Assembly: GCA_016179765.1 (NCBI GenBank)
Contig: JACPCL010000051.1
Coordinates: 1 to 49,360, forward strand
DNA from: Chloroflexota bacterium
GTDB taxonomy: Bacteria > Chloroflexota > Dehalococcoidia > Lucifugimonadales > JACPCL1
DNA length: 49,360 bases
Reading direction: 5' to 3'
Position numbers and translations under genes: made by a program. Of this stretch, positions 1-49,360 are shown piece by piece (the stretch's first letter is position 1; every line of letters begins with the position of its first letter). The notes beneath the pieces are model-generated. The model did not search any database. It saw only the letters and a list, made by a program, of their open reading frames with translations, and had not been told where the DNA came from.

Positions 1-126
1 GGTCCTTGCTCCGTCATGGGACTGCCTATGTTCCTAGTCGCGTCCATACCCAAAGTCAAACTCTTACCCCTCTTGACACTCAACCATAGGATCTCTCCCT
101 GTGGGAGAGGGGAAATCCGTTTCTTG

Positions 127-152
127 TAGGGGCGTAAGGCCTTACGCCCCTA
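127..152. repeat. REP-like perfect palindrome, TAGGGGCG type
   Basis: Two 13-nt arms (127-139 and 140-152) are exact reverse complements with no loop. The outer TAGGGGCG...CGCCCCTA is shared with palindromes at 276-310, 2484-2512 and 19911-19938 and, with one arm degraded, 18500-18533, while the inner bases differ. That is how bacterial REP-type elements behave. Confidence 0.75.
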
Positions 153-275
153 TGCCCGCCCTCATAAACGTAGGCCACACCCGCACCCACACCCGTAGGG
201 GCGGACCTGCGTGTCCGCCCAATGCGGGGACAGGGCAGACACCCAGGTCTGCCTCTACGGAACGGGTCCCCCGCC

Positions 276-310
276 CGTAGGGGCGTCCGCCTGAGGCGGA
301 CGCCCCTACG
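276..310. repeat. REP-like palindrome, 17-bp arms
   Basis: Arms of 17 nt (276-292 and 294-310) pair perfectly around one central G. The outer CGTAGGGGCG matches the dispersed family; the inner GTCCGCCT also resembles the GTCCGCCC hairpin at 199-220. Confidence 0.75.
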
Positions 311-544
311 CCTCCCCCCCTGCCATCCACCCCTTCCCCATCCCACCCCTCCCCTGCTACCATCACGGGTGAAGAAGACCAACGCCCAGACCATCGCACC
401 TTAAAACCCAGGCCAAGAGGATTTGTTCCTCCAAAAACTGAAACGATTCCTTAGCTTGCAGCCCTATCTGAAAAACGCCTTCCCCGGCGCGCAAAACAAT
501 TCCTGGGCAGCCCCAGTCTCTCCTCCCCTATGCCCTCTGCCCCC

Positions 545-648
545 ATGCCCGTCTGCCCGTATGTCCGTCTGCCCGTCCGCCCGTAGGTCCGCCTGCCCGC
601 CTGCCCGTATGTCCGTCTGCCCCCATGCCCGTATGCCCATATGTTCGG
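545..648. repeat. Tandem octamer array, about 13 units
   Basis: Thirteen consecutive 8-nt units lie in strict register, consensus (A/C)TGCCCGT, with point variants such as ATGTCCGT, CCGCCCGT and CTGCCCCC. The first unit is at 545-552 and the last recognisable one at 641-648. The period is not a multiple of three and the reading frames give only Cys/Pro/Arg-rich peptide, so it is not coding. It lies just downstream of mazG. Confidence 0.8.
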
Positions 649-682
649 ATGAAGGGGCAGCGAAAGGGGAAGGAGCCAGGTG

Positions 683-1501
683 TTAGCCCATACCCTTCGC
701 CTCCTCCCACAGCGCGTCCTTCTGCGCCAGGGGCAACTCCGCAAAGGCCGCGCCCCGCTCCCGGGCCAGCCGCTCCATCGTCGTGAACCGCCGGGTGAAG
801 CGGGCGTTGGACTGGCGCAGAGCGTCCTCCGCGTGCACCCCCATCCAGCGGCACGCGTTCACCAGGGAGAACAGCAGGTCCCCAAGCTCACCCGCCCGCT
901 CCTCCGGCGTCGGCGCCCCGGCAATCTCCGCCACCTCCTCGGACACCTTCTCCAGCACGCCCTCCACGTTGGGCCAATCAAACCCTGCGCGGGAGGCCCG
1001 CTCCTGGACAAGCTGGCTGTACGCCAGGGACGGCGTCTCCTTGGGGACCTTCCCCAGCATTGACTCCTCCGGCTTTCCCTGGCGCTCCTGCCGCTTCAGC
1101 TCCTCCCACTGCGTCTCCACCTCCCGCGCGTCCCTCACCTGAGCGTCGCCGAAGACGTGGGGGTGCCGCCGCACCAGCTTCTCCGTTATCCCTGATACCA
1201 CGTCGTCAATAGAGAACCACCCGGCTTCCGACGCAATCTGGGCATGGAAAAGTATCTGGAGCAGCACGTCTCCCAGCTCCTCCGCCAGTCCGCCGTAGGC
1301 GGAGGCCCCTCTGGGGCCTCCTTGAAAGAAAGAGAGGTCCTCCCGGTCTATCGCCTCCAGCACCTCGTACGACTCCTCTAGCAGGTTCCGTTTCAGAGAC
1401 TGGTGGGTCTGCTCCCGGTCCCAGGGGCACCCCTGGGGGCTGCGGAGCCTGGCCAGGACATCCACCAGGTGGCTGAAGGCACTCCCCGTCGTATTGCTCA
1501 T
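683..1501 (-). CDS. mazG: MazG nucleoside triphosphate pyrophosphohydrolase
   Basis: MazG hydrolyses (d)NTPs to monophosphates and pyrophosphate, clearing damaged nucleotides or tuning ppGpp-related pools in the cytoplasm. The 272-residue protein has the two-domain all-alpha layout: N-terminal CPWDREQTHQSL, the metal-binding LLEESYEVLEAI and EELGD motifs, RRHPHVFGD, then the second domain with EEVAEI and GELGDLLFSLVN. The length is usual for the family. Between LLEESYEVLEAI and EELGD there is an extra GGPRGASAYGG stretch absent from typical MazG; its DNA (1289-1321) is two adjacent perfect palindromes, so a repeat has apparently inserted in frame. The ATG at 1499-1501 fits the family N terminus. 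It is transcribed alone, away from the DUF1461 gene. Function is sure from the motifs; whether the insert affects activity is unknown. Confidence 0.93.
   Translation of the reverse strand: MSNTTGSAFSHLVDVLARLRSPQGCPWDREQTHQSLKRNLLEESYEVLEAIDREDLSFFQGGPRGASAYGGLAEELGDVLLQILFHAQIASEAGWFSIDDVVSGITEKLVRRHPHVFGDAQVRDAREVETQWEELKRQERQGKPEESMLGKVPKETPSLAYSQLVQERASRAGFDWPNVEGVLEKVSEEVAEIAGAPTPEERAGELGDLLFSLVNACRWMGVHAEDALRQSNARFTRRFTTMERLARERGAAFAELPLAQKDALWEEAKGMG
1289..1321. repeat. Palindrome pair inside mazG
   Basis: TCCGCC-GTA-GGCGGA (1289-1303) abuts and overlaps GGAGGCCCC-TCT-GGGGCCTCC (1301-1321). Both are perfect hairpins within the coding frame of mazG and encode the residues that look inserted. 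The composition resembles the intergenic palindromes nearby. Confidence 0.7.
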
Positions 1502-1569
1502 AGCCGCCCTCCTTAAGGCCGATTATAGGCAGCCGCCCGCACCGACGCCAGGGGGTAAGGAAACCCTTA

Positions 1570-1594
1570 CCTTGAGCCTTCCAAAGGGCAGCGG
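1570..1594. repeat. Small REP-like fragment upstream of DUF1461 gene
   Basis: The sequence CCTTGAGCCTTCCAAAGGG resembles the CCTTGAGC...GAAGGG repeat found in many environmental genomes; a longer relative with TTCGACTGGCTCAGGACGAG is at 43117-43152. I rely on recall for the family, so confidence is low. Confidence 0.35.
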
Positions 1595-1649
1595 CCCCCG
1601 GTGTCTGTGCGTTGACAACGCCGCCTGGGCACGGCTACCATCCAGGTAT

Positions 1650-2384
1650 ATGGCTATCACACTAAGAGCCCTGCGCCTCCTGCCCAGGACCCTCTTCATC
1701 GCCGCCTTCCTGGTCCTGCTGGTCGCAACCAACGTGCGCCTCGCCTTCTACAGCCTTGAGCTCTACGAATGGGAGTTCGCCCGCCAGGGCGTCCCCCGCA
1801 CCACCGGCCTCACGCTGGAGCAGCTCTCCGACGCCGGGCGCCAAATTCGCGACTACTTCAACTCCGCCGCAGAGCCGTTAGACGTGCGCATCACCGTAGA
1901 CGGGCGGAGCGTGTCTCTCTTCACCGAGCGAGAGGTCCTCCACATGGCGGACGTGAAGCAACTGGTATATTGGGTGTACCGCCTTCAGGAGGGAAGCCTC
2001 CTGTTCCTATTCCTGTGGGTCACCCTGGGATTCTTCGTCCAGGGCAGCGACTTCATCCCCAGGACGCGGCGGCTGCTTCTTGAGGCCAGCGTCCTGGCCA
2101 TGGTGATCGTCGGTGCGGCTGGCTTTGCGGCCATGGTGGCCTTCCAGCCCATCTTTCTCCTGTTTCACCAGTTGAGCTTCGCCAACAACCTCTGGATGCT
2201 GGACCCCGCCACCTCCTTCCTGCTGCGCATGTTCCCCCAGCAGTTCTGGGTGGAGTCCACCGTGCTCATCGGCGCCTCCACCATTGCCGAGGCCCTGGCG
2301 ATGGCCCTCCTCCTCACAACCATCGGCTGGTGGCGACAACGACAGATACGGGCCGCCCAGCGCAAGACACCCCAGTTCACGTAA
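1650..2384 (+). CDS. DUF1461 (TIGR01906) integral membrane protein
   Basis: This 244-residue protein matches the TIGR01906/DUF1461 membrane family, of unknown function. Visible are an N-terminal membrane helix (LFIAAFLVLLVATNVRLAFY), an extracytoplasmic segment of about 90 residues, then three further helices, with the characteristic HMADVKQL segment before the second helix. I chose the ATG at 1650 because the frame upstream is repeat sequence (an LTLSLPKGSG peptide from a REP-like element) and because family members begin just before the first helix. A perfect 26-nt palindrome follows the stop at 2391-2416. No operon partner is seen. The family assignment is fairly sure; no biochemical role can be given. 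Confidence 0.8.
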   Translation: MAITLRALRLLPRTLFIAAFLVLLVATNVRLAFYSLELYEWEFARQGVPRTTGLTLEQLSDAGRQIRDYFNSAAEPLDVRITVDGRSVSLFTEREVLHMADVKQLVYWVYRLQEGSLLFLFLWVTLGFFVQGSDFIPRTRRLLLEASVLAMVIVGAAGFAAMVAFQPIFLLFHQLSFANNLWMLDPATSFLLRMFPQQFWVESTVLIGASTIAEALAMALLLTTIGWWRQRQIRAAQRKTPQFT

Positions 2385-2390
2385 CGCTCA

Positions 2391-2416
2391 TCCCCCTCTC
2401 CTGCAGGAGAGGGGGA
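2391..2416. terminator. Palindrome between convergent genes, possible terminator
   Basis: TCCCCCTCTCCTG/CAGGAGAGGGGGA is a perfect 26-nt inverted repeat seven bases after the DUF1461 stop. It has no T-run, so it could equally be a repeat of the CTCTCC...GGAGAG type seen also near 91-113. Confidence 0.4.
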
Positions 2417-2483
2417 CACAGGGGGTGAGATTGAAGGAGTTTTAGAACAAGGCCCAGTTCAATGATGAGGGCCAGCAAAAACA

Positions 2484-2512
2484 GGTAGGGGCGAGGTACC
2501 CTCGCCCCTACC
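2484..2512. repeat. REP-like palindrome between convergent genes
   Basis: GGTAGGGGCGAG and its reverse complement flank a short centre. It belongs to the TAGGGGCG family and lies just downstream of the FmdB gene on the opposite strand. Confidence 0.65.
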
Positions 2513-2538
2513 GTCCGTGCTATGTAGGACCGCCTCTG

Positions 2539-2769
2539 CTACGCCTCTCCGGCGCAAGCGCACGCCCCGCCAGCCGCGCAGGCACAGCCGCCACCCGCGA
2601 AGGTCTGCATCTCCCCGCCAGGGCTGGCGCTGATAGCCGTAAACACCGACAGCACCCTCGGCGATTCGCCGCTGCACCTTGGGCACGGCGCCGAGCGGCC
2701 GTCACTCATGGGACGCAGCTTCTCAAACTTCTCTGTGCAGTTCGGGCACACATACTCGTAAATGGGCAT
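2539..2769 (-). CDS. FmdB-family zinc ribbon protein
   Basis: A 76-residue protein starting MPIYEYVCPNC, the hallmark of the FmdB/CxxC_CxxC_SSSS zinc ribbon family. The metal knuckles are CPNC (residues 9-12) and CPRC (about 29-32). A Ser-rich patch follows, and the tail GGGCACAAGGACACAGEA carries four more Cys in CAC pairs, a common C-terminal ornament in this family. The family was first linked to formamidase/amidase gene regulation but its general role is unsettled. The start is set by the invariant MPIYEY and an AGGTAGAAGG ribosome site just upstream; the longer open frame is non-homologous. Gene ends face the DUF1461 gene. Confidence 0.88.
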   Translation of the reverse strand: MPIYEYVCPNCTEKFEKLRPMSDGRSAPCPRCSGESPRVLSVFTAISASPGGEMQTFAGGGCACAAGGACACAGEA

Positions 2770-2881
2770 CCTTCTACCTCGCGGGCCAAGCTTGACGCTT
2801 CTAGAGTAGCACTGTCGGGCGAGAAGCGTCAATGCGAGGGGGTGACGTTCGGGGGGCAAGACACACCCCTCACCCGCCAGT

Positions 2882-3670
2882 CTAAGAGACGATACCCAGC
2901 CTGGTAGCTGCATCGCCCATGCGCTTCAGCCACTCCTGGCTGCTGCGGGTGAGCAGCCCGCTGGCGCTGCCGTGAAAGTAGCGGACTCCCCGCTCCAGCC
3001 AGAAGGGAACCTGGTCCTCTGGGCAGCTACAGCCGGGCACCTTGCCAGCCCGCAGGATAGCCTTGACTGCTCCCTCCGCGGCCCTGGTCACATCCGGGTG
3101 GGTCATCTGCCCTGGGTGGCCCATGAGCGCCGAGAGGTCTCCCTGGCCCACGAAGACCACGTCCACCCCTGGCACCCGGGCAATGGCCTCGGCGTTCTTG
3201 ATGCCCTCCGGCGTCTCCACCATCAGGCACACCAGCGTCTCCCGGTTCGCGTGCTCCAAATACTCCGCGGCGGTGAGGCCCCTCCCATAGCGGTTGTTGC
3301 GCTGGGCAGAAAAGAAGCCCCGTTTCCCCAGGGGCGGGTACTTGACGCCATCAACCGCCGCCTTCGCCTCCTCCGCCGTCTCCACTTGCGGCACCTGCAC
3401 CCCATGCGCACCCTGGTCCATGAAGGCACGGATGATTTCCAGCTTGTTGAAGATAGGCCTCACGATAGGCGTTATGCCGGTGGTCTCACAGGCACGGACG
3501 CAGTTGGGCATGGTATCCACGGTGATTTGGCCGTGCTCGTTGTCCAGGAGCACCCAGTCAAAGCCGCAGTACCCAATCAGCTCCAGCAGCATGGGAGACG
3601 GGTCTGCCATCATGATGCCCCAGGCCACCTTGCCGGCGGCCAGCTTCTCCTTGGTGCGGTTCTTGAACAT
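2882..3670 (-). CDS. HpcH/HpaI aldolase family protein
   Basis: A class II, metal-dependent aldolase of the HpcH/HpaI family, which cleaves or forms 2-keto-3-deoxy acids and 4-hydroxy-2-oxoacids to give pyruvate plus an aldehyde. The 262-residue length is normal. Family signatures are present: LLDNEHG near residue 42 (catalytic His region), the QVPQVETAEEA metal-site segment, YPPLGKRG, and the VETPEGI...GVDVVFVGQGDLSALMG block holding the second metal ligands and substrate loop. The start MFKN follows a GGAGG ribosome site. The substrate cannot be told; garL/hpaI-type and 2,4-dihydroxyhept-2-enedioate aldolases look alike. It fits a lineage rich in oxidative catabolism of organic acids. Confidence 0.88.
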   Translation of the reverse strand: MFKNRTKEKLAAGKVAWGIMMADPSPMLLELIGYCGFDWVLLDNEHGQITVDTMPNCVRACETTGITPIVRPIFNKLEIIRAFMDQGAHGVQVPQVETAEEAKAAVDGVKYPPLGKRGFFSAQRNNRYGRGLTAAEYLEHANRETLVCLMVETPEGIKNAEAIARVPGVDVVFVGQGDLSALMGHPGQMTHPDVTRAAEGAVKAILRAGKVPGCSCPEDQVPFWLERGVRYFHGSASGLLTRSSQEWLKRMGDAATRLGIVS

Positions 3671-3712
3671 CGGCCCTCCTCATGAGTGCATATTAGGGAA
3701 CAGGCGCACCGT

Positions 3713-3740
3713 AGTATAGCGGAGTTTGGAGCGAGCGTCT
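3713..3740 (-). promoter_or_regulatory. Possible sigma-70 promoter for the HpcH aldolase gene
   Basis: On the minus strand a good -10 TATACT (3718-3713) is preceded at 17 bp by AGACGC/AAGACG, a weak -35. The start codon lies about 40 nt downstream. Confidence 0.4.
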
Positions 3741-3851
3741 TGAATCCCCTTAGTACGCCGCCTGCTCTCTCACCAACGTCTCCTGCTCATCCTCGGCCAC
3801 GGGAGCGCCTCCAACCCGCAAGTCAGCTTCATTTACCTCAGAGCATTTAGG

Positions 3852-4544
3852 CTAAGCTAAGCCCGCAAGGCTCATTATGGTACCGACCCATGCCAAAGCG
3901 CCGATAATGCCCGTTACAACTTCACCCACTCCTACCGCTGCTGGCATCGCTTGCACCTCTTGCAGACTTCTCCAAAACCTGTTCAAGTTGCCCTGCACAT
4001 GGAGAACCACTACAGCCGAAATTGCCATGCTCAAGGCATCAACCAATACCATAAGAACGGCGCCCCCTTGGCTTTGTCCCCATAGACTTGACCGAAAGGA
4101 TGCCCAGTCCAGGGCACCGGAAACTGCAACGCCCAACACAACCCACCCAGGCGCCAGTGTAGAAAGCACACCGTGGCTGGCAGCTAGTTCTCTGTATGTT
4201 CTCACATGCGCATGGGTGCGAAACAGGCCATACACGGGGACAAGAAGTGTTAGGGTATGCCAAACAGGATACGCTTCTTCCTTTGAATAGTCCCGGTAGT
4301 GCTTCCAGGTAACGAAAAACCAGTAGAAGAAATACAGTCCATATGAGAGTACCGTCATGGTAATAACTCTCGTAGGGGAAATAACAGTGCGCAATCCTGG
4401 AAGTTCAATTCTGCTAACGGATTGAGGGGAGGCGACGCTGGAAGGAGAATGAGCTGTTTCTGGGCTAACCAAAGGCCGCCCGCAATTGTGACAGTAACGC
4501 GCCTCGTTCGGGTTGTCGGCACCGCAGTGAGAGCAAAATGGCAT
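3852..4544 (-). CDS. Zinc-ribbon, DUF4234-like membrane protein
   Basis: A 230-residue protein beginning MPFCSHCGADNPNEARYCHNCG, a four-Cys zinc ribbon (CxxC at residues 4-7 and CxxC at 18-21), then a Ser/Pro linker and a membrane domain of four to five helices. The segment TVLSYGLYFFYWFFVTWKHY with a following Pro- and Val-rich helix resembles DUF4234, found in many zinc-ribbon membrane proteins of unknown role. The start at 4544 is fixed by the zinc ribbon. It lies downstream of rpe on the same strand with a gap of about 50 bp, so the two may be co-transcribed, though no functional link is evident. Confidence 0.72.
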   Translation of the reverse strand: MPFCSHCGADNPNEARYCHNCGRPLVSPETAHSPSSVASPQSVSRIELPGLRTVISPTRVITMTVLSYGLYFFYWFFVTWKHYRDYSKEEAYPVWHTLTLLVPVYGLFRTHAHVRTYRELAASHGVLSTLAPGWVVLGVAVSGALDWASFRSSLWGQSQGGAVLMVLVDALSMAISAVVVLHVQGNLNRFWRSLQEVQAMPAAVGVGEVVTGIIGALAWVGTIMSLAGLA

Positions 4545-4597
4545 CGTCCTCTCCTTTCGCTTGCCTGACAATATCCCCTGGTCTCTACGCCTTACTG

Positions 4598-5305
4598 TTA
4601 ACCTGAACGTCCCATCGCCCGCCGCAGCCGCTCCACCGCCTGCGCCACACTCTCGCGGTCGTTGAAGATGGCGGAGCCCGCCACCAGCACCTGCGCCCCA
4701 GCCTCCACCACCGATGCCGCCGTAGCTTCGTTCACGCCGCCGTCCACCTCCAGCTCCGCTGCAAGCCCGCGGGCGTCCAGCATCCCCCGCAGGCGGCGTA
4801 GCTTGTCTAACGATGACGGGATAAACCGCTGCCCGCCGTATCCTGGGTTCACCGACATCACCAGCACCAGGTCCACGTCTGCCAGCGCCTCCTCCACCGC
4901 GGAGATGGGCGTGCCAGGGTTCAGGGTGACGCCCGCCTTGACGCCCAGCTCCTTGATCTGGTGGACGACCCGTTGCAGGTGCGGGCACGCCTCAGCGTGC
5001 ACCGTGAGGATGTTGGCCCCAGCCTCGGCGAAGAGGGGTATCTGGCGCTCTGGCTCGGCCACCATCAGATGCACGTCCAAGGGCAGGGGCGTCCAGCGGC
5101 GTAGGGCCGCAACCATCTGCGCGCCAAAGGTGATGGGCGGCACGAAACGCCCATCCATCACGTCCACGTGAACGTAGTCCGCGCCCGCGCGGGTTGCCTC
5201 GGCCACCGCCTCTCCCATGCGGGAGAAGTCGGCAGAGAGGATGGAGGGGGCCAGCTTGATGTGGGGCTTGGCAGGGTGCATACGCAACGGTGTAGTTGAG
5301 GCCAT
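4598..5305 (-). CDS. rpe: Ribulose-phosphate 3-epimerase
   Basis: Interconverts D-ribulose 5-phosphate and D-xylulose 5-phosphate in the pentose phosphate or Calvin pathway. The 235-residue TIM barrel shows every family signature: KLAPSILSADF, the metal and catalytic VHVDVMDGRFVPP, LDVHLMV, the active-site VMSVNPGYGGQ(R)F, the second catalytic Asp in ELEVDGGVN, and the phosphate-binding GSAIF near the C terminus. About ten residues precede the usual IKLAPSIL start, so an internal start is possible. A TATACT -10-like element (minus strand, 5381-5376) lies about 75 bp upstream with no clear -35. Confidence 0.95.
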   Translation of the reverse strand: MASTTPLRMHPAKPHIKLAPSILSADFSRMGEAVAEATRAGADYVHVDVMDGRFVPPITFGAQMVAALRRWTPLPLDVHLMVAEPERQIPLFAEAGANILTVHAEACPHLQRVVHQIKELGVKAGVTLNPGTPISAVEEALADVDLVLVMSVNPGYGGQRFIPSSLDKLRRLRGMLDARGLAAELEVDGGVNEATAASVVEAGAQVLVAGSAIFNDRESVAQAVERLRRAMGRSG

Positions 5306-5450
5306 AGGCGAGCCGTGCCCATTCCTCCGCGATTCTTACGTGCCCGTACTCCCCTCTTTCGGGTATGCGGCTCAAAGTATAGCCGTTCCCCCACTCCTTT
5401 GGGGATAGGGCCTGGACCGCCTTTATCCCCAAACACGCACCGCCCTTCCC

Positions 5451-5478
5451 TTGACCCTCTGGCTCCTCGTAGTACAAT
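5451..5478 (+). promoter_or_regulatory. Sigma-70 type promoter for pheS
   Basis: TTGACC (5451-5456), a 16-bp spacer and TACAAT (5473-5478) precede the pheS ATG at 5508, giving a leader of roughly 22 nt. Five of six bases match the consensus in each hexamer. Confidence 0.65.
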
Positions 5479-5507
5479 CCTGTAGCAAGAAAGCCACAGG
5501 ACAGCCT

Positions 5508-6566
5508 ATGACCATGCAACTTCCTCCCGACATTTCCCTTGTATCAGAACTCCACGCCATTGAGGCGGAACTCGCTGCGGCCACAAATGCTACGGCCCTT
5601 GAAGCCTGGCGCGTCAAATACCTGGGCCGCCGGGGCCGCCTTAGCCAGCTTACACAACAGCTCGGCTCTCTCTCGCTGGAGCAGCGACGAGCTTTTGGCC
5701 CTTTGGTCAACGATGCCAAAAGGACGCTTGAAGACCTCTTTGCGGCGGCCCAGCGCGCCCTCCAGGAACCGAAGGCCGCGCGAGAATCCGCCGCCCACCA
5801 CCTGGACGTTACCCTGCCAGGCAAGCCTGTCACGCTGGGCCGCCTGCACCCCATCACCCAGACGGTGCGGGAGATCTGCGCCGCCTTCCAAGGCATGGGC
5901 TTTGACGTGGCGGAGGGCCCAGAGGTGGAGTGGGAGCGCTACAACTTTGACCTCCTGAACATCCCCCGCGACCATCCCGCCCGTGACATGTGGGACACCC
6001 TCTGGATTAACTGGACCGATCCCAACGAAGAAGGCCGGCGCATGTTGCTCCGCACCCATACCTCACCCATGCAGGGGCGCATTATGGAGCAGGCCAAGCC
6101 TCCCATCCGTGTGGTCGTCCCGGGCAAGGTCTTCCGCCATGAGGCTACCGACGCCCGCCACGAGTGGCACTTCTTCCAGGTGGAGGGCCTGGCCGTGGAC
6201 AGGGGCATCACCTTTGCTGACCTCAAGGGTACCCTGTACGAGTTCGCCCGCCGCATCTTCGGCGCAGACCGCCGCGTCCGCTTCCGCTGCGACTACTTCC
6301 CCTTCGTTGAGCCAGGCGTGGAAATGGCCATAGATTGCTTCCTCTGCAAGGGGGAGGGATGCAGCCTGTGCGGTGACGGCTGGATAGAGATCATGGGCGC
6401 GGGCATGGTGCACCCCAATGTCTTTTCCGCCGTGGGGTACGACCCGGAGGAGTACACCGGATTCGCCTTTGGCATTGGGGCGGAGCGAGTCGCCATGCTC
6501 AAGCACGGCATAGACGACATCCGCCGTTTCTACGCCAACGACCTGCGTTTCCTGCGCCAGTTCTAG
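5508..6566 (+). CDS. pheS: Phenylalanyl-tRNA synthetase alpha subunit
   Basis: The catalytic subunit of the alpha2-beta2 enzyme that charges tRNA-Phe. The 352-residue protein has the N-terminal coiled coil (residues about 15-95, with YLGRRGRL), then the class II core: HPITQTVREI, the motif 2 region RHEATDARHEWHFFQVEG, a four-Cys knuckle CFLCKGEGCSLC, GWIEIMGAGMVHPNVF, and motif 3 FGIGAERVAMLKHGIDDIR. The start was chosen at 5508, after an AGGA ribosome site and behind a clear promoter; a second ATG lies two codons on. The expected partner pheT is not downstream or anywhere in the window, which is unusual because the two are normally one operon. Confidence 0.96.
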   Translation: MTMQLPPDISLVSELHAIEAELAAATNATALEAWRVKYLGRRGRLSQLTQQLGSLSLEQRRAFGPLVNDAKRTLEDLFAAAQRALQEPKAARESAAHHLDVTLPGKPVTLGRLHPITQTVREICAAFQGMGFDVAEGPEVEWERYNFDLLNIPRDHPARDMWDTLWINWTDPNEEGRRMLLRTHTSPMQGRIMEQAKPPIRVVVPGKVFRHEATDARHEWHFFQVEGLAVDRGITFADLKGTLYEFARRIFGADRRVRFRCDYFPFVEPGVEMAIDCFLCKGEGCSLCGDGWIEIMGAGMVHPNVFSAVGYDPEEYTGFAFGIGAERVAMLKHGIDDIRRFYANDLRFLRQF

Positions 6567-6670
6567 GCAGTTGTCCCTCTCTCTTCATAGGGGGCGGGAG
6601 ATGAAGGGTGAGGTTTCCCAGAACAGCGCAGATACTTTCATCGTATAGTATGCCATAAAGCTGCCACAGC

Positions 6671-6701
6671 TTGACCCCGCCAATCAGCCTTGTGCTACAA
6701 T
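6671..6701 (+). promoter_or_regulatory. Extended -10 promoter for DUF59-mrp
   Basis: TGC followed by TACAAT (6693-6701) makes an extended -10, with TTGACC at 6671-6676 and a slightly long 19-bp spacer. It precedes the DUF59 gene by about 72 nt. Confidence 0.55.
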
Positions 6702-6773
6702 GGCTTTGCCATACTCTCAAGAGCCTCTTACCCTCAGCTTACTCACTCCTACGCTGGCAAAAGGAGGGCGCCA

Positions 6774-7079
6774 ATGGCCAAGGTGACAAAAGAGCAGATT
6801 CTGGAAAAACTGAAAGACGTCTACGACCCGGAGATCCCCGTCAACGTGGTGGATCTGGGCCTGATCTACGACGTTCAGGTCAGCGATGATAATGAGGTGC
6901 ACGTCCAGATGACCCTTACTGCACCTGGCTGCGGCATGGGCCCCTACATCGCCCAGCAGGCCGAGTGGGCCATATCGGAGTTGGAGGACCTGGAGGACGT
7001 GACCGTGGAGATGGTTTTTGACCCCCCCTGGTCGCCCGATATGCTCTCCGAAGATGGCAAGAAGCTCCTGGGAATCTAA
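6774..7079 (+). CDS. DUF59/MIP18 iron-sulfur assembly factor (SufT/PaaD type)
   Basis: A 101-residue stand-alone DUF59 protein. Signatures are VYDPEIPVNVVDLGLIYDV at residues 14-32 and the LTAPGCGMGP loop with the single conserved Cys. Members (SufT, MIP18, PaaD) help mature iron-sulfur proteins. The ATG at 6774 follows a strong AAGGAGG at 6761-6767, so the longer open frame is not used. It sits 36 bp before a Mrp-type ATPase, the classic pairing for cluster transfer, and the two are most likely one operon. It could equally be called a metal-sulfur cluster biosynthetic enzyme; the exact client is not visible. Confidence 0.88.
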   Translation: MAKVTKEQILEKLKDVYDPEIPVNVVDLGLIYDVQVSDDNEVHVQMTLTAPGCGMGPYIAQQAEWAISELEDLEDVTVEMVFDPPWSPDMLSEDGKKLLGI

Positions 7080-7115
7080 GCCCCTGTCCTTCCCAGAACC
7101 CTGTAAGGATCCCCC

Positions 7116-7967
7116 ATGACTGAACCACAGCGACCTGGCAGGACCCTCTCCCCCCAGGAGCAGGCGCGCCTGGACGCCATCAAGAAGAGCTGGCAGCAGC
7201 GCAGGCAGGTCGGCGACCGCCTGGGTCGCGTCAAGTGCAAGATAGGCGTCTATAGCGGCAAGGGCGGCGTGGGCAAGACCACCGTCGCCGTCAACATGGC
7301 CGTGGCCCTGGCCCAGCAAGGGCTGGCCGTGGGCCTGCTTGACATAGACATAGACTGCCCCAACGCCCACTGGGTCATCGGCGCACAGGAGCCTCCCGCC
7401 TACGCCAACGGCGAGTTCACCCCCGCCCTGGCCTGGGGCGTCAAGGTCATGTCCATGGGCTACCTCCAGCAGCATGAGGACGAGGCCATCATCATGCGTG
7501 GCCCCATGATCCACAACGTCATCAACCAGTTCCTCCAGTCCACCGACTGGGGTGAGCTGGACTACCTCATCGTAGACCTGCCCCCAGGCACCTCTGACGC
7601 CCCCCTGACCATCATGCAGACCCTGCAGATGGATGGATTCGTCATCGTCACCACTCCCCAGAGCCTTGCAAGGCTGGACGCCAAACGCTCCATCAATATG
7701 ATCCGCAAGCTGAACGTGCGCGTCCTGGGCGTTGTGGAGAACATGTCTGGGGACATCTTTGGCAAGGGCGCAGGAGAGGAGCTGGCCAAGGAGATGGGCA
7801 TCCAGTTCCTGGGCCGGCTGGAGCTGCGCCCCGACTATCGTAAAGAGGACAGGCCCACAGTCCTGGCGAGCAAGAAGGTCATGGAGGAGTACGGCCACAT
7901 CCTGAATGGCGTGCACGAGCAGCTTGAAGCCGTGGCTCACGCCGCATCGTCACCCAGCCGAGAGTAG
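7116..7967 (+). CDS. Mrp/NBP35-family P-loop ATPase, no CxxC
   Basis: A 283-residue MinD-like ATPase of the Mrp/ApbC group, which carries and transfers iron-sulfur clusters. Visible are the deviant Walker A GKGGVGKTT (about residues 48-56), GYLQ...IMRGPM, the strictly typical DYLIVDLPPGTSDAPLTI, and VVTTPQSLARLDAKRSI. In most Mrp proteins the segment after GVVENMS carries a CPxC cluster-binding motif; here it reads NMSGDIFGKGAG with no Cys, so the usual bridging cluster site is missing. An N-terminal extension of about 40 residues is charged. AAGGA precedes the ATG at a good distance. The operon with the DUF59 gene supports a cluster-handling role, perhaps indirect. Confidence 0.88.
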   Translation: MTEPQRPGRTLSPQEQARLDAIKKSWQQRRQVGDRLGRVKCKIGVYSGKGGVGKTTVAVNMAVALAQQGLAVGLLDIDIDCPNAHWVIGAQEPPAYANGEFTPALAWGVKVMSMGYLQQHEDEAIIMRGPMIHNVINQFLQSTDWGELDYLIVDLPPGTSDAPLTIMQTLQMDGFVIVTTPQSLARLDAKRSINMIRKLNVRVLGVVENMSGDIFGKGAGEELAKEMGIQFLGRLELRPDYRKEDRPTVLASKKVMEEYGHILNGVHEQLEAVAHAASSPSRE

Positions 7968-7975
7968 AGTATAAT
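7947..7975 (+). promoter_or_regulatory. Promoter for the histidine kinase gene
   Basis: A perfect TATAAT (7970-7975) with TCGTCA (7947-7952, four of six) at 17 bp. The hexamers overlap the last codons and stop of the upstream mrp-like gene, giving the kinase a start site of its own about 60 nt ahead of its ATG. Confidence 0.6.
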
Positions 7976-8042
7976 AGGTAAAACGGTCCGGTGGCCTAGA
8001 GCCATCGCACCCTTCTCATCGTAGGGAAAGGTAGACTGAGCC

Positions 8043-10223
8043 ATGCGTCGCCTCCCTTCCCTCCTCAATTACGTTGTGCTGCGCACCCTTCTCCTGGCGA
8101 TAACGGGGGCCGCTCTTGCAGCGGCTTTTGCCATCTACGCCCTGCATTTCCCGCCCGCCCTCCTCTTGGCCATGGCCCTGACCTGCCTGGCAGGAGCCAT
8201 CGCCCTTGCCTTCGCCTACCGGTCTCAGTGGAAGGCCCTCCGCAAGGAACGGGACCTGGCCGTGCGCCGCTCCCAGGAGATGGAGACCATATTCAGAGCC
8301 ACCACTGCGCCTCCCTCACCCTGGGAGAAGGTTGTGGGCCCGTCTGATATGGCCCCCTTGCGCCTAGACCTCCCCAGCTACAGCCACGTCGCCCTCCGCC
8401 CAGAGGCGCGCCATCCCCAAGGAACCAGCCCCGCCCTGTCCATAAGAGTCACATCCTCGGCGGCCCAGTCTGCCAAGGCTGATGGCCAGATCGTGGGCGC
8501 CATTGGCCTGGCCTCCTCCTCTCACCTGGGGCGCTTCAACGCGGAACAGGTGCACCTCCTTACCACCCTGGCCGATAACGTTGCCTCCTCGCTGGAACAG
8601 GCAACGCTTCACGAGGAGCTCCAGCAAGCCCTTTTGGCGGAGCGCCGCCTGTTGGATACCCTGCGCGAGGTGACCAAGCGCCTGGCCATAGAGACCAACC
8701 TCAGCCAGGCCCTGGAATACATCGCCGACTCCGCGCGAGGGCTGGTGGAGGCCGGGTACGGAACCCTGCTGATCTGGGACTCCCAGAACCACATCACCAC
8801 TCAGGTCTTTACGGGAATCTCCCCTGAAGAGCGCAGCCGCATCTCGGGTGGCCCACCCCAGGGTCAGGGCCTGCTGGGTCTCATGAAAGAGGCCCACACC
8901 ACCCTCCGCATCAGGAGTATCTCCAACCACCCGCGGGCCGTGGGCTTTCCCCCCGGCCACCCCCCCATGAGCACCCTCCTGGGCTCTCCAATCGCCCTGA
9001 AGAACGGCTACAAAGGGGCCATGTACTTCGCCAACAAGCAAGACCACCAGGAGTTCACCGCAGAGGACGAGCGCATCATTGGCCTGTACGCCGCCCTTTC
9101 CGGCGTCCTCCTGGATAACGTGAACCTGTTCCAGGCGGTGGCCCAGGAGCGCAGCACCCTTCAGGCTATCCAGGAAAGCATCCTAGAAGGCCTGGTAGTC
9201 CTGGACTCCACTGGGAGAGAGATATACCGCAATCGGGCCATGGAGCGGCTCACCGGCCTGCTGGATACTCAGGTCAGGGGGCGGCCACTGGTGGACATCC
9301 TGCGAGAGCATAGCGACTACTTCTTTGAGGATCCCGCTACCCTTCCTGCCTTGCTGGATGCTCTCGCCCAATGCCACACAAAGGGGCCTATCGTCGTGGA
9401 AGGGGTGATGAAGAACCCCCACCGGCGGGTGCTGGCCGCCACCATCTTTCCTATCCCCGTAGAGGGGCGGGAAGCCATGTCTGGCCTCCTGCTGCGGGAC
9501 GTCACCCGGGAGCGAGACCTGGAGCGGCGGCGGGACGCCTTCGTCTCCGTCGCCTCCCACGAGCTGCGGACCCCTTTGACCACCATCGTCGGCTTTGCCG
9601 AGCTCCTTCTGGATAGAGACCCCCCGGCGGAGAAGCGCGTCCCTTGGCTGCAACATATCCTGGCCGAAGGCAACCGCCTCACCGCCATCATTGACGACAC
9701 CCTCAACATCTCTCGTATCCAGTCGGGTAGGCTCGCCGCGAACATCATCCCTCTGCCCCTGGCCCAGGCGGCAGCCAGCGCCGTCGCCGTTGTCCAGCCC
9801 ACGACTCAGAACCATACTCTCACCCTATCCATCCCCCAAGAGCTTCCCCATGTCCTGGCGGACGAAGAGAAGCTCATGCAGGTGCTCATCAACCTCCTCT
9901 CCAACGCCGTGAAATACAGCCCCAAGGGTGGAGAGGTGAGGGTTGCCGCCCTCTCTGCTCCCGCCGCCCAGGAGGTAGTGCTGAGCGTGGCAGACCAGGG
10001 CATCGGCATCTCCCAGGAAGACCAGGAGCGGCTATTCACCTCCTTTACCCGCATCCGCAGGCCAGAGACGGAAGGCATCCGGGGCACGGGGCTTGGCCTG
10101 TACATCGTCAATGGACTGGTGGAGCTCATGCGCGGCCGTATCTGGGTGCAGAGCGAGTTGAACCAAGGCTCCACCTTCTTCGTAGCCTTTCCGATCGCAC
10201 AGGCTACACCACCTCAGCCATGA
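8043..10223 (+). CDS. Membrane GAF-PAS sensor histidine kinase
   Basis: A 726-residue hybrid-free sensor kinase. In order: two N-terminal membrane helices (about residues 10-60); the end of a GAF-like domain with QIVGAIGLASSSH and ADNVASSLEQA (about 145-195); a second GAF domain (about 205-365) ending with a linker helix; a PAS domain starting IQESILEGLVVLDSTGREI (about 380-480); HisKA with the phosphoacceptor in SVASHELRTPLT; and a HATPase_c domain with N box INLLSNAVKYSP, G1 DQGIGI, F box FTSFTR and G2 GTGLGLYIV. All catalytic boxes are intact. No response regulator is adjacent, so it is an orphan kinase here. The first GAF domain looks degenerate. The signal is unknown; it has its own promoter overlapping the previous gene. 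Confidence 0.92.
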   Translation: MRRLPSLLNYVVLRTLLLAITGAALAAAFAIYALHFPPALLLAMALTCLAGAIALAFAYRSQWKALRKERDLAVRRSQEMETIFRATTAPPSPWEKVVGPSDMAPLRLDLPSYSHVALRPEARHPQGTSPALSIRVTSSAAQSAKADGQIVGAIGLASSSHLGRFNAEQVHLLTTLADNVASSLEQATLHEELQQALLAERRLLDTLREVTKRLAIETNLSQALEYIADSARGLVEAGYGTLLIWDSQNHITTQVFTGISPEERSRISGGPPQGQGLLGLMKEAHTTLRIRSISNHPRAVGFPPGHPPMSTLLGSPIALKNGYKGAMYFANKQDHQEFTAEDERIIGLYAALSGVLLDNVNLFQAVAQERSTLQAIQESILEGLVVLDSTGREIYRNRAMERLTGLLDTQVRGRPLVDILREHSDYFFEDPATLPALLDALAQCHTKGPIVVEGVMKNPHRRVLAATIFPIPVEGREAMSGLLLRDVTRERDLERRRDAFVSVASHELRTPLTTIVGFAELLLDRDPPAEKRVPWLQHILAEGNRLTAIIDDTLNISRIQSGRLAANIIPLPLAQAAASAVAVVQPTTQNHTLTLSIPQELPHVLADEEKLMQVLINLLSNAVKYSPKGGEVRVAALSAPAAQEVVLSVADQGIGISQEDQERLFTSFTRIRRPETEGIRGTGLGLYIVNGLVELMRGRIWVQSELNQGSTFFVAFPIAQATPPQP

Positions 10224-10245
10224 GGGATGGTACAATGCACCCGCT

Positions 10246-11310
10246 ATGGGAGCCTACGAATCCCTTCTGCGCCCCCTGGTGTTCATGCTAGAGCCGGAGA
10301 AGGCCCAGGCCCTGGCGGAGTGGGCCCTGCGCCGCCGGTGGCTCTGGCGCCTCCTGTCCTGGCACTACGACTACGCCGACCCCCGTTTACGAGTGCGCGC
10401 CGCCGGCCTGGAGTTCCCATCCCCCGTGGGCCTGGCGGCGGGCTACGATAAGCAGTGCCAGTCCCTGGACTCTCTCCTGGCCCTGGGCTTCGGCTACGTC
10501 GTGGGGGGCACCGTCCTGCGGGAACCTCACCCTGGCAACCCGCGGCCCAGAGTGATGCGCCTGCCCAAGGAGCACGCCCTGGTCAACGCTCTGGGGTTTC
10601 CTTCGGTGGGAGTAGACGCCGCGCGCCGCACTCTTGAAGGCCTACAGCAGCAAGGAAACCTGCGCAGCAAACCCCTCCTGGTCAGCATCGCCGGCCTCTC
10701 GGCAGACGACTTCGTGGCGTGCCACGCCGCCCTTGAGCCCCTGGCAGATGCCCTGGAACTCAACATCAGCTCCCCAAACACCCAGGGGCTGCGCATCTTC
10801 CAAGAGCCGGACACCCTGGCCAGGCTCCTTTCTGCCCTGAGCGCCCGACGCAGGAAGCCCCTCTTCGTCAAACTACCACCCTACGCCGACGCCCCCAGCC
10901 GCCAGCAGTTCCTGGCCCTGGCAAGGCTCTGCGCCACCCAGGGGGTCAACGGCATCACCGTAGCCAACACCCGCCCGGTTGAAGCGCCTCAGCTTGCCAT
11001 GGGACGCGGGGGACTCAGCGGCCGGCCCTTGCTAGAGGACACCCTGCTCATGGTTGTGGAGGCTCGAGCAGCGGTCGGGCAAAAGACGGCCATCAACGCC
11101 TGCGGCGGCATCTACACCGCCCGTGATACGTTGCGGGCCTTGCGGGCCGGCGCGGACACCGTGCAACTGCTCACGGCCTTCGTGTACCATGGGCCATCGG
11201 TGGCGGGGCGCATCAACCGGGGCCTGGTAAAGCTCATGGAGGAAAGAGGGCGCCCCTCCCTGGCGGACCTGATAGCGGGGCCGGACGACGGCCCTGCCCC
11301 CCGCGCGTGA
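10246..11310 (+). CDS. pyrD: Dihydroorotate dehydrogenase, class 2 type
   Basis: Oxidises dihydroorotate to orotate in pyrimidine synthesis, using quinone in class 2 enzymes at the membrane. The 354-residue protein has the class 2 N-terminal helix region (LLRPLVFMLEPEKAQALAEW), then SPVGLAAGYDK, VGGTVLREPHPGN with the PRP(R)V pair, NALGFPSVGVD, the active-site LNISSPNTQGLR, FVKLPP, and the FMN phosphate loop LSGRPL plus ACGGIYTARD. The Ser after NI in NISSPNT is the class 2 base. No ribosome site is seen; the ATG lies about ten bases after a TACAAT (10231-10236), so a nearly leaderless transcript is possible. The C-terminal tail is disordered. Confidence 0.92.
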   Translation: MGAYESLLRPLVFMLEPEKAQALAEWALRRRWLWRLLSWHYDYADPRLRVRAAGLEFPSPVGLAAGYDKQCQSLDSLLALGFGYVVGGTVLREPHPGNPRPRVMRLPKEHALVNALGFPSVGVDAARRTLEGLQQQGNLRSKPLLVSIAGLSADDFVACHAALEPLADALELNISSPNTQGLRIFQEPDTLARLLSALSARRRKPLFVKLPPYADAPSRQQFLALARLCATQGVNGITVANTRPVEAPQLAMGRGGLSGRPLLEDTLLMVVEARAAVGQKTAINACGGIYTARDTLRALRAGADTVQLLTAFVYHGPSVAGRINRGLVKLMEERGRPSLADLIAGPDDGPAPRA

Positions 11311-11397
11311 GGGAGGACGCTTGCCCCTTTTCTCCCCCTTTTCTTCCTGCTAAGCTGTTACTATCTTTGCTCACGCACCCAGCAACAAAGGACGCCC

Positions 11398-12816
11398 ATG
11401 TCCGTAGCCCTTTTGATAGACTTTGGCAGCACCTACACCAAAGTCACCGCAATAGACCTTCTGGAAGAGCGATTCATCGGCCGCGTCCAGTCCCCCAGCA
11501 CCGTTGACACCGATGTGACCCGGGGGCTTTTTCGCGCCATTCAGCTCCTCAAAGACCAGACCGGCCTCCAGGAGGCTCAGGTCTCCCTGCGCCTCGCCTG
11601 CTCCAGCGCCGCCGGCGGCCTGCGCATGGTCGCCGTCGGCTTCATCGGACGCCTCACGGCGGAGGCCGCCAACCGGGCAGCCCTGGGCGCAGGGGCAAAG
11701 GTCGTCGCCGTCACGGAGCGCCAGCTCAACTGGCGCAGCATCAGGGAGTTGGAACAGGCCAGCCCGGACATCATTCTGCTGGCCGGCGGCGTGGACGGCG
11801 GCAACTACGACGTCATCCTGCACAACGCCCGGGAGATCGCCGCCTCTACGGCCAAGGCTCCGGTGGTGGTGGCCGGCAACACAGAGGTCACCGCTCAGGT
11901 ATGCGAGACCTTTCGCAGGGCCGGACAGCCCAGCTACGCCTGCGGTAACGTCATGCCTACCCTCAACACCCTGAACGTAGAGCCGGCCCGCAAAGTCATC
12001 CAGGAGGTGTTCATCCGGCACATCGTCAAGGCCAAAGGGCTGGACCAGGCCGCCCGATACGTGGGCAGCGTAGTGATGCCCACGCCCCTGGCCGTGCTGA
12101 CCATGGTGGAGCTGCTGGCAAAGGGCGCTGAAGGAGAACCTGGCCTGGGCGATACCGTGGTGATGGACATCGGCGGGGCTACCACCGACGTACACTCCGC
12201 CTGCACGGGCGAGCCAGCGGACCCCACCATTCCTATGATAGGGCTGGCGGAGCCGTTCGCCAAACGCACCGTGGAGGGGGACCTGGGCCTCCGGGTCAGC
12301 GCCCTCTCCCTCATGGAGACGGCCCATCGCAACCGGGTAATCTTGCCAGAGGCCATCACCTCCGCTCTGGGCAACAGCGAGGCGCAAGTGCGGGCCGAGT
12401 ACCTCTCCTCTCACACCTCCGCGCTGCCTCACACCCTACAAGAGCAGGAGATGGACCGCGCCATGGCCAGCGCCGCCTCCTGGATGGCCATGGACCGCCA
12501 CGCGGGAAGCATCGTGTATGATGAGGCCACAGGCGGTACCGCCCAGATGGGCAAGGACCTCACCGGGGTGAAGGCCGTTATAGGCACCGGCGGCGTCTTC
12601 ACCTTTGGGGCCGCTCCTCACGCACCCCTTTCGGCCTGCCTGTACGACCTAGCCAACCCTAGCTCCTTGCGCCCCGTCAAGCCGGAGGTGTACGTGGACA
12701 GCCACTACGCCATGTACGCCTGCGGCCTGCTGGCCACGGTGCACCCCGCCAAAGCCCTGCGCATCATGAAACGCTCCCTGGTGGCGGCCAGGACACCCAC
12801 CCCAACGCCAGACTAA
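11398..12816 (+). CDS. Glutamate mutase MutL-like reactivase (GlmL)
   Basis: A 472-residue ASKHA-fold ATPase of the MutL/GlmL family, the chaperone that reactivates adenosylcobalamin-dependent aminomutases such as glutamate or ornithine mutase. Seen are phosphate loop 1 LIDFGSTYTKV at residues 6-16, the adenosine-type LLAGGVDGGN, VVAGNTEV, and phosphate loop 2 VVMDIGGATTDVHS, followed by VEGDLGLR. AAAGGA stands ahead of the ATG. The expected mutase subunits (glmS/glmE or oraS/oraE) are not adjacent. The gene converges on glyA, 34 bp away. The family is firm; the partner enzyme is unknown. Confidence 0.88.
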   Translation: MSVALLIDFGSTYTKVTAIDLLEERFIGRVQSPSTVDTDVTRGLFRAIQLLKDQTGLQEAQVSLRLACSSAAGGLRMVAVGFIGRLTAEAANRAALGAGAKVVAVTERQLNWRSIRELEQASPDIILLAGGVDGGNYDVILHNAREIAASTAKAPVVVAGNTEVTAQVCETFRRAGQPSYACGNVMPTLNTLNVEPARKVIQEVFIRHIVKAKGLDQAARYVGSVVMPTPLAVLTMVELLAKGAEGEPGLGDTVVMDIGGATTDVHSACTGEPADPTIPMIGLAEPFAKRTVEGDLGLRVSALSLMETAHRNRVILPEAITSALGNSEAQVRAEYLSSHTSALPHTLQEQEMDRAMASAASWMAMDRHAGSIVYDEATGGTAQMGKDLTGVKAVIGTGGVFTFGAAPHAPLSACLYDLANPSSLRPVKPEVYVDSHYAMYACGLLATVHPAKALRIMKRSLVAARTPTPTPD

Positions 12817-12850
12817 AGAGCTACCTCAATTACTTTATCCCTTCCTCTGG

Positions 12851-14092
12851 CTACTCCAGGCCCGGCGCCGGGAAGCTGGAGGTGAGAGCAACGACTTTGC
12901 GGCGGACATCCTCCTCGGCCTGCCTGTCGCCAACGTGGGTAAGCGTCTCCACGATAAGGTTGCCCACCTCCACCATCTCCTGGGCGCCAAAGCCCCGGCT
13001 GGTAAGGGCCGGTGTGCCCAGGCGCAGGCCGCTGGTAACGCGGGGCGGCTTGGGGTCAAAAGGGATGGCGTTCTTGTTGGCGGTGATGTGCACCCGGCCC
13101 AGGGCCTCCTCCGCTTGCGCGCCGGTGAGGCCGATGGGCGTCATATCCACCAGCATCAGGTGGTTATCGGTCCCGCCGGAGACGATGCGCAGGCCACCCT
13201 CTTCCAGGGTCTTGGCCAGGGTCCTGGCGTTGTCCACAATCTGCTTTCCGTAGCGGGTAAACTCTGGGCTCAGAGCCTCTTTGAAACAGACGGCTTTGGC
13301 GGCGATGGTGTGCATGAGGGGGCCGCCCTGCGAGAAAGGGAAGACGGCGCGGTCCACTTTGCGGGCCAGCGCCTCGTCGCACAGGATCATGGCGCCGCGG
13401 GGTCCCCGCAGGGTCTTGTGCGTGGTGGTGGTGACCATCTGGGCGTAGGGAAGGCACGTCGGATGCACACCAGCGGCGATGAGGCCAGCGATGTGGGCGA
13501 TGTCCACCATCAAGGTTGCGCCCACCTCGTCGGCGATGCGGCGGAAGCGCGGGAAGTCTAGGAAGCGTGAATAGGCGGTGGCGCCGGCAACGATGACCTT
13601 GGGCCGGTGCTCCTTGGCCAGGCGCTCCACCTCGTCATAGTTGATGTACTCCGTCTCCCGGTCAACGCCGTAGGAGACGAACTTGTACAGGTTGCCAGAG
13701 AAGTTGACCTCGCTGCCGTGGCTCAGGTGGCCGCCCTGGTCCAGACGCATGCCTAGGACGGTGTCGCCGGGTTGGAGCAGGGCGAAGTAAGCGGCCATGT
13801 TGGCCTGGGTACCGCTGTGGGGCTGGACGTTGGCGTGCTCGGCGTGGAAGAGCTTCTTGGCCCGGTCAATGGCGAGTTGCTCGGCCACGTCCACGTACTC
13901 GCAGCCGCCGTAGTACCGCCTGCCGGGGTATCCCTCGGCGTACTTGTTGGTCATTACGGAGCCCTGGGCCTCCCGCACCGCCTGGCTCACGTAGTTCTCC
14001 GAGGCGATGAGGACGATGTTGCGTCGCTGGCGCATCTCCTCCTGCTGGATGGCCTGGGCAAGCTCAGGGTCCACGACCCGCAGGTTTGTCAT
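12851..14092 (-). CDS. glyA: Serine hydroxymethyltransferase
   Basis: The PLP enzyme interconverting serine and glycine while loading one-carbon units on tetrahydrofolate. The 413-residue protein shows [33 protein letters not shown], the [14 protein letters not shown] block, and the PLP lysine in [13 protein letters not shown] (Lys226), with [11 protein letters not shown](S)RGF near the C terminus. Length and motifs are canonical. A GGAGG precedes the ATG. The 119-bp space upstream holds no clear promoter hexamers on the minus strand. Confidence 0.97.
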
Positions 14093-14211
14093 TTGTAGCC
14101 TCCACTAAATGGTTAGGTAAGAGCCGCTGACCCTCTCCCTGGGAGTTGGCGATGGTTGTCCGAGGATTGCTTGTTCAGGCCCGTGTAGTGTAGGAAGTGG
14201 AGTGGAGGATG

Positions 14212-14895
14212 TCAAACAAGTGGAGGTATGGCAATAACGCCGGCGATCAGCTTGAAACATCTCTGGGACGGGCCAAAAGGCTCGCCAAGGCTTATGGTAA
14301 AGAGCATTCGGTCACTGGGAGACAAGCCCGCCACGTTTCGTTCGTGGCCCCCTTCTTCAAGAGTGGCGAGGCGCTGAAACCAAACCGGGTCGGTGATGGA
14401 CAAGCGATACGGCTCGCCGCCAAGCATGAAGGCCGCGTAGAGCCGCCTTCGGCCTTCTCTCGTCTGCGCTATCCAGACCACTTCATCGGGTTCAACAAGG
14501 GTAAGTGAACTGGGAAGCGGATTGCGAAGGACCGCAGAGTAGTCAACGTAGTCTCCGTACGTTCCAAACAGAACGGTCGCCGATTCAATGTGAGGCGACA
14601 ACAGAGGCCAGGCGGCGTGAGGTTCGTAGTGGCGGACCTTTGTCCACCGCTTTGGGCCCAGGAGCCAATTCTCGGGCTGATGGTACCCGGGATTGGCTCT
14701 CGCGATGTCCACCCGGACCACATCCAGTAGGGTGGCTTCAGCGCCATCCCTGTACCTGTAGGTGGGGGAGAAGAGTGTTCCGTCCGGTGTTGAGCTGACT
14801 GGCCTAATCCACCTGCCATCGCCGATGCGCAAACCCGCAACACATCGCCCCTGATGCTTCCAGGAGTTGGCAAGGCACAGGAAGTCAACTTCCAT
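14212..14895 (-). CDS. Dual-OB (DuOB)-like protein in a DUF488 operon
   Basis: A 227-residue soluble protein. The N-terminal half has FLCLANSWKHQGRCVAGLRI followed by WIRPVS, which matches what I recall of the dual OB-fold (DuOB) family, predicted nucleic-acid-binding proteins encoded beside DUF488 genes. The second half has an EVVWIAQTREGRRRLYAAFMLGG segment and SITDP, likely the second OB barrel. No catalytic motif is seen. It is the last gene of a three-gene minus-strand operon, 58 bp after the second DUF488 gene. Context and motif suggest recognition or processing of nucleic acid, possibly in defence, but this is inference from family association. Confidence 0.6.
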   Translation of the reverse strand: MEVDFLCLANSWKHQGRCVAGLRIGDGRWIRPVSSTPDGTLFSPTYRYRDGAEATLLDVVRVDIARANPGYHQPENWLLGPKRWTKVRHYEPHAAWPLLSPHIESATVLFGTYGDYVDYSAVLRNPLPSSLTLVEPDEVVWIAQTREGRRRLYAAFMLGGEPYRLSITDPVWFQRLATLEEGGHERNVAGLSPSDRMLFTISLGEPFGPSQRCFKLIAGVIAIPPLV

Positions 14896-14953
14896 GCTCG
14901 CTTGGCTGCCTCCCGTCTATCAAACGGTTGACTGCAAGACACATGCCATTCCG

Positions 14954-15400
14954 CTACAGATGCATGATGGTCATCGCGCCCCAGGTCTTCTGCAAGTACT
15001 CCAGCACCAGCCGTCTGTGGCAGTGCTCAGCTGTGGGCTCGCTACAGAGGAGGGCTGTGGGCGTGGCGAACAGGTCGCGCGAAAGCGTCTCCTCTATGCG
15101 CCGCTCTGCCATGAGGTTGAGGAAGGACTCCTCGTAGGCTTGCCACGAGCCTTTCCTCTTCTTGTACGCGTCCAAGATGGCTTGGGTCGGAGCAAGGAGA
15201 GGCTCATGGCGGTAGTCTGCGCCGCATATCTGCTTCAGGAAATACGGCAGGTCTTGGCGCTTCGTGAATCCTGCGAGCTGCGACCTGTTGTTGAGGCGTA
15301 TGTCTATGACGCAGGTGATGCCCGAGGCCTTCAGCGTCTGGAAGAAGTCCTCGGCGCGTCTTTTCGTGAAGCCGATGGAATAGGCTTTGCAGATCGCCAT
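14954..15400 (-). CDS. DUF488 family protein (second of a pair)
   Basis: A 148-residue DUF488 protein of the longer-motif subgroup: AYSIGFTKRRAEDFFQTL, then DIRLNNRSQLAGFTKRQDL, the conserved HEPLLAPTQ, and the C-terminal LLCSEPTAEHCHRRLV (CSE-x5-CHRR). The conserved Arg, Cys and His residues suggest an active site, but the family has no proven reaction. Its ATG at 15398-15400 lies 70 bp inside the upstream DUF488 gene, in another frame, so translation is probably coupled. The downstream partner is the dual-OB protein. Confidence 0.82.
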   Translation of the reverse strand: MAICKAYSIGFTKRRAEDFFQTLKASGITCVIDIRLNNRSQLAGFTKRQDLPYFLKQICGADYRHEPLLAPTQAILDAYKKRKGSWQAYEESFLNLMAERRIEETLSRDLFATPTALLCSEPTAEHCHRRLVLEYLQKTWGAMTIMHL

Positions 15401-15936
15401 GCTCTGTACTCACCTGGTGACTCAAACAGCGCAAGCTGAGGTTCACGCTCCGTTGCCTGCTCAAGACGGGCAAGCTCGGCTTCCGTCTGCAGTGAGCCGT
15501 CGGCGCGTATGTGCGCGACCTGGACACCCGCCTCACCCAGGACGCGCCCTACGAGCAACCGGCGGTGGCAATGTGTGGGGTCTTCCTCGCTGCACATGAC
15601 CGCGATCGTATCACTCTCCGACCCCTTCTGGAGGCGCTGGATGCCCTGCTTGAAAGCAGAGGACTGAGCTACCTGGTCATAGAGCACGCGGTGCTTTACA
15701 TCGTAGTAGCTGGAGGTGGAAGGGCGTCCGCCGAGTTCCAACCCCATGGAGACGTACTTGAAGCCGCTGCGGGTCAGCGAAACGGCAAGGGTCGCACCAT
15801 TGAACTGTGGGGAATACTTGGACGTGGGCGTGGAGCGCACGTCCACAACTACGCCTACCGCATGCCCGGAAAGCAGCAACAGGAATGATTCCAGCGTCTG
15901 ATTTGAATGGCCTATGGTGTAGATACGCGCGTTCAT
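15331..15936 (-). CDS. DUF488 family protein (first of a pair)
   Basis: A 201-residue DUF488 protein of the classic subgroup: IYTIGHSNQTLESF, VVDVRSTPTSKYSPQFN, LGGRP, and VMCSEEDPTHCHRRLL. It is a paralogue of the next gene with the same CSE...CHRR ending but different middle motifs. A tail of about 50 residues follows the domain and ends in a Ser/Arg-rich stretch overlapping the next gene by 70 bp. It begins the operon, only about 8 nt after the predicted transcription start from an extended -10 TGCTATAAT, so the message may be nearly leaderless. Function unknown. Confidence 0.82.
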   Translation of the reverse strand: MNARIYTIGHSNQTLESFLLLLSGHAVGVVVDVRSTPTSKYSPQFNGATLAVSLTRSGFKYVSMGLELGGRPSTSSYYDVKHRVLYDQVAQSSAFKQGIQRLQKGSESDTIAVMCSEEDPTHCHRRLLVGRVLGEAGVQVAHIRADGSLQTEAELARLEQATEREPQLALFESPGEYRAWRSAKPIPSASRKDAPRTSSRR

Positions 15937-15950
15937 CGTACGGTCACTGC

Positions 15951-15959
15951 ATTATAGCA
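15951..15959 (-). promoter_or_regulatory. Extended -10 promoter of the DUF488 operon
   Basis: On the minus strand TGC-TATAAT (15959-15951) is a perfect extended -10. No -35 is apparent (GAGCGC at the right distance). The ATG of the first DUF488 gene is about 15 bp downstream of the -10. Confidence 0.65.
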
Positions 15960-15967
15960 CATCCATG

Positions 15968-16558
15968 CTACACGCGCTCCGGCTCTATGACGGTGTAGTC
16001 GTCATCCCGGCGGCGGTAGATGACGTTGTGTTGGCCCGTCTCGCCGTTCAGAAAAAAGAAAAACTCGTGGCCCAGAAGCTCCATCTGCGCGGCGGCATCC
16101 TCCACCGTCATGGGTTTCATAGCAAAGCGCTTGAGGCGCACGACCCGGCCAGAAGGTGTGGCGACAGCCTCGTCCTCTGAAGCTTCTGCGGGTGGAGGAG
16201 TCTCGGCCTCTCGGATGGACTGGGTGGCTCTGCCTTCCTGGGCGCGCAGGTTGACGTAGCGCCGGCTCTTGAAGCGGCGTATCTGGTGCTCCAGGGCCTT
16301 CGCGGCGGCGTCCACGGCGGCGTCCACCGTTGGGCCGCGCTCCTCGGCCCGCAACAGCGTGCCGGCCACGTTCAGGGTCATCTGCACCACCACCTGGTCC
16401 TGGGCGGAGCGGGTCTCCTCCCGGCGAGCCTCCAGCTTTGCCTCGGCCGGCCCGTTGAAATCTCTGAATTGACGCTGGATGGGCTGGAACTTGCGCTGGA
16501 TATAGCCTTTGACCCTGTCTGGCAGCTCCAGGTTGCGGGACGTGATGACCAGGTCCAT
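15968..16558 (-). CDS. hpf: Long-form ribosome hibernation promoting factor
   Basis: Binds the 30S subunit in starved cells and, in the long form, dimerises 70S ribosomes to 100S. The 196-residue protein has the N-terminal HPF/YfiA domain (LVITSRNLELPDRVKGYIQRKF..., with the alpha/beta pattern to about residue 105), a charged Pro/Glu linker, and the C-terminal dimerisation domain with VVRLKRFAMKPMTVEDAAAQMELLGHEFFFF and NVIYRRRDDDYTVIEP. The start at 16558 (MDLVITSRN) follows a GGAGG site; upstream residues in the same frame are not homologous. Confidence 0.93.
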   Translation of the reverse strand: MDLVITSRNLELPDRVKGYIQRKFQPIQRQFRDFNGPAEAKLEARREETRSAQDQVVVQMTLNVAGTLLRAEERGPTVDAAVDAAAKALEHQIRRFKSRRYVNLRAQEGRATQSIREAETPPPAEASEDEAVATPSGRVVRLKRFAMKPMTVEDAAAQMELLGHEFFFFLNGETGQHNVIYRRRDDDYTVIEPERV

Positions 16559-16684
16559 GAGACCTCCACACAGTGAAGTCCTTCTATTGTAGGGAGAGGC
16601 AACGCACCATCGCAAGGCGAGGGCCTCGTGTGCAACAAGGGATCCTCTACAAACCCCAAAGCGGCGCTATCCCCCAAGGACGGC

Positions 16685-16695
16685 TATACTATAAT
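16685..16695 (+). promoter_or_regulatory. Promoter -10 region for ccdA
   Basis: Overlapping TATACT (16685-16690) and TATAAT (16690-16695) lie about 72 bp ahead of the ccdA ATG. No good -35 is seen. Confidence 0.4.
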
Positions 16696-16766
16696 GGAGC
16701 TAGGGGCGGCCGGAGACGCCTCGCAAAGGCGTCTGCATACGAACGACGCCCAGGAACAGGAGCGCA

Positions 16767-17468
16767 ATGCTGGAAATCCCGATAGCCTACGCCTTTAGTG
16801 CCGGTATGGTGGCGACGGTGAACCCCTGCGGGTTCGTGATGCTGCCGGCGTACATCGCCTACCAGCTTGGCCTGGGTGACGAGGCGGTCCATCCCCTCCG
16901 GCGCGCCGCCAAGGGGATGGCCATGGGCCTGGTGGCGACCTTGGGGTTCGTGGTCCTGTTCGGAACGGTAGGCGCGGTCATCGCAGCGGGCGGCAGGGTG
17001 CTCATACGTCTGTTTCCCTATGGTGGCCTGGCCATTGGGGTTGGGCTTATCACCCTGGGTGCATACCTGCTCATCACCCGCAAGCATTTGGGCCTCCTGT
17101 TCGCCAGCCGCATCCAGGGGCCACAGACCCCGCGAGGCGTCAGCCAGTTCTTCCTCTTCGGCATCGCCTACGCCCTGGCCTCCTTGAGCTGCACCCTGCC
17201 CATCTTCCTGGTGGTGGTGGGTAGTGCTCTGGCCGTTGGCGGCTTTCTGCCGGGCTTTGTGCAGTTCATCAGTTACGCCCTGGGCATGGGCCTGGTGCTC
17301 GTGGTGGTGACCATGAGTGTGGTCTTCTTCAAGACTGCGGTAAGCAACGCGCTCCGAGCCTTCATGCCCTATGTGGAGCGCGTAGGGAACCTGGCCCTGA
17401 TGGCCGCGGGAGCATACCTGGTGTACTACTGGACGCTAGGCACGGGAGGGGCGTTGCTGTTTTCCTGA
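16767..17468 (+). CDS. ccdA: CcdA-type thiol-disulfide membrane transporter
   Basis: A polytopic membrane protein that passes reducing equivalents from cytoplasmic thioredoxin to outside thiols, for cytochrome c maturation or related tasks. The 233-residue protein has six predicted helices and the two conserved redox cysteines, Cys21 in TVNPCGFVMLPAY and Cys142 in ASLSCTLPIF. These are the hallmark of the short CcdA branch of DsbD. No c-type cytochrome genes are adjacent, so the client is unknown. The start fits the usual short N terminus before the first helix. Confidence 0.9.
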   Translation: MLEIPIAYAFSAGMVATVNPCGFVMLPAYIAYQLGLGDEAVHPLRRAAKGMAMGLVATLGFVVLFGTVGAVIAAGGRVLIRLFPYGGLAIGVGLITLGAYLLITRKHLGLLFASRIQGPQTPRGVSQFFLFGIAYALASLSCTLPIFLVVVGSALAVGGFLPGFVQFISYALGMGLVLVVVTMSVVFFKTAVSNALRAFMPYVERVGNLALMAAGAYLVYYWTLGTGGALLFS

Positions 17469-17521
17469 CCTACCCCCCGTCCCTCCTAAGTATGTTTCAC
17501 TGCGCGGTGTCTCTCCTCACC

Positions 17522-18475
17522 TCAGCCATCCATCGTCCCTCCGCCTTTTAGCCGTCCCTCAGCCTTCTGGTAGTCCAAGGTTGCGCTGCCCGCGTCGCCC
17601 ATAGCGGCGTAGGCGTCGCCGCGAGCGCGGTAGAGGGCCGGGTCGTCGGGGCTGAGGTTGAGGGCAGCGCTCAGGTCGTGGATAGCCTGGGGATACTCAG
17701 CCATCTCGCTGTAGCACAGGCCCCGGTTGTAGTGGGCCTGTGCCAGCTTTGGGTCCAGGGCGATAGCCTGGCTATAATCCTGGATTGCCTGCCAGGTCTG
17801 GCCCAGGGCATCGTATGCAGCCCCGCGGTTCACGTAGAGGGCGGCGTCTTTCGGGTCCAGGGCCAGGGCCTCGTCGTAGTCGGCAATGGCCTCCTCATAC
17901 AGGCTCAGGGCAGCACGGGCGAGTCCCCGGTTGTAAAAGCCCGATGGATCCTGGGGGTCAAGACGGACCGCCTGATCATAGTCCTGAATGGCCTCCCTGT
18001 ACCTGCCCAGTTCGGCGTAGGCCAGACCCCGGTTGTTGTGGGCCGCCCCGTATTGAGGGTTGAGGCGGATGGCCTGGCTATAGTCAGCCACCGCCTCATC
18101 AAAGCGGCCCAGGCTGTCGTACACCAGGCCCCGGTTGGCAAAGGCAGCGGCGTACTCCGGCTCAAGGCGGATGGCCTCGCCATAGTCAGCCAGCGCCTTA
18201 TCCATCTCGCCCAGCTCCCGGTAGGTAGAGCCGCGGATGACATGGCCCATGGCGAAGGCAGGATTGAGTTGGAGGGCATGGCCGATGTCGGCCAGGGCCC
18301 GCGCATAGTCGCCGAGACGCCGGTAGGCAAGACCCCGGAAGGCAAAGGCCTCAGCACAGGAGGGGTCCTGGGCGATGGCCTGGTCGTAGAGGGGAATGGC
18401 CGCTTGGGGCTGGCCGCGCCAGGCCAGGGCGTTGATCTCTCGGAGGCGGTCTTGGGTTGTACGGGTGTCGTTCAA
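17522..18475 (-). CDS. TPR repeat protein
   Basis: A 317-residue protein made almost entirely of about eight consecutive 34-residue tetratricopeptide repeats (residues about 42-310), each with the pattern NRGLxYxxLGxYxEAIxDYxxAIxLDP. It has no signal peptide or membrane helix, so it is likely a cytoplasmic protein-protein scaffold. The open frame begins with TTG at 18473-18475; no ribosome site is visible, so the start is uncertain. It lies 61 bp downstream of arsC on the same strand, separated by a REP-like palindrome. No partner can be named. Confidence 0.85.
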   Translation of the reverse strand: MNDTRTTQDRLREINALAWRGQPQAAIPLYDQAIAQDPSCAEAFAFRGLAYRRLGDYARALADIGHALQLNPAFAMGHVIRGSTYRELGEMDKALADYGEAIRLEPEYAAAFANRGLVYDSLGRFDEAVADYSQAIRLNPQYGAAHNNRGLAYAELGRYREAIQDYDQAVRLDPQDPSGFYNRGLARAALSLYEEAIADYDEALALDPKDAALYVNRGAAYDALGQTWQAIQDYSQAIALDPKLAQAHYNRGLCYSEMAEYPQAIHDLSAALNLSPDDPALYRARGDAYAAMGDAGSATLDYQKAEGRLKGGGTMDG

Positions 18476-18499
18476 ATGAGGCCTGCTGAGCAGACGTTT

Positions 18500-18533
18500 G
18501 TAGGAGCATCCCGATTCATCGGGACGCCCCTAC
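18500..18533. repeat. REP-like imperfect palindrome
   Basis: GTAGGAGCATCCCGAT and ATCGGGACGCCCCTAC pair with mismatches. It is a variant of the TAGGGGCG family between arsC and the TPR gene. Confidence 0.6.
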
Positions 18534-18536
18534 AGC

Positions 18537-18962
18537 CTATGGCCTGGCGCGCGTTTTGACAAGCTCCGCCAGCAGCTCCGCCACCCGGCGCTGAATGGTG
18601 TCCCGGATGAGGCGCACCTCAGCCAGTGGCCGGTCCTTGGGGTCGGGCAGGCCCCAGTCCTCCACACCCCTGATAAAGACCGCTGGGCACTTATCGGCGT
18701 CCACCTGGCAGCCCATCGTCACCACCCTGCTCGCCTGCTGCACCATCTCGTTGGTGATGAGCTTGGGCCGCTCATTGGCGATATCCATGCCAAGCTCGCC
18801 CATGGCCTGAGCCACCACGGCGTGGACGCCGCCAGAAGGCTCAGTACCGGCGGAGTCGGCGTGGTACGGCAGGCCCAACCGCTGGGCCTCCCGGTTAAAG
18901 AGGGCCCTGGCCATCTGGCTGCGGCCAGCGTTGTGGACGCATACGAAGAGGATATCGGACAT
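18537..18962 (-). CDS. arsC: Arsenate reductase, LMW-PTPase/thioredoxin type
   Basis: Reduces arsenate to arsenite by a Cys relay re-reduced by thioredoxin. The 141-residue protein has the P-loop CVHNAGRS (nucleophile Cys8, Arg14), two further cysteines at residues 85 and 92 in MGCQVDADKCP matching the disulfide relay, and the acid in DWGLPDPK (Asp107). These three cysteines separate it from ordinary tyrosine phosphatases. It follows the aquaglyceroporin gene by 11 bp, an arrangement known for arsenic detoxification in which arsenite leaves through the channel. No ArsR gene is seen in the window. Confidence 0.92.
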   Translation of the reverse strand: MSDILFVCVHNAGRSQMARALFNREAQRLGLPYHADSAGTEPSGGVHAVVAQAMGELGMDIANERPKLITNEMVQQASRVVTMGCQVDADKCPAVFIRGVEDWGLPDPKDRPLAEVRLIRDTIQRRVAELLAELVKTRARP

Positions 18963-18973
18963 GCCTAACCCTC

Positions 18974-19825
18974 CTAGCCCCCCTTCCCGAAGGGGGAAGG
19001 GGGAGATTCGGCACTAGGCGGCAGGGCGCGTCGCAGGAGGAGGTCGTAGGCGGCGGCGCCGATAGGCCCACCCACCAGCGGCCCGGCGATGTAGGCCCAA
19101 AAGCCGTTAGATGGCCCCGGTATGGCGATCTCTCCCCAGCCGGCGAAGAAGGCGACGATACGTGGGCCAAAGTCCCTGGCGGGGTTCCAGCCCGCCTGGG
19201 TTTGCGGTGCGAAGAGGCTGATGAGAGCTGCGACGGTAAAGCCGATGAGGGGAGGCGCAAGGTATTTGGCGGAAAGGCTCCCGTTGCGCCGGTCCACCAG
19301 GGCAAAGATCATGAAGGCCAGGATGGCCGTGCCCAGACCCTCCACGGCGGCAGCGCCCAGGGGCGAGATAAGGGCATGGGCTGCTTCATCCGTGCCGAAC
19401 ATTGCAGGATTGGGAAAATACTCGCCAAAGACCATGGCCGATAGTTCGCTGCCAGGCTGGCCTCTAAGCAGGCCCTCCTTCGCCTCAAAGCGGGTGATAA
19501 AGGGGCCAAAGGCGAAGAGGACCACGAGGCCCGCCAGGAGCGCGCCAAGAAGCTGGGCCACCCAGAAGGGCAGAAGCTTTCTTGCCGGGAACTCCCTGGG
19601 CCGCAGCAGGGCGAAGGCCAGGCTGACGGCGGGGTTCAGGTGCGCGCCAGATACTGCCGCCGTCGCGTAAATGGCAAGGGTCACGCCCAGGCCCCACACC
19701 ACCGCCACCTGCCACAGGCCTACCTGAGCGCCGGTGAGCACGGCGGCGGCCACAGCACCCGTGCCAAACAGCACCAGGAGAAACGTACCTACCGTTTCAG
19801 CCGTGCACTCCTGCGCCAGTCGCAC
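18974..19825 (-). CDS. Aquaglyceroporin (MIP family), likely arsenite channel
   Basis: A 283-residue six-helix MIP channel with both pore boxes: SGAHLNPAVS near residue 62 and GWNPARDFGPR near 215; the Asp after NPAR marks the glycerol-conducting branch. GTG at 19823-19825 is the start, preceded by GGAGGG. The next gene is arsC, 11 bp away, as in the aqpS-arsC pair where the channel releases arsenite made by the reductase, so that role is likely here. The last residues (SPPSPFGKGG) are encoded by a CCCCTTCCC/GGGGAAGGGG inverted repeat and are probably not part of the conserved protein. Confidence 0.9.
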   Translation of the reverse strand: MRLAQECTAETVGTFLLVLFGTGAVAAAVLTGAQVGLWQVAVVWGLGVTLAIYATAAVSGAHLNPAVSLAFALLRPREFPARKLLPFWVAQLLGALLAGLVVLFAFGPFITRFEAKEGLLRGQPGSELSAMVFGEYFPNPAMFGTDEAAHALISPLGAAAVEGLGTAILAFMIFALVDRRNGSLSAKYLAPPLIGFTVAALISLFAPQTQAGWNPARDFGPRIVAFFAGWGEIAIPGPSNGFWAYIAGPLVGGPIGAAAYDLLLRRALPPSAESPPSPFGKGG

Positions 19826-19910
19826 CTGAGGTTCCCTCCAGCATTGCTGTCCACTACTCTAGCACACCATGGTGAAAGAGTAGTAAAGAGGAACACGCTC
19901 TGATCAACAG

Positions 19911-19938
19911 GTAGGGGCGGCTCTCGGGCCGCCCCTAC
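19911..19938. repeat. REP-like palindrome
   Basis: GTAGGGGCGGC (19911-19921) and its exact complement (19928-19938) lie in the gap between the SBP gene end and the aquaporin start. Same family as 127-152. Confidence 0.75.
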
Positions 19939-19975
19939 GATGACTGGCGCTATAAGGTACGCCAACTGGGGTTGC

Positions 19976-21694
19976 TTATTTGTCCAGCCAGACGTACTCC
20001 AGACGGCGAGACTGTGTGTATCCGCCCCAATAGCGCTGGTCTGGCACGTTCTTCACGTAGTTCCAGTGGACGACCCACCGGTTGGACCAGAACCCCAGGA
20101 CCCCGGGGACATCGTCATAGAAGATCTCCAGGATCCGGTCGGAAATACGCCTTGTTTCAGTGTCGCTGGCCGTGCGGAGCTGCTTCAGCAAGTCGTTGTA
20201 CTCCTGGTTGCAGTAGCCCGTGGCGTTGTTCGGGAGCTCCTGGCCGCAGAACACGTTGACATCAAGCCAGTCGTACGGGTGGTCCACGCGCATACCGCCG
20301 TAGGCGTCAGCCCGCAAGAGCCAGTCGCCCTTGTCAAGCTTCTCGGTATGGACCGCCCTGTCGTTCAGCTCAAGGGTCATGCGGATGCCCAGGAGATCGC
20401 GCAGCACGAACTCCGCCATCGGGCACCAGTAGTCCTTGTAGTCCACCTCGGACCGGCATATGGAGCGGACGGTGAAGCCCTTCTCGTAGCCCGCCTCCTT
20501 CATCAGCTCTTGGGCGCGGTTGATCTCGGCATCCTTGGCGGGGCCCTTCAGCGCAAATCCCGGCCTTTTCGCCAACGCCTCACGGTCCTTGCTGCCCCAC
20601 TTGGGAGAAGGCATCCAGTCGCCAACGAAGCAGTTGGGGATGACCGTGCAGATGTCATCCCTTGAGAGCGCAAGGTTGATGGCCTGGCGTACCCGCTTGT
20701 CCTGCCAGGGGCCGTCCGCCCGGAAGTTGAACAGGATGCCCCGGCCCACCGGGTGCAAGCCACTATAGCGGGTGATCTGCCCGGGATAGCGGCCCTCAAT
20801 AACGGAAGTGTTGCGCTCATTCGCTCCTTCACTGCCGCCCATCATGATCAGGTCAATGCGCTTAGCCTCCAAGGCAGCATGGATGGTGGCGGTGTCGGCG
20901 ATGATATGCGTTTCAAAGCCGGCAAGGTACGGAACCCCTTTCCGGAAGTAGTCAGGGTTGGCCTCATAGACAAGGAGCTCTTGCTGTTGGTGGCGCACCA
21001 GGCGGAAGGGGCCGGTGCCCACAGGCTTATCCTTAGAGGTCGCTTCGTCGTAATCCGCCTGCGTAAACATGGCCATCTCAGGCTGCGCCATCTGGGGGAA
21101 CCAGAGGGTATCCCTTTCCTTTAGCTTGACTACCAGGGTCGTGTCGTCGGGAGCTTCAATGCTTTCAAACACGCTCACACCACCCACAGTGACGTAGGTA
21201 TGGGGCGGACGACTGGCCGTCTTTTTAGTCAGCAGCTCCAGGGTGAACTTGGCGTCTTTGGCGGTCCAGGGGTGCCCCAGGTGGTTCACCACCCCTGGCA
21301 CCAGCTTGAAGGTGTAGGTCTTGCCATCAGCGGAGACGCTCCACGACTCGGCCAGGTCAGGACCAATGGTCAGAAAATCGGGAGGCTGCAACGCGATGAG
21401 CCCGTTGTAGAGGGTCGCGGCCGCGGCAACCTGGTCGGTAGAGGAGTTCACGTCCAACCGGAAGGTCAGGGGGGAGCGCCGGTGGGACTGCTTGACGATG
21501 CCCCCCTTCTTGATAGGCGCAGCTGTCGGAGTCGGCGTGGCGACCGCCACGGTGGGTGTTGGGGTTGCCACGACCGCCGGGGGAGACGTTGGGGAAGCGG
21601 TTGGCTCCTCCGCGCCGCCGCAGGCCACGGCCAGCGCGGCAAGAGCCGCTGTAACCCCTGCTATCCTGAACCATCGACTAAATCTGATACTCAT
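19976..21694 (-). CDS. ABC transporter substrate-binding lipoprotein, family 5
   Basis: A 572-residue extracellular solute-binding protein of the peptide/nickel family (SBP_bac_5). The N terminus is a lipoprotein signal with the lipobox LAVAC at about residues 21-25. A Thr/Pro/Val linker (TPTPTVAVATPTPT) follows, typical of Chloroflexota surface lipoproteins. Then come the family landmarks LAESWSVSADGKTYTFKL, PDDTTLVVKL, VGTGPFRLV, and the C-terminal NPDYF/QAINLALSRDDI-like elements. It is divergent from two matching permease genes. The ligand could be peptides, glycosides or metals; the sequence does not say. Confidence 0.9.
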   Translation of the reverse strand: MSIRFSRWFRIAGVTAALAALAVACGGAEEPTASPTSPPAVVATPTPTVAVATPTPTAAPIKKGGIVKQSHRRSPLTFRLDVNSSTDQVAAAATLYNGLIALQPPDFLTIGPDLAESWSVSADGKTYTFKLVPGVVNHLGHPWTAKDAKFTLELLTKKTASRPPHTYVTVGGVSVFESIEAPDDTTLVVKLKERDTLWFPQMAQPEMAMFTQADYDEATSKDKPVGTGPFRLVRHQQQELLVYEANPDYFRKGVPYLAGFETHIIADTATIHAALEAKRIDLIMMGGSEGANERNTSVIEGRYPGQITRYSGLHPVGRGILFNFRADGPWQDKRVRQAINLALSRDDICTVIPNCFVGDWMPSPKWGSKDREALAKRPGFALKGPAKDAEINRAQELMKEAGYEKGFTVRSICRSEVDYKDYWCPMAEFVLRDLLGIRMTLELNDRAVHTEKLDKGDWLLRADAYGGMRVDHPYDWLDVNVFCGQELPNNATGYCNQEYNDLLKQLRTASDTETRRISDRILEIFYDDVPGVLGFWSNRWVVHWNYVKNVPDQRYWGGYTQSRRLEYVWLDK

Positions 21695-22166
21695 TCCAGA
21701 TTACCTCCCATCGTGGCCCTGCTTGTTAAGGAAACGCACGCCAACCCAGTTGGACGCATCGCCAAGACACGTAGCGCAAAGATAAGGGAGCGTTGCGCTC
21801 ATGTCAAGCCCCTTTGCACATCATCTCCCTTTCCTGAGGGTGGGACCCTTCAAAAGCATTCATTTCCCGCTTTGGCGGGACGCCTTCAGGGGGTTAGCTG
21901 GCTGGCCCGGGCAATTTGCCCTATCAATGCGTATCATGCGACTGATGGGGTAGCCCAAAGGGTTTATGGATAGCTTCTTGACACTAGGGAAGAAGCATAG
22001 TATGGTCTGGGAACATCCCCAGGAGACCTCTGCAAGGCGGTTTGGAAGCGGTCTACCCGGGGAGGAAGGCACAATAACCGCTACTGTTGGGCCCATGCTG
22101 GTGGAACCCGTTTACTTCTAACGGGCTTGCCCTTGTAGGTGGCGCCCCGTCTGGAAGAGGAAGGCC
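21695..22166. other. Divergent intergenic region between SBP and permease genes
   Basis: This 472-bp gap carries the control region for two divergent ABC genes. A good plus-strand promoter is at 21978-22006 (listed). On the minus strand I see no convincing hexamers for the binding-protein gene. A short GGCGGGACGCC inverted repeat lies near 21877-21887. No gene or RNA is supported. Confidence 0.5.
21978..22006 (+). promoter_or_regulatory. Sigma-70 promoter for the permease operon
   Basis: Perfect TTGACA (21978-21983), 17-bp spacer, TATGGT (22001-22006). The leader to the first permease ATG is about 155 nt. Confidence 0.65.
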
Positions 22167-23135
22167 ATGCGAAAATATGCCACGCGACGGCTGCTCATAA
22201 GTATCCCGACCATCCTGGGCGCCGCCCTCTTCATCTTTATCCTCATGCGCGTCGCCCCAGGGGACGTGGCTACCCTCATCGTCATCGGAGGTGCGGATGA
22301 AGAGCTAGAAGGGCGCAGGGAACAGATACAACTCGTACGAGAGCAGCTGGGGCTGGATAAGCCCCTCTATATGCAGTTCATGTCCTGGATGTGGGAACTG
22401 GCCCGCTGGGACCTGGGGCAGTCCCTCTGGACAAGCCAATCGGTCACCGAGCTGGTGGCCCGGCGTTTCCCCCTGACCATCCAGCTAACCATCATGGCCC
22501 TCCTGGTGTCGTGGGTCATCTCTATTCCCATAGGGGTCCTGTCTGCCGTGAAACAGGATACCGTCCTGGACTACATTCCACGCTTCATCAGTATCCTGGG
22601 CTTGGCCACTCCTAGCTTCTGGTTAGCCATCCTGACCATCACCTATCTGGCGGTGTGGTTTGGCTGGATACCAGCCCTGACCTATACACCACCCTGGGAA
22701 AACCCTGCCCAGAACTTTTCCCAACTGATCTTTCCAGCGCTGGTCCTGGGCACCTCCGCAGCGGCTATCCAGGTACGCATCATGCGGACCCAGATGCTGG
22801 AGGTGCTGCGGGAGGACTACATCCGCACCGCCTATGCCAAGGGGCTGAGCAACATTACGGTCCTGAGGCGGCATGCTATCCGGAACGCGCTGATCCCCGT
22901 CGTGACCATCGCCGGTGGCCAGCTTGGCGCCTTGCTGGGCGGGGCCTTGGTGGTAGAGGTCGTGTTCAACATTCCAGGATTCGGGGGGGCCATTGTCTCC
23001 GCCGTGCGGCTCCGGGACTATCCGGTAATCCAGAACTTGGTACTCATCATCACCGTAGTGCATGTCTTGACCAATTTGGGGGTGGACCTCCTGTACGGGT
23101 TCCTGGACCCCCGCATCTCCTACGCCAACTATTAG
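22167..23135 (+). CDS. ABC transporter permease, DppB type
   Basis: The first inner-membrane subunit of a peptide-type ABC importer. The 322-residue protein starts MRKYATRRLLISIPTI, has six helices and the large first periplasmic loop of the DppB/OppB family, and the cytoplasmic EAA loop ...YIRTAYAKGLSNITVLRRHAIRNALIPV that contacts the ATPase. GAGGAAGG precedes the ATG. It forms an operon with the next permease, 22 bp on. No ATPase subunit genes follow, so the importer must borrow ATPases encoded elsewhere. Confidence 0.92.
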   Translation: MRKYATRRLLISIPTILGAALFIFILMRVAPGDVATLIVIGGADEELEGRREQIQLVREQLGLDKPLYMQFMSWMWELARWDLGQSLWTSQSVTELVARRFPLTIQLTIMALLVSWVISIPIGVLSAVKQDTVLDYIPRFISILGLATPSFWLAILTITYLAVWFGWIPALTYTPPWENPAQNFSQLIFPALVLGTSAAAIQVRIMRTQMLEVLREDYIRTAYAKGLSNITVLRRHAIRNALIPVVTIAGGQLGALLGGALVVEVVFNIPGFGGAIVSAVRLRDYPVIQNLVLIITVVHVLTNLGVDLLYGFLDPRISYANY

Positions 23136-23157
23136 GTGACTGATTCTGGGGTGGATT

Positions 23158-24081
23158 ATGAATAGCCCAGGGCAAGGGGCGGTTGCGGCCTCACTTCAAG
23201 CCATCGCCCGGACGACCAAGAGGGGGCGTTACCGCAGAGAGGTGTGGCGCTTTTTCCGGGCCAAGCCCCTGGGCGCTATAGGGCTGTTCTTCATATTCCT
23301 AACCCTCTTTGTGGCCGCTTTTGGAACCTTTCTGCAACCCTATGACCCCATTCAGATGCGGTTCACAGAGCGCCTGGAGGCCCCCAGCGCAAACCACCTG
23401 TTAGGTACAGACCCCTTTGGGCGGGATGTGCTCAGCAACATCATTGCTGGGGCCAAGGTGTCCGTCTACGTGGGCTTCGTATCGGTGCTCCTCGGGGCGG
23501 GGCTGGGGGGTATTTGGGGTGTAACCAGCGGCTACCTGGGGGGGAGGTTTGACCTCATTAGCCAGCGTCTGGTGGATATTAAACAATCCATCCCAACCCT
23601 GGCCCTTGCTCTTGCCGTTGTGGCTACCTTTGGGAACAGTTTGAATATCGTGGTGCTGGCCATCAGCCTTGGTGCCTTGGGCGGAGCTGTCCGCGTGGTG
23701 CGGTCCCAGGCCATCACTGTGCGGCATATGCCCTATGTAGAAGCCGCCCTGTCTATAGGGGCGAGCAATCGGCGGATCATTCTCCGCCACGTGCTACCCA
23801 ACTGCGTTCCACCGTGGATTATCGTGGCGAGCGCAGGGCTGGGTGCCGCCATTCTGGCCGAGGCCTCCCTCAGCTTCCTGGGCGTGGGGGTACCTCCGCC
23901 CCACCCCTCCTGGGGCCGTATGCTGTCCGGCCTGGGACGGGACTATCTAACAGCCGCACCCTGGCTCTCTTTCGCCCCCGGCCTGGCAATCATGACCGTG
24001 GTGCTGGCCTTCAACCTCTTTGGCGACGCCCTGCGAGATGTCCTGGACCCCAAGCTAAGGGGCACCAGCCGCAGAAGGTAG
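23158..24081 (+). CDS. ABC transporter permease, DppC type
   Basis: The second permease of the importer, 307 residues. The N-terminal OppC-type cytoplasmic segment (FRAKPLGAIGLFF) leads into the first helix, then LGTDPFGRDVLSN, the EAA loop YVEAALSIGASNRRIILRHVLPN and a C-terminal GDALRDVLDPKL, all typical. The ribosome site (GGGGTGG) is weak, consistent with translational coupling to the upstream gene. A rho-independent terminator follows at 24096-24124. Confidence 0.92.
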   Translation: MNSPGQGAVAASLQAIARTTKRGRYRREVWRFFRAKPLGAIGLFFIFLTLFVAAFGTFLQPYDPIQMRFTERLEAPSANHLLGTDPFGRDVLSNIIAGAKVSVYVGFVSVLLGAGLGGIWGVTSGYLGGRFDLISQRLVDIKQSIPTLALALAVVATFGNSLNIVVLAISLGALGGAVRVVRSQAITVRHMPYVEAALSIGASNRRIILRHVLPNCVPPWIIVASAGLGAAILAEASLSFLGVGVPPPHPSWGRMLSGLGRDYLTAAPWLSFAPGLAIMTVVLAFNLFGDALRDVLDPKLRGTSRRR

Positions 24082-24095
24082 CCTGTGTATTGGAA

Positions 24096-24124
24096 GGGCG
24101 GACGTAGTTGTCCGCCCCTCTTTT
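24096..24124 (+). terminator. Rho-independent terminator after the permease operon
   Basis: GGGCGGAC (24096-24103), six-nt loop, GTCCGCCC (24110-24117), then CTCTTTT. It follows the DppC-type stop by 14 bp and isolates the selenoprotein gene from the transporter operon. Confidence 0.8.
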
Positions 24125-24180
24125 GTACTCCTTGCTACCTGTGTCTTGCACATTCCTAGCTACAAACTGCGGGGGAAGGT

Positions 24181-24942
24181 ATGGCCGAAGTCAAAGTCTA
24201 CTTTCACCAGGGTTGATTCACCTGCGGAAGAACGAAAGAGTTCCTTTCGTCCAACGGCATTTCGTATCTGCCCCGGGACGTGGGCGCTGATCCCATCGCC
24301 CGCGAGGAGCTCCGTGCGCTGAAGTTGCAGGTCGTGCCGGTGACGGTGGTGGACAGCCAAGTGATCATTGGGTTTAACCGCCCGGCGCTGGTCAAGGCCC
24401 TGGGTCTCGGGCAAACAAAGATTGCGGCAGAGCTGCAAGGGCCTCGCTGGATGCTGGGGAAGTTTGAAACGGTGTTAGGCGGGGCACGGCGGGCCACCGC
24501 CCAAATCCCTGACACCCTGATAGACTGGACATCGCCAGAGCGGGGGCGTAACCTGCGGCAGTTTACGTTCCACCTCTTTGACCGCCCGAATTTGATGCTT
24601 AATGGTTACGAGACGCGTATCTTTCGGGCTGAAGACCGCGGCCGCTACATCGGCGAGGCCTTGGAGCGCCGGGACGTTGCGGACATCGTGGCCTTCGGAG
24701 ACGAGGTAGTCCAGCGAATACGCAGCTTCTTCAACACTGCTAGCCAGGAGACCCTGGACACGGTCATTGACACCTACATGGGACCGTTGACCCTTCAGCA
24801 GCTTCTAGACCTGGGCCTGGGGCACTCGGTCCATCACCTGAAGCAGCTTTACGTCTTTATGGAGCAGATAGGCATCCCTCCCGCTAGACCGCTGAGCCAA
24901 AGTGACTTTGACGGCGTGGCGGTGCCTACCGAGCTATTCTAA
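24181..24942 (+). CDS. Predicted selenoprotein: glutaredoxin-DinB fusion with in-frame TGA (Sec)
   Basis: Reading from the ATG at 24181, the frame is open to 24942 except for one TGA at 24214-24216 (codon 12), giving 253 residues if read as selenocysteine. The N-terminal 75 residues are a glutaredoxin-like domain: EVKVYFHQG, then U12-F-T-C15, RTKEFLSSNGI, a cis-Pro segment VVPVTVVD (Pro53), and IIGFNRPAL. The TGA falls exactly on the first Cys of the CxxC redox motif. The rest (about 85-253) is a DinB-like four-helix domain with likely metal ligands His131 (RQFTFH) and the HSVHHLKQL group (His215, His218, His219). A hairpin with a G in the loop lies 23 nt beyond the TGA. The ribosome site GGGGAAGG is very close to the ATG. 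A start at the GTG at 24280 would lose the active site. The alternatives, a nonsense mutation or sequence error, explain neither the hairpin nor the exact position. Confidence 0.83.
24226..24252 (+). promoter_or_regulatory. Candidate bacterial SECIS element
   Basis: The 7-bp perfect stem ACGAAAG (24232-24238) / CTTTCGT (24244-24250) closes a 5-nt loop AGTTC; GG (24226-24227) and CC (24251-24252) can extend the stem across an AAGA bulge. The loop has G as its second base followed by U, and 23 nt separate the TGA from that G-containing loop. Known bacterial SECIS elements need a loop G at one of the first two positions about 16-37 nt after the UGA. Confidence 0.75.
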
Positions 24943-24976
24943 CCTCGTTGCCAGCATCATGAAGGAGGGCCGCAGA

Positions 24977-26128
24977 ATGGACCAACGCATTGAGAAGATG
25001 ATCACCTACGCCCAGGGGCTTACCTACGAGGACTTACCTCCGGAAGTGGTCGGCCGGGCAAAACATCTTATCTTGGATACTATCGGCTGTGCCCTGGGCG
25101 CTGCCCCCGGCGCACCGGGGCGTATCGTCCGCGCCGCCGCCGCAAAGGTGACCAGCGCCACGCCAGCTACGGTCATGGTCAGCGGCTCCAAGACTTCTCC
25201 GGACATGGCGGCCTTTGCCAATGGGGTGATGGCGCGCTATCTGGACTGGAACGATGGCTATTTTGGGGCCCACGGTGGCGGTCACCCAAGCGATATGCTC
25301 GCTCCTACCCTGGCTGCAGTGGAGACCACACATGGAGGAGGCAAGGAAGCCATCCTTGGGTTTGTGCTGGGGTATGAGGCCCAATGCGGCATGGCCGATG
25401 CCGGGGGTATGGATGCAAAGATCGGCAGCAACCAGACCCTGGATGGCGCCGTGGGTGCGGTGGTCCTCGCCAGCCGGACCCTTGGCTTGGACAAGGAGCA
25501 AATGCGCCACGCCATCAATCTGGCCATGGCAGCCTGCCGGCCCATGGGCCGGCAGAGCAGGGGGCAGCTCTCCCACTGGAAGGAGGCCCATGTCCCAAAC
25601 TCTTCTCGCAACGGCGTCTTCTTTGCCATGATGGCTGCCGAAGGCCTTACCGGGCCTGAGTTCGACTTCGAGGAGCCAACCCAGTGGCTGCCCTTTGGAG
25701 GCGATGGCAGGAGCTTTCGCATCATGGAATCGGGCGTCAAACGCTTTCCTGCTGGCTACTTCTCCCAGAGCGCCATTGAGGCCATGCAGGAGTTGCGACC
25801 CAAGGTCCGCAATCTGGCGGACATTAAGGACAAGATCAAGATACGGATTGGGGAGGAGAATATCAGCGTCTGGCCAGAGCCCCTGAACAATGTGGACATG
25901 GAAATGAACTCCGGCGAGGTACTCAATGCGCGGGTGTCCTACCACCTGGGCCACTTCAAGCGGTTGATGAGTGATGCGGACCAGGAGCGCAAGTTCCGCC
26001 CCATGGCGGAGGAGTATGCCAAGCTACCCAAGGCCCAGGTGGACCGCCTGCTGGACCGCCTTCGCCATCTGGAGCAGGTACGGGACATAGGGGAGGTGCT
26101 GGCCCTCACCGTACCCCCAAAACGATAG
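24977..26128 (+). CDS. MmgE/PrpD family protein (first)
   Basis: A 383-residue member of the MmgE/PrpD family, which includes 2-methylcitrate dehydratase, cis-aconitate decarboxylase and many uncharacterised isomerases or dehydratases. Landmarks are LTYEDLPPEVVGRAKHLILDTIGCALG, an ANGVMARYLDWND block (family D-x-N-D/D-D active site region), and HPSDMLAPTLAAVE. It is shorter than the usual 450 residues and its C-terminal domain is reduced. The start at 24977 follows a perfect AAGGAGG (24962-24968); the longer frame reaches into the upstream gene. Its position 34 bp after the selenoprotein gene suggests one transcript. The substrate is unknown. A terminator follows at 26156-26190. Confidence 0.85.
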   Translation: MDQRIEKMITYAQGLTYEDLPPEVVGRAKHLILDTIGCALGAAPGAPGRIVRAAAAKVTSATPATVMVSGSKTSPDMAAFANGVMARYLDWNDGYFGAHGGGHPSDMLAPTLAAVETTHGGGKEAILGFVLGYEAQCGMADAGGMDAKIGSNQTLDGAVGAVVLASRTLGLDKEQMRHAINLAMAACRPMGRQSRGQLSHWKEAHVPNSSRNGVFFAMMAAEGLTGPEFDFEEPTQWLPFGGDGRSFRIMESGVKRFPAGYFSQSAIEAMQELRPKVRNLADIKDKIKIRIGEENISVWPEPLNNVDMEMNSGEVLNARVSYHLGHFKRLMSDADQERKFRPMAEEYAKLPKAQVDRLLDRLRHLEQVRDIGEVLALTVPPKR

Positions 26129-26155
26129 TCCATCCCCCTCGCTATAGAATAACGT

Positions 26156-26190
26156 AGTGGCCCGACGCACAGGTCGGGCCACTATCTTTT
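26156..26190 (+). terminator. Rho-independent terminator, possibly bidirectional
   Basis: AGTGGCCCGAC (26156-26166) and GTCGGGCCACT (26173-26183) pair perfectly around a six-nt loop, followed by ATCTTTT. It sits between the convergent MmgE/PrpD and CapA genes. Confidence 0.85.
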
Positions 26191-26263
26191 GTGCACCACC
26201 CCCTAATAGCTCTTTTGCCATGCTGCCTTACACTTCTTGGCAGCGGGCTCGCAGTAACGGCAC

Positions 26264-27331
26264 CTAGCTAGTCAGTCCCAGGACCACCGTTACATCCTCT
26301 TCGCCAACCTCAAACCGGGTTCCGAAGGGGGAGGAGATCTCTCGGATACGTTGCACGACCTCCGGCGATCGCGACGGCCGAGTGAAGTCTGGCGGCCCAT
26401 GTCCGTGAATCGTGCCGGGAATAAAGGAAAGCCGATGGATCTTGCCATCACGGATAAGGCATCGCACGAGGAATGCCATAAAGGTCCGCTCGCGGAAAGC
26501 CGCCAAGTCGTGGACGAAGTTTGCCAAAGAGTAGAAGATAGGCTTCCCCTTGTACACCTCTATGGGTTGGGGCTGGTGGGGGTGATGGCCCAGCACCATG
26601 TCAGCGCCAGAGTCAATGGCAAAGCGGCCCATCTCCTTCTGGTAGTCCATCACCTCCACGTCGCCGGGGCCCGCACCCGGGTGGACCTGATCTGGCGAGA
26701 GGCCCCAGTGCCAGGACACGATGACCACGTCAGCCTGCTCCCGCGCCGCTCGGATATCCTCCACCAGGGCAGAGCGGTGCTCGCCCCGGTCAGGTATGGT
26801 GAGCACAATGGGTGGTAAGCCCGGGTTTGAGTGCACCCGGGCCGGGGCTTCGTAGAGCGTATGAACCGGATAGCGGGCAACACCCGGCGTATCAATGGTT
26901 GCCGCCATCTCTGGAGTGCCTACCGATGTCCTACACACGAAGGCCACCTTGGTGCCGTTTCGCTCAATGATGGCCGGCTTCCGGGCCTCGGCCAGATTGC
27001 GGCCGGCTCCGCCATGCACCACTCCCGCCTTGTCCAGGACTTCCAGACTGCGAACGAGTGCGTCCAAACCGTGGTAGGTATTAGGGTTATTCGCCTGGTT
27101 CATCACGTTGAAACCGGCTTTGAGGTACGAGGCCAGGGCCGACTCGTCCGTTCGTGGAAGAGTCACGCGGTCGTAGGAAGAAAGGTATCTCGCATCGGCC
27201 AGGACAGTTTCCAGATTGCAGAACCGTATGTCCGCATCCCGAAGCAAATGCAGCGCCGATGCGAAGGCAGAATCGGGGTCGGGCCGCCCCACGTTCGTAT
27301 CACCTACCAGCACCATCTTGACGTCAGTCAT
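26264..27331 (-). CDS. CapA-family metallophosphatase-like protein
   Basis: A 355-residue protein of the PGA_cap/CapA family, a calcineurin-like metallophosphatase fold first linked to poly-gamma-glutamate capsule synthesis. Landmarks are VLVGDTNVGR, NLETVLAD, the NQANNPNTYHG loop (family NHxxD/YG), VIVSWHWG and MVLGHHPHQPQPIEVYKGKPIFYSLANF, which carry the metal-binding His residues. No signal peptide is seen and no capsule genes are near, so a role outside capsule making, as for many CapA homologues in Chloroflexota, is more likely. It is flanked by two MmgE/PrpD genes. Confidence 0.88.
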   Translation of the reverse strand: MTDVKMVLVGDTNVGRPDPDSAFASALHLLRDADIRFCNLETVLADARYLSSYDRVTLPRTDESALASYLKAGFNVMNQANNPNTYHGLDALVRSLEVLDKAGVVHGGAGRNLAEARKPAIIERNGTKVAFVCRTSVGTPEMAATIDTPGVARYPVHTLYEAPARVHSNPGLPPIVLTIPDRGEHRSALVEDIRAAREQADVVIVSWHWGLSPDQVHPGAGPGDVEVMDYQKEMGRFAIDSGADMVLGHHPHQPQPIEVYKGKPIFYSLANFVHDLAAFRERTFMAFLVRCLIRDGKIHRLSFIPGTIHGHGPPDFTRPSRSPEVVQRIREISSPFGTRFEVGEEDVTVVLGLTS

Positions 27332-27518
27332 AGAAGACTCCCTCCCCTGCCATGTCGTATTCCGGTGGCGCCTACCAACGCGAGGCGAACATCGTGCGGC
27401 CGATTCTATCCTCGCACTTTCCTTGATGCCAATGCCGTGTGCTCATTCAGGCCAGGTGAGACGCGTAGGTAGGAGGAGCCAGCTTGTCTTCTGCCTCCTG
27501 CGCGGTGAAAATGTCCTC

Positions 27519-28913
27519 CTACGGTTGCAGCATGGGACGCAGCTCCCGCACGCTCTTCACGGACTCCAGGTTGAGGAGGGCGTTAATCGCCTGGTCGGCC
27601 TTGCGCCCGCCGACGCCCATGGCCAGAAGCTCACGGCTCTTCTTCACCACCTCCTCGGTGGTCATGGGATTCTCCATGGCGCCACGCACCTTCACCACAT
27701 GGTTGCTGTAGGTGCGTCCGCCGGTGGTGGTGAACTCCACCCTGCCCTGGCGCGGGCTTTCTGGCGTGACCAGACTGGGGTCGGCGCGTACCTCTATCTT
27801 GCGGGTGATGGCCAGGATGTCCGGGCGGGTCATGCGTTCCACGTCATGGCCTGCGGCAAAGGAGAGGTCGCCGTCTATGAGGGTAGCGGCCAAACAGTAG
27901 CGCAGGTTAATGTCCGGCATGGTCTGCTCGGCGCCCGTCAGCCGGTTCTCTCCGGTGGAGGAGTACACCACCAGGTGGGCCAGATCCCTGGGGCCAACTC
28001 GGTGCTCCCGCATAATGTTGACCAGGCAATCCACCGGCGCCTGGATGGGTGACCCGACGCAGTATTTCTTGATGTTGGTAAGCATCACCTCGTATCGCGT
28101 GCCCAGCTCAGTTACCAGCTCCTGGCGCTGGGCTTCATCCTTTGCGAAGGAGTCAAAGAAGTTATTGAACCCTTCAAAGACGTCCCACACGCCGGTGAAG
28201 CCCGCCTCCACCATCGTTGCTGCGGTGGCCCCGCTCCGGGCAGGCATGCCGGCGAAGTCAAAGGCCTTCTCAATGTGCTCCAGGTCTGTTTGCCAGGAGG
28301 TGATGCCCGAGGCCTGCTGGGCCGCGTAGGAGAGGAGGTAGCGCACCTGAACAGGGGTGAACTCCACGGCAGCCCCCGCGGCCACGGCAGCCCCAAAGAC
28401 ACCCCCAACGGAATGGCTGCTGAAGTTGCGGCCAGCGCTGCCGCCGAAGGCCTGCCCCGGTCGGCGCAGGGCGCGCATGGCGCGGGTTCCAACGTCGTAC
28501 CCCGCGACGACACCTCTGAGCAGGTCCGCACCGCTCCGGTTGTTCTTCTCTGCCATGGCAAAGGCAGGGGGAACGATGGCGCAGCCAGGGTGGGTACCGG
28601 AGGGAGCATGAGAGTCGTCCGTCTCGTCGGCGTGGGCCATGATGGCGTTGCACAGGGATGCGGTGACCGCGTTGGTCATCACGGGAGAGGCCACCACCAT
28701 CGCCTCGGCCCTACCGCCCTGAAGCTCGGCGTACTTGACCGCCAGCTCCCCCGGCGGAAGGGTCACGCCGGAGACCATGGCGGCCATGGTGTCCAGGACA
28801 TGGTGCTTTCCCTTCAGGGCAACCTCTTCCGGGAGCTCAGCCGACCGCGCCTTTACAATGTAGTCGCTCAACTGGCCAATGATGCTGCCATCCGATGAAT
28901 GCCGCTGGGTCAT
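27519..28913 (-). CDS. MmgE/PrpD family protein (second)
   Basis: A full-length (464-residue) MmgE/PrpD protein: LPEEVALKGKHHVLDTMAAMVSG near the start, NAIMAHADETDDSH (active-site loop), HPGCAIVPPAFAMAE, SHSVGGVFGAAVAAGAA and YAAQQASGITSWQTDLEH. The family contains methylcitrate dehydratase and cis-aconitate decarboxylase as well as many proteins of unknown substrate. It is only distantly similar to the copy at 24977-26128 and so is not a recent duplicate. The gene stands alone on the minus strand, facing away from the SDR gene. Confidence 0.9.
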   Translation of the reverse strand: MTQRHSSDGSIIGQLSDYIVKARSAELPEEVALKGKHHVLDTMAAMVSGVTLPPGELAVKYAELQGGRAEAMVVASPVMTNAVTASLCNAIMAHADETDDSHAPSGTHPGCAIVPPAFAMAEKNNRSGADLLRGVVAGYDVGTRAMRALRRPGQAFGGSAGRNFSSHSVGGVFGAAVAAGAAVEFTPVQVRYLLSYAAQQASGITSWQTDLEHIEKAFDFAGMPARSGATAATMVEAGFTGVWDVFEGFNNFFDSFAKDEAQRQELVTELGTRYEVMLTNIKKYCVGSPIQAPVDCLVNIMREHRVGPRDLAHLVVYSSTGENRLTGAEQTMPDINLRYCLAATLIDGDLSFAAGHDVERMTRPDILAITRKIEVRADPSLVTPESPRQGRVEFTTTGGRTYSNHVVKVRGAMENPMTTEEVVKKSRELLAMGVGGRKADQAINALLNLESVKSVRELRPMLQP

Positions 28914-29207
28914 GGGGCCTCCTCCCTCGGTTCGGGCTCTGGGATACCCGCCATGCCTGGCGACGGTCTGCTATGAAGTCACCGGCCCTAGCTGGCGCTG
29001 CCCTCTCGGCGCAGACTGCTGCGGGAGTGTACCATGCCCAGGAGATTGCCACAAGCGGGCCGGAGATTCCGCTCAGAGGGAAGGCGGCTGTTGCAATATA
29101 GTGCCCATGCCCCAATAATACAGTCCTATTCCTTCACCGGCGGGCCATAACGAGGATACATCGACTACAGCTATCTGAGGGCCGTAAGGCATAGGCAGGA
29201 GGGAACC

Positions 29208-29984
29208 ATGAAGCTAGATGGGCGCGTCGCGCTGATTACCGGGGCAGGCCGCAACATTGGCAGGGCCACCGCCTTGCTCTTTGCCAAAGAGGGGGCGAAG
29301 GTGGTGGTGAACGGCCTGACCAACAAGGCTGCACTGGAGGAGGTGGCGCACATCGTAGAGGACATGGGCGGCAAGGCGCTGCCCATTCTGGCGGACGTCT
29401 CAGACCCCGCTGCGGTGGACCGTATGGTGCAGACAGCCACGCGGGAGTTTGGCGCCGTGGATGTGGTAGTGAGCAACGCCAGCATCCGTCCCCACGGCCC
29501 TTTTACCGACCTGACCAATGACCAGTGGCGCAAGCTGATGGGCGTAGACCTGGACGCCACCTTCTATCTGTGCCGCGCCGCCATTCCAGGGATGGTCAAG
29601 AAGGGCAAGGGGAGCATCGTCGCGGTGTCGGGTTTGGCGGGCTTTGGCGTGCGAGACCATGCCGCTGGCGTCGCTACCGCCAAGGCTGGCCTCATCGGCA
29701 TGATGCGCGGCGTCGCCAAGGAGTACGCTCGCCAGGGCGTCCGCGCCAACACGGTGGTACCCGGCAGCATGGCTACGGAGCGGTTCGACCAACAGGCGTA
29801 CCTGGAAGGCAAGCCGCCCGTCTTCCTGGGAAGCGCTGGCGATGTTGCCGACGATACGATTCCCATGGGCCGCCGCGGCTATGCGGAAGAGCTGGCCGCC
29901 GCCTGCCTCTTCCTGGCCTCAGATGACTCCGCCTACACCACCGGTCAGACCCTGCACGTGGGCGGCGGGCTGTACATGGAGTAG
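29208..29984 (+). CDS. SDR-family protein lacking the catalytic Tyr
   Basis: A 258-residue classical short-chain dehydrogenase fold. The cofactor loop TGAGRNIG (residues 11-18), LADVSD, the SNAS segment (family NNAG), the catalytic Ser in IVAVSG, and the PG-type turn VVPGSMATERF are present. At the usual YxxxK motif the protein reads VATAK, keeping the Lys but with Val in place of the catalytic Tyr. The rest of the fold, to GGGLYME at the end, is intact, so it is a real protein of uncertain activity rather than a decayed gene. GGAGGG precedes the ATG. The peptidase gene follows 113 bp downstream. Confidence 0.87.
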   Translation: MKLDGRVALITGAGRNIGRATALLFAKEGAKVVVNGLTNKAALEEVAHIVEDMGGKALPILADVSDPAAVDRMVQTATREFGAVDVVVSNASIRPHGPFTDLTNDQWRKLMGVDLDATFYLCRAAIPGMVKKGKGSIVAVSGLAGFGVRDHAAGVATAKAGLIGMMRGVAKEYARQGVRANTVVPGSMATERFDQQAYLEGKPPVFLGSAGDVADDTIPMGRRGYAEELAAACLFLASDDSAYTTGQTLHVGGGLYME

Positions 29985-30097
29985 GCTGATTCCAGGGATT
30001 CTCCTGCCGCGATGCACGCTTCTTCCCGCACGGTAGCGGGGGAGAGCACGGCGGTGAGCCCAACTACGGTGTTCCTCATTCATGCAAGGAGGCCCCC

Positions 30098-32071
30098 ATG
30101 GCCGAGCGACGAGGATACCAGATAGAAGACCTGTTCCGTCTTAAGACGGTAGGAGACCCCCAGATCAGCCCCGATGGCAAGGGCATCGCCTATGCCGTTA
30201 CCGAGATTGACCAGAAGAGTGATGGCTACCGCTCCGCCATCTGGCTGGCCGAAGAAGGCTCCCAGCCCCGCCAGCTTACCTTCGGCGGGCGCAGCGATTC
30301 TCAGCCGCGCTGGTCCTCCGATGGCCGCTACCTGGCATTCTTCTCCAACCGCGCTGGCGGGGCCAACCAGCTCCACCTCCTGCCCCTGGCCGGCGGGGAG
30401 GCCTACCGGCTCACGGACCTGCCCCGGGGTGTCTTTGAGTTCGCCTGGTCTCCCAAGAGCGACGCCATCGCCTTCACCTCCCGTACCGGTGGCGCCCAGG
30501 CCAGCAACGACCGCACGCCCCCCCGCGTCATCACCACCTTCAGGCACAAGCAGAACGGCCAGGGGTTCTTTGATGGCAGCCGCCTGCACCTCTTTGTCGT
30601 TGGCCTGGAAGGGGACCAGCCCAAGCAGCTTACCGACGGCGACTGGGACGACGCCCAGATCGCCTGGTCGCCCGATGGTGGCGCCATCGCCTTCATCTCG
30701 GCCAGGCACGAGCGGCGGGACTGGGACTCGGCGGAGGACCTGTGGACGGTCTCCGTCAAAGGGGGGGAGGTGAGACAACTGACTAACCGCCTGGGAGCTC
30801 TCGCCGCCCCAGCCTTCTCCCCGGACGGCAAGACCATCGCCTTTGCCGGTGTGGGTGATCCGGAAGACACGGCGGGGCGCAACAGTCGCCTCTGGGTCAT
30901 ACCCTTCCAGGGAGGCCAGCCCCGGGACCTGAGCGGCCCCCTGGGCCGCGCCATCCTAGCTGCTCCCCTGTCCCCCGGCGCTCCACCGTCCCCTGTGCAG
31001 TGGACCTCCGACGGCCGCTCCATCCTGGCGCGTGTGCACGATGGAGCGGACATCCACCTGTACCGCTTCTCCGTGCGAGACGGCGCGGCAACCCGCATCC
31101 TGGGGGGCCAACGGTGCGTCATGGGTTTTTCGGCGGCGCCCAACGGCGCGCTGGCCTGCCTCATCACCGACCACACCCATCCAGCGGAGGTGTACCGGAC
31201 TGACCTCCGCGGCTCGGAAGAGGTGAAGGTCAGCAGCGCCAATGACGAGCTCCTCTCGGATCTCCGCTTCCCGGAGATTGAGGCGGTGCGCGTGCCCCTG
31301 CCCGATGGCGCCGCCATAGAGGGGTGGGTCATCAAACCCCTGGACATGGAACAGGGTAAAAAGTACCCGCTGGCCCTGGACATCCACGGCGGGCCCCATG
31401 CCGCCTTCCAGCATCAATTCCAGGGGGCCTATCCCCTGGCCCTCTCCACCCGGGGGTGCGGCGTGTTGCAGATGAACCCCCGGGGCAGCACCGGCTGGGG
31501 AGAGGAGTTCGCACGCTCCCTCCACGGTGGCCGCGGCGAGCGAGACTTCCCCGAGCTGATGGCCTCCATTGACCAGGTGATCCGGCAGGGCTGGGTGGAC
31601 CCCGACCGCCTTGGGGTCACCGGCTACTCCTATGGCGGCTACATGACCGGGTGGGCCGTGACCCACACCGACCGTTTCAATGCAGCGGTGTGGGGCGCAG
31701 GCGTCTCCAACCTGTACACCATGTTCATGCACACCGACTCCACCATCCAGCGATACGCGGAGAACGGCGGCGACCCCTGGAAGATGCGGGAGCAGTACCT
31801 GCGGCTTTCGCCCATCAGCTACGTCCAGAACGCCAGGACGCCCATCCTGCTGATGCATGGCGAAGCCGACCTACGTTGCAACACCATTCAGTCCGACGAG
31901 TTCTTCACAGCCCTGCGCTACCACGGCGTAGAGGCGGTGCTGGTCCGCTACCCTGGCGAGCACCACGGCTTCCGCCAGCAGGGCAAGCCCACCAACCGCC
32001 TGGACTACGACCAGCGGCTGGTGGCCTGGTTCGCCGAGCGGCTGGGGCTGAAGAAAACCCTTGCAACATAG
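30098..32071 (+). CDS. S9 family prolyl oligopeptidase-like peptidase
   Basis: A 657-residue serine peptidase of the S9 (acylaminoacyl/dipeptidyl peptidase) family, cutting short peptides. The N-terminal part is a seven-bladed beta-propeller with TolB-like ISPDGKGIAYAV, WSPDGGAIAF and FSPDGKTIAFA repeats (about residues 10-390). The C-terminal alpha/beta hydrolase holds the oxyanion region DIHGGPHAAF, and the triad Ser511 (GYSYGG), Asp591 (HGEAD) and His623 (EHHGF). No signal peptide, so cytoplasmic. A strong AAGGAGG precedes the ATG. The MFS gene follows by 32 bp and may share the transcript. Confidence 0.94.
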   Translation: MAERRGYQIEDLFRLKTVGDPQISPDGKGIAYAVTEIDQKSDGYRSAIWLAEEGSQPRQLTFGGRSDSQPRWSSDGRYLAFFSNRAGGANQLHLLPLAGGEAYRLTDLPRGVFEFAWSPKSDAIAFTSRTGGAQASNDRTPPRVITTFRHKQNGQGFFDGSRLHLFVVGLEGDQPKQLTDGDWDDAQIAWSPDGGAIAFISARHERRDWDSAEDLWTVSVKGGEVRQLTNRLGALAAPAFSPDGKTIAFAGVGDPEDTAGRNSRLWVIPFQGGQPRDLSGPLGRAILAAPLSPGAPPSPVQWTSDGRSILARVHDGADIHLYRFSVRDGAATRILGGQRCVMGFSAAPNGALACLITDHTHPAEVYRTDLRGSEEVKVSSANDELLSDLRFPEIEAVRVPLPDGAAIEGWVIKPLDMEQGKKYPLALDIHGGPHAAFQHQFQGAYPLALSTRGCGVLQMNPRGSTGWGEEFARSLHGGRGERDFPELMASIDQVIRQGWVDPDRLGVTGYSYGGYMTGWAVTHTDRFNAAVWGAGVSNLYTMFMHTDSTIQRYAENGGDPWKMREQYLRLSPISYVQNARTPILLMHGEADLRCNTIQSDEFFTALRYHGVEAVLVRYPGEHHGFRQQGKPTNRLDYDQRLVAWFAERLGLKKTLAT

Positions 32072-32103
32072 TGTGGTGTCCCTGAAGTTCGTTAAGGAAA
32101 CTC

Positions 32104-33384
32104 ATGGCGTACTTCGCACGAATAGGCCGCTCCACCCTCGCCCGGTACCTGGCAGCACTGGAGTACAGCGACTTCCGCAAGATGTGGCTCGCCAACCTCT
32201 CGGCCCAGGCCGCGGCCTGGGCCCTCATTGTCGCCCGAGGCTGGCTGGTCTTTCAGAAGACGGACTCCTCGGCGTGGGTGGGCATCGTCACCTTTGCCGC
32301 CATGGGCCCCCTCTTCTTCGTGCCCCCCTTTGCAGGCGTCCTCGCCGACCGGGTGAATCGCAAGACCATCCTCCAGTGGACCTACATCGTCAACCTCATC
32401 CACAACCTGGCCTTGGCGCTCCTCGCCTTGAGCGGCTTCTTGCAGCTCTGGCACCTGGTGGCCCTCTCCCTCGTCAACGGCGCTGCCCGGGCCGTCCAGA
32501 TGCCCACCTCCCAGGCCCTGGCCGCCAACCTGGTGCCCCCAGCCAGGCTCCTCAATGCCCTCTCCCTCAACGCCGCCACCCTCCACGCCTCCCGGCTCGT
32601 TGGGCCTGGCCTGGCGACGCCCCTCCTAGCCACCCTGGGCGCCCCCGCAGCCTTCTTCCTCTGCACCGGCTTCTACGCCATCGGCCTCATCCAGATCATG
32701 GGCATCAAGACCCGCTCCGTAGGCGGGATCAGGGTGGGCGAGAGCTTTGTCCGCAACTTCGTCGAGGGGCTCAGCTACGTGGGCGGCCACACCTTCATCC
32801 GCATGGTCATCATCATGGTCCTGTTCCACTGCGGCCTCACCATGGCCTTTGAGACCCTCCTGCCCGGCTTCGCCGCCTACCAGCTCAATGCCGGGGCCAC
32901 GGGTTTTGGCACCCTCATGATGGCCGTGGGCGCTGGCGCCCTGGTAGGGAGCCTCTTCATCGGCGGCATAGAGAGCCCCTTGGCGAGGGGACGTCTCTAC
33001 CTCCTCATGGGGTTGCTCAGCGGGCTCGGGCAGGTCATGCTGGCCTTTATGCCCACCATGGGAGCAGCTATAGCTGCTGCGGCCATCATGGGCGGCACCC
33101 AGGCCGCCTTCATGACCCTCAGCCAGGCCATCACCCAGACCCTGGCCGACGACGAGTTCCGTGGACGTGTCGCCAGCATCAACACCTTCAGCCTCGGCGG
33201 CGTCATGTCCGTCATGGGCCTTTTCAACGGCTTCCTGGGAGGCCAGTTCAGTCCCGCCGCCATCCTGCTGGTCCAGGGCCTTCTGTACACGGCCATCGTG
33301 CTCTTCAGCGTCGGCTTCGCCACCCCCCGATCGGTCTACCTCAAGGGCACTCCCACCGAGGCCCCCGTCCCCAGTGCCTCCTAG
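32104..33384 (+). CDS. MFS exporter (EntS/MFS_3 type)
   Basis: A 426-residue major facilitator protein with about 12 predicted helices. The opening LEYSDFRKMWLANLSAQAAAW and the LADRVNRKTILQ loop between helices 2 and 3 (the family D-R-x-x-R/K motif) match the MFS_3/EntS branch, mostly proton-driven drug or siderophore exporters. AAGGA precedes the ATG. It follows the S9 peptidase gene on the same strand. The substrate is unknown. Confidence 0.88.
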   Translation: MAYFARIGRSTLARYLAALEYSDFRKMWLANLSAQAAAWALIVARGWLVFQKTDSSAWVGIVTFAAMGPLFFVPPFAGVLADRVNRKTILQWTYIVNLIHNLALALLALSGFLQLWHLVALSLVNGAARAVQMPTSQALAANLVPPARLLNALSLNAATLHASRLVGPGLATPLLATLGAPAAFFLCTGFYAIGLIQIMGIKTRSVGGIRVGESFVRNFVEGLSYVGGHTFIRMVIIMVLFHCGLTMAFETLLPGFAAYQLNAGATGFGTLMMAVGAGALVGSLFIGGIESPLARGRLYLLMGLLSGLGQVMLAFMPTMGAAIAAAAIMGGTQAAFMTLSQAITQTLADDEFRGRVASINTFSLGGVMSVMGLFNGFLGGQFSPAAILLVQGLLYTAIVLFSVGFATPRSVYLKGTPTEAPVPSAS

Positions 33385-33621
33385 ACCTCTGTGCCGATTC
33401 CCCTTTTGGCAGGGAGAGTGCAGTGGGCGTTGAGTTTTCTGGAGGCCCCGCAGCCCTTTCCAGAACAGTCCCAAGTGCACCGGGTCATCAGGCCCAAAGG
33501 TCTCTTGGTGAGCAGTCTCTTAGCTAAACGATAGCTGCGTCTTGCCTCCCCTGGCCTACCAGTGTACTCTAGAACCACCCTCCACTAACCTATCCCATGC
33601 ATCCATGGAAGGAGGCAGCCT

Positions 33622-35913
33622 ATGGCAACCAAGACATCCCGTACTCGGCCAGCCTCATCCAACGGCGACTACCGGGTCATCGGGACGCGCCCGCCCCGGC
33701 ACGACGGCGTGGACAAGGTGACGGGCCGCGCCCAGTACGGCGCCGACATCTACCCCGCCGGCGTCCTGCACGGCCGCGTGCTACGCAGCCCCCATGCCCA
33801 CGCGCGTATCAAGTCCATAGACACCCGCCAGGCCGAGGCAATGCCGGGGGTAAAGGCGGTGGTGACCGCCAGGGACTTTCCGGCCCTGGAGTCGGACCAG
33901 ACCCTGGGCATGGGCGAGGCCAACTTCACCCTCAAGCAGCTCCGGGACAACGTCCTGGCCAGCGACAAAGCCCTCTACAAGGGACACCCCATCGCCGCCG
34001 TGGCCGCCGTTGACCCCCTCATCGCCGAAGAGGCCCTGGGGCTTATCCGCGTGGAGTACCAGGTGTTGCCACCCGTGCTGAACGTCCTGGACGCCATGAA
34101 GGAGGGCGCGCCCCTCCTCCACGATGACCTGCGCACCGAGGCCTTCGGCCAGCACGCCCCGTCGCCCAGCAACATCGCTACCCATACCCAGTACACCCTG
34201 GGTGACGTGGAGGCAGGTTTCGCCAGAGCGGACGTCATCGTGGAGCGGGAGTTCCACACCAAGACGGTCCACCAGGGCTACATTGAGCCGCACAACGCCA
34301 CCGCCTTCTGGAACCGGGACGGCAAGGTCACGCTCTGGTGCAGCACCCAGGGGCCTTTTGAGGTGCGGGACGCCACCGCGCGCATCCTGGGCCGCGAGGT
34401 GTCCGAGGTACGCCTGGTGCCTATGGAGATCGGCGGTGGCTTCGGCGGTAAATTTGAGCCTTACGGCGAACCGGTGGCGGCCCTCCTCTCCCGCAAGTGC
34501 GGCCACCCGGTGCGCATCATCATGAGCCGCACTGAGGAGTTTGAGAGCACCGGCCCCACGCCCGGCTCTTATATCAGGGTCAAGATGGGGGCCACGCGGA
34601 ATGGCAAGCTCGTGGCGGCCCAGGCCTACATGGCCTACGAGGCTGGGGCCTTCCCCGGCTCACCCGTGGGTGCAGGGGCGCTGTGCATCTTTGCGCCCTA
34701 CAATGTGCCCAACCTGCTCATTGACGCCCTGGATGTGGTGGTGAACAAGCCCAAGACCGCCGCCTACCGTGCGCCGGGCGCCACCAACGCCAGCTTCGCC
34801 GCGGAGACAGTGGTGGACGAGCTGGCGGAGAAGCTAGCCTTAGACCCCCTGGAGTTTCGCCTGCGCAACTCCGCCCGCAAAGGCTCCCGCCGGGCCGATG
34901 GCGTCGCCTTCCAGCGCATCGGCTGCCAGGAGGTCCTCCGCGCCCTGAAGGGGCACCCCCACTATAACTCACCTTGGCATGGCCCTAACCGGGGCCGGGG
35001 TATCGCCATAGGCTACTGGCTCAATGGCGGCGGCCCTTCAAGCTGCACCATCAAGGTCAACGCCGATGGCACGGTGAACCTGCTAGAGGGTTCGCCGGAC
35101 ATCGGCGGCACCAGGACCTCGGTGGCCATGCAGGCGGCGGAGGTGCTGGGCATCCCCGCCAGAGACGTACACCCTATGGTTGTGGACACCGATGCCGTGG
35201 GCTATACCAGCGGCACCGGCGGCAGCAGCGTTACCTTCAAGACGGGCTGGGCCGCCTACGAGGCTGCCCAGGACGTGAAGCGCCAGATAATCGCCCGCGC
35301 CGCGGAGATGTGGAAGGTCCCCGTCGGAGAGGTTGCCTTGGAGCAAGGCGTCGTCGCCTGCCACTCCAAGACCAACCTCCGTATGAGCTTCAAAGAGCTG
35401 GCGACCAAGCTGGAGGAGCTGGGCGCGCCCGTGGTGGGCCAGGGGACGGTGCGACCCAGGGGCGTCGGCGGCGCCTTCGCCGGGTGCATCGTGGACGTGG
35501 AGGTGGACAGGGAGACCGGCAAAGTGGAGGTCCTGCGTTTCACGGTCGCCCAGGACGCCGGCAAGGCCATTCATCCTACCTACGTGGAGGGCCAGATGCA
35601 GGGCGGCAGCGTCCAGGGCATCGGTTGGGCCCTGAACGAGGAGTACTTCTATACCGATGGCGGGGCTCTCGCCAATGCCAGCTACCTGGACTACCGCGTG
35701 CCCACGGCCCTGGACCTGCCCATGATAGAGGCGGTCATTGTGGAGGTGCCCAATCCGGGGCACCCCTTTGGCGTGCGCGGCGTCGGCGAGGTGTCCATCG
35801 TACCGCCGCCGGCGGCCCTGGCCAGCGCCATCTACCGCGCGGTGGGCGTGCGTATGGACCGCTTGCCTATGCACCCCGGCGCGGTCCTTGAAGCGATGCG
35901 GAGGAGGAGCTAG
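33622..35913 (+). CDS. XdhA/CoxL-family molybdopterin-binding subunit
   Basis: A 763-residue large subunit of the xanthine dehydrogenase family of molybdenum hydroxylases, which hydroxylate purines, CO, aldehydes or aromatic acids. The N-terminal Ald_Xan_dh_C domain (DKVTGRAQYGADI, LRSPHAHARI) leads into the Mo-cofactor domain: STQGPFEVRD, the GGGFGGKF cofactor loop, TAAYRAPGATNASFA, QNAGKAI-like AQDAGKAIHPTYVEGQMQGG, and the base Glu723 in RGVGEVS. The CoxL-type AYXCSFR signature is absent (YRAPGATN), so CO is unlikely. No FAD (CoxM) or iron-sulfur (CoxS) subunit is adjacent. AAGGAGG precedes the ATG. A MoaD-like gene follows after two bases. Confidence 0.9.
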   Translation: MATKTSRTRPASSNGDYRVIGTRPPRHDGVDKVTGRAQYGADIYPAGVLHGRVLRSPHAHARIKSIDTRQAEAMPGVKAVVTARDFPALESDQTLGMGEANFTLKQLRDNVLASDKALYKGHPIAAVAAVDPLIAEEALGLIRVEYQVLPPVLNVLDAMKEGAPLLHDDLRTEAFGQHAPSPSNIATHTQYTLGDVEAGFARADVIVEREFHTKTVHQGYIEPHNATAFWNRDGKVTLWCSTQGPFEVRDATARILGREVSEVRLVPMEIGGGFGGKFEPYGEPVAALLSRKCGHPVRIIMSRTEEFESTGPTPGSYIRVKMGATRNGKLVAAQAYMAYEAGAFPGSPVGAGALCIFAPYNVPNLLIDALDVVVNKPKTAAYRAPGATNASFAAETVVDELAEKLALDPLEFRLRNSARKGSRRADGVAFQRIGCQEVLRALKGHPHYNSPWHGPNRGRGIAIGYWLNGGGPSSCTIKVNADGTVNLLEGSPDIGGTRTSVAMQAAEVLGIPARDVHPMVVDTDAVGYTSGTGGSSVTFKTGWAAYEAAQDVKRQIIARAAEMWKVPVGEVALEQGVVACHSKTNLRMSFKELATKLEELGAPVVGQGTVRPRGVGGAFAGCIVDVEVDRETGKVEVLRFTVAQDAGKAIHPTYVEGQMQGGSVQGIGWALNEEYFYTDGGALANASYLDYRVPTALDLPMIEAVIVEVPNPGHPFGVRGVGEVSIVPPPAALASAIYRAVGVRMDRLPMHPGAVLEAMRRRS

Positions 35914-35915
35914 CC

Positions 35916-36218
35916 ATGGCTACCGTCTACATCCCCTCCCTGATGCGCAGCCTCACCGGGGGCCAGCACCGGGTGCAGGCGATGGGCAGCACCGTAGCCC
36001 AGGTGATAGACAGCCTGGAAAAGGCCTTCCCTGGCATGAAGGAGCGTCTGATGGAGGACGGGGACATCAAGCCCCACATCTCCGTGGCCGTGGATGGCGA
36101 GGTCACGCCCCTGGGCCTGCTGGAGTCGGTGAAGGAGAACAGCGAGGTGCACTTCCTCCCCGCCATAGGGGGGGGGAGTTCTGTTTGCTCTTGCGTGTTA
36201 ACCATGTCCCCCGACTAG
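35916..36218 (+). CDS. MoaD/ThiS-like sulfur carrier with C-terminal tail
   Basis: A 100-residue ubiquitin-fold protein: VYIPSLMRSLTGG, STVAQVIDSLEKAFPGMKERL, ISVAVDGEV, and SEVHFLPAIGGG. Carriers of this family end in Gly-Gly, which is adenylated and thiocarboxylated for molybdopterin or other sulfur transfer. Here thirteen residues (SSVCSCVLTMSPD) follow the glycines, and the stop codon TAG lies in the terminal inverted repeat of a MITE-like element (36207-36308). The 9-G run just before the tail (36168-36176) could also hide a frameshift. The gene overlaps nothing and starts two bases after the XdhA-type stop, suggesting a role in that enzyme. Confidence 0.82.
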   Translation: MATVYIPSLMRSLTGGQHRVQAMGSTVAQVIDSLEKAFPGMKERLMEDGDIKPHISVAVDGEVTPLGLLESVKENSEVHFLPAIGGGSSVCSCVLTMSPD

Positions 36219-36308
36219 CAGGCTGCGGAAAAAGGGAAGTCCAGAGGGGCGAAGCCCCTTTGACGGGGGTCTGGGGGTGTTCTTCAGCACCCTGCTAGAG
36301 TCGGGGGT
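36207..36308. mobile_element. MITE-like element at the moaD 3' end
   Basis: The left end CCCCCGACTAGCAGGCTGCGGAA and right end, read as reverse complement, CCCCCGACTCTAGCAGGGTGCTGAA are near-identical inverted ends around an 85-nt centre. The centre has a GGGGCGAAGCCCC hairpin (36255-36267). Such short elements with no ORF are MITE-like. The left repeat supplies the moaD stop codon. Confidence 0.65.
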
Positions 36309-36452
36309 TAGCCGAATCCAAACCTGGCGTTTTAGTGCCAGGGCATGGCAGTGCGCTTGGAAAGCAGATGGAACCGAAAGGCCCTTCCCATTGCTTTCCT
36401 CGGCAGAGGCGGTGGGGTATAGTGAAGGGTAGGACTTCTCACACCTCACGCC

Positions 36453-37358
36453 ATGTCGCTAACCTACGCCATCCAAACGGAACGCCTCACCAAGCTCTAC
36501 GGCAAGCACCGGGGCATAGAGGACGTAAGCCTTCAGGTGCACCAGGGCGAGGTCTTCGGCTTCCTCGGCCCCAACGGTGCCGGCAAGACCACCACCATCC
36601 GCATCTTTCTGGACCTCCTGCGTCCTACCAGCGGCTCCGCCAGCATCTTTGGACTGGACACCCAGCAGCATTCGGTGGCGATCAAGCGCAGGCTGGGCAA
36701 CATCCCCGGGGACATCGCACTGTACGATAGCTTGAAGGGCCGCGAGGTGCTTGACCTCCTGGGCAGCTTCCGCGGAGGAGGCGCACGGCGCACAGGGGAG
36801 CTTGCGGAGCGCTTTGGCCTGGACCTGGGCCGGCAGGTGCGGGCCTACTCCCGGGGCATGAAGCAGAAGCTGGCCATCCTCCAGGCCTTCATGCACGACC
36901 CAGAGCTCTATATGCTGGATGAGCCGACCCTTGGCCTTGACCCCCTCATGCAGCGGGAGTTTTACACCCTTTTGGGCGAGGAGCACCAGCGCGGCAAGAC
37001 CATCTTCTTCTCCTCTCACGTCCTTTCCGAAGCGGAGCGGCTGTGCCATCGCGTGGCCATCGTGCGGGAGGGAAGACTGGTGTTAGTAGAGGAGGTTGAA
37101 GTCCTGAAAAGACAAAAGGTGCGCAAACTCCACCTGCGTCTGAAGGCGGATGTGCCCCTAGAGGGGCTGCGGTTGCCTGGGGCGGAGCTTGTCCGCCGGG
37201 AAAACCAGGACGCGGAGTTCCTTGTCAAAGGGGAGCCAGGCCCGTTGCTGAAGGCGCTGGCAGCCCTGCCCCTAGAGGAGGTGACCTTCCCGGAGCCAAC
37301 CTTGGAGGAGGCGTTCCTGGAGTTCTACCAGGAAGCGCCAGGGAAGGCGGCGGCATGA
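36453..37358 (+). CDS. ABC-2 exporter ATP-binding subunit
   Basis: A 301-residue ATPase of a DrrA/CcmA-type exporter. Walker A is LGPNGAGKTTT, signature YSRGMKQKLAI, Walker B LYMLDEPTLGLDP and the H-loop SSH. A C-terminal accessory domain of about 80 residues (KLHLRLKADVPLEGL...EPTLEEAFLEFY) is typical of the DUF4162 tail in this branch. No ribosome site is seen; TATAGT at 36418-36423 is a possible -10. The permease overlaps its stop by four bases (ATGA). The substrate is unknown. Confidence 0.93.
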   Translation: MSLTYAIQTERLTKLYGKHRGIEDVSLQVHQGEVFGFLGPNGAGKTTTIRIFLDLLRPTSGSASIFGLDTQQHSVAIKRRLGNIPGDIALYDSLKGREVLDLLGSFRGGGARRTGELAERFGLDLGRQVRAYSRGMKQKLAILQAFMHDPELYMLDEPTLGLDPLMQREFYTLLGEEHQRGKTIFFSSHVLSEAERLCHRVAIVREGRLVLVEEVEVLKRQKVRKLHLRLKADVPLEGLRLPGAELVRRENQDAEFLVKGEPGPLLKALAALPLEEVTFPEPTLEEAFLEFYQEAPGKAAA

Positions 37359-38182
37359 GTCTGGCGCTTTTCCGGACAACCCTTAAGCTCAGTCAGTGGG
37401 CCGTAGGAGCATGGTCGGCCTTCCTGCTGCTGTACGGCTTACTTATTATGCTACTGTTCCCCTCCCTCCGAGAAAGTGCGCTGCCCCTGGAGGAGTACAT
37501 GCGGTCCCTGCCGGAGGGGATGTTGAACGCCATAGGCTTGACCGAAGCCGTCCTGGACGAGATGTTCGGCGCTGGGGGCATCTCCCTGGCCGGGTTTCTG
37601 GGGCAGGAATACCTCACATGGTGGCCTCTCATAGCTGGCATCTACGCCTTTATGTTTGGCGCGGGCGCCGTGGCGAGAGAAGCGGAACGAGGCACCATTG
37701 AGCTTCTCTTTTCTCACCCGCTGACACGCCTCCAACTGGTGGTGAGCAAATTCACATCGTTCCTGGCCATCGTAGCAATGCTTGTCGTGACCACCGCAGT
37801 CGGCATTGGCGCTGGGGTGTTGGCTATAGGTGAGCAACTGGATATGCTACGTCTGTCCCTCGCCATCGCCCAGGGCGGCCTTGTCGTCACCGCCATCGCC
37901 GCCTACTCCTTCTTGCTCTCTTGCTTGCTGCTGGACCCCCGAAAGGCCATGGCCGTGGCTGGCGGACTCATGGCCGCAATGTATCTCTTGAGCCTGCTGG
38001 GGCCTCTTCTGGACCCGTTCTCCTGGCTAACAAAACTCTCCTTGTTTTACTACTTCCGACCGCTGGAGGTCCTGGTCCGTGGTGAGTTTGCCCTCTCCAG
38101 CGTCCTGGTCTACGTGGGCGTCACTGCCGCTTGCCTGGTCGCAGCGATGGTCGTGTTCCAGCGGCGGAATGCGGTGCTATAG
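37355..38182 (+). CDS. ABC-2 type transporter permease
   Basis: A 275-residue membrane protein with six helices: one near residues 15-35, a large extracytoplasmic loop, then helices from about 90. FMFGAGAVAREAERGTIELLFSHPLTRLQLV is the conserved ABC-2 permease cytoplasmic segment. Its ATG overlaps the ATPase stop (ATGA), so translation is coupled and the two make one exporter. Confidence 0.88.
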   Translation: MSLALFRTTLKLSQWAVGAWSAFLLLYGLLIMLLFPSLRESALPLEEYMRSLPEGMLNAIGLTEAVLDEMFGAGGISLAGFLGQEYLTWWPLIAGIYAFMFGAGAVAREAERGTIELLFSHPLTRLQLVVSKFTSFLAIVAMLVVTTAVGIGAGVLAIGEQLDMLRLSLAIAQGGLVVTAIAAYSFLLSCLLLDPRKAMAVAGGLMAAMYLLSLLGPLLDPFSWLTKLSLFYYFRPLEVLVRGEFALSSVLVYVGVTAACLVAAMVVFQRRNAVL

Positions 38183-38190
38183 TGGCGGCC

Positions 38191-39996
38191 ATGGAGCGCG
38201 GGCAACGGTTGCGTCTGACCCTCAGTGGCATGGGCCGCTTGGGTGAAGCCTTGGCCGAAGCCGAGGGCAAGCCCATCTTTGTCTTCGGTGGCATCCCGGG
38301 CGAAGAGGTGGTGGCTGAAGTCATTGCCGAACGGCGGCGCTACGTCGCCGCCGAAGTGGTGGAGGTGCTGACGCCCTCGCCCCACCGGGTGCATGCGCCT
38401 TGCCCCTCCTTCGGGGCGTGCACCGGCTGCCAGTGGCAGCACATCGCCTACCCCCACCAGTTGGAGCTGAAGCGCCAGGCGGTGGCGGAGGCGCTGGAAC
38501 GGGTTGGAGGGCTTCTGGGTGTGGAGGTCCGCCCGACCCTGCCTTCGCCCCAGGAGTTCGGCTACCGCAACCACGCCCGCTTTACCGTGGGCCGCAGGGA
38601 AGGTGTGCTGGGGTATGTCCACCGGGAGAGGCGCCGCTACGTGGAGGTCCAGGCATGCATGATTATGGACCCCTGGATCAACGAGGCGATGGGCAAGCTG
38701 AGAGGCCACTGCGCGGAGACCTCTCAGCTTGCCGTCCGCTACGGGACGCGAAGCGGGAGCTGGCTCATCCAGCCCGCGCTTTCGGATCCAGGGTTAGCCC
38801 TTACTACTGGCCAGAAGCACTACACCGAAGTGGTCAATGGCGTACCCTTCCGCGTGGCGTCTCCCTCCTTTTTTCAGGTGAACACACCCCAGGCGGAGCG
38901 CATGGCGGACCTGGTAAAGGAGGCCCTGGCTCTTACGGGCAAAGAGGTGGTAGTGGATGCCTACGCCGGCGTCGGCGCCTTCGCCGCACTGCTGGCTCCC
39001 TACGCCCACACGAGCATAGCCATTGAGGAGTCTTCCTCGGCCATTGCAGATGCCCAGGTGAACCTGGCGAGCTTTCAGAACGTGTCCATCCTCAAAGGCA
39101 AGACGGAAGAGCTCCTCGGCCAGCTTGGGCTGTCGGTAGATGCCGTCGTCCTGGACCCGCCACGGGTGGGCTGCCAGCCGGAGGCGCTGGCGGCCCTTGC
39201 CCGCCTGGCCCCTGCCAGGGTAGCCTACGTCTCCTGCGACCCGGAGACCCTGGCCCGCGACCTGAAGGTCCTTTGTCACGGCCCCTTTCAGGTGGCCTGG
39301 GTGCAGCCTCTGGACATGTTTCCTCAGACCTACCACGTGGAGGCGGTGGCCCTCTTGACGCTCAAGGCAGGGTATCCCATCACCCTGGCGTCGTCGTCGC
39401 CACGGCGCAGGAGCATCCTGCACAAGGCGGGCCTGGCTTTCCCCGTCATGCCCCCCCAGGCGGAAGAGTCGCCGCCCCAGGGAAAGCCGGCTGAGCACGT
39501 GCAACAGGTGGCTTTAGCCAAGGCCAAGGAAGTTGCCGGGCGATTGCCCAGGGGCCTAGTGCTGGCCGCCGATACCGCCGTCGTAGACGGCGACCTCGTT
39601 CTGGGCAAGCCGAAGGGCGACGCCGAGGCCATGGCTATGCTGCGCAGCCTTCGGGGGAGGCGGCACCAGGTGATGACGGGCGTCGCCGTGGTAGACGTTG
39701 CCTCCGGCCAGGCGGCCTGCGACGTAGAGGTAAGCTGGGTAGTCATGCGGGACTACTCTGATGCCGAGGCCCAGGCCTTCGTAGACTCCGGCGCCGCCGC
39801 CGACAAAGCGGGGGCCTACGCCATACAGGACCCCGTCTTCAGGCCAACAGAGTCCGTAGAAGGGTGTTACCTGAATGTGGTAGGCTTGCCGCTGTGCCTG
39901 GCGGTGAAGCTGCTCCGGCGTATGGGGGCCGACCTGGGACAGGTGGCGATACCGCAGGTGTGCGCACTCCACAGCCCAGAAGGAGACACGCCGTGA
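38191..39996 (+). CDS. Fusion of 23S rRNA (uracil-5) methyltransferase (RlmD-like) and Maf
   Basis: A single 601-residue frame joins two usually separate proteins. Residues 1-390 are a TrmA/RumA-type m5U methyltransferase: N-terminal TRAM domain, four cluster cysteines (Cys71, Cys77, Cys80, Cys156), SAM motif VVDAYAGVGAFAALL, LDPPRVGC, catalytic Cys349 in YVSCDPETLARDL and base Glu384 in HVE. Residues 396-590 are Maf, a nucleotide pyrophosphatase or septum inhibitor: ITLASSSPRRRSIL, LAADTAVVDGDLVLGKP, and DKAGAYAIQ(D). No stop or second start separates them. The start at 38191 was chosen because it lies after the permease stop. The GTG of the next gene overlaps the stop. Confidence 0.92.
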   Translation: MERGQRLRLTLSGMGRLGEALAEAEGKPIFVFGGIPGEEVVAEVIAERRRYVAAEVVEVLTPSPHRVHAPCPSFGACTGCQWQHIAYPHQLELKRQAVAEALERVGGLLGVEVRPTLPSPQEFGYRNHARFTVGRREGVLGYVHRERRRYVEVQACMIMDPWINEAMGKLRGHCAETSQLAVRYGTRSGSWLIQPALSDPGLALTTGQKHYTEVVNGVPFRVASPSFFQVNTPQAERMADLVKEALALTGKEVVVDAYAGVGAFAALLAPYAHTSIAIEESSSAIADAQVNLASFQNVSILKGKTEELLGQLGLSVDAVVLDPPRVGCQPEALAALARLAPARVAYVSCDPETLARDLKVLCHGPFQVAWVQPLDMFPQTYHVEAVALLTLKAGYPITLASSSPRRRSILHKAGLAFPVMPPQAEESPPQGKPAEHVQQVALAKAKEVAGRLPRGLVLAADTAVVDGDLVLGKPKGDAEAMAMLRSLRGRRHQVMTGVAVVDVASGQAACDVEVSWVVMRDYSDAEAQAFVDSGAAADKAGAYAIQDPVFRPTESVEGCYLNVVGLPLCLAVKLLRRMGADLGQVAIPQVCALHSPEGDTP

Positions 39997-40250
39997 ACCT
40001 CTTCGGCATCGGCTTCTTTGAGATCGTCGTCATCCTCCTTATCGCCTTTCTGGTATTGGGACCAGCCAGCATGATAGACACCGCCAAGGGGTTGGGCAAA
40101 ACCCTGCGCCAGTTGCAACGCGCCGCCTCGGAGGTGCCCCGCCTCCTCTCCCTGGACGAAGAACCGGAGAAGGAGACCACACCGCCGCGGCAGCAGGTGT
40201 CGGAAACGCCGGCGGACGACCAGGGTGATAGGCCCGTGCCCCGAGCGTAA
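39993..40250 (+). CDS. TatA/TatB-like twin-arginine translocase protein
   Basis: An 85-residue Tat component starting with GTG at 39993, overlapping the previous stop by four bases (GTGA) and preceded by AAGGAG. One membrane helix (FFEIVVILLIAFLVLGP) is followed by the amphipathic AKGLGKTLRQLQRAASEV and a charged tail, the TatA/B pattern. The Glu in FFEI and the LGP hinge are conserved. Placed directly before tatC, it is the TatB- or TatA-like partner of that channel. A second TatA-like protein is encoded at 41074-41274. Confidence 0.88.
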   Translation: MNLFGIGFFEIVVILLIAFLVLGPASMIDTAKGLGKTLRQLQRAASEVPRLLSLDEEPEKETTPPRQQVSETPADDQGDRPVPRA

Positions 40251-40255
40251 GCCCT

Positions 40256-40996
40256 ATGTCCACTCCCCCCAAAGAGTTTACCATCCGAGAGCACCTGGAG
40301 GAGCTTCGCCGAAGGCTGACGGTGGCGGCCATCGGAACCGTTGTCACCACCGCCGTGGCCTTTGTCTTCCACCGCCAGGTGCTGCTGTTGCTCATTCACC
40401 CTGCCGAGCGGGCCCTGGGCCAAAAGGCGCCCCTCGTCTTTACCAGCACTACAGAGCTCCTCGGCGTCTCCATGAAGGTCGCACTCATGGGCGGCCTCGT
40501 CCTGGCCCTTCCCCTCTGGGTCTACCAGGTGATGATGTTTGTGGCTCCCGGGTTGACCCCCAGAGAGAAGCGATACGTGTTCTTTTCCTTGCCTGGCATC
40601 ACCCTCGCCTTTATAGCAGGAGTGCTCTTTGGCTACTTTGTCCTCATTCCCCCAGCGCTGCGCTTCCTCCTGAACTTCAACACCGACATCGCCAAACCCT
40701 TGATCAGCATTGGCAACTACATCAACCTCATCACTACCCTGCTCTTCTGGTTGGGCGTCGTCTTTGAGACGCCGGTGCTCATGTTCGTGCTGGCCAGGCT
40801 CCGCATCGTGACGCACCGCACCTTTGCCCGCTGGCGCAAGCTGGCCATCATAGGCGCATTTGTCCTGGGGGCAGCCATCACCCCCACCTTTGACCCAGTG
40901 AACCAGACGCTGGTGGCGGTGCCTATCATCCTCCTGTACGAGGCCGGCATCCTTCTGGCGTGGCTGGGTCGCCGGCGGGAGAAACGAGAGAGCTAG
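40256..40996 (+). CDS. tatC: Twin-arginine translocase channel subunit TatC
   Basis: The 246-residue receptor and channel for folded Tat substrates. It shows the N-terminal cytoplasmic EHLEELRRRL motif that reads the twin-Arg signal, six membrane helices, and FVAPGLTPREKRYVF between helices. The gene is five bases after the TatA/B-like stop. A 46-nt palindrome follows before the opposing tatA. Confidence 0.95.
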   Translation: MSTPPKEFTIREHLEELRRRLTVAAIGTVVTTAVAFVFHRQVLLLLIHPAERALGQKAPLVFTSTTELLGVSMKVALMGGLVLALPLWVYQVMMFVAPGLTPREKRYVFFSLPGITLAFIAGVLFGYFVLIPPALRFLLNFNTDIAKPLISIGNYINLITTLLFWLGVVFETPVLMFVLARLRIVTHRTFARWRKLAIIGAFVLGAAITPTFDPVNQTLVAVPIILLYEAGILLAWLGRRREKRES

Positions 40997-40998
40997 AA

Positions 40999-41044
40999 AA
41001 GGAAGCGGCCCAGTCCCGACGCGTCGGGACTGGGCCGCTTCCTT
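40999..41044. terminator. Perfect 46-nt palindrome, bidirectional terminator
   Basis: AAGGAAGCGGCCCAGTCCCGACG and its exact reverse complement form 23-bp arms with no unpaired base outside the turn. The A/T ends give A and T runs on either strand. It separates converging tatC and tatA. Confidence 0.85.
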
Positions 41045-41073
41045 CGTCACTCCATCTCCTCAGGCGGAGAAGA

Positions 41074-41274
41074 CTACGTCTTCGTCTCGCCCGTTTTCTG
41101 TCCTGTCTTCTCGTCCTTCGCCTTGTCTTCATCCTCATCGCTGGAGACAGAGCGCCGGAAGGAACGGATACCCTTGCCAATGGCCCCGCCTATCTCCGGC
41201 AGCTTTCCTGCACCGAAGATAACCAGGATGATGACCAGGATGATGATGAGCTCCGTCGGCCCTATGCGAGGCAT
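41074..41274 (-). CDS. tatA: TatA-like twin-arginine translocase protein
   Basis: A 66-residue Tat[44 protein letters not shown], with one helix, the FGAGKLPE hinge and the amphipathic segment, then an acidic and Lys-rich tail. The start at 41274 follows a GGGGGAG site and lies within a longer frame that runs through the tRNA-Ala gene, which is not coding. It faces tatC across the palindrome, so this TatA and the TatB-like protein are on opposite strands. Confidence 0.93.
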
Positions 41275-41363
41275 AGCTCCCCCTTTCTTCTCCTGCACGT
41301 CCCGTGCCTCCATCATACCCTTGCGGGGGAGGCGACGCAAGCCAAGGGACTCCTCACACTTCC

Positions 41364-41393
41364 TTGACGCCTTCTTACAGCGGAACCTATACT
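41364..41393 (+). promoter_or_regulatory. Promoter for tRNA-Ala
   Basis: TTGACG (41364-41369), 18-bp spacer, TATACT (41388-41393). The tRNA begins 17 bp downstream, a normal distance for a stable-RNA gene. Confidence 0.7.
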
Positions 41394-41409
41394 GAATCTG
41401 GCGGCACGT

Positions 41410-41485
41410 GGGGCTGTAGCTCAGTTGGGAGAGCGCCTCCTTTGCAAGGAGGAAGTCAGGGGTTCGAGTCCCCTCAGCTCCACCA
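41410..41485 (+). tRNA. tRNA-Ala (TGC anticodon)
   Basis: GGGGCTG...CAGCTCC acceptor arms pair, the D loop has AGCTCAGTTGGGAGAGC, the anticodon arm is CCTCC-TTTGCAA-GGAGG with TGC at positions 34-36, and GGTTCGAGTCCC forms the T arm. CCA is encoded at 41483-41485. The gene is intact and has a promoter. A recombinase remnant reads into it from the right, so this tRNA is the likely integration site. Confidence 0.97.
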
Positions 41486-41939
41486 TACGTTGCGAATGTG
41501 CTAACCAAAACTCCTGGAACTCAGGGGTGAACTCGTAGTTTGCCACCTGCCCCTGACGGTTCCTGGGGCCTCCGTAGCCCTCGACGCTGAACCGCCGCAA
41601 CACGAGCTGCACCAGCGCCCGGAGTCGCTCTCGGTCCATGTTGGCCAGCACCGTAGCCAGGCTGCCCTGCACGGCGGCCAGGGCGTTCCTGACCTTTATA
41701 CCCAGCTCCACGCCAGTGCTCATGGCCTGGAGCCGCTTCTCTGCCCGCTCCCTCTTCTCCAGCAGCTCCAGGGTCGTCTCTCTCGCGGCGTCCATGTCCA
41801 GGGCACCCGAGGCGACGGCATCCGCCAGCCGCTTCATGCCGCGCTCCGCCTCCAGCACCTCCGCTTTCAGGGTGGCGATCCGCTCCGGGTCCCCGGCCAG
41901 CTCCCTGGCGGCCTCCAGGTCCGGCCCCTGACGCTCTTG
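41421..41939 (-). pseudogene. Serine-recombinase-like C-terminal remnant fused to antisense of tRNA-Ala
   Basis: The open frame has no proper N terminus. Its conserved part, from about 41939 down to 41487, is a charged coiled-coil region (LEAERGMKRLADAVASGALD, LEKRERAEKRLQAM) followed by RALVQLVLRRFSVEGYG, resembling the C terminus of large serine recombinases. The last 21 residues ([14 protein letters not shown]...) are the antisense of the tRNA, a common sign of an integrase gene abutting its tRNA attachment site. The catalytic domain is absent, cut off by the integron-type cassette to the right. The recombinase identity rests on the coiled-coil pattern only, so it is moderate. Confidence 0.55.
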
Positions 41940-41965
41940 ACACGCGCCAGTGCCGCCGTTAATCT
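41937..41965 (+). promoter_or_regulatory. Possible promoter ahead of the cassette
   Basis: Perfect TTGACA (41937-41942) with TAATCT (41960-41965) at 17 bp, weak in the -10. It could drive the cassette ORF from outside the cassette. Confidence 0.3.
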
Positions 41966-41997
41966 GCTGTCGAATAGAATAGGGATAAAAGACACTG

Positions 41998-42673
41998 TTA
42001 GGCGGATACTGGATCACAGCGCATGGGAAACCTCACCTTCCAACAGATCTTCCGCTATGCCCTGCCTGGGGGGATTACGCTCCTCATTCTTCTCGGGGTT
42101 TACGACGCGCCCGGCTCGGAGAGCGGCGGGCACTTCGACGTGAGCTCGATTGGCGGGGCAGCGGTCTTGTCGGGAGTAGCGCTTGTTGTCGGCGGACTGA
42201 TCTATACACTCCATCGCGCCACAGCGTACCCCCTCATCTATCGTGTGTTGCTGCTTGCTGGAACGTTGCGGATCGATCCGAAGAAGAGTCGTGCCTGGAA
42301 CATTCTGTGGCCCTCAGACGAAGAACTGGACCGCGACATCCTCAGATGGTGCAAGCGCGCCAAGAAGGATTCCTCTGCATCAGGGCTGTCGGAATGGGCG
42401 ACTCAGATTCACTATATCTACTGCTCCGGCTGGGCCATCCTCGTAGGACACTTGATTGGATCGCTACTCGGTTGGACGACGCGATCCTCGCTTTATCGCT
42501 TCAGTTTCTGGCTTCTCCTGGCCTTTTTGGTCGCAGGACTCTATCACCATGCGCGGTATCTGTATTTCGATTCAAAGGTGCTGCGAGATGCCGATTCAGT
42601 TGAAACGCCGTGAAAGATCGTCTAACAACAGCATGCAGCGGACGGCGCTGCGCGCCGCCGCTGATGCCGGGCG
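41998..42673 (+). mobile_element. Single integron-type gene cassette (SALIN-like)
   Basis: The boundaries are G/TTAGGC (41997-42003, a perfect GTTRRRY) on the left and the attC R' site G/TTAGCC (42673-42679) on the right. Between them is one ORF (42023-42613) ending seven bases before attC, the standard cassette layout. No IntI gene is seen. Confidence 0.6.
42023..42613 (+). CDS. Cassette-borne membrane protein of unknown function
   Basis: A 196-residue protein with about four membrane helices: near residues 12-28, 45-62, 132-155 and 160-178. Between them is a soluble segment with WPSDEELDRDILRWCKRAKK. I recognise no family. It starts 25 bases inside the cassette and stops just before attC, as cassette genes usually do. 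No strong ribosome site is visible. Many cassette genes are such orphans; some act in defence, but nothing in this sequence proves it. Confidence 0.7.
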   Translation: MGNLTFQQIFRYALPGGITLLILLGVYDAPGSESGGHFDVSSIGGAAVLSGVALVVGGLIYTLHRATAYPLIYRVLLLAGTLRIDPKKSRAWNILWPSDEELDRDILRWCKRAKKDSSASGLSEWATQIHYIYCSGWAILVGHLIGSLLGWTTRSSLYRFSFWLLLAFLVAGLYHHARYLYFDSKVLRDADSVETP

Positions 42674-42679
42674 TTAGCC
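42620..42679 (+). repeat. attC-like integron recombination site, 60 bp
   Basis: R'' is GTCTAAC (42620-42626) and R' GTTAGCC (42673-42679), complementary at six of seven positions. The inner arm pairs GCAT-g-CAGCGG-ac-GGCG with CGCC-g-CCGCTG-ATGC (42631-42667) round a CTGCG loop, leaving extrahelical bases as in true attC sites. Confidence 0.68.
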
Positions 42680-42769
42680 AGACGAGCAAGGATGATGCCG
42701 AATCCGCACGTGCTGGTCCTGTCATAGATGACGGCAAGGCGCGAGTTCGTAGTTGCGCGGTGCTGATAG

Positions 42770-42994
42770 TCATGGCTCTCCTCCTGTTGGTTGTCGCTTG
42801 GGTCTGCCACCTGGCCCCTTCCGGTAGGTCCGGGCCAGCTCCTCGACGGCATCCCTGGGGATGGCCCAGTTCCGTCTCACCCGCACAGCGGGGAGCCTCC
42901 CCAGGCGGGCCATGCGGTCCACCGCGGCCCGGGTGACGCCCAGGAGTTGGGCCACCTGGCTGGGTGCGAGGAAGGGGGACGGCGTCTGGGACAT
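42770..42994 (-). CDS. Small HTH protein, excisionase/MerR-like
   Basis: A 74-residue protein with one helix-turn-helix: FLAPSQVAQLLGVTRAAVDRM then RVRRNWAIPRDAVEELA, the pattern of MerR/excisionase-type HTH_17 proteins that bind DNA at mobile elements. The start at 42994 follows AGGAG; an upstream ATG lacks a ribosome site. It is the last gene of the minus-strand helicase module and lies 90 bp right of the attC site. It could be an excisionase or an autoregulator. Confidence 0.75.
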   Translation of the reverse strand: MSQTPSPFLAPSQVAQLLGVTRAAVDRMARLGRLPAVRVRRNWAIPRDAVEELARTYRKGPGGRPKRQPTGGEP

Positions 42995-43018
42995 AGGACT
43001 CCTGTGTATCGTTTGCAT

Positions 43019-43291
43019 TGTTATACAAACGCAAAACTGTCACAAACAGCAACCCTTGTCAAGGGCCTTGGTTGCCATCCCCAGGGCCTTTTGATTAGCG
43101 GAGAGCGGCAGCCTCTGTCCGCCGTCCTTCGACTGGCTCAGGACGAGCGGACTTTTAAGAGACCCCGCTGCCATCCCTGGGATGCTCCCCAGAAGCGTCC
43201 CAGGGATGTCCCCACAGACGGAAGACTCCAGTACCTTCCAAAGAGCTGGGTTCCGCTCCCGCATGCCCAGGGCCCTGAGGTAATCCTGGCA
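43019..43291. other. Repeat-bearing spacer between HTH and helicase genes
   Basis: This gap holds a GTTTG...CAAAC inverted repeat just upstream of the HTH gene (about 43003-43026), possibly an operator, a hairpin at 43117-43152 with TTCGACTGGCTCAGGACGAG of the REP type, and a G/C-rich block at 43170-43215 that recurs near 48511. I see no gene. Confidence 0.5.
43117..43152. repeat. REP-like hairpin with TTCGAC...CTCAGGA
   Basis: GTCCGC-CG-TCCT pairs with AGGA-CGA-GCGGAC around TCGACTGGCTC. This form is common in environmental Chloroflexota genomes by my recall. Confidence 0.55.
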
Positions 43292-44911
43292 TCATGGCCT
43301 CACCTGTGGGCCTACACCAGCACCCACTACTTTGGGCTTGGCGCGGACGCCTCCACCGTGAGAGGTCACTAGCTCCAGGATGCGGTCCACCCGGAAAACC
43401 CGCTCCTCGCGCCGGGTGTGGCAGTAGGCGCGGAGGCCGGGAAATGTCTTGCCCCCATACGCCATGGGGCCAACCTCCAGGGGTGTCACCCGGCGCCGGC
43501 TCCTTTCGTCGGAGGCCTTCAGGTATGCCAGCTCCAGGTCGCGTCCGTCCCGGATCGCCTGGCGGATGACTTCCAGCTTCTCCTCCAGCGGCTGCCTTGC
43601 GTCGGCCTGGCGGTACTGGTAGCCGGTGATGAATCCCTGGACGCGGCGGTCCAGGAGGATGTGGCCCCGCTTCACCGGCCGCGTCAGGAGCAGGCCCTCC
43701 AGGGTCCGCAGCCGGCTCAGGGCGACGTAGAGCTGCCCGTGGGCGAAGGTGCCCCGAGAGAGGTCCACGACGACCCTGTCGAGGGTCAATCCCTGGCTCT
43801 TGTGCACCGTGATGGCCCAGGCAAGGCGCACCGGGAGTTGGATGAACTGGCCCACCGAGCGCGCTTTCAGCGTGCCAGCGTCCAGCTCGAAGCGGTACAT
43901 ATCCCACCGGTAGGGTGCGAGCTCTTCTTCGGCGCCGTCGGGCAGGACCACGGTCAGCCGTTCCGCGCCCGGGTCGATGGCGCCGATGGTCCCCATGGTG
44001 CCGTTGATCCACCGGCCCAGGGGATCGTTGCTGAGCAGCATCACCCGGGCATCCTCCTTCAGCCGCAACTCCGGCTCGGTGGGGAAGGCTCTGGGGTCGA
44101 ACTCGCCCTGGACCTCCGCGTGGAACAGGTGCTCCCGGCCAGGCAGCCGGTCCAACTGCTCCCGGTTGATGCGAGAGGCCCGGTCGTTGGTGGTGGTGAG
44201 GAAGGTGTGGTCGCCCAGCTCCTCGGGACGGATGTCCTGGCGCAGCCGGGCGTTCAGGAGGGCCAGTTCCTCGGCGGTGACGGTGCTGTTGCGGATGGCG
44301 TTCAGGACACTCAGGAACGCCTCATCGTGCTGGCGGAAGGTCCAGGTCAGCTCCGCCCACGCCAGCTCGACGCCCTGGAGGCAGCGGGCGCTGAAGAAGT
44401 AGGGACTCTCGTAGTAGTCCCCCTGGAACAGCCCCCGCTCTTGCTGCTGCACCACCGGCGCAAGCTGATAGAGGTCGCCGAAGAGGGCCAACTGCACTCC
44501 GCCCAAGGGCCTGCCTGGCTCCGGGCCGTTGAGCTCAAGGAACCGGGCCACGCAGTCCAGGAGGTCGGCCCGGACCATGGAGACCTCGTCAATGACGACT
44601 GTGTCCAGGCTCCGGTACAGCTCCTGCCGCGCCTTGGAGACCCGCCTGACCCGGTCGGGGGTGATGTCGGGCCGGAAGCGGAAGAAGGAGTGAATGGTCT
44701 CTCCGGACACGTTGACGGCGGCGACGCCCGTGGGGGCCAGGACGGCCACGTTCTTCCGCGTCCGGCGGCGGAACTCCTGGAGGAGGGTGGACTTGCCCGT
44801 GCCGGCCCGCCCGGTGACGAACACGTGGCGCCGGGTGTCCTCCAGTAGCCCCAGGGTGTGCCGGAACTCCTGGGTGAGCTCGATGTGTGGGGAGCGCGCT
44901 CGCTTCATCAT
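43292..44911 (-). CDS. PIF1-like helicase fused to a WYL domain
   Basis: A 539-residue superfamily 1B helicase. Walker A GRAGTGKST at residues 34-42, LAPTGVAAVNVSG, Walker B VVIDEVSM, FGDLYQLAPV, the HKSQGLTLDRVVVDLS motif and VALSRLRTLEGL are the PIF1/RecD-like signatures. The C-terminal 85 residues (LELAYLKASDERSRRRVTPLEVGPM..., RVFRVDRILEL) form a WYL domain, a ligand-sensing module common in defence-linked regulators. It follows the methylase remnant by 48 bp on the same strand. Two ATG codons stand at the start. The fusion and neighbours suggest a phage-defence or mobile-element role. Confidence 0.88.
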   Translation of the reverse strand: MMKRARSPHIELTQEFRHTLGLLEDTRRHVFVTGRAGTGKSTLLQEFRRRTRKNVAVLAPTGVAAVNVSGETIHSFFRFRPDITPDRVRRVSKARQELYRSLDTVVIDEVSMVRADLLDCVARFLELNGPEPGRPLGGVQLALFGDLYQLAPVVQQQERGLFQGDYYESPYFFSARCLQGVELAWAELTWTFRQHDEAFLSVLNAIRNSTVTAEELALLNARLRQDIRPEELGDHTFLTTTNDRASRINREQLDRLPGREHLFHAEVQGEFDPRAFPTEPELRLKEDARVMLLSNDPLGRWINGTMGTIGAIDPGAERLTVVLPDGAEEELAPYRWDMYRFELDAGTLKARSVGQFIQLPVRLAWAITVHKSQGLTLDRVVVDLSRGTFAHGQLYVALSRLRTLEGLLLTRPVKRGHILLDRRVQGFITGYQYRQADARQPLEEKLEVIRQAIRDGRDLELAYLKASDERSRRRVTPLEVGPMAYGGKTFPGLRAYCHTRREERVFRVDRILELVTSHGGGVRAKPKVVGAGVGPQVRP

Positions 44912-44959
44912 GGCCTGCCGTGGTCCTGAGTGTTGCTGGTGACGCTCATTACAGTTGCT

Positions 44960-47808
44960 TCACTCTCCCGTAGCGCCTATCTCCAGCAGCGCCGCCACAA
45001 GGCGGTCTATGCGCCCGGCGACGCTGTCCTCCTGGAGCGCCTTGCGGATGAATTGCCTTGCCCTGACAAAGTGGGTCCCCTCTTTCAGGGGTACCGCTGC
45101 GGCAAGACCCTCCGCATGGGCGGCGGCTTTGGCCAGCTCCTGGTGAAGAACGTTGGAAGGCGCGTAGCGAGGGATAGGGAGCGAAAGCAAAACCTTGTCA
45201 AAGTCTCGGGCACCCCACTGGCCACGGCTCTGCAGGTGTTCAGCCGTTTTCCGGGCGGTCTCGCTGTTGAGGACGGCAACCAGATAATGGCCTTCTGCCT
45301 CGTTCTCTACACTGAACCAGTAGAGCTTGTGCTCGATAAGTGCTGGCTGGTGTCGCACAATCGCCGCAGCCGGAAGAGTTCCCGAGGCTGCGTACAGAAC
45401 CCGAATAGGCGCGGGCGGGAACTGGGCCGTGAGCTGGCCATAGTAGTCAAGCTGCTCAGTCAGAGCCCGTCTGCCTTTCCCGTGGTGTGCCCACAGGCGC
45501 TCCGCTTCAGCGAGCCAGCCCGCCAGGTGGACGAAGCCCTTCCGCTGGGCCTCTCTGGAGTCCAGCAGTTGACCAGATTCCTGTTCCCACGGGACCACCG
45601 CCAGAATAGGTTCCAGCACACGGAACGGTGCCACTGACTCGCCCAGGTAGAGTGCTCTCAGGAACTCGGCCTCAACGTTGCGCCGCAACGTGGGCACACT
45701 CTTCCAGGGCGGCTTCTCCAGTCTGGTTCGCCGGCTTTCTACCAGAGGTGCGGTGGGGTTGTGGCCGAGTCTCCCAGCCTCTGCCAGTTGCACCCGAAAC
45801 AACACGGACGGGAACACTACGGCCCCGTCTCGGAAGCGCGTGGCATATCCGCTGCTAATCCGTGCCGCTCGCTCAGTCGGCCAAGGGATTTCTGTCCACG
45901 TCAGGTTCGCATCCGCCTCTGCCAGCGAGGCGTCGCGCCGGGGCAGCGTGCCCGAGGCGGCCAGTACTGTGGCAGGGAGCACTCTTCCCTCCCCGCCGCC
46001 AGGCCGCCCAAGCAGCACGCAGGAGGGGACGGGAAACATGGGCTGCACGTTGTCACTCAAAGCCCAGGCCTCGGTGAACTGCACGGTAGCCAGGGCCTGC
46101 TGCACCCTCTTGCCCCGCCTGGCGCCGTAGACGCCGGTACGGAACCCCTCGAACTGCCTCCGGGACATGGAAGCGAAGGGCATGACGAAGGCGATGACGG
46201 CCGTGGGTTTCAGGTACAGCTCCACGCACCGCACGAAGAAGTACGCGGACAGGTCCTGTTGTTGCGCTACCTGGCCCATCCAGATACCACGGCGCTGGCA
46301 TTCCTCCCGGAACCGCTCCTGGGTCCCCCGCTCCATGTACCGGTAGGAGAGCCAGGGCGGGTTGCCGACAACCACGTCGGCCCGCTGCTCTTGCTGGGAG
46401 AGCCAGACAGGGCGCACCAGGTTGCGGGCAACGAAGCCCCAGATGTGGTCGCGGCCTTCCGCGTGGAGCCTCCGCAGCAGCTCGTAGGTCTGGGCCAGCT
46501 TCTCAACGGTCTCCGGTGGCAGGGGATGCGTGCGCTGGAGCCACGCCTGGAGCCCGTCGCCAGCGGCATCCTGCCCGCTCAATTCCAGCATACGGTTGAT
46601 GACGGCGTCGAACAGCGCCGGGTCCCTGGCCACGTCGAAGGGAAACTCCAGGAGGGTGCCCTCTTCAGGCACCTCGATGAGAACCTCCCGCTCCGCCAGG
46701 AACCCACGGGTGTTCCACTGGAGGGAGTCGCCCAGGTAGACCGGGATGGTCAGGTGAGGCGGCCGGTGGCGCAGCCGTTCCTCGCCCAGGGCCAGAAGGT
46801 AGGTGACGCGGGCGATCTGCACGGCGACCGGTCAATGGCGCGGGCGCAGATGCGCTGGGCCAGCCAGTCCGGCGTGTAGTACTCGCCCAGGTCGTGCCGC
46901 TGCTCGGGGTCCACCAGGGACTCGTAGAGTCCCTTCAACACGTCGGTCTGGACGTCCCGAAGGCGGAACCGCCCGGCTTGCAAGGCGATGCGCCGTACCA
47001 GGTCATTCCCCTGGTGAGTCGAGAGCAGCCAATCGAAGAAGTCGGACTCCACGGTGCCGGTGATGCCTGCCTCCTGGAAGGGACGGCCCGCCAGCAGGCC
47101 CTCCGGCTCGGGGACATCCGCGCCCAGCACATGGGTGGCCATGGTCTTGGCGATGACGGAGAGGTAGGTGTGCTGGAAGAAGAGCAGGTCGGCGTCCACC
47201 GGGGAGCCGTAGACGCGCTCCAGGAGCCGCGCCCAAAGCTCCCGCTTCAGGCGGACGTCCGGGCGGACCCCAACCTCCACCCATGCCGCCTGGAGCTCCT
47301 CCCGGGCCATGTGCCAGGCCAGGCTCTCTCTCCCCAGCTCGCGGCGCACGGTGTCCGGCGTCGGGTCTAGGTCTACGCTGACGGCCACCACCGAGCTGAG
47401 CCAGGCCAGGAGATCTCGCGGGCTCTCCACTGGCGCGCTGAAGGACGGGAGGCGGCGAAGGGTGCCGTTGCGCAGCTCGTAGGGTGCAAAAGTCGCGCCG
47501 TCGGTGGCCGGGCCCACGAAGTGCTCGCCCGTCTCTGTTTCCCTCTGGGCCAGGTAGTCAGGCAGCTTCCGTTCGGCGTCCCGGGTCTCCCGGCGGAGAT
47601 CGGACTTGAACTCGAAGACCATCTTGCCCAGCAGGACGTCGATGCGCCCGTGGACCTCGGGCACAGGCCGCTCAAAGTCCACCTCGGTGCTCCTGGCGCC
47701 CAGGCCGTCCACCAGGAGTTGGTAGACCAGCGCCCGCACCTTCTCATGGCCTGGACGAGAGGCCAGCTCGGAGACGATTTCCCTGAGGCGGTCAGGTGAC
47801 AGAGGCAT
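44960..47808 (-). pseudogene. Type IIG-like restriction-methylase, deleted for SAM motif I and frameshifted
   Basis: Two frames together match one Eco57I-type protein. The N-terminal frame (47808 to about 46829) has a PD-(D/E)xK-like nuclease site (GRIDVLLGKMVFEFKSDL), a helical region, and GEYYTPDWLAQRICARAID, which normally precedes the SAM motif DPACGSG. That motif and about 60 following residues are absent: the reading switches frame near 46828, straight into VAVQIARVTYLLALGEERL. The second frame continues with YLGDSLQWNT, the catalytic NPPWLSYRYMERG and a target-recognition half to 44960. The start MPLSPDRL at 47808 follows AGGAAG. Without motif I it cannot bind SAM, so the enzyme is probably dead, unless the join is an assembly fault. 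The recognition site cannot be read. Confidence 0.82.
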
Positions 47809-47816
47809 GTTTCTTC

Positions 47817-48098
47817 CTAACGCTCGGTCTTTCGCCCGGTACTGGTCCCTCTGGCTGGTTTGACTGCGGGCTTGGCCTGGTCGCTCTCCGCACTGACGTT
47901 GAAGTAGATCCGTGCTGGTCCCACCTTCCGGCACGAGACCTCTCCCCGCTCTTCCAGGGCGGCGAGGAAGCCCGCCATGAACTGTCGGTTCACGTCCACA
48001 CGGCCAGCCAGCTCCATGATGGTCAGGCCAGGTTCGTTGGCCAGCGCGGCCTTCACATCCTGAGTGATAGTGGATTTCGACAGCCGCTTCGATGGCAC
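47817..48098 (-). CDS. Small winged-helix DNA-binding protein
   Basis: A 93-residue protein with a winged-helix pattern: STITQDVKAALANEPGLTIMELAGRVDVNRQFMAGFLAALEERGEVSCRKVGPARIYF, then a basic tail. It lies eight bases before the methylase, so the two are one operon, and is likely its controller protein. GTG at 48098 has AAGGA ahead; a second GTG at 48122, almost at the predicted transcription start, would add eight residues. No catalytic motif. Confidence 0.72.
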   Translation of the reverse strand: MPSKRLSKSTITQDVKAALANEPGLTIMELAGRVDVNRQFMAGFLAALEERGEVSCRKVGPARIYFNVSAESDQAKPAVKPARGTSTGRKTER

Positions 48099-48134
48099 GA
48101 ACGGGTATCCTTGTGCTAACACTAATGGCGTAAT

Positions 48135-48162
48135 ACTATACGCTTACGCGGTCTTCTGACAA
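48135..48162 (-). promoter_or_regulatory. Promoter of the winged-helix/methylase operon
   Basis: On the minus strand TTGTCA (48162-48157), 16-bp spacer, TATAGT (48140-48135). The transcription start would be about 48128. Confidence 0.6.
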
Positions 48163-48920
48163 GGGGCGGCCCGTGATATTCAAGCCGTCCGTATCGGAGG
48201 CAGCCAGCCCACCGCCACCCAGGCCGTTCCCCTCCCGAGCGCCTTCACTCGCGTCGGGCTTCCATCGGCCGCCGGGAAAGAGACGAATTGCTTGGCTGGC
48301 CGTGAAGCTGGGGTTACACGGCCCGCCAAGGGTGCACAGGAGCGGAGGGCATGGCGTAACGTCCATCAGGCGTGCCCACCTGCTGCAGATCCTGGCCCGC
48401 CCCGCCGGAAGCGTCCGCCACCTCTTGGAGCAGGAGGTACTGCTACGGCTTCCAATGCTCGTGGCTCCCGTCCGGGACGCCGGAGTACCTACCTTTGGCT
48501 ACCATCCCCGCCGTCCCTGGGGGACTCCCCGGGAAGCGTCCCCGTGGTATCCCCAGGGAGTCCCTGAAAACCTCCCTGACTCAGCTACCACGCCCATCCC
48601 TCCCCACACCACCCGGGTGGTTGGTCGGTCACTCTCTGGGGAATACCCTGGTGGCTATCCCCCAGGACACCACAGGGAGGTGTAGACCGGGGTGTGTCCC
48701 GGAAGGGTGTTCTCTACAGGGCGCACAGCCGGTGCACCTGGAGACGGAGCGGCTGGGAGTCCTCTGCCGGGGCATGGCCTCCCTGTCGTCCTGGAGGGTC
48801 AGCGGCGGGACCAAGCCTGACGCGGGACAGAGCCCGGTGACCTCCCGAGGGGAGAGCCCCCGGTGATGGAGCCGCAGGGCCAAGGACCTGTAACAGGGGC
48901 TGAAGAAGTTCAGAAAGATG
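48163..48920. other. Gene-poor stretch with G/C-rich repeats
   Basis: I find no supported gene in this 750-bp stretch. Open frames are Pro/Arg/Gly-rich and lack homologous motifs. A block near 48511-48556 (GTCCCTGGGGGACTCCCCGGGAAGCGTCCCC...) repeats one at 43170-43215, and a weaker relative follows near 48638-48676. It may be decayed gene sequence between the defence module and the transposon. Confidence 0.5.
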
Positions 48921-48997
48921 TGAGACAGTAGCCTAGCGAGAAAAGAGGAAAGGAGGCCAACCTTCTGAGTGAGCAAAACAAAAGAAGGAGGCCTCCT

Positions 48998-49360
48998 ATG
49001 CGGGTAGTAGCCCTACCCAGAGCATTCTATCAGATTGCATGGCGTCGTCCACAAGAGTTGTCCGAGCAAGCAGCCCAGCGACTCCGATGGGTCTGCGCCT
49101 GGCAGCCCGCCTGCGGCGGGATGGAGCAAGGGCAGAGCAGTACGCAGGCAGCGCAGACCTTGGACATTCCCAGGGCCACGCGTGGCGGCGGAGGCTCCTG
49201 CAACGGGGGCCGCTGGGATTGGAAGACGGGAGCCATAGGCCCAAGCGACCGCGGCGGCCCCGTTGGACGCCGGAGCTGGCCCAGGCCATCCTTGCCCTGC
49301 GGCAAGAGTACCCCCACTGGGGGAAAGAGAAGCTGGTGGTGCTCTTGCGCCGCCAGGGAT
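48998..49360 (+). pseudogene. Transposase fragment (IS481/IS3-like), frameshifted and cut by window end
   Basis: ATG at 48998, seven bases after AAGGAGG, opens a frame with AAQRLRWVCAWQ and the helix-turn-helix SSTQAAQTLDIPRAT. The homologous reading then moves to another frame near 49172-49182 and continues as HAWRRRLLQRGPLGLEDGS, RPRWTPELAQAILALRQEYP and HWGKEKLVVLLRRQG, typical of rve-type transposases of the IS481/IS3 group. The catalytic DDE domain would lie beyond the window. No slippery sequence is evident, so decay is more likely than programmed frameshifting. Confidence 0.75.

Follow-up and report, generated by a model that had tools for sequence, protein, structure and literature searches.

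A predicted selenoprotein fusion of glutaredoxin and DinB/YfiT domains in Chloroflexota

The window (the whole stretch of DNA that was analysed, 49,360 nucleotides) holds a gene that, to judge from its sequence and that of its relatives, is very probably a selenoprotein gene in which a glutaredoxin domain is fused to a DinB domain; this confidence covers the fusion and not the mechanism of the enzyme. That the gene belongs to a selenoprotein family with selenocysteine (Sec) at residue 12 appears almost certain. A preliminary description of this DNA had proposed that an in-frame TGA encodes Sec, and the proposal is supported by the conservation of the TGA with homologous sequence on both sides, by the Cys found at the aligned site in stand-alone glutaredoxins, by the presence in this genome of selA, selB and a tRNA-Sec with anticodon TCA, and by a hairpin under constraint downstream of the codon.

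The gene and its in-frame UGA

The frame that opens with the ATG at 24181 has a sole in-frame TGA, at residue 12, and is open from there to its TAA (Table 1). When the TGA is read as Sec the product is a protein of 253 residues with the motif G-U-F-T-C-G-R-T-K, in which U-F-T-C forms a UxxC centre. The preliminary description was right about the continuity of the frame on direct reading, and also in placing the TGA on the first redox Cys of a CxxC motif, as the aligned site is Cys in stand-alone glutaredoxins. It had further seen homology on both flanks of the TGA, which agrees with a Pfam Glutaredoxin match that spans the codon and with the conservation of the flanks in relatives. Finally, it had warned that a conventional call from GTG 24280 would drop the active site, and the mechanical ORF in this frame does start only there and is 220 aa long, so that a conventional gene caller would lose the UxxC centre. 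Since standard calling would start at that GTG, relatives of the fusion may be misannotated elsewhere.

Two ABC permease genes lie upstream of the fusion gene, and an MmgE/PrpD gene (start taken as ATG 24977) follows 34 nt 3' of it and may be co-transcribed with it. The window has two MmgE/PrpD-family genes near each other, at 24977-26125 (+) and 27519-28910 (-).

Table 1. Coordinates of the fusion gene and of its predicted features in the window
Feature	Positions	Strand	Basis
Predicted selenoprotein gene (253-residue Sec-glutaredoxin/DinB fusion, stop TAA)	24181..24942	+	Frame, Pfam, full-length homologs with the same architecture
Purine-rich stretch, candidate ribosome-binding site	24171..24179	+	Precedes the ATG; stretch read directly, function inferred
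Glutaredoxin (NrdH/Uxx-star-like) domain, residues 4-62	24190..24366	+	Pfam PF00462 1.6e-8; Foldseek 7c10, 3zit
In-frame TGA, predicted codon for Sec (U12 of U-F-T-C)	24214..24216	+	TGA conservation in relatives
Cys15 codon, putative resolving Cys of UxxC	24223..24225	+	Column invariant in alignments A1 and A2; role inferred from glutaredoxins
Putative bSECIS hairpin (24232-24238 paired with 24244-24250; AGUUC loop at 24239-24243)	24232..24250	+	
DinB/YfiT (S-transferase-like) domain, residues 102-234	24484..24882	+	Pfam DinB_2, DinB; Foldseek YfiT 1rxq, DR0053 6iz2
His131, putative metal ligand	24571..24573	+	Invariant in A1 and A2; role inferred from BstA
His215-x3-His219, putative metal ligands	24823..24837	+	Invariant in A1 and A2; spacing that of BstA H160-x3-H164 (available text of PMC5815605)

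The TGA is conserved wherever it could be read. A pattern scan of GTDB with one genome per species (84,980 species) found 98 stretches, of which 40 encode relatives, and since the scan used two patterns, one of them with Cys at the Sec site, it was presumably without bias to TGA. The site is covered in 39 of these loci, the remaining one (L099) starting at residue 25 where the site is absent. The codon was read directly in 30 loci of the order and in four genes from more distant members of the class and phylum, and is TGA in 34 of 34; the GTDB loci have it in 39 of 39, and these two sets of genes overlap in part. At the level of the order, at least 54 of 250 genomes had a match at E <=1e-20; the 64 match rows include 60 full-length genes, all 60 with one TGA, one of them also with a TAG, and the codon itself was read in 30. 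The other four rows are a gene starting at model position 23, a match to the glutaredoxin part only, and the G057 gene, which a frameshift divides into two halves that give a row each. Among 400 genomes of the phylum at least 58 matched at E <=1e-12, with six full-length rows that each have one TGA, two of the six being from the source genome. As the phylum and order searches scored the best <=6 and <=10 first-look candidates per genome, respectively, they may have passed over some members. Among 60 panel genomes (the source genome, G000, and 59 relatives), nine have full-length homologs of the fusion with a TGA inside each, and the copy in G057 is split by a frameshift.

Two gene copies stand out as damaged: L072, from Bacterium HR23, is frameshifted and G601:C309 has an additional TAG, and they are decayed genes or assembly errors.

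The source genome carries a second fusion gene (L031, G000:C14:48429-49160), which also has the TGA and whose protein is 34% identical to the window protein. It belongs to another subfamily, B, and shares its contig with the tRNA-Sec gene, at a distance of about 32 kb.

No Cys version of the whole glutaredoxin-DinB fusion was present in the GTDB loci or among the best candidates per genome in the order and phylum searches. In the phylum's stand-alone glutaredoxins the aligned codon is TGA in some and TGT or TGC in others, and the Sec site is thus the position of a redox Cys. The preliminary description had suggested a comparison with Cys orthologues at position 12; these exist as stand-alone glutaredoxins but not as full fusions, so that the comparison is one with the stand-alone forms. 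An in-frame UGA that is aligned with the redox Cys of homologs is what characterizes bacterial selenoproteins, and the window gene has it.

Other Sec-containing glutaredoxins were seen along the way. Eight stand-alone glutaredoxins of the same order (L020, L022, L023, L025, L027, L028, L033 and L034) have TGA at the aligned site in a G-U-G-P-C motif, with Cys forms in other genomes, and make up, on their sequences, a second predicted Sec glutaredoxin group. Glutaredoxin-like proteins of other Chloroflexota (L113, L114, L117 and L128) also have a TGA, with an extra residue before the site (x-x-G-U-x-F-C).

The mechanical ORF from GTG 24280 would fit with the TGA being a true stop, which leaves an N-terminal remnant and a separately started DinB protein from a decayed or split gene. 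We consider this very improbable, as the same TGA is found in widely diverged genes whose flanks are still coding, glutaredoxin residues are conserved on both sides of it and the genome has the machinery for Sec. That the TGA is an assembly or sequencing error for TGT or TGC is a practically negligible explanation, since the same codon recurs throughout the two partly overlapping sets above, in separate assemblies from many projects.

Selenocysteine machinery and the recoding hairpin

The source genome has selA at 537 bits (cut-off 268), selB at 308 bits, or 340 when a neighbouring stretch is included (cut-off 242), and tRNA-Sec at 65 bits (cut-off 47). The tRNA-Sec model matched all 60 panel genomes and all 14 controls, with 53 of the 60 over the cut-off, and the ubiquitous matches probably come from other tRNAs that match weakly; the tRNA-Sec of the source genome is settled by its anticodon TCA, found with ARAGORN. 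The genome thus has the combination of selA, selB and tRNA-Sec that goes with bacterial selenoproteins. For selD the best match reaches 74 bits against a cut-off of 125, which is the sub-threshold level seen in other genomes, and the preliminary description, which had pointed to the sel genes of the same genome as a check, is to this extent borne out for three of the four genes it named. Of the 60 panel genomes, 46 have a selD match above the cut-off, among them two of the three other members of the source genus, and every such row has an internal TGA, among the matches listed. The source assembly consists of 53 contigs with a completeness of about 95%, and an assembly gap is the likely reason for the low selD score. 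A gene that adjoins selD in a genome of the same genus was not found in the source genome in a search without a positive control, which is compatible with such a gap.

As for the other panel genomes, selA is over the cut-off in 50 of the 60. Among the nine genomes with a full fusion, selA is present in eight (not in G037) and selD in eight (not in G000). The fusion is absent from all eight panel genomes in which neither selA nor selD is over the cut-off; at least two of these (G043 and G058) hold fragments of selA or selD. This co-occurrence is a weak test, because the Sec trait is nearly universal in the panel and eight negative genomes are too few.

The Cys of the stand-alone relatives at the aligned site could also be explained if the UGA were read as Cys, or else as Trp, through a suppressor or a genome-wide change of code. 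Such a reading is highly unlikely, since the paralog L031 in the same genome appears to terminate in a TGA used as stop, 59 of the 60 full-length genes are without any in-frame stop besides the one TGA, and the genome encodes selA, selB and a tRNA-Sec with the TCA anticodon.

The hairpin that follows the UGA in the window gene, ACGAAAG-AGTTC-CTTTCGT, has a 7 bp stem, lies 22 nt after the UGA and has an MFE of -11.4. It fits the bSECIS model as given in the available text of PMC13188914 (loop of 3-9 nt, stem of 4-16 bp, a G in the first two loop positions, 16-37 nt after the UGA and MFE <= -7.5), and 43 of 45 family genes do so, the exceptions being L079 and L100. However, 2262 of 3626 control stretches (62%), taken from eight ORFs of the window, fit the consensus too, 215 of them with a stem of at least 7, which makes the fit weak evidence by itself. 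The SECIS-like hairpin of the preliminary description is in place, but its resemblance to a SECIS says little when taken alone. Rfam SECIS_1 had no match in the source genome, and as it was silent in all 14 control genomes as well the result is uninformative. When 42 nt counted from the UGA were compared in folding energy with synonymous versions, the fractions ranged from 0.06 to 0.54 and were below 5% in none of 14 genes.

The choice of codons is more telling. Downstream of the UxxC motif, the 14 genes from subfamilies A and B use the codons ACG in 14, AAA in 13, GAG in 12, TTT in 11, CTT in 14 and TCG in 14, and CTT and TCG (14/14) and AAA (13/14) are retained although the GC3 of the remainder of the gene is at least 0.70 in 12 of the 14. 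Few synonymous versions match or beat the pair count of the hairpin (fractions from 0 to 0.047 in all 14 genes, the window gene having the highest), and in the same test the fractions for the longest stem anywhere are 0.001 to 0.032; L072 was left out, and the hairpin was defined on the same 14 genes, which makes the test lean in its favour. In L108-L111 the arms CGAAAG/CTTTCG are kept while the loop and some intervening amino acids differ. We infer that the hairpin is kept under constraint, by way of unusual synonymous codons.

Subfamily C has another stem at the place of the hairpin, with 88% of cells paired, a level reached by none of 500 shuffles. Changes on both sides occur at two of its pairs, which is not above the shuffles (equalled by 288 of 500), but its covariation score of 0.138 was reached in two of 500 shuffles and exceeds all six slid versions. 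This gives moderate support for a structure, given that kinship can yield such scores without one. The stem is nearly invariant in subfamilies A and B, where covariation is consequently uninformative, and RNAalifold on all subfamilies jointly gave no common structure.

Domain structure and a possible thiol chemistry

The protein was described at the outset as a glutaredoxin selenoprotein, and the glutaredoxin domain with Sec is supported, but the second half, a DinB/YfiT domain at residues ~102-234, was missed. Pfam places Glutaredoxin (PF00462) at residues 4-62 with E 1.6e-8 (35.1 bits against a cut-off of 22.9) and DinB_2 at residues 102-223 with 3.4e-7 (31.2 bits against 24.8); both assignments are thus over their cut-offs, and among the family proteins Glutaredoxin is found in 31 of 31 and DinB_2 in 30 of 31. 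The AlphaFold model of the window protein, built from its alignment with 30 of the 40 GTDB loci (near-copies and truncated or frameshifted sequences were omitted), has a mean pLDDT of 90 and a pTM of 0.86. In Foldseek searches of the PDB the DinB half of the model resembles YfiT (1rxq), DR0053 (6iz2) and other DinB structures, and the glutaredoxin half cGrx1 (7c10) and BC3987 (3zit), so that the predicted fold agrees with Pfam on the DinB/S-transferase-like half.

The NCBIfam glutaredoxin families score below their cut-offs, including Uxx-star NF041212 with 38.8 against 66 bits, which leaves the protein outside Uxx-star; the same model matches 31 of 31 family members at E <=0.01.

H131, H215 and H219 are invariant in the 31 sequences and provide the three conserved His of the DinB superfamily. 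This site probably holds a metal. In B. subtilis, all eight of eight DinB members have metal-dependent bacillithiol transferase activity and only three His are common to all of them, in BstA H67, H160 and H164 (available text of PMC5815605), while a mycothiol transferase of M. tuberculosis with the DinB fold has two His and one Asp, and three His are thus not universal (available text of PMC10950700).

A mechanism can be outlined on this basis. SelB with Sec-tRNA would decode UGA 24214-24216 as Sec, guided by the stem-loop 22 nt downstream, and the product would carry a glutaredoxin domain with the UxxC centre and, fused to it, an S-transferase-like (DinB/YfiT) domain of four helices that has the three-His site. 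At the metal site a low-molecular-weight thiol would be activated and then added to, or removed from, an organic substrate that is electrophilic or oxidised. The mixed disulfide formed in this way would be attacked by Sec12 of the adjoining domain and the selenenylsulfide resolved by Cys15, after which a reductase or a thiol of the cell would reset the enzyme. Overall this would be a thiol transferase with a fast built-in reductase. We propose such a joint action of a Sec-glutaredoxin and a probable metal-dependent thiol transferase tentatively, with opinion almost evenly balanced but leaning slightly to the negative.

BshC, a marker of bacillithiol, was found in 0 of 60 panel genomes with matches in three controls. 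For MshC, a marker of mycothiol, 0 of 60 genomes exceed the cut-off and 57 have weaker matches. From these single markers neither bacillithiol nor mycothiol is expected in the hosts, and the protein does not fall with bacillithiol or mycothiol transferases in the sense of having a host that makes either thiol, judged by one marker each. The matches to named transferases in NCBIfam are weak as well, with mycothiol (MST_Rv0443) in 13 and bacillithiol (YfiT) in two of the 31 proteins at E <=0.01.

The lack of both markers and these weak matches would be understandable if the protein were a selenoprotein whose DinB domain transfers no thiol and only binds a metal or a substrate, in effect an ordinary Sec redoxin that carries a domain for targeting. 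This is a serious possibility, though we hold it to be somewhat doubtful: the His triad is invariant, the B. subtilis members that share only those three His are all metal-dependent transferases (PMC5815605, text as available), and the search for thiol markers covered bacillithiol and mycothiol, with glutathione, CoA, cysteine and ergothioneine as other candidate thiols.

A third and improbable alternative is that, in bacteria that make neither bacillithiol nor mycothiol, the metal site of the DinB domain acts together with Sec12, the substrate being held as a covalent selenide and freed by Cys15 or by a simple cellular thiol. The substrates could then be oxidised or halogenated organics, for instance, and if true the DinB fold would have gained a new use in catalysis, and marine and subsurface Chloroflexota would harbour a lineage of obligate selenoenzymes.

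Relatives, gene neighbours and known systems

In a tree of 31 proteins, subfamilies C (18 rows) and B (three rows) are separated with full support. Subfamily A (ten rows, the window protein among them) does not come out as a single clade, and the long branches make the deep order unsure. By their titles, 20 of the 40 GTDB loci are from Chloroflexi or Chloroflexota and 18 from Dehalococcoidia or SAR202, with one 'Bacterium HR23' and one Mesorhizobium. The fusion gene on the Mesorhizobium-labelled MAG contig (L085) nests among the Dehalococcoidia in the tree, and its label is probably a binning error.

Neighbouring genes were compared for 41 loci, where one neighbour cluster, an ORF antisense to the fusion gene itself, was ignored. 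No neighbour is common to more than three of the ten GTDB loci of the window's subfamily. A GMC oxidoreductase is often near subfamily C (18 of 41 loci), and a luciferase-like monooxygenase is nearby in 14 of 41 loci, mostly of subfamily C and in two cases of subfamily B. These two neighbours suggest a role with oxidised organic compounds for subfamily C. SAR202 and other Chloroflexota are thought to degrade stubborn dissolved organic matter.

The family would be a new domain architecture for the bacterial selenoproteome within known selenoprotein chemistry, and one that links selenium to the DinB thiol-transferase fold. The full fusion was seen without a Cys form, and is therefore a clean case for asking why selenium is needed. 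A glutaredoxin-DinB entry is absent from the 119 prokaryotic selenoprotein families of a 2026 catalogue (PMC13188914), and the word 'DinB' does not occur in the available main text of PMC13188914, PMC12013277, PMC2398784, PMC9312934, PMC1794560 or PMC1088965. Nor did the selenoprotein and DinB/thiol-transferase literature, in the titles and abstract openings of the matches listed and outside supplements and most subscription journals, contain a glutaredoxin-DinB selenofusion. Ocean surveys report Sec glutaredoxins (available texts of PMC2398784 and PMC1088965), and some of these fragments may be N-terminal parts of the Sec glutaredoxin-DinB family.

Known systems share one or the other half of the protein. 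YfiT/BstA and other DinB bacillithiol and mycothiol transferases have the DinB fold and the H...HxxxH triad in common with the window protein (PMC5815605, in its available text), but are without a glutaredoxin domain or Sec among the members examined, and their sequence similarity to the fusion is weak. The closest counterpart of the other half is Grx1 of Clostridium oremlandii (cGrx1), a native selenoprotein (PMC7642778, available text) whose structure, PDB 7c10, was solved as the Cys version. It is the best PDB sequence match of profile A1 (9.3e-22) and also a close fold match, with the glutaredoxin fold and a U/C-x-x-C motif as in the window protein; unlike the fusion, it is a stand-alone chain of 84 residues without a DinB domain. 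The Uxx-star families (NF041212, NF041211, NF047338 and NF041114) and the HUGP/GUXX-star fusion NF045501 likewise have a small Sec glutaredoxin-like domain, but NF045501 differs from the window fusion in having another partner and another order. The selenoprotein fusions from Global Ocean Sampling, of which those named in the available text of PMC2398784 contain Prx, Prx-like and UGSC proteins, are similar to the window protein in that a redox domain is fused to another domain.
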